Below are positions 1 to 64,000 of a stretch of 64,000 bases of DNA, piece by piece (positions within the stretch are counted from its first letter, which is position 1; each line of letters opens with the position of its first letter). The DNA comes from Apostichopus japonicus (taxonomy: Eukaryota > Echinodermata > Holothuroidea > Aspidochirotida > Stichopodidae): contig NC_092572.1 in assembly GCF_037975245.1 (NCBI RefSeq), positions 7,517,501-7,581,500 on the forward strand, written 5' to 3'. The notes under the pieces are model-generated. The model made no database searches and had not been told where the DNA came from. It saw only the letters and a list, made by a program, of their open reading frames with translations. The position numbers and the translations under genes are program-made.

Positions 1-10
1 TTTGGACATT

Positions 11-480
11 GAGGTATCCAAAAATACCAATTACAACAACTTTATGATGTACCAGGACCCAGACAGCAGCCAAAAAGGGCCCATTGCCCACACATGATTT
101 AATCATGTGAAAAAGGAGCAGGATGGTTTCATTTTATTGGCGCTGGCCCCTTCGGTTATCGGGTATTTAAAAAAAGAAAAACCTATGACTACAAATTTAT
201 CCTCTACCATGGCCCAGACAACCTCAAGGACCCATGGCCTACACGTGATTTAACCATGTGCAAAGACACAAGGATAATTCCCGTAGTTGCATTGGACCCT
301 TTATACATTGGAGAACCAAAAAATACCATCTACGACTTTTATCTGTACCGGGCTCCAGGCAACAGTCATAAAGTGCCCATGGCCCACACATGATTTGATT
401 ATGTTAACAAAAAGCAGGATTATTCTTTTAGAGGTTTTGGCCCTATTGAACATTGCGGTATCCCCAAAAAAAAGGCACAA
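11..480. repeat. Degenerate ~147-bp tandem repeat, about three copies
   Basis: A landmark motif resembling CACATGATTTAATCATGTG recurs near 91, 243 and 386, and a second landmark (GGTATCC.AAAAATACC-like) recurs near 11, 155, 306 and 449. The spacing is about 145-150 bp. The copies are diverged and have no conserved open frame, so the short ORFs here are read as chance. The family is not recognised. Confidence 0.6.
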
Positions 481-539
481 AAATTGCACCAAAAAGCATC
501 AACGTGATCCCTGTGGATTGAATATTTTATTTCCTTCTC

Positions 540-952
<413 letters not shown>

Positions 953-1139
953 CTTGGACATTTCGCTTCCTTTTTCGACATTTATGAACGTTTGGCTCTC
1001 CGTAGTAGACAGTAATTGGAAAGTGTACGGACATAATGAGCCTTGTAATGATTTCGTACTTTGTACAACATTATACAAATTATCAGGTGACCTTCAACAT
1101 CAAAGAAATTATATCGAACTAGTAACTTAACGATCTAAT

Positions 1140-2880
1140 GTGCCATCGTTCTGTCTCTAACTTTAAGACAACCAACCATCTGAACAGGTATACAAACAAT
1201 ACGCACCAAAACTAACGGGCGTGATAATTCTTTATCAATTCGCAGTGAAAAAAAATGTAACTTTTCTTATAATAAAAGGTTCGTGTAGTGAATCATGTGA
1301 ACCGAGATACCTGATATTGACCTCTACGGATACCATATGAACTTTGACATAAACTATACATATCTACTAAGGCAAGGTGAGTCTAAACACTAGTGTGACG
1401 CTCATTTACGATTTACTTAGAGAGCTATCGTGTGGAAAAGGTTTTGATTTCTGGTGTACTACATTTGACATATATGGAAAAATAAATTAACATGACTAAT
1501 CCAACGTATGGAACTGTTTCTTATTATAAATTGCGTTATTGCGTTTCCAAGCCCAAGGCGTCCGTGTACACATATACTCCATAGGCAAATACGTAAACAT
1601 GCCAGACTACCACAAAATGAAAGGAACAAAACTCTTTAGTTGAAAAGCCGTCGGTTAAATTAATTCGATTGATTTTCTGAGATACAATGTTAAACTTTAA
1701 CTTGTGACAGTCAAGGAAGCCAACAAGTCGATATATTAGTAAGGAGAAACCGCTGGTAAATTTAAAAATGCAACAAGCTAACTATTTGTTTTCTTATGAG
1801 AACGGTGCATTTCATCATAATCAGAAATAGGTCATTCAACAGAAGAAACGGATCCTAGCTCTCTAGTAAATACTAGTTTAATAATTATTAAGAATTCTAA
1901 AATAATATTAAAGAACAAAATAGATAAATTTAAAAACATAATGTATCAAAGTACAATTATAATACAATCACGGCATTGATTGGATTTCCAGTAGCAGTGG
2001 GTTGAAATTTAGTTATCGATTTCTATATCGATACAATGATAAGTCGAATGATAATTGGTTGAATCAGTACAATATCTGTTTACTTAATCAACAAAGCAAA
2101 GTCAATTCCTCACTTCTTTTGTACTTTATTGCACCTTATAACTACAAGAATCCATATCACCGTAACATCAGGAGGTTGTTCCTTGTTATCTGAAAAAATA
2201 CAACTTAAAGGATTACCGTTAGAGAACGCAATAACTCAACCAGTCTTTCACAAATTTGCTCCTTCATGTTGTCACTTTATGAACACAAAACTGTTTCGGA
2301 TTCAATTAATGACTAATTTCTCATTATTTTGTTACTTCAAAGCTGCTTCCTCTGTATCGTCTGCCTCCTCATATAAACTCGTAGATACAGTATAGGGTAC
2401 GATTCTCTATAAGAAAGGAGAGATATAAGTAACAATTATATAAAAGAGTAACTGCGATATCACTTTTGACGTTTTACAATGTCATAACGAAATATATCAT
2501 TCCTTATTGCGCAGGTTCGGTGGACACTTTCGATTAGTGATGATGATTCACCCGATACACACACAGAAGACAGTTACTACTGTTAAACATCGTGCTATAA
2601 ATTGGTGTCATGTGCTATTATGATTACAGAAAGAAATGAGGATATGTGTAATTATAAAAAAAATACAGTTTGATGCATTTGCATATCCTCAGTTCGTACT
2701 GTTTACCTAATAGCACATGTTACCGAATCATCAGGTTTGTCAGCACAATCAAGCTTTACTATGGTACAAAGTTTGAACATTTACAGTGGTTACTATAATC
2801 TCTGTGTAAATCGGCTAGATGAATGAACTCATTCATACTCGTTTTCAGAAATATTTAACGAGGGCGTACGACTTATTCGA
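1140..2880. other. Gene-free AT-rich intergenic stretch
   Basis: Only short open frames without splice context occur here (for example at 2002-2193 and 2129-2395). No recognisable protein motif, tandem repeat or TIR-flanked element was seen. It may contain heavily decayed duplicate DNA, given the relic just downstream. Confidence 0.4.
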
Positions 2881-3550
2881 TACAAAGGCAAACAATCAGA
2901 AGGGACCAACACAATGAGGACGGTTATAATTCCAAAAACGACGAAAGAATATTATAGATGTTAGATGCTACACAGTCTCGGTTGTAAAGAGATGGCGTGA
3001 GAGGAACTTTAATGAAGACATATTTGAAAGCTACGCCATTCCGTTGTTTTCGACCACACAACTCTTAGGTGCGATGCTATTATAAAAAAAAAAAAATATG
3101 GAAAGACGACCTAATCGGCACTCTGGTTCATGAACCTATGTCATACACGGTAGAGGAGAATTCACAATCCAAATTTAAATGTTATATTTTGCAAATTATT
3201 TGGCGTATTTCTGTTTAGAAAATACGAGCTAACACCAATCCAAGAATGCAGTTATAAACATTATGCTGGATTCCCTTGCAGGCACTGTTAGTATAACGGT
3301 CCAGTGTAAGGTCATGTCACGTTTGTTCACTGTGGAAGAGTTCTCTAAGCATATTTTAATATATAAAATATGTGTGAATTATTTGTACCAATACAAGTTG
3401 CAGTTGTAAACCACAAAACATGAAAGAAAGAGCCACCTTGTTCTTAAAACAATTACTTGATACAGTTTACCTCAAAAGTATCTTATAAAATACAAGAGAC
3501 AGTAAATACGTTTTAAACAGTTGTATGTTAAAGAGGCATCTTTCACAACC
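2880..3550 (-). pseudogene. Decayed fragment of an Ig-NLR paralogue (relic unit)
   Basis: Several blocks resemble the Ig-NLR gene at 33-38.8 kb in the same orientation and order. 2880-3080 resembles the intron beside its transmembrane exon (36685-36850). 3170-3240 resembles 36955-37025. 3385-3440 resembles the Ig1 exon around the Trp codon (38100-38155), sharing the string ACCAATACAAGT. 3470-3540 resembles intron sequence at 38300-38365. The transmembrane and Ig2 exons and most of Ig1 are missing and no long frame survives. I read it as the remnant of a third tandem unit. The similarity was judged by eye, and a dot-plot against 36.5-38.8 kb would settle it. Confidence 0.4.
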
Positions 3551-3779
3551 TGGAGTTGGAACTTTAAGAGGTTAACATGATACATTTCCTTTTGGCCCCA
3601 CATATTTGCGTGTACATATTTTTGATGATTATTCTGATTATTATTTTTAATATTATACTTGAAAAGCAATTGGAACATCGAAAGGTGAAAGATGGCTGAA
3701 TCGATGTCAGAGCAGAATGTATTACCGGGAAGCTTAGGCTTCGTAGAATTGTGCGATTGTAAACTATACGGTACAGATG

Positions 3780-4780
3780 CACTACATATATGAAGGCTTC
3801 ACGATTTTTTACAAATATCTAATTTATAAGAAATTTAACCGAATATTAAAGAAGAAATTCATCTGTATTCAACGCGTTTTTTTTTTGGCTGTGACTACTT
3901 TAGGAGCTGTATACACCGTCGCTTATGTCGAAATCTGCATTTGCCCAGATGACGTCACATTCACTACTGTTCAAAGTTTATTTGAGATATCCATCCTGAG
4001 TATTTTTTTTTCTGTCAAACGTAACATTAGCGTTCTCATACTTTGAATAAAAAATGAAAAAGTGTTTATCATTTGTTAAGGTAGCTTCTAAGGATGACCA
4101 GACAATTCTTTTAATTATTCTAGGCAAATGTTTACTCAGTTGCAAAACGACAGTAATGCGTAGTTTATCCAACGCCTCCTTCTATATGTACATGCTACAA
4201 TGAAAGCACATACTGTATTGTTCTTTCACGTTTCTTTTTTTTAAATAAGTTACTTTCTATTTACAATAAAGGTGTTTCACGGGCTTATAGGCTTCACGCA
4301 GTGTTACTATTAATGACATTATTGACTGGCAGTTTGACACGGGAGCCTGGATTGAAAACAAAAGTAAAACCCCTCCACATATTACAGACAGAAGTATTTC
4401 GAATAACTAAAAGTGTTGTAGTCTTAGTTACACTGACACGTCAGACAAAGTCATGGTCAAAGAGATATATCGTAGTTTCTTTAACATCCTATCGTTTTAT
4501 TCATAAACTTGTGCCAAATGCTGCTCTAGATTATTAACAACGTTATCATTCTTTCTCGCCCTGCTACCCTGTTCAATTTTGTTTACTACTGGTACTCGCA
4601 AAGTTTGGTACTAGAGCTTTTGGTTGTTTTCTTTCAACCAAAGCGCTGGAACTGTTACCTAGCCCTATCCGCATGAGCGGCAACATTAATATCAAAGGTC
4701 ATCTTAGCACATGTTCTCTTCTAAAAGGGGCGAATTTTATATTAAGGTTAACATGTAATTTACTTGTTCGTATATTTCGT
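3780..4780. other. Intergenic stretch without supported gene
   Basis: ORFs at 3777-4046 and 4301-4537 have no recognisable domain or matching splice signals. No repeat structure was seen. It lies just upstream of the predicted promoter of the Ig-pseudokinase gene. Confidence 0.35.
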
Positions 4781-4782
4781 CA

Positions 4783-4790
4783 TATATAAA
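4783..4790 (+). promoter_or_regulatory. Candidate TATA box of Ig-pseudokinase gene A
   Basis: TATATAAA is followed by AGGAGGG, about 325 bp upstream of the signal-peptide ATG at 5116 and with no intervening gene. This would place a start site near 4815 and give a ~300-nt 5' UTR. It is a motif-only call in an AT-rich region, where chance matches are common. Confidence 0.35.
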
Positions 4791-5115
4791 AGGAGGGCTA
4801 TGCAAGTATCTTATTCTATATATTTATCTACATTTGTTTATACCTGTTCCAATCAGAAACATGTATCTTCATAATATTAATGGGTAATGATTGATTAAGT
4901 ATGATACATGCTAACTCTGTCAAAGGTGATTGTAATGTATACATGCTTTAATATAACTTTAGTTTCATTATGACGGGCAGAATTGTGACGATGTCACTTG
5001 CACTTTGAATTTAAATGGTGAATTGCCGACATATGACATAATGACTGTGCAATGGAATGTCAAATTTCTGATTGATTTCTTACAGGAGGAGTGTACATAG
5101 CTTGCTCAAGGAAAT

Positions 5116-29036
<23,921 letters not shown>

Positions 29037-29230
29037 AAATTAAAAGTATACTTAGACGTACCGTTCCAAAAATCAAGGAACATATGACACCAACAATTTC
29101 TGTGGATGTCAAATCAACTGCAAAAACATTGAGAGCAACATAATAAATGGAACCCGAATGAAATAGAATTATTACAAGGAGAATTTAATATTTATATCGT
29201 ACGTGTTCCTATCAACAACAATGCACAAAC

Positions 29231-29236
29231 AATAAA
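29231..29236 (+). terminator. Candidate polyadenylation signal of Ig-pseudokinase A
   Basis: AATAAA occurs about 195 bp after the TGA at 29034-29036. Further AATAAA words follow around 29278-29284. The call is motif and position only. Confidence 0.4.
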
Positions 29237-29239
29237 AAT

Positions 29240-33130
<3,891 letters not shown>

Positions 33131-36100
33131 TTACTGTAGAATCTCTGGACATTCTCGATCAGTAAGGCTGTTGGTGATTGAGGCGAATTGGTCTTTGTTG
33201 ATGTTCATTTCCAGAAATATCAGGGTCTCTAATGAGGGCAGTGTTACGTCTTTTATGAAGTCAATAGCACACTCTTCTCTAAACGTCATACTTTTCAGTT
33301 TTACCTGTTGGAAGACAATTAAATGGAAAGACGTAAAATTACGTTATATTTTCTTGTTTAATAACCAAAAGAACAAAATTCAATAATTACCATTTATTGA
33401 GGCATATCACATTAATGGGTGTCTTTACAGTAAATTGAAATGGATTTTAGTTAAAACAAATGATCAATCAAATTACGATACCGTATAGGATTTCAGTATA
33501 TGATATTTGTTTTTACATGAATCAGGTCGTACAAAAAACGATATACAGAACTATCATTGTGTAGAGCAATGTGTTAATTGGACAAAATGTTTAGATGGGC
33601 TATCAGCCGTTTCATTTAAACGAGCTGAGGGATCATTTTTCGTCAAGCTGAATATATTATTGAACAAATATTCAAAATTAACTAATCCACATTGTGTTTT
33701 AATAAATTGAAACAGTTACTACTACTTACATGGCAATAGTTGCAAGCATCGCAGAAATCTGTTAAAGCAACTCTGTGGTGTTTCCTGTCAAGATGCTGTA
33801 TGTGAATAGTCGTATCCATACCCATTAAAGGCGTTACATTGCTCGTATATGTACCAAAGAAACCCGTTACATTGCTCATGGATTTACCAAAGATACCCGT
33901 TGCTTTGCTCATATCTTTGATAATTGTTCGCTTCTTCTCGAGATTACTCATTTCATAAATACAGTCGATCAAATTGTTCCACATTTTCTGTTCCTTCAGA
34001 AGATATTGTATAGCTTGATCTAATCTAGCATGATTCAAACCGAACATAAACTGTAATAACCGAACCGTTGAATCGTTAGCATTCTGTTGTATATATTCAT
34101 CTATCCACGCCCACTCTTTATCCCGTTGCGGCACATACTGAGCAGCTAAATATTCCTGAAAGAATTCATGACAAAACATGATTCCAGCATAGGACGAAAA
34201 AGCCAATTCTTCTAATTGACTTCCTTCGCTTCCTACCTTCTTTGAATACTTGAGCAAACCTACGGCTAAGGCAAGTTGGGTATCTTTTTCACCAAGTTTA
34301 TTGTTCCAATACCCGCGTTCACCAAGTGAAAGGCTCATTTTGTTCTCAAATGCTATTTTACCAAGTCTGTTTTCAAGTCTCTTAATATCTTTTTGAATGG
34401 ACTTCTTATTAACTTTCTGCACGTATCGGGATTCCAAACAGGTAATCACTAATCTTATTATTGTTGTCAGTTTGTTAACATTCACTTCTTTATATTTCCC
34501 TGTTGGATCTAATATTCTGCATGTGATTATATGAATAATCATAATCAGCAGAAGGGGTGTTTCAGAAAAATTCTGAAAGATTTCGTTCAACTCCATACAT
34601 TCATAAACCTTTTTTGAAAGTAGAACGGTGTTATTTTTCTGCTCTGTTTTTCCTTGCTTTATCAACTTTGTTGTTACCTCATTGTTACATCCTCCCTCTG
34701 TCACCGGCGGACTGTCGTTATTTGCTGCTTTTTCTTCAATCGTCTCTCTTTTTTTGGCATCCGATTTAGCTTGTGACTTAGAGCCTTTCATATTTGAATC
34801 GAGAGTCAAAGATAACTGGGGCATTGCTTGTGAGTTTAAGTAATATTTGCAGGTTTTCTGAATATACTCATTGACTTGAGTATTACTGAAACCATTCAAT
34901 TTTACTTTTGAATATGGTAGAGCAAATATAGCGGTCATGTGATCAAATTCACGAGACGTTACCCAAACCTTGATGTTTTTAAACTTAAAAGTGTTTATTT
35001 GATTATCGAGTAAATTTGCGACCGTCAGTTTGGAATCATTGTCACCCTCTTTTTGGAGGAGGTTGACACGCTCTTTTTTATCATTGGTAGGATTATCGGC
35101 AGATGTATTGGCACTAATTGTAGACATCGATAGCTCATCAAGCCCATCTAAGAGTACTTTATACTCAAAATTTAGAAATATTTCAGTGATATCGTCCACC
35201 GTCAAGTCGATTCCAACAGGCATCATTTTCTTGACAAGTTCGGAAAGTATCATGGAGGGAACAACCTCTTTAAGGTGAATATATATTAGTATAGGTTCAC
35301 TGGTTTGATTCCTTTTGCCAACTTTCGGATTTGTCATCTTTGATACCCAATCGCTAACCAAGTGTTGAGTGTAGGTTGTCTTCCCGTAACCTAAATCTGC
35401 TATGATGATGACCCGATTATTACTATCGTTATTAAACTCCGGTGTAGACAGATAGTCGCTATCGTGATGGCTAACGTTATCGTTCGGACTAGTTACGATG
35501 CACTGGCATGCAGTGTAAAGGGCATCTATCGATATTGGTTCACCCCATGGTAGCGGCTTGATGATACCAAATTTCTTGTACTGCCTTGTTAGAACATCCA
35601 CTAAAATATCTTTCCTCTCTAAAGAAAAACATTAAATATCAATGACTGCCAATATTGTTCAACGTAATGGTATTATTAAAAGGTATGGTATGGAAAGGTT
35701 TAGAATTGAAAATGTTTGTGTTTAGCTTATTCACACATGTTACTGAATGTGTAAACTTTTTCTAAAGTTTTCTAAATTGCGCCATAGTAAGTATATTAAA
35801 CCGAAATTTACCCCGTACTAGAAAATTGTCTTTGGTTATTACAGTAATTAGGTAGAGTAGTCGAATGTAGTCTTCTTGCTTTGGAATAATAATGTTGGAG
35901 ATAAAAAATTATCGTACCTTCAAGGGATTTTTTCTTCGGTTTTGGCTTCGTACTTGTAAGCTGTATTTCCTGATATAAGAACAGATATTGCATTTATACA
36001 AATAAATAGATACACAGAAACTAATTGTGGACAAAGACTATATGAGGTATAATAAAGATATGATGTCCTTCTTACCGTGTCTAGATCCGCATTTGTTATA

Positions 36101-38802
36101 CCCGTAGCTATAGGAAACAATAATACAAATTTGGTCGATTAAATTTTTGTGGCCTTGGTATTAATGTTCATTGTTAATTACAGAATTATTAATGCAGGTT
36201 TGTAAAATTCATTGTTCACTTCATGCCTAACTAAGGTGTTAATTAACGTTCTAATATGCGGCAATTGCAGGATAAAACATGAACGACGGTATAACGCAAG
36301 CGATGCACGAGTCCAGCAATAGCGATAAATATTAGTTCATTCGTACAACACACTAAATAAACGTCGATATTCATCTGAAAATCATACAATTTTTTGTAAA
36401 CATTTAATGATAAATAACTAACAATTTGTATAAACGGTACAAATGAGTTATGTGCTTTTCTTATAGTTAACAGTCTCAAACAACTTAAATGCGTAAGTAA
36501 AATAACAAGAATAACAGGAATAGGTTACCATACTTCTCCTTACCTCTTCTGTGATAAAAAATACAAGCAACGATGACTAGTATCACTAGGACGATAAAAA
36601 TTCCAATAACTACAAATGGCCAGGCGACGAGACCTTTAGGGCTACTCGTGGGTTCACTTGAAGGAGGTTCTTTGCATGCTTCTGGCAGACAAACGCAAGA
36701 CGGCGAAGATTTTAAATGTTGTAAATTATGTTACACAGTATTGCAATTTAACGGTGGCGTGAGGGAATGTCAATGAAGACATTTATTAAGGCTACACCGT
36801 TACTGTGCTATCGGCCACAATTGCGATGTTATCGTAAACACGTTTTTAATTTTCAGTATGAACTCCTCCCCATAGTGGTCTGTACGCTGTCGAAATTACG
36901 TTTATCCTTAGTCTATTATATCTGATAGAAGAAAGTCACAACCCAAGCTTCTTATATCAATGTTTATATAATTCAATGCTATTTGCGAATTATTTTGTCT
37001 ATATGTTTGTTTCTTCAAAGACCTGTAATTTCACTTTTGCTAAATACAAATGATTTGCCATAAATTTGGATATAATTAATTAAAAACGTGTGTTGCATTT
37101 GCATACTGCCACGGAGATATACCTAATGTGACCAACCTTAGGCCACTTAAAACATTAAGACATAACTATGCATATCCCTTCGTTATGATTGTTCTACACT
37201 GTCCTTTTGGTTTGTTCAAAATGTGCACGTAATTCATTTAAACTGTAAACGCTAAGTCGTTAGGAAGCTTGTAATATATAATTTACTTTGAAAAACCAAC
37301 CGACGTATCGTAAATGTCACGTTACGTGTCTTTATCAGCAATTCATTAATAATACCATCACGAAATTTGCAAGCCAGTATATGTCATGTTACCTGTATTT
37401 ATCCTAACAGTGCTGGAGTGAGTATCAAGAAGAGGAGCAAGCGGAAAGTCTGACGAGGAAGCGATGCATCTGAATGTAGCATCTGCTCCACAACCAGGTG
37501 TTGTGTATTGAATGGTTTTCTCAGTGTACCATCTGTCACCCATTTCTTTATGAATTTGCTCTTCTTTGGTGAAGCTCACTCCAGACTGGTTAGTTACAAT
37601 CCAATCTACTTCCATCATTGGTCTAGAGCCATTCACATAACAAGTCAAGGATCCATAGGTGGTAACGTTCAGTTGACATCCAGTACAGGTCGAACCACAG
37701 GCATCAATCAGTGGGCACGGAGGATCGGGTCGACCTGTCAGGATAAAATGTTCACACTATTTACTCAGTGTTGTTAACTACAGAGCACATTTGTTTTTCA
37801 ATTGATACACCAATATATTAATATGATTGGATTAAAAATGTTACAAATACACAGCTAAATAAATATATGTATAGGAAAAAGATGTGTTTATTACTGTAAA
37901 TAAAAAGCGCCGTGTTTGAGATATCTTGTTCAAAGTTGTCAAAGTAAGCTGTCAGCGTATAGCTGCTTTCATGTTGTAACTGGCTATTAATGATTCTAAG
38001 AGATCCATTGATGGTTAACTCAAATTCCCCTTTCTGGTATTCGCTGCCACCTGATATGCCATCTACGAGTGATAACAAAGGAGCGGTGCTCGTTGTTAAT
38101 CCTTTGTACCAATACAAGTCGTAGTTGGAACCTAGAACATGACATGGAAGCTCAAACGACTTTCCCATTTCTGCAGAACACTTGGGCTGACACTGAACAC
38201 TGCTTGCGTCTGCAAGAAAACATAATATTTCATAATCCTTTATTCACATATTAACGGAATTAGACTCGGTAGTTTTCAAACAAGAAGTTGATATATGCTA
38301 ATTCAATAGTATCTTATAGGATGCAAGTGACAGTGAAGATAGATTTAAACAAACGTTAATATGTTACTTATTAAAACATGTTCTTTATTTTTGTTTTTGC
38401 ATTTGTCTATTTATACATCTTATAATTTGTTCAGACTATTTTCCGATTATGTATTGAATAGCTGTCGTCGTTTAAAGACAAGCATCGATTGTCGAGAAGT
38501 CGTCGAGATACACGTTTTTAGAAATATTACTAATCACAACGAGGAGATTTTTCAGACTGGGGATTGAGTTTATATTCACTAGCCTCTTGCCCTCCTACTA
38601 AAGTTCGGGAACATTGTTCTTTTTTGTTCCTAATTTGAAATCTTCTGCACGCTTCTGATTAGAGATTATTAGCCATCCAGTCATTAGTTTGAGATACATG
38701 ATAACTAAGAAATATTTATTTCGTATTTGACTTACCTCCAACATATATAAATGACATTATTAGAACTAAGACCGCAACGGTCTGCTGTATCAAGTCCACC
38801 AT
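33131..38802 (-). CDS. Membrane-anchored Ig-NLR: signal peptide, 2 Ig, TM, NACHT, LRR (copy A)
   Basis: Hand-assembled exons on the - strand: 38802-38736, 38209-37895, 37734-37393, 36681-36544, 36107-36076, 35969-35918, 35618-33730, 33304-33131. All have GT-AG borders and agreeing phases; the total is 3009 nt (1002 aa). Order: signal peptide ([20 protein letters not shown]), Ig1 (residues ~23-127; usual second Cys apparently missing), Ig2 (~128-241; both Cys and Trp, N-glycosylation sites), transmembrane helix ([20 protein letters not shown]), a short basic linker (KPKPKKK), then NACHT: Walker [10 protein letters not shown] near residue 389, Walker [10 protein letters not shown] near 471, sensor VWVTSREF near 533, and NLR-type [12 protein letters not shown] near 797. 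A 170-nt LRR exon follows. It ends at TAA, or continues if GTAAGA at 33134 is a donor. No CARD, PYD or death domain lies between membrane and NACHT. Predicted role: surface sensing with a cytosolic NTPase oligomerisation module. Confidence 0.88.
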
Positions 38803-40430
38803 GTTCTTGAAGTATCAGATGATCACTGTGTAACTAGAATATAACAACATATATATTATTATGACATTTACAAATATTTTACTTTACATTCAAGTACACA
38901 TAGACCATCTATTTGTTATTCAAGTAGTCGTCGGGAAATAAGCACAAGGATTACGTTCCTGTCCGTATTCCCTTTCTGTATTTCAAAGTTTTAATGACTG
39001 TTTCAAATGAACTAATGTTATATAGCCTCACGTTTGTGAGTTACTGCTAAATTAAAAGTGAGTTCTAAACTCACTTACATATTCTACTGCATCATGAGTT
39101 TCACCAGTCCTAACCTTATACCTTAACGAGTTAACGAGACTAATAAACTTTGCTTCTTTCAAACAGGACACAAAACGAATACTCGAAATATAAGGTAGGT
39201 AAATAATGCATTAAGGCAAATCCTAACGTTTTCCAAGGAAAGCTTGACTAGGAAGTATTTCCGTATTGTTTGTGTCTCATATCCACATTGAAATCATTCT
39301 CTTCATAAAAACACAGGACAACAGGCCTTTTTCGTCATTTCATTTCCTTGTAATTTCCACTTCCTTGTAATATGCAATAATTGGGGCCGTGTTGTCTAAT
39401 GTGTTAATAATTCGTAGTAATCCGTAGTTACTGTTACTACTGGCTAGACATTAAGCTAAATTCCGATAGTCATAATGTTATATCATCATGGTATTAGCAC
39501 CATTGTGTTCTAATGCAAACTTCAAAAAGTCACAATTTGATTCCATTTATACACCTGTTTTACTCCGTTTACTCTAAAAAAGCCCCCATAAAGACAAACC
39601 AACTCTCACAATGTTTACACCGCTCAGGGTATGGCTGACCTTCCTGAGCATTATGACGTAAGCGATAATGATGAACGTCCTCACAAAGATTCTCCCACAG
39701 AAAACGGTGAAGATACTATTGACACTATATCAACTATATCAACTGTATTGTATTACTTATATCATACTAGTAACCTTCAAAACACTATTACATGATACAG
39801 ATAATGTCCTATTTTAGCTCATTGAAATAACATATTTAAAAAAAAAACATTTTACAAATGTATGCCAAGGAAAATGGCGTCAGGTCTCATTTATTGATGT
39901 TTCTTACAAGATGCAAAAACCATCGACATTGTTTAGGTCGAAGTTTTATAATTTATGCAACTAAGAGTTTAACACAAAACAATTTAGTCCGCTCTTCGCT
40001 ATTTAATTAATCACTCACACGAAACATGTATATGTTAATACAAATATATAGTCAGGTATATATTGTCAGTTAGGCCTGAGATAACATTTATCAGTTTCGA
40101 CTAATCTAAAGTTGAGCTTTAGCAACAAAAATAAATGAGATTTTTGATACCAATGTTCAGCACAACAGACACATCATCCCTTAATAACATGTAACTGTGA
40201 CTCTAATGTTTACCTAATATCCAATACATAACTCACTCGTGAACTCACAACCAACCATCCAACAATTTTCTATTGATTTCATTCTGAAGGATAAGATACA
40301 ATGAACGATGCGAGATCCTTCCAGGAGCTGGCAATAGCATTGAACTGTCTTCGGGCACATTCCAGTATTTTTAAGTTACTTTCCATCTCTTTCGAAAAAC
40401 GTTTTTTCCAAACTATTGCCCAACGAATCA
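38803..40430. other. Intergenic region upstream of Ig-NLR A
   Basis: No supported gene. The 5' flank of the NLR gene should hold its promoter, but no distinctive element stands out. See the separate entry for a short open frame at 39631. Confidence 0.4.
39631..39795 (+). other. Short open frame with acidic, Tyr-containing sequence
   Basis: ATG at 39631 opens MADLPEHYDVSDNDERPHKD and runs 54 codons to TGA. The frame is also open for 14 codons upstream. The composition (acidic, Asn/Asp/Thr-rich, one YDV) resembles a receptor cytoplasmic tail more than random AT-rich DNA. No splice sites or neighbours support it, and it could be a relic exon. Confidence 0.25.
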
Positions 40431-40444
40431 TAGAGTCACTTGCT

Positions 40445-40612
40445 ATGTGAAGCTTAATTGTATTCTACTTAAATAAAATGCAATTTCTCTTAAGTAGAAT
40501 ATAATTAAGCTTAGGTGAAATTGACTTTAACTTAAGCTAAATTGAATTCTACTTTAGTAGAATAAAAATACACTTAAGCTAAATATAATTTAGCTTAAAT
40601 GAATTGAAGGAT
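40445..40612. repeat. Left array of CTTAAG/AGCTTAA-type palindromic words
   Basis: Dense repeats of AAGCTTAATTG, ATTCTACTTAA, TCTTAAGTAGAATA, ACTTAAGCTAAAT and their complements. A similar array occurs at 41340-41750, with a ~700-bp unrelated core between. Confidence 0.65.
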
Positions 40613-41338
40613 CAGTCGTCAATGCTTTGCATGCTGTAATATTACAACATGGTTGTCGCTTCTAGTTCCACTGATCTTTCTGGTTAACAATGTGACCGAA
40701 TTCTCTCCAGCACCACAAACACAGTGCAAATATGGTTTTGCAGTTAATGCAAGGGTACAATCGCTTCCAAGACCTCAAACATATGTCAGGGCATGTTAGG
40801 AACACTTCGTCAGCATCAGAGATATGTTGCATACAACAAGTACACAAGAGGTGAATGAGTCCATTAGCGGCCTAGTAATTTGTATTGAACAGAGTCGATT
40901 GCCTGCTACAGAAAATCGCAGCAACCATGGAGTATTACCGCTGGAAATACAGCAAAAAGGAGCTATTAGCAACTAGGAAGCTGCTCGCATCCGACCAAAA
41001 AATGGTACAATTCGAATAAAAGTTAGAAATTAAAGCCACACTAGTCAGTAGTCGTTCCCTTGCCCTCGAAAGTGCCTCTTCAACTGCATCAGCTAGAGTT
41101 TACAACAGTTGAATGGCTGCCTGCATTTTCCGAATGTCTGACGTTCATTGTAAACGTAGTTTTGCCTCTTTCGCTAGGGGTTAATATGGTGTTATGCTCG
41201 GACATACACAATGAAAGTTGGCAAAGTATGGGGGAAAGGCCGCACATAGTTATGTAACTAGGACGTCTTGAACGTTATTCTATAATATTATACAAAGTCG
41301 GACGCAATGCGTAACTAACTGATTGGCCAATCACATTT
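40613..41338. other. Core between the two CTTAAG arrays
   Basis: About 725 bp with only chance-like ORFs (40662-40847 on -, 41060-41257 on +). If the flanking arrays are subterminal repeats, this is the body of a non-autonomous transposon. Confidence 0.35.
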
Positions 41339-41339
41339 C

Positions 41340-41750
41340 ACTAAAGCGGTATTCTTTTTCACTTAAGTGAAGAAGACTGACCAGGCACATTTCACTTTAG
41401 CTAAATTCTATTTCACTGAGGTAAAATGAAATTTAGCTTAAGTAAACTTGAGTAGGCATTCTTGCCTAGGAAGAATAGCATTTTACTTAAGTAAAATTGT
41501 ATTTTACTTATGCAGATTTGTATTTAACTTGAATAGAATTTATTTTACTTAAGCTTAATTTATATAAGCTGAAGCTAAACTGATTTTTACTTAAGTAAAA
41601 GCGATATTGACAAACACCGTTCGAACTTAAGCTAATATGAATTAAGCTTAAGAAAAATGCTGTTCGACTTAAATGCAATTACTTTTACTTAATCGTAATT
41701 GTATTCTACTGAATATAAATTAATGTTACCTAAGTAGAATTGGGAGGTAA
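41340..41750. repeat. Right array of CTTAAG-type palindromic words
   Basis: About a dozen variants of ACTTAAGTAAAAT, TTTAGCTTAAGT, ATTAAGCTTAAG and TTTACTTAAGC face each other, giving many small hairpins. It mirrors the array at 40445-40612. Confidence 0.65.
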
Positions 41751-42139
41751 ATGTTGAAACGGCTTGCCATATGGAGGCAGCGGGGTGGGGTTGGGAGTAG
41801 ATTGCTTTTTATATTTAAAAGGTAATGAACGATTATGGCAAGAATGTGTGCTATAATGGCGATTATGTCTGAATAACTTATTATGTCCCTACAGTCCTGC
41901 ATGAAAACATGCACAATAACATACTTCTACAGAACGCACAATACTTAGTTATAATGACCGCTGACAAAACATTGGCTTGTGTGCAACGAAAGCCAATAGT
42001 GATAAGTCTATAATATGCACGACAAAAATCAAATGATGAAAGCTGTTACTAGTATGCAACAACATAAATACTTACATATTCTGAAGCGAGAAGTTTGTCG
42101 AATACTATTTACCATAGTTACAAGTAGTTGCATGAAAAC

Positions 42140-42530
42140 AACGCTCTTTGTGAACATTTAGCACTATAACTGCAAGAATGGTTGCAGACAATGGTAAGAG
42201 CTATAAGCCAATCAAATCACAAGAAATCGGGAAACTACAGGGACTATTTTTAGCATGAAAATCTCTGTAAGGTAACTGTTGTTCACTCTGTACTTGCGGT
42301 TGATTGTTATGATTTATTTGTTTTGAACAGATTCAATCATGTGCAAAAAGGATTGGACTTTTGGTTCATTCGAGAAGTTGTTGTATTTTGAAAAGAAAGA
42401 AGGATATTCATTTATAAACTTGTTATGTTTTGCATAGGCCAAGCTGTGAGCGTGTTTACTTGGGGTTTGTTTCCCCCAAAATGGTTGCCGGGCGGTAGCA
42501 ATTTGAAGGATTTGCATCCCTGGCTAAAAT
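42140..42530. repeat. Dispersed repeat, copy 1 (pairs with 50085-50370)
   Basis: It shares GCAAGAATGGTTGC, GACAATGGTAAG, GCCAATCAAATCACA, CATAGGCC.AGCTG and ACTTGGGGTTTGTTTCCCC with the second copy in the same order and orientation. No coding frame is shared. The family is not recognised. Confidence 0.7.
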
Positions 42531-42539
42531 AATACATCC

Positions 42540-43844
42540 CTTATGCAGATTGTTGCAATCGTGACAATGCTGTACACCACAGTTCTGTTTAAAATTTTCC
42601 CAAATTCGATCTCCGTAAGTCTGTACCACGTCAGGCAACTCTAGTTGTATTTGTTGATGCTTTCATTGGAAAACCTAAAATCCTTCGGACAACCAAATAT
42701 CAAGACAAGATTGTCCGAATTACAACCTTAAATGTTCTAAAAAATGTGCCCTAATATTTTTCAGCCAACTTGACTTCATTTGGCTCGATCACGATTTAAC
42801 AGCACATTGTTTAATGTATACAAGGGTTTACTTCTGATGAACTCAGCTCATGTTTGTTCTCTTCAATTAAATACACCAATTGCATTCCATAAACTGTTCA
42901 GTTAAATAAATTATGCAGGAAACATCTAGTAACATACCAAACTGGCCATTGGCTAAACGAAAATAAAATGTATCTTTTTGGATGAATAGTATATGTTTTC
43001 TACTGCATCGAAATCAAATTCAAATGGCAACACTTTCCACTAACAGGTAAATATGACGTTCCATTCGAGTATCAATCTCAATATCAACTTGCCCAATTCT
43101 TCTGCTCCTTTCTGTAAGGTTGCTGTATTGCAATCATGAAATCATAGTGTAGCAAACAAACATTACAAGAGCAAACCATGTATAAATGTTGAACAATTAC
43201 AGAGTATGCATTTACCCCTTTGGCACAAAAAGTCCGCAATAACCCAGATTCCAATCACGACATAATTTCCAATTACTGCATAGCTTGTACACTGTTTCTA
43301 AAAGTTTTCAATTTGATGTATTTACTTTTCTTCATCTTTGACCACTGCCAACACGAGGCAAAGCTTATTGCAATTTTAATGACTTTCCAACTTACCCCTC
43401 ATGTCTATGGTGGTACTCAATCACTATGCAGCAGAAAGCCCATGTTAACTGGGCGAAACAATCAAAACAACTGAATAATTGCATATTTACTCAAATGACC
43501 AATTTACTAAAAATAATGACCTACGCATACCAATTTCACTTTTTAACGTTGCAATGGATGTTGGTAGAACAAACACAAACAAATGCAACATGCTTCTCTA
43601 CATTAGATGATCTTTTTCTGACATTTGGTGCAAAAAGCAAACTATTTCAGCAGTTACATATTTAAAGGGTATTCAAGTCATATGGCAGGTTACTGGCGCA
43701 AACACTAATGATAGTAGGATTACTGTCATCTACATTCTCATTAGGTTAAGTACAAGAATGATTTAACCTGAACATCTAAATGTTTGTTCCACCATGAACA
43801 ATTTAAACTATCATTTGTTATAACGTGTCACTTCACACACACAC

Positions 43845-43846
<2 letters not shown>
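42540..43846. other. Gene-free stretch
   Basis: Only short ORFs without domain or splice context occur (43220-43474, 43426-43665). No repeats were seen. Confidence 0.35.

Positions 43847-43934
<88 letters not shown>
43847..43934. repeat. (TA)n microsatellite
   Basis: About 85 bp of TA with CATA and TTATA interruptions, preceded by a short CA run (43834-43843). Confidence 0.95.
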
Positions 43935-43936
<2 letters not shown>

Positions 43937-43964
43937 TTTGGTAGTATGATCTCAACAGAATTAA

Positions 43965-44146
43965 TCAAACATGCTCCAGTTACTTTGGTATTAAAAAGAT
44001 AGTGCAGCACTTCCAGATGCTTCAAATGATACTGTGGAAGCTAGAGAGTAAACATTCAAACATGCTCCAGTTACTTTGGTATTAAAAAGATGGTGCAGCA
44101 CTTCCAGATGCTTCAAATGATACTGTGGAAGCTAGAGAGTAAACAT
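43965..44146. repeat. Two-copy 91-bp tandem duplication
   Basis: The segment from CAAACATGCTCCAGTTACT to GCTAGAGAGTAAACATT is repeated almost exactly at 91 bp spacing, with few differences in the part I compared (such as AGATAGTG versus AGATGGTG). This indicates a recent event. Confidence 0.92.
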
Positions 44147-46282
44147 GAAAACGGCTGATTGCGTTCTCCTATTCGGACTTGTTTTGAAGCGATACGTTAG
44201 TGTTACTGTTACAATATGATTGAAAGCGTAGGTCTATGAGACCTTTTCTACGCCTTCTTATTTGTATCCATACGAATAGTAAATAGGCTAGGCCCCTCCA
44301 ATAATATATCACTGATCTCCGACCTGAATGACAACAACCAGCCAAGACTAAATCAGGGTAGGCCCAGTAACTAAACTGCAAGCTCTGTTGTCACTGATTT
44401 CATAAGTTACCCATCCATCATCCACACAACTAAAGTTCTGGCCAGCCTTTTCTTTAGATAATATAACGAACCTCCTGACTGGATCTGTTGGTTAGATGTT
44501 CGCATGGACAATACTCGTTGTATACTGTCCGAGCATGTGTTATCAACTATGGTGGTGGTGGAGTTATGGATGTACTCGTACACTGAAAAAAAAAGTAGTC
44601 AATATTGCCACGGACTAACGTTAAATTAGTCTGTAACGTTAGTCAATGCACACGGACTAGCAAAAATCTTCGTTTCATCGCTGCTTCTTAGTCAGTTTAC
44701 ACTTACTAAGGAAAATATAATCGCAGCTTAGTCGGTGGCGACGGACTAAGGTATTTTAACCCATGGACTAAGAACGATACGGACACCCGATTTACGCCAT
44801 AATCGTAGCTTAGTCGGTGTCGACGGACTAATGTATTTTAACCCACTTCGATTCACTTCAGTTTGGAAACCGAGAGGCAACGACAGCTTGCTGGACTTGG
44901 CATAGTTTCATACGATCACTCTAAGCAACTTTCAACCGTAAATCACCCAAGAAGGTTTTTAGAAGAATGGAGGTATTAACTGCCATCATCGGCCTACCTG
45001 TTATTCCTTTAACTTGAAGGTGAAATTAAAGTTAATTGTTAGGCCACTGGCACTAGTACTGTATTATGGTTAGTGTAACCCTACCGTTTTCACGCTGGTG
45101 TTTCGCAATACACAGGTACAATGACAGTGAGTAGCCCATAGGCTTCTACTGGGTACTGCAGTGCATTCTCAACACTAAAGTGTGCATTCTAAACACCAAT
45201 TAACAATGTGTTATGTGTGTATTGGGCTAGATTGAACAGTGGCACATAATCTTCTAATTTATTCCCAAACAAATGCTGGAACTATAAGTCTCAATAGTTT
45301 ATTTGAAGTCTACACTCATTTGGTAAAGATTTCCTGTAATTTCCCATGTGAATCTATATGGGAAGGCTTTGTGATATATAATAAGCAAGCCTAGACCTTC
45401 AAACGTACAGTTACAGTAGGCTGAACAAATTATGTTGGCTAGTCAACGGTATTATATGTTGCGAGCAGTCAGGATGCACGCTTCAGTTCTATTTAACCTC
45501 TTCATTTATCATGTTTTACTATTTAATTTCCGGTCACGCACAGGAAACAATTGCGACATTCCTTCACGGTCGACTTGTTTACTGTAAGAAGTATTAACCG
45601 TTTTTTCTCCGGAAAGCTTGATAGTCTGGTGTTATTATTACATGTGCTTTTAGTATACTGCAAAAAGAGTAAGTTGTTGTATTTGTATTGATATTTTATG
45701 TAGAAGTAACGGAAAATTTAGTATGTTTAGTTTGGTCTAATTCCACGTTTTTTTCTGTCCAATGTAGTGCAGGGTTCACTTGCGCGAATTCAAATTATTC
45801 TGTTTATGTATATGTATATGCATCGATTCGTAGATTATGATGTTTTTTTGACATTTATTTGTAATTCAAGCATATCTGTTTAGTAGCAAAGTTTAAAGGT
45901 TAAGATTAATTAGTTTTCTCTTTTTGATCCTAGATTGAATGAAACTCATTGACGTAAATAATAGATCAGATGATACAGTTTAACGCAGTTGCTAAAACTC
46001 TGGGTATTCTCTAGTCTTCGCCGGTCCATTATGTACTTTAGTACTAGTAAAACTAAATCAAAACGACCGAAAGACAAACTTAGTGTAACAAAGTACTGAT
46101 TCTCCTCTAGCCTAGGTCTAAACAGGCTTGTTATGTGAGCAAGCAAAATAACAACTAAAAACGATTAGGCCTATAAATAAGTTGGCTCAGTGCATTTCTG
46201 TTTCTAAAATTTTATATTTTTAAAGATCATAAAAACAAACAAAGATTTAGACCATGTTTTATTATCTCTGTATTCTGGGCAT

Positions 46283-46660
46283 TTGATTCTGGTTGCAATG
46301 GTGATGACACTCTCGTTCAAATTTTCAGCTTTATACAGTCTGCTTCAAATTTGGGATTGTTTTTTGAGACTATGGTGGAAGCAAATCTCACAAAACTTTA
46401 TGGTGACAACTTTATTTAATTTTTTTTCAAGTGATGAATACTTTGCTGTTTCTTTTTTCCAGCAGGAATTGAAAAGCCAAATATCTAAGTCAAGGGTGAG
46501 GTTTCCTGTGATGTACGACACCAGTGTGGAGGCAACAACGGAAGAGGAGAACTGTGTTATATATGGCTTAAAGACATGTTTTAAGATGATATATTGGTAC
46601 CCTTTGCAGAACAAAAGAGTTTATCCAAGAGTCCAAAAAGCAAAGGAACAAGTACCATAG
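46283..46660 (+). other. Unassigned open frame in the short CACTA element
   Basis: The frame runs 125 codons. Its middle part (SRVRFPVMYDTSVEATTEEE and following) looks more protein-like than the flanks, and a splice-like TTTTTTCCAG precedes GAATTGAAAAGCC. It may be an exon remnant of a transposon gene. No family was recognised. Confidence 0.25.
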
Positions 46661-46813
46661 AGAAAAAAGATGGAAGAGTGAGTTTAACTATTGTACCCAA
46701 CTGCTTAATGATATTAAAGATACTTTTCATAACCTGTTTTTAAAAAACAAAAACAGTCTAGTATATCATTTACGTGCAAGCTTCATAAGTTTGGTCAAAT
46801 TTTCACTGATCTG

Positions 46814-47131
46814 TAGAGCGGGAGTCCAGAGGGTTTGGTTAGCTGGGAAGGTAACCAATTGCCTGGTACATCACAATGTTCACAATGCATTCCTGTATAT
46901 GAAACCTGACGACTGGCAAACCGACCTATGTGGATGTGGCTGGGAGAGCAATTTTAAAGTCTCCTTATAGCTAACCTAGATCAGAACTGATAATTGCTCT
47001 CCCAGCCACACCCACCACAGTCGGTTTGCCAGTCGTCTGGTTTCATATACAGGAATGCATTGTGAACATTGTGATGTACAAGGCAATTGGTTACCTTCCC
47101 AGATAACCAAACCCTCTGGGCTCCCGGTCTA
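46814..47131. mobile_element. Foldback element with ~140-bp inverted arms
   Basis: The left arm 46814-46953 (GGGAGTCCAGAGGGTTTGGT onwards) is complementary with few mismatches to the right arm 46992-47131. A ~38-bp spacer separates them. It could be a snap-back MITE or an aberrant inverted duplication. No clear target duplication was found. Confidence 0.85.
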
Positions 47132-48131
47132 TTGGGATCATTATTAACATGATTAACATAATTATTAAGCTTGAAAAATAACTTGGTGTTATGCTGTGCA
47201 AAGCTAATAATTATTTGGTAAAGCTGCTATTCCTGGCTTATAATGTGAGGGACCTAGATTTAAATGTATACCTCCCAATATGTTATAACATTTTAATGTA
47301 AATGTATGTTTATGATAATGTGAGTTATCATGTTCTATATCTGTATCTGTGCTTACACCTATATCATATTTTCTGTTCACAGGTCAATAATGATGCAGAT
47401 TTTGGCTTCCTGAAGACAAGTGGGAGGCCATTTGTAGTTAAGAGAAACACTCTTTGTTCGTGAAGACTTAACTGGTGTCGATTTGGGGTACCACTTTAAA
47501 ACGAAAGTCATGAGGAACCCTTGCCCAAGATTCAACTTTGCATTATTGTGCAGTGCTATACTTTTGCGATTCATGTTTGATCCATGAACTTGTCTTAACT
47601 TTGTTGGAATAAAATCATATTTTCAGATTTTTGTTTACAGTGATTTCTTCTCTATCTCTCGAAAGTCAGCCTTTGTAGACATCAGAAGTTTAATCAGAAA
47701 TAAATACTGCCAACATACACATTATTTGTGTTTCTTCTGCTCTCTTTTCTTTCAGTGATGCTAGTCAGTGAAACTAGTCGGGTTTAATTCTTTCAGTGAT
47801 TCTAGTCAGTCCATACCGACTAAGAAAGGTTAGTCGGGAGAGGCACCATCCTGACTAATGTAAAACCTGCTATAAACTAGTCGGTGGCTCATATAAATTA
47901 GTCGGTAAAGACCGACTAATGTCACCAACTAATGTAACTGACTAATATACATTTACCGACTAAGAAATTGTTGATCGACTAAGCTGACGGACTAAAATGA
48001 CCGACTAAGAAATCCAACTGACTAAGGAATAAATTAGTCGGTATGGCAACTGACTAAGGCTATGTTAGTCGGGAGATGTACCAGATGGACTAACGTTATG
48101 TTAGTCGGTGAACCAATTTAAGTTTTCAGTG

Positions 48132-50084
48132 TACACGTAAACGTACACGGACAGTACTGCGGCAACAGACGTGGTAATATACATATACATAGCATATACA
48201 ACAGTGTTTTTTTGTTCAAAGTTTATGAATATGGTTGACGTAAATACTTGCATATTCATTACTAATAAAGATAATGACAGATTTCTGGATGGGTTACCAA
48301 ACCTTGAATACAATAATATTTGTTATTATCTAGTCATCGTTCCCAAAAAATTACACAGACTGATCGTGGGCTAACGAAATAATTATATATGGCGCGTAAT
48401 AATTTCCAGCGGATACGGTAATATAAAATCATCCCGCGCGCCAATTTAATACTTTCCAGCCCTTTGTGAATTTCTGCTACTGTATCGACAGGCCTATCAT
48501 ACACGAGCGGAACATGATTACTGGGTTACAGGTGCCAAACTATTGAAAATGTAACATCTTTCAAGTTCAAAGACTGTTACTGACAATCGGATTCCCGATG
48601 CATGGCTAGAATAAATTAACCACGCCATAGTAGCCCAATGTTGTAAGTGGCCACCGACATTTGACTGAGCACGACGATCAGAAACTGCTGTTAAATACAG
48701 TGACGTGCTATACAGAAGTGATCATACAATGTTACTGTACAATTTCTGCAACGTCCAGTTTAGACTTTTGACAATAAAACTTTTGACAATAAAAGTTTAT
48801 GGTCTGTCGATCTGTACGTGTTCACAGATAAGGACTTCACTTTACAGGATTGAACATTCAATAACCTTTACAGTAGCATTTCTAGAAAGAAAAGATTACA
48901 GACTTTGACGGTAAATATTAACAGTTGAAGTACTGTGTTACACAATTTCGGTCGGTTAACGATGTTTACAGTATTTTGTCTTGGTAAATAATAACGTTGT
49001 ACTGAAAAGCAGTTCTACATTGACCGACTGTACAAAATAAGCACTTTTATTACTGATATATATTAAAACAATATTTACAGCTAAATTACTTTATAAACAT
49101 TTACAGATTGTTTACTGTTAAAACTTAGAAAAAACAGTCTCGTTTCATGTATAGCTAGTTTTACAGATAACAAAATGTACAGAAAATTGTACTCTTCGTT
49201 TACAGTGTTTTTACTGAGTAAACAACTCCCTCACATAGCGTCTAGTAAAACGTTATGGGCAATGAATAAGCTGTTTATGTCGGGAACCAATGTAAAGTCA
49301 ACCCAGTGCCTAGAGAGAAAATGCAAAAATAAAATACCGCACATTTTACTGATTTAAAGGAGGGCCTTAAATAATGCAGAAAATACTACATACATATCTC
49401 GGCGACACAGCAACACAAAAGGCCTAGTAAAACTGATCACGACGTTTATGAGCCCCTGCCGTAAGTTACTATTAACAGTTACCAATGCAATTTTCTAATT
49501 AAGTTTTATTTAAAAGTGAACCAATTAGTCCCTTTTCTCCAACCACTATATGCAATTCGGCCCAACCCGAGCCAGTTCCGACCCTTTTCCTATTACAGTA
49601 TGTGAATACATATTTACGCAATGTCGATTAAAAACTTAGGCGCCCATGGCTACTTTCGACGAAGTATGATGTATATAGTTTTACACTCACACAAAATTAA
49701 CTGAAGAACGTGATCAAAGGTGACCGCGAACATTTATGCAAGTTTCAATGAAGAATTTACTGCGGTTTCAATACACATTTTACTTTAGCAGCAATCAAGA
49801 CGGAGAGAAGAAACATACCGTGAGATGAAAAATCCTTTTCAGTATCAGAGATGTAAGCTTCCAATGCAATTCAAAAATGTTCTCAACCCTAAAATTATGA
49901 TTCATATAGACGTGATATTCTTTGAAACAATTCAACTACAACTTCCTACCATGAGCGCTTCCTGTCAAAATGTGTCAACAAGGCATACCATTATGATATT
50001 TGAGTGCACATATATCATGCCTATACCACAAACTTCGCTATCTCTACACAGGGGACAGTAACGTTACACAAAGTTCCATTTAAA
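48132..50084. other. Gene-free region with many TTTACAG/ACTGTAA words
   Basis: Between 48670 and 49230 words such as TTTACAG, TTACTGTT and AACAGT recur. They resemble the subterminal words of the 16.4-kb CACTA element but lack clear periodicity or CACTG ends. The short ORFs (48171, 48705, 49175, 49825) are not supported. Confidence 0.35.
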
Positions 50085-50370
50085 CAACGGAATTTGTGTT
50101 CATTTAGCGCTATAGATGCAAGAATGGTTGCGGACAATGGTAAGGATATATCAGCCAATCAAATCACAGGACATTTTGACCTATCATTTACTATGTTTGT
50201 GTCTTTTTAAAAAGAAAGATATTCTTTCAAAAACAGTGTTTGGTATGTTTTCATAGGCCTAGCTGAGTGTGTGTACTTGGGGTTTGTTTCCCCTCCCAAA
50301 AAGTTGGAGCCCCGCCGGATGGAGCAATTTAATGGTTTTGCGTCCATGCATGGCTAAAAATTGCGTCACA
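50085..50370. repeat. Dispersed repeat, copy 2 (pairs with 42140-42530)
   Basis: It has the same ordered motifs as copy 1 (GCAAGAATGGTTGC, GCCAATCAAATCACA, ACTTGGGGTTTGTTTCCCC), about 100 bp shorter through an internal deletion relative to copy 1. Confidence 0.7.
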
Positions 50371-51110
50371 GAAGCAGACTCCTGCGTTCGTAGCAATGCT
50401 TATGTGAACAATATTTGAAACAGTAGAACGGAAATTGGCATGTTATCTGGGCATGATTTCAAACAGATATTTATGAGGGGTAGTAAAGAAGCTCGTCCTT
50501 CCATCATCACACCACACGACCCAGCTTTAGTAGTATCTATTCAATTACGGTTAATACGCATATATGATCGCGATTAATAATTATGATGTTCGCGTTCCCA
50601 GTTGTGTGTAGTTTTGTGATATAGAAAGAAAATGCTTCTGATAAATGGAACATGGGAAGTAATGATACAGAAGCACATACATAGTTATAATAATTGGAAT
50701 CATCATCTGCTTCATCTTTTCAAAAATAACTTAACCTTAACTTAACTTGGCCACTGCGAATTCACTTGTATATCAGCACACCGTGTACACAATAGATTAT
50801 TCAAAATGGCGACGGCTGTTCACAGCTACTAGTTGTGTGACTTTATTGCACAAAAGGGGAATCCCGGTTGAGGTCGCACTTCTGTTATCGGTAAAACCCG
50901 AGGAAGTTAGATCAGCTTTGATTTCAATGTACATGACTTCTCATGTCTGGCAAGTGAAACATTTCAAATAAAGGTATAAGCTTGAATCAATTTAAAGACA
51001 CTGCAGTCTGTAATTTTGTCTGGGGTGTCTTCAAGAAGAATGTGTAATTCAACAATGCATATATAGACGTGGTTCTTTATCTTTCCCTTTTCAGAAAACT
51101 AAACATTTAT
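50371..51110. other. Gene-free stretch
   Basis: A 74-codon frame at 50747-50971 has no recognisable domain. A CAAAATGGCGACGG start-like context near 50803 opens only 8 codons. Nothing else was seen. Confidence 0.35.
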
Positions 51111-51220
<110 letters not shown>

Positions 51221-51328
51221 TTATTATCATAGAGCGATTATTATCATAGCCCTGAATGACTTCTTGCTAGACTGTCAAATATCTTAATGTGTACTTGAGC
51301 GAATTATGCAGAGCTTGACAAAGACATA

Positions 51329-54300
51329 GGACCGCTTTGAGTAACATTATGAGCAGCGATGGTTTGCCGACAATACTTTTAGCTATCAATTATCTCTGAA
51401 GGTTTATATACCAACAAAAATATATCAGTTAACAATTTGTTGCTACTAACTTAAAAAAATGCTAACACTTGGTGAATAAAAAGTTACCTTTTTCTACGTA
51501 AAAAAATATGGCAAGTTACCATCTGCTTTGCATTATCTGTTTTGCCGAAAAAAAATTGCCAACACATGTAAAAAAACACAACATTAACCGTTAAAGTCGA
51601 ACAAAATGTAGTAAATTGTTCATTTAATTAATCAATGCGGTTCTATGGTTACTTAACTATACATTTGGTGTAAAACAATCACAAAATATCAATATATTGC
51701 AGGATTTTGCAGGATTTTCCGTTACTAAAATTGTGTTCTTTTATAGCACTCTCTATAAATATGTCTAGAAATATGTAATTAAAGAGGCGAGCATATCTCC
51801 ATAAAGGTGACAAATCCTACACTTGAATGACAACCTTTCATAATTGGTGCAAACTACTGCAAATGCAAACCGTTGTCAAAGCCCAATTGGTTAGGACGAA
51901 AGCATATAAAGCTGGAGGGTTATTCACATTTCAACTATATAGATTTATAGAATTGTTCTTTTTCAGTGTTCTTGCGCATTTCAAGATCACCAAAGAACAG
52001 GACTAATGTTGAGGCGATTACAGATCCTATAGTGATAGCAATACTACACGGAAATGAATGTATGAAAATTCCTGTCTTGTTTTATGAGAATATAGGGTTA
52101 ATATGGAGACTTGGATTTAAGCAATCGTATTTATTTAGAGGTGAAGCAAGAACTTACGACGACAGGAATTTTCCTTTGACGATAAACAAGTGTGAGTCGC
52201 AAATTGGTGTCAAGAATATTAGGTAATCGTGCTGGAGAAAGGTCAACTGCTCTCTCCATTTGTGGTTCATGTCCAAGATAAATTTCAAAAATACTTTCAG
52301 TGATTGCTGAACAAATATAGCTTTTTTTCAAAAATGAATTATAAGTTAATCATTGATATTTATCAGGGCTTATTTTAATCATGATGATGACAAACGAAGC
52401 TTCAGAAGTGATTTGCGACAAATCTATAAATTGAGACTATAATTTTATATTTTATGTGGCCAGTGTTATATTTCGAAGATCATCAAATTGCTGGAGTGTA
52501 TATTCCCTTCTGCCCTTCTAGTGATTGGTAATCTTTTAAACGAGCTGTTAGGCAGGTTGTGAGAATGTAAATAGCTTAACATTGAAGCACACATGACTGA
52601 GCTCAACTTCAAAATAATTACAAATGTTTCAAGAGAATGCATCTTCTGAGAAATTGTGTATATCCGAAAATGATTAATAGCTATAAAGTTGCTGAAAATT
52701 ATATCACTTCGACATTATTTCACCTCATATTGATAAGTATTTCCAAATTGAAATAAAACTCAGTTTCTGAATGAGAATCAACATTCCTGTAAGAATTACA
52801 CAAGTCAATATTTTAAAAGGGGAAGTGAACATACAAGGATATTTTAGTTCCGTTAAAATCATAATAAAACAAACACAAAATAAAAACAAACACATAACGT
52901 TGGACCATTTAAATGTTTTGGAGCATAACGTGCTGCCCTTATTATACTTGTGCTGTGACAGACTCTCCTTGCATGTTACATGTGATTATATTTTCACTCG
53001 CTGTATTATTTTTTAGGGCTTAGATCGCAGAGGATGGGAACTACAGAGAGAACAAAGTAAGTCACTTCTACTTCCTTATATGAGCAGTAAACAGTTCTTC
53101 AAATTTAACATGAAGTTTCTAAAAAAACTAATACTGAGTTATACTAAGCTTATATTTGTTTTGTGTCCATATGTATGCTTTATTCTGCACAGAAAGAGCT
53201 ACATAGTTTGTCTTTTATATTTTCGCATTTCTAAGAATCGTATTTTCTTTTCTCCGTTTGAGGTATCTGTATACTTAAGTTTTCATTTGTAGTGGTCAAT
53301 ATTTAGTTAATTAATTTCAAGCGTGACTACGACAACATTTGAAACAATCAACATACCTGTAAGTGAAGAAGTGCAATGTGAATCTCCATACGATATGGTT
53401 AGTGGTAAGTTCTGTTTTCTTTGTAAAACTTGTTGATTTAACATTTCCGTACGATCAGAGTTGTAGGAAGGTCGATGATAATTTTATGTAATAATTTCAA
53501 TGATAATTCATAGTTACAAAACTAATTGATTATAATGAAAACTATTGTAATATACAATGTTTGTTAAATATGTTTTGTAACTTAAAGTGTTTTGGAAATG
53601 TCGAGTTTTGGGGAGGGGTCCAGATCCTTCAATATTAACACTCGTTTAGACATATCGGTTCAAAAAAAGTCACTGAGTTAGGGGGAGTTTATCTACAAGT
53701 TCCATGGTCATTTACCGTTATAAGACTTCGGTAGGATATGGTGGGTATACTACTGGCGGCCTTTAAAAATGTTTCGAGTAATATGCAATATTGATAATTA
53801 CAAATATATGTACAGAAACATCACAGAAACTGTTAAATTTCTCCCAAATGAATGTTAGAACAAGTAAATGTTAAACTAACTCTAAAGGTGCAACTTAATT
53901 TATCTTACAACCCTTACCCTTCCTTTATATGGGTTTTCCCGAATGAAAATTCGCATGCACAGTACGCAAAGGTACTGTTGGTTTAGACTGCCGTTCCTAT
54001 ATAAATAAAATGACAATATAAGGAACGAAAACAATCAAAAGTTGGACAGCTCAAATGAGCAGCGTTTAAACATGCAGTCACTGCTTCGACTACCAATCTA
54101 TCAATAAGATTCTTTACTCTTTTGCATTTTCTCCTTAATCTGTTAAAGTTCTACTTCTATGGAGACAACATTGTGTTAAAACGAAGTGATATTATACTGG
54201 CAAAGCTCTATACCTTGTACTGGACGCATGAAAAGATGCAAGGTAGAGGGGGGGGGGTGGGATTTCAGCCTTACCCAGACTGTGGCGGCTTTTCCATGTA

Positions 54301-55265
54301 AGAGACAGCGGTAAATGAAGGGTTCTATATTTCTCAGAGATCTATTATGTGTTATTGCAGATAACTCAACAAACGAAGACTGGCTGCAAATCAGATTGCT
54401 GGCTGAATATCTCAGACATATTCCGAAACACAGAAATGTTGTAGAAATTGTGTAGACTGACACAGTACAATGTAGGCAATACATTGCTTAATATAGTTTA
54501 CATGAATTATGCACCTGTCACTGAATTTTGCTCTATCAAAAGTTAGGTAACAAATTGAATTGCTCGATATAAATTAATCTTGTTCCACACGGAATACATC
54601 ACAAATAGTATTGTCCTTCGAAACTGCGAAATACGTCGATGCCCATTTTAAGACAATAAACATGCATGGATTAAGTAGATCCGATCAATCAACAGATGCT
54701 ATACGGATTGGATCATTTTTATTGGAAGCTCTGAAGGTCCTATTCTTTCTTGAATCAATATACGTTAGTAAAAGTATCATATGATACCATACAACTAAAA
54801 TTAAAACCGTTCTGACGTCTCTTTGAACTTCCAACTGTTTTGATAGAATATATGTTATAAAGTTTGCTGCTCAGGCTGATAATTTACCAGTTCTCTCGAT
54901 GCCTGGATTATGTTCAGATTCACTGTGAGTTATCTTCTGTTTTGTTTTTGGATTGCTGCTATTGGACTGTTGAATTATACTAGATATTTCTGCAAATGAG
55001 AAAGATACTTCACGTGCTAAAACTCCACATTGTAATGTTAGGAATAAAATCACGCTAGCAAAACATTACGATGCATCAGCTTAATTATTTGAACACTTAC
55101 TGATATTTGCTAAATAAATTTACACTGCAATTTTTACATTCTCTGTCCTGTTTTATTCAATTCCAGATGCACAATTATAACGTCTTGCTTGAAGGTGAAT
55201 GTGCAGCTCGAATTACCCTTACAGCGATGAAGACAAATCTATTTAAGCTAGAACATATATTGTAA
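51329..55265 (+). pseudogene. Ig-pseudokinase receptor paralogue, copy B (decayed)
   Basis: Exon relics are collinear with copy A. The signal-peptide exon is at ~51329-51382 with no ATG and a stop. Ig1 starts after the TTTTTCAG acceptor (from 51967; it shares QSYLFRGEARTYD but is deleted and frameshifted to a stop at 52224). The small cytoplasmic exons are near 53017-53054 and 53330-53404. Kinase exon 1 is at ~54150-54240 (FYFYGD retained, then frame lost at a poly-G run), exon 2 at 54359-54470 with an in-frame TAG, and exon 3 at ~54588-54765 shifted. Exons for the catalytic loop and the APE/DVWSF region are absent. The penultimate exon is at ~54852-54924 and the last at 55167-55265. Ig2 and transmembrane exons were not found. 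The gene is clearly non-coding now. Confidence 0.8.
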
Positions 55266-58200
55266 AGTACAATCTACGGTTCCAAAATTCAAGGCGCGAA
55301 GGACATAACTATTTGGGGGCATGGGAACACAGCTGGTAGAACTAAGAGAGGAACAGAATAACTTAGACCGGATGAAATGGAAACTTTTATGTTAATATCG
55401 GCTCTGTTTCTTTTCACAACAGTTTAGGCGCTGACAATTACAATTTTGTGTACAAAGGTGGTTAATTTGTTGCTGTGAAATTTCGTGTATTCGCTGTCTT
55501 CACGTTTTTTTGTTCATTACCAGCATTTTCATACATATTGAAGTAAATTAAATTCCTTTTTTAAGTTTAGAGTAGGACTTCATATCACAAGACATTCTAA
55601 ACTACCGTAACACAGTCTAAAAGTGGTCGAAATTCAAATGAGATTTGCCCATCTCCGAGCTACAGGAAGTTAGTCCATATTGTTACAATATTACATGGAG
55701 CACTGATATCATACAGGCAAACGCAGCAAGAGCTACAAAAAACTACATAAACATGACCTCACGTTGCTGCAATCTGCTTGTATCAAGTCGTTTGTGCCTG
55801 TAAATAAAAAGTTTACACCTGCGCAGTTACCTGACCGTGTCATAAAAATGTGTGAGATTTCCTCAATTTCATCGATTAGTAAACAAATTGTTTGTAAAAG
55901 AGTGAGCAAAACAGTAGTTCATAAAAAGGAACTGTACAAATCGAAAAAAAATGTATTAACTATGAACGCATGTTTAACTGCAAACAATTGTCTAGCATGC
56001 AAAGCTTTAACTATTTGACGTAGATTGACGATGTCGATCTTCTTTAACATATTCTCAGACCAGGGAGTTGTTCCATAACAACTCCCTGCTCAGACATAGA
56101 GGGAAATAAAACAATAACGCAAATCATGCAATTGTAAATGGACACTTTTAAAAAACGTTCTCACCCTCTTTAATAGTAAACTTTTACTTTGAATCAAAGT
56201 AGCTACATCTATTACTTCTACTTTGATACGTAAAACACTTCTGTTTAATTAGAATGTATTCATTTCTTTGGTTGCGAGTGAACTTTTGCTTTTTTCCGTT
56301 GTCTGGATAAATGCAAGTTGCATACGGTCTGCTAAATTTCTAGAAGGTATTTTTTCTTTTTTTTTCTTTTCAAAGTATTGATGCATATTACAGTAGCTAC
56401 AGCTGTAGAATTGAAGAAGGCAAAAAAACATTCGAGCACAATGAAGACAATATTTTGCTTTTTATCATGTTATCAACTAGATTGGATGAATGTTAAATTG
56501 AAAATGAGATTGAAGTTTTTCGAAATGTACAATCTTTATATAATATGATGAAATGTTGAATATAATCGACCCGAGTTTGAAATATATGTATATCTACGAA
56601 AAGAATTACCAATATGTAACAAGATGAAAGATATGATACCGGAATATGTAAATAAAAAAAAGACAAAAATTGTCAGGTGGAATTCGTTAAGACGCTAAAA
56701 CAACTTCAACCATTTCTATTTACAGATTGGAAGTTGTTTGTTCTCTCATGATTTGGCAAAAGTCTTTTCATAGAAAAACCCTAGCGTTACTGTATTGTAT
56801 TCAGGGCGTCAATCATTGTGGAGGTAGGGGAAACGTGCCATAATCTTTGAAGGTTGGGGACACAATATCAAATAACCCCTCCCCCATGTTAGGTGACTTA
56901 CTCGTGTAGGAGCCAGGATTAGCATGCTCATATTGACTCGTGTGTCTTATAAAGGAGCCCAAACATTGTGCAATGAGATTAGTAGTTATTAATGTTATAT
57001 TATCATCTGCTTAATTACCCCGGTTGCAAAGTAGAACTTTTCAACTGATTTGCAATAAGAATTATGGATATCATTTATAGCGTAAGTTAATGAGGAACCG
57101 TGTCCATATAGCGATGAGGCTATATGCTTAGCCAGCAGATTTAGAAAGCCCACAGCATTCACTAAACGCATTTCCAATATATTACTATTTGATATATTAA
57201 AGTGTGTTGTATTATCACTAACTAGCAATATAATAGTACATGTTAATTGTATCGTACATTCAGTTTGGTTAGCAATGCATTTCATTATAGTGTTAAGTGT
57301 ATTTGAGATAATTATATATGTCATATATAGAAGTTTTGAGACAGATACATATATGGTGCTAAGTCTGGGTGCTAAGCTATTATATCCATATTGTTGTTAC
57401 AGCCATGTTAACCACATCTCAAATTGTGTGGTGAGTAATTATCTACAAATGTTTACAGAACATTATTTTTGATTAAGTACATGCCAAGTACATGTCCGTA
57501 CCCTGCGGGATGGGGTGGACAGGGAGAGCTGTCTCCGTGAGATTTCCTCGTTCTAAATGAAAGTAGCCCTAAGAAAATGTGCATGCCTGGACAGCATGCG
57601 TTATTTCAGTTAGTTTCAGCGAGATGATCCAATCAGTTCTTCTGAATCTAATAGTCCATAGTGTGCAGATTCAATATTTTAGGCACGTATTGTAGGAATG
57701 ACTTTCAAATGAAATACAATGTTTATTTAAATCACTCATCATGCACAATTTCGGATGCAACGAACGTGCGTTTGGTTTGGTTGGAATAAAAATAAACGTA
57801 GAGAGTTCATAATTTTTAACCTGCGCGACCATTGTATAGTCTAATGTGAAACTACGACTCATAAATAACTTTATTACATCTAAATGTATTATATAGGCCT
57901 ATCAGTTTGATTGTTAGCCCTTTTATCATTGTCCACGTGTTTAACTAAGAATATTGAGGCACAGTCCCCTACACGCCATAGCCAGTAAGCTAATTTATAC
58001 CCCCCCCCCTCTCTCTCTCTCCGAGTGGGTCACTTTTGGCTGGAAGACAAATAATGATAACACAAACCTGACCATGAATTTACGCATAATTTACACAGGC
58101 TTCCCGTCTGCATATATAGGCTACAGATACTGCAGAGCGCTCTACGGTGCATTGAATTATTCAACTACTTGTGTACATTTGTATAACAATATTATTTTAT

Positions 58201-58340
58201 TCTTGTGTGCAAGCTTTAAGAATGTTTCCGATTTTGGTTTAGGTTCCACATGTATTAATCATGAAAAAGCCCTAAGTAACACCCGGATGCTAAATATATA
58301 TTCTTCTTAATTTAAATATAATCCCTTGTCATATGTGATT
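55266..58340. other. Intergenic DNA between pseudogene B and duplicated block; contains ~1.25 kb unique insertion
   Basis: 56100-56780 aligns with 29440-30480 of unit A. The segment ~56785-58040 has no counterpart there, since unit A is continuous at about 30455; it ends in a C9-(CT)n run at 58001-58020. No gene was recognised. The ORFs at 56995-57324 and 57954-58310 lack motifs. Confidence 0.5.
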
Positions 58341-60434
58341 ATTGTTAAACTGTATTTATGACTGACATATCAAGTCAGGGACCAAACATAAGCAAACGTA
58401 CAGACTTCTAGATGTGAATCCGCCCCTTGTTCCCCCGCCGGAGATTCGCCCTTGGACCACATTTGTGGCCCTAGGGCCCCTGGTCTCCACCCAAGAAAGG
58501 CTTAGCACCAAGGCGCGCATTATCCATAGTCATTTATGTTAGACCCACACATGTTTATTGATTTCCTTTGAACATATTAAGAAGGTTGTAGTATAATAAA
58601 ACGGATCTGCCAACCACATACAAGTTAATTCAATTTTGACTTTGAAGTATTTCCTGTTCAAAAAGTCTTTGGAATCGGTTGACCTAAAATGACTTTCCTA
58701 TTAACAATATGTGTCTTGTGCATTATGGAATGAATCCACATTTGAAGTGGAAATTTCATGAAACAGTCGCTTGTGAAGTCTTCCGAATCGGTTGATCGCA
58801 AACAACTGTAGCAACGCTTACGAAAACTTTATACACTCTATATATTTTGTAACATCGTGTATAAATAAAGTTCCGACGTTTTGAATAAATGGCACTTAAA
58901 AGTCTGATTAAATTGGCATGTCTTTTGGAACAATTCCTTCTCTCATTTGCCTTTCTGTAAGTTGAATTTTGGTACTCGTATGGTCGCAGGCGATGTCTTC
59001 TCACATTTACGTACTAAAAAGGTTTCATTACGGCTAGATGTCTTCCGGCTACAATTCCTTTACCCATACTCCTTTCTCCAGGTTGAAATTGGAACACTCA
59101 TGGTTGCAGGTGATTTCGTCTCACAGTTCATACACTGAACTGAACTATTTTTTGCTATAAAATATTAACTGAAAGAAACTGTAGAGAAGGTATGTTATAA
59201 GTAGGTTATGAAACATGTCCATACATGAAAGCACTTCATCGTGAACCGAACAAACTAAATTTGATGCCCAGTTGGTTCAGCCTATTTTGCAAACTTAGTG
59301 AGAAACATTTCATTAACCTAAAACTAGACCGTAACAAATGCAAACGACTCAGTTGCCATTGTACACACAGTATTGTTTCTGTATCTTGTTATTGTATGTT
59401 GTCAAAAAAATGTAATTAGAATATCACTCACTTTTCATTGTCAAACCCCTCAAAGCTGATTTCTCTGTCTTTTTGGCTTCTTGTTTTACTTCGTTCGATA
59501 CCGAACATTTTTTGAACCTTCATTAGAAAGAATCAAGAAATATATATAATATATCAAGTCATGATATTTTTAAAGAAGCAACTTCCGTCTAAAATGCAAC
59601 CCTCTGGAAAGCTGGATACAAGTATGAAATTGAATACACACCGAAGAGCAGCAACCATACCCAGATAAAGACGAAAAGAACAAAACCAGAATATTAATAT
59701 GGTAACACTCCACCATACAATAAAAGCGTTAAAACCAATGTGGGTGCGCAGTTTCTGAAACTCGTAAACAAGCATTTTTCTTCTGACCATGCCATACATA
59801 AGATATTTAACAAGAACATCATCAAAATTAGCTATAGCTGTATGAGGATTATGTGGCACATAATAAAAGGCCGCAATACCAAATCAAAAATGTCGAAAGC
59901 AAACCCGGATACCAGATAAATAACTTGAAATTGCAGAAAAAAAGCGAGATGACTTCTATCCAGGGAATGTTTCGCAGCGATATAATCTACAAAGCAGATG
60001 TCACATCTGGTCGAGAGACAGCAGTATAAATCGGGCTGGCTAGTGAAAGCTTCAATGCAAGGTACAACAACCACACCAAATATTTCCGAAACGAATGTTA
60101 CCAAAAAGAAAATGAGCTCTAAAACCGAATTGGGACTTAAAAGATAGAATATTGATCACTTCATTTCTTGGGAAATCCTAAGTCAGTCTAAGACACATAG
60201 GCGCAGCTCCGACCAGTGTAATCTCTGTATGAAAAAAAAACAAGTTATTCTTATTAAGAAGCAGAGCCGACAAAAGCTACAACTCAATCTACAAGCGTAG
60301 CGAATTTATTGCCATATGTCGTCATGACAACCGTTCAAAAAAGCCCCCAAAGGTAATAGTGGCCCTTGAAAAATTCAGTTGCCTGATGATTGCAGCAGTG
60401 AAAAGAACTCAACATTCGCGTGAAAGTATGAAAG

Positions 60435-60512
<78 letters not shown>

Positions 60513-60555
60513 CCAAGACAACGGATGATTACAACGAGTTATTATCAAACACTCT
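58340..60555. repeat. Duplicated intergenic block, copy B (matches 30.7-33.1 kb)
   Basis: It is collinear with unit A. It includes the GC-rich piece at 58420-58500, the internally repeated ~110-bp segment at 58955-59120, and the sequence before the TA tract at 59540-60380. This shows that the whole interval between the convergent genes was duplicated together with them. Confidence 0.75.
60436..60510. repeat. (TA)n microsatellite
   Basis: About 73 bp of TA dinucleotide, at the position matching 32854-33072 in unit A but shorter. Confidence 0.95.
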
Positions 60556-62964
60556 TACATTAGAATTTCTGGACATTTTCGATTAGTAAGGCTGGTGATG
60601 ATTGATACGAATTGGTCTTCGTTGATGTTCATTTCCAGAAATTGCAGGGTCTCTAATGAGGGCAGTGTTACGTCTTTGATGAAGTCAATAGCACACTCTT
60701 CTCTAAATGTCATTCTTTTTACGTTTACCTGTTGGAGTACAATTACGTTATATTTCCATGTTGAATAACCCAAAGAACAAAATTCAATACCTAACACTTA
60801 TTGAGGCATATCACAATATTGGGTGTGTTTAGTACATCAAAATGGAGTTTAGTTAAAACAAATGATCAATCAAATCATGATACCGTATAGGATTTCAGGA
60901 TATTTTATTTGTTTGTACATGAATCAGGTCGTATATAAAAATATAAAAAACGATATACAGAACTATTAATGTGTAGAGCAATATGCTAATTGGATAACAT
61001 GTTTAGGTGGGCTATCAGCCGGTTCATTGAACCAACTTATCAATCATTTTTTTTCACAAAATCACAAGTTGAACATAAATATTGGAAAATTAAATAAGCA
61101 ACATTATTTTAATATAAATTGAAACAGTTTCCACTACTTACATCACATGAATTGCAAACATCGCAGAAATCTGTTAAAGCGACTCTGTGGTGTTTCCTGT
61201 CAAGATGCTGTATGTGAATCGTTCCTTTGCTTATTTTGGTGATAATTTCCTGCTTCTTCTCTAGATTACTTATTTCATAAATACAGTCGATCAAATTGTC
61301 CCACATTTGTTGTTCCTTGAGAGATTGTACTGCTTTATCTAATCTAGCATGATTCATGCCGAACATAAACTGCAATAATCTAACCGTTGCATCGTCAGTA
61401 CTATTTTTTATGAGTTCATCTATCCACGCCCATTCTTTAACCCTCTTTGGCACATACTGAGCAGCTAAAAATTCCTGAAAGAATTCATGATAAAACATGA
61501 TTCCAGCATAGGACGAAAAAGCCAGTTCTTCTAATTGACTTCCTCCGCCTCCTACTTTCTTTGAATACTTGAGCAAACCTACGGCTACGGCAAGTTGGGT
61601 ATCTTTTTCACCAAGTTCATTGTTCCAATACTCGCGTTCACCAAGTGACAGGCTCATTTTGTTCTCAAATGCTATTTTACCAAGGCTGTCTTCAAGACTC
61701 TTAATATCTTTTTGAATGGACATTTTATCAACTTTCTGCACGTATCGGGATTCCAAACAGGTAATCACTAATCGTATTATTGTTGTCAGTTTGTTAACAT
61801 TCATTTCTTTATATTTCCCTGTTGGCTCTAACATTCTGCATGTGATTATATGAATAATCATAATCAGCAGAAGGGGTGTTTCAGAAAAATTCTGAACAAT
61901 TTCGTTTAATTCCATACATTCATAAACCCTTTTTGAAAGCATTTCTAAAGTATCACAAGCTACGTTTCGTGGAACGGTGTTATCTTTCTGCTCTGATTTT
62001 CCTTGCTTTATCAACTTTGTTGTTACCTCATTGTTACATCCTCCCTCTGTCACCAGCAGACTGTCGTTATTTGTCGTTTTTTCTTCAATCGTCTCATGTT
62101 TTTTGGCATCCGATTTAGCTTGTGACTTAGGGTTGCTCATATTTGAATCGAGGATCAAAGATAACTGGGGTATTGCTTGTGAGTTAAAGTAATATTTGCA
62201 GGTTTTCTGAATATACTCATTGACTTGATTATTACTGAAACCATTCAATTTTACTTTTGAATATGGTAGAGCAAATGAAGTTTTCATGTCATCAAATTCA
62301 CGAGACGTTACCCAAACCTTAATATTTTTAAACTTAGTGTTTATTGTATTTTCGAGTAAATTTGCGACCGTCAGATTAGCATAGTTTTCAGCCCCCTCTT
62401 GGAAGAGGTTGACAAGCTCTTCTTTATCATTGGTAGGATTCTCTGCAGATGTATTGGCACTAATCGTAGACATCGATAGCTCATCAAGCCCATCCAAGAG
62501 TACTTGAAACTCAAAATTTTGAAATATTTCAATAATATCGTCCACCGTCAAGTCGATTCCAACAGGCATCATTTTCTTGACAAGTTCGGAAAGTATCATG
62601 GAAGGAACAACCTCTTTCAGGTGAATATATATTAGTATAGGTTCACTGGTTTGATTCTTTTTACCAACTTTCGGATTTGTCATCTTTGATACCCAATCGC
62701 TAACCAAGTGTTGAGTGAAGGTTGTCTTCCCGTAACCTAAATCTGCTGTAACGATGACCCGATTAGTACTTTCGTTATTAAACTCCGGTGTAGACAGAAA
62801 GTCGCTATCGCGATGACTGACGTCACCTTTCGCGTTAGTGACGATGCATCGGCACGTAGTGTAAAAGGCTTGTATCGGTATTGGTTCACCCCATGGTAGC
62901 GGCTTGATGAAGCCAAATTTCTCGTACTGCTTTATTAGAACATCCACCAATTTTTTTTTCCTCT
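60555..62964 (-). CDS. NACHT-LRR part of Ig-NLR copy B (5' exons outside the window)
   Basis: Exons 62964-61142 (NACHT) and 60728-60555 (LRR; ends at TAA, or at 60559 if GTAAGA is a donor) match copy A exon for exon. The same acceptor position, phase and GAT|GTAAGT donor are present. Motifs: Walker [13 protein letters not shown], Walker [30 protein letters not shown], and LRR-exon sequence [20 protein letters not shown]. Both exons are fully open, unlike its pseudogene neighbour. Relative to copy A it gains about 14 residues before LSKRVYECMEL and lacks a ~25-residue segment near the NACHT C-terminus. The linker exon that in copy A lies 300 bp upstream is not found. The AACTGG tandem repeat occupies that place, so Ig, TM and linker exons should lie beyond 64000 or are lost. 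Confidence 0.85.
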
Positions 62965-63184
62965 CTTAAAAAAAAAACATAAAATATCAATGACTGCCAA
63001 GATTGTTAAACGTTAAGGTATTATTAAAAGGTATGGTATCAATGAGGAAGGAATTTATAGTTTGCATTAAAACTTAAAAAATAACGTAATGATAATGCGA
63101 TATCTTTTTTTAATGAATGTTATTCATTTCTTAAAAAAAAAAAAAAAAAAAACCTCTTGTATTCATCATTTTATTCTAGCTATT

Positions 63185-63915
63185 AAATCCAATTGTTGCA
63201 ATCCCTAGTAGAAATTCCAGTAGAACCCAGTTAAAAAATCAACTAGGTTCTACTAGGGCCTACTGTGTTTAACTGGTTTTTAACTGTGTTTAACTGGGTC
63301 TTACTGGGTTCCAACTGGGCTATGCTGTACATGAGCTAGGTTCAACTGAGTTTACACAATGTTCAACTGGGTTTGTTCAGGCCCAACTGAATTTGAACTA
63401 TGTTTGAACTGGTCCAGCTGGGCTTCAACTAGGTTTCACTGGTTTTTGCACTAGCCCAACTGGGTTTGAACTATGTTGACTGGTGAACTTGCCCTGTTGG
63501 GGTTGAACTAGGTTTCACTGATTTTGCACTGGCCCAACTGGGTGTGAACTATGTTGGCTGGTGAACTGACCCAGCTGGGGTTTAACTAGGTTTCACTGGT
63601 TTGCACAGGCCCAACTGGGTTTGAACTGTGTTTACTGGTGAACTTGCCCTGTTGTGATTGAACTAGGTTTCACACTGGCCCAACTGGGTTTGAACTATGT
63701 TGACTGGTGAAATTTCCCTGTTGGGTTTCAACTAGGTTTCACATTGGCCCAACTGGGTTTGGACTATGTTGACTGGTGAACTTGCCCGGCTGGGTTGAAA
63801 CTAGGTTTCACTGGTTTTGCACTGGCCCAACTGGGTTTAGACTGTTGACTTGTGAACCTGCCTAGCTGGGGTTGAACAAGGGTTCACTGGTTTTGCACAG
63901 GTTTGAAGTAGGCTG
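63185..63915. repeat. Tandem repeat based on AACTGGGTTT, ~70-80-bp units
   Basis: Units such as GGCCCAACTGGGTTTGAACT, then TATGTTGACTGGTGAACTTG and GAACTAGGTTTCACTGG, recur near 63453, 63531, 63608, 63677, 63746 and 63826. The left part is a shorter-period array of AACTGGGTT-like words. It occupies the first intron upstream of the NACHT exon of NLR-B. Confidence 0.9.
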
Positions 63916-64000
63916 TTGGTTTTTACAGGTTTTTAATGAAGAAGATATACAACTAAAACTAGAATAGAATGGCTTTATGTTAATAACAGGAACCAATTAA

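Follow-up and report, generated by a model that had tools for sequence, protein, structure and literature searches.

A sea cucumber gene for a predicted Ig-TM-NACHT membrane receptor, with a hint of exon exchange between copies

The window analysed here, a stretch of 64,000 nucleotides of Apostichopus japonicus DNA, holds a gene on its minus strand. Eight exons, separated by GT-AG introns and forming a single open frame from the ATG at 38802, lie between 38802 and 33135, and the junctions 36544/36107, 36076/35969 and 35918/35618 proposed in an earlier note on this DNA were all exact. Exon 1 (38736..38802) carries the start codon and an N-terminal hydrophobic stretch, probably a signal peptide; the A. 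japonicus protein P0002 starts alike. Exon 2 (37895..38209) encodes a V-type Ig domain, exon 3 (37393..37734) a second, C-like Ig domain that is 92% identical to P0002, and exon 4 (36544..36681) a stalk and the transmembrane (TM) helix. Exon 5 (36076..36107) and the Lys-rich exon 6 (35918..35969) presumably form a cytoplasmic linker. The NACHT domain and a helical region behind it are found in exon 7 (33730..35618), and exon 8 (33135..33304) encodes an LRR-like tail.

The earlier note let the gene end at 33131. The TAA at this position sits inside the donor of exon 8, GTAAGAAT (GTAAG), i.e., the 3' end of the exon is a splice donor and not a stop, and several paralogues run further; we hence conclude that the gene does not end there. 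Exon 9 (31924..32012), missed before, was recognised by homology to P0003 and other tails, and it is joined by GT-AG sites with the frame kept. Exon 10 (31671..31684), with the stop codon, was modelled after the annotation of a single protein, P0003, and we are less sure of it. The completed model has 10 exons and 1035 amino acids with one terminal stop, and its last five residues, KISFS, are also those of P0003. The longer last exon used by other paralogues has left remnants, two copies behind each gene, at 31422-31658 and, behind the neighbour gene described below, at 58922-59152; they are frame-shifted or, behind the neighbour, stop-carrying.

When P0002 was searched against the window with tblastn, the exons were matched in order on the minus strand, with E values of 7e-59 for the V exon, 6e-64 for the second Ig exon, 4e-10 for the TM exon, 0.0 for the NACHT exon and 2e-19 for exon 8. 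Chance joining of exons is ruled out by A. japonicus proteins that match the same exons in order. The locus is confirmed as a real gene, with the N-terminal hydrophobic stretch, Ig ectodomain, TM and NACHT in one chain. The closest protein listed was P0003, with 73% identity over most of the length; no near-identical protein was among the matches listed, and the gene may therefore be unannotated at NCBI or annotated in pieces. The neighbour gene, in contrast, is annotated exactly.

Two Ig domains had been claimed for the ectodomain. The V-type domain holds, with a Pfam V-set score above the cut-off (28.8 vs 26 bits), and the second is suggested by weak profile matches in relatives (C1-set, E 0.013 in P0003; C2-set, E 0.015 in P0028). 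Moreover, the family profile can be aligned with TCR beta and antibody light chains beyond their V domain, with E between 0.001 and 0.01. In a Pfam scan of nine relatives the V-set was above cut-off in one (P0002). Hydrophobic segments were called from Kyte-Doolittle hydropathy. One strong segment, with a mean of 3.65 at residues 264-282, bears out the TM helix, and the N-terminal stretch (2.02 at residues 9-27) is present as described, its identity as a signal peptide being probable. The next-strongest internal stretch is Pro-Leu-rich (residues 671-689, 1.68). Four N-glycosylation sequons and, in the family alignment, the conserved cysteines all precede the TM. Lys and Arg residues are equal in number on both sides of it (2 and 2), and 106 residues separate the TM from the P-loop.

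The NACHT domain scored just below the Pfam cut-off in this gene (23.9 vs 26.7 bits); the neighbour copy, with 28.7 bits, and all nine relatives scanned exceeded the cut-off, and we regard the presence of the domain as established. It contains segments that we take to be Walker A, Walker B, sensor-1-like and FxHxxFQE-like motifs, with the first Gly of Walker A replaced by Ala. These ATP-site motifs are compatible with ATP-driven NACHT oligomerisation, which may take place at the membrane, an idea raised by the earlier note, in which ligand binding at the surface would drive this step directly. As the earlier note had stated, a death-fold N-terminus is absent: no death-fold domain was matched with Pfam, and Ig and TM stand in its place. 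The NLRs of vertebrates, e.g., NLRC4 and NLRP3, are cytosolic and have a death-fold N-terminus and a long LRR array. They share with this gene the NACHT with ATP-site motifs and the FxHxxFQE-like motif and differ from it in those three features. Because Ig and TM replace the cytosolic, death-fold N-terminus, the gene is NLR-related and not a classical NLR.

The description of the tail as an LRR exon had to be weakened, with no Pfam LRR model matching this gene at E<=1. Of ten family tails scanned, two gave weak matches to an LRR family of plants, with 0.022 as the best E, while the tail of this gene gave no match. By eye it comprises about three strand-helix units, and we call it LRR-like, at best a degenerate LRR. 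A full LRR domain was rejected on the Pfam scans of the gene, of nine relatives and of the ten tails. For the tail profile, a match in the PDB at E 1.6 was discarded as chance, and a simple LRR pattern scan, with matches mainly in the TM and the Pro-Leu stretch, was uninformative on LRRs.

Protein searches, in each of which about 8000 candidates were scored, gave at least 29 distinct relatives (P0002-P0030), 20 from A. japonicus and six from Holothuria leucospilota; no further animal was named among the matches listed. Both species belong to one order and, according to NCBI, to two families, Stichopodidae and Holothuriidae. Ig-TM-NACHT proteins, for which the earlier note had proposed a search in related genomes, are thus found in both, and V-type Ig, TM and NACHT occur in one annotated chain in, e.g., P0002, P0003, P0013, P0016 and P0017. 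Identity to this gene over nearly the full length was 73% for P0003, 65% for P0002, which in the protein search had covered 100% of the query at 66%, and 33% for P0013. A strong TM was present in 24 of the 29 listed relatives, the others being P0012, P0018, P0019, P0020 and P0022. In 20 of these 24, Lys and Arg were more numerous in the 20 residues after the TM than in the 20 before it, and in four they were equal. Among the matches listed, 11 of the 20 A. japonicus relatives lie on the 34.6 Mb sequence of P0003. We are highly confident that the gene belongs to a sea cucumber family of Ig-TM-NACHT membrane receptors. The fusion of a predicted surface Ig receptor with an NLR-type engine is no isolated oddity; it recurs as a multi-gene family in sea cucumbers of the Stichopodidae and Holothuriidae.

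A second copy of exons 7-10 lies at 62964-59165 on the minus strand, and its translation is exactly residues 321-1017 of P0003. Its exon 7 (61142..62964) encodes NACHT and is followed by exon 8 (60559..60728), exon 9 (59432..59517) and exon 10 (59165..59178), the last with the stop codon. No Ig or TM exon of this neighbour was found within the 64,000-nt window, so those exons must lie beyond 64000. Ahead of the NACHT exon of the neighbour, in what is either an intron or a spacer, stands a tandem array with units of about 69 bp (63405-63898). Blocks at 25.6-35.7 kb align with blocks at 54.1-63.0 kb at 67-93% identity and show that this region was duplicated, the copies being about 27 kb apart. 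Between the two copies, dN is 0.091 and dS 0.162, as measured over 687 codons.

It could be that the gene is a decayed, unexpressed copy with an intact reading frame, and this we consider improbable. It would fit with the want of a near-identical annotated protein among the matches listed, with the last-exon remnants behind the gene at 31422-31658 and with a dN/dS to the neighbour of 0.56 overall and 0.98, i.e., about 1, in exons 9-10. NACHT and exon 8 gave 0.60 and 0.58, respectively, and a 64-codon linker gave 2.1, a value resting on just two synonymous changes. However, the 1035 codons contain no internal stop, every splice site is intact, and dN/dS falls to 0.37 in the helical region that follows NACHT, which argues against decay.

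The earlier note had suggested an undescribed receptor class. Chains with Ig, TM and NACHT have been published for the same species, AjNLRC4 (MN607598; PMC8699970) and AjNLR-new (PIK48001.1; PMC13133943), and the locus is hence another member and not a new class. AjNLRC4 is reported with the Ig part outside and NACHT inside, like the arrangement predicted here, with two called TMs and, as described, without CARD or LRR (PMC8699970). According to the same report it is located at the membrane, its Ig part binds microbes and forms oligomers, a dimer appears in cells after Vibrio, NACHT binds beta-actin, and the receptor is internalised and mediates phagocytosis (PMC8699970). A further report describes binding of the Ig part to caspase-1 and lytic cell death (PMC11932488). 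The distance from TM end to NACHT start is given as 97 residues, compared with 106 from TM to P-loop here. The AjNLRC4 ectodomain is longer, with the TM called at 483-503 versus 265-283 here; its called Ig starts are 220 residues apart, about one V plus C unit, so the ectodomain may be V-C-V-C. The nearest counterpart of its second TM (776-795) is the Pro-Leu-rich stretch in the NACHT half, although the match is not close: in relatives this stretch follows the P-loop at a distance of 212 to 288 residues, and the second TM lies about 176 after the NACHT start. No listed sequence match carried the AjNLRC4 name, and a kinship of our gene with AjNLRC4 is suggested by architecture. Likewise compared by description are the NLRs of Chiridota heheva, which combine NACHT with a V-set Ig domain as this gene does and for which the report states that such NLRs were not identified in sea urchin (PMC8913654).

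We propose that the gene encodes a type I membrane receptor, with signal peptide, V-type Ig, C-like Ig, TM, basic linker, NACHT, helical region and LRR-like tail in this order, which would act as a phagocytic receptor of coelomocytes. The 10-exon frame, the charge pattern at the relatives' TM, the four sequons, the NACHT motifs and the published AjNLRC4 work make this reading probable. Counted against it are the tie of Lys and Arg at the gene's own TM, the NACHT score below cut-off, the Gly to Ala exchange in Walker A, the 73% identity of the best listed protein and the opposite topology reported for AjNLR-new. The receptor would most likely sit on coelomocytes, where the V domain would recognise microbial surfaces. 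Bound receptors would then cluster and bring their cytoplasmic NACHT parts together, and the NACHT part would couple to actin, leading to actin-driven uptake as published for AjNLRC4. For this copy we hold the phagocytic mechanism to be somewhat favoured, the steps beyond anatomy being carried over from AjNLRC4.

AjNLR-new, described as a single chain with Ig, TM and NACHT parts and, with 1197 amino acids, within the family size range, is likened to this family by its description. For it an inverted orientation, with intracellular Ig and extracellular NACHT, was reported from TMHMM, from surface binding of a recombinant NACHT fragment and from a TM-NACHT fragment in 293T cells (PMC13133943). 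Applied to the present gene, this orientation is most improbable: the hydrophobic N-terminus, the sequons and the conserved cysteines all precede the TM, and the positive charge lies behind it in the 20 of 24 relatives noted above. The TMHMM call could flip if a signal peptide had been counted as a TM, and the type I features give reason to recheck the topology reported for AjNLR-new. A further alternative is a pair of genes head to tail, the first for an Ig-TM receptor that stops behind the TM and the second for a cytosolic NACHT protein, which the model would have joined in error. It would fit with the five of 29 listed relatives that, as annotated, lack a strong TM, some of them being short models. 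We consider it very improbable: ten exons share one frame, in two species separately annotated proteins combine V-type Ig, TM and NACHT in a single chain, and AjNLRC4 was studied as one protein (PMC8699970).

Within the Ig-TM-NACHT family, V and NACHT parts of this gene point to different closest relatives. Identity to P0002 and P0003 is 93% and 44%, respectively, in the V domain, and 79% and 86% in the NACHT part, in a segment table that omits seven of the 29 relatives (P0012, P0018-P0023). Trees were built for 11 of 23 aligned rows under LG+G4, with no mixture model, and the pairings tested were chosen after these identities had been seen. The V tree joins the gene with P0002 (support 98/98) and rejects pairing with P0003 (AU p 4e-6), whereas the NACHT tree joins it with P0003 (100/100) and rejects P0002 (AU p 0.0036), both under a warning of long branches meeting, those of P0024 and P0025. 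The tree of the second Ig exon decides neither pairing (p 0.50 and 0.13). Three classes can be told apart among seven V domains of A. japonicus, the gene with P0002, P0003 with P0006, and P0004 with P0005 and P0007; V domains are 40-61% identical between classes, versus 75-86% for the NACHT parts of the same proteins.

Exons 2 to 4 all have phase 1-1 and lengths divisible by three, so the frame stays intact when a V exon is moved. Since the V exon of this gene pairs with P0002 and NACHT with P0003, the recognition exon has perhaps been exchanged between copies, and the tree mismatch suggests exon exchange or gene conversion as its simplest reading. The main alternative is a mis-joined gene model, either for P0002 or for P0003. 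The mismatch depends on these annotated models, the V exons of which lie outside the window; in the present gene, V and NACHT exons sit within 4.5 kb of each other. This mismatch of ancestry, with its hint at exchange, is what is new here; we met no report of exon exchange in these receptors in the open-licence PMC literature, searched without that focus. More tentatively, and with the odds rather against it, the V exon could be a swappable cassette exchanged among arrayed Ig-TM-NACHT genes over a slower-changing signalling part, giving a diversified, perhaps individual-specific repertoire wired to NACHT. The mismatch thereby offers a testable idea of how recognition in an invertebrate might diversify while the signalling part is kept.

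Elsewhere in the window, ten other open reading frames were scanned with Pfam (E<=0.01), nine of which gave no match. The remaining one, on the minus strand at 18651-19550, matched a C2H2 zinc finger (26.0 bits vs a cut-off of 25.2). A tandem array at 20737-23350 repeats a 138 bp unit 19 times with 95% matches, and its GC content is above that of the rest of the window.
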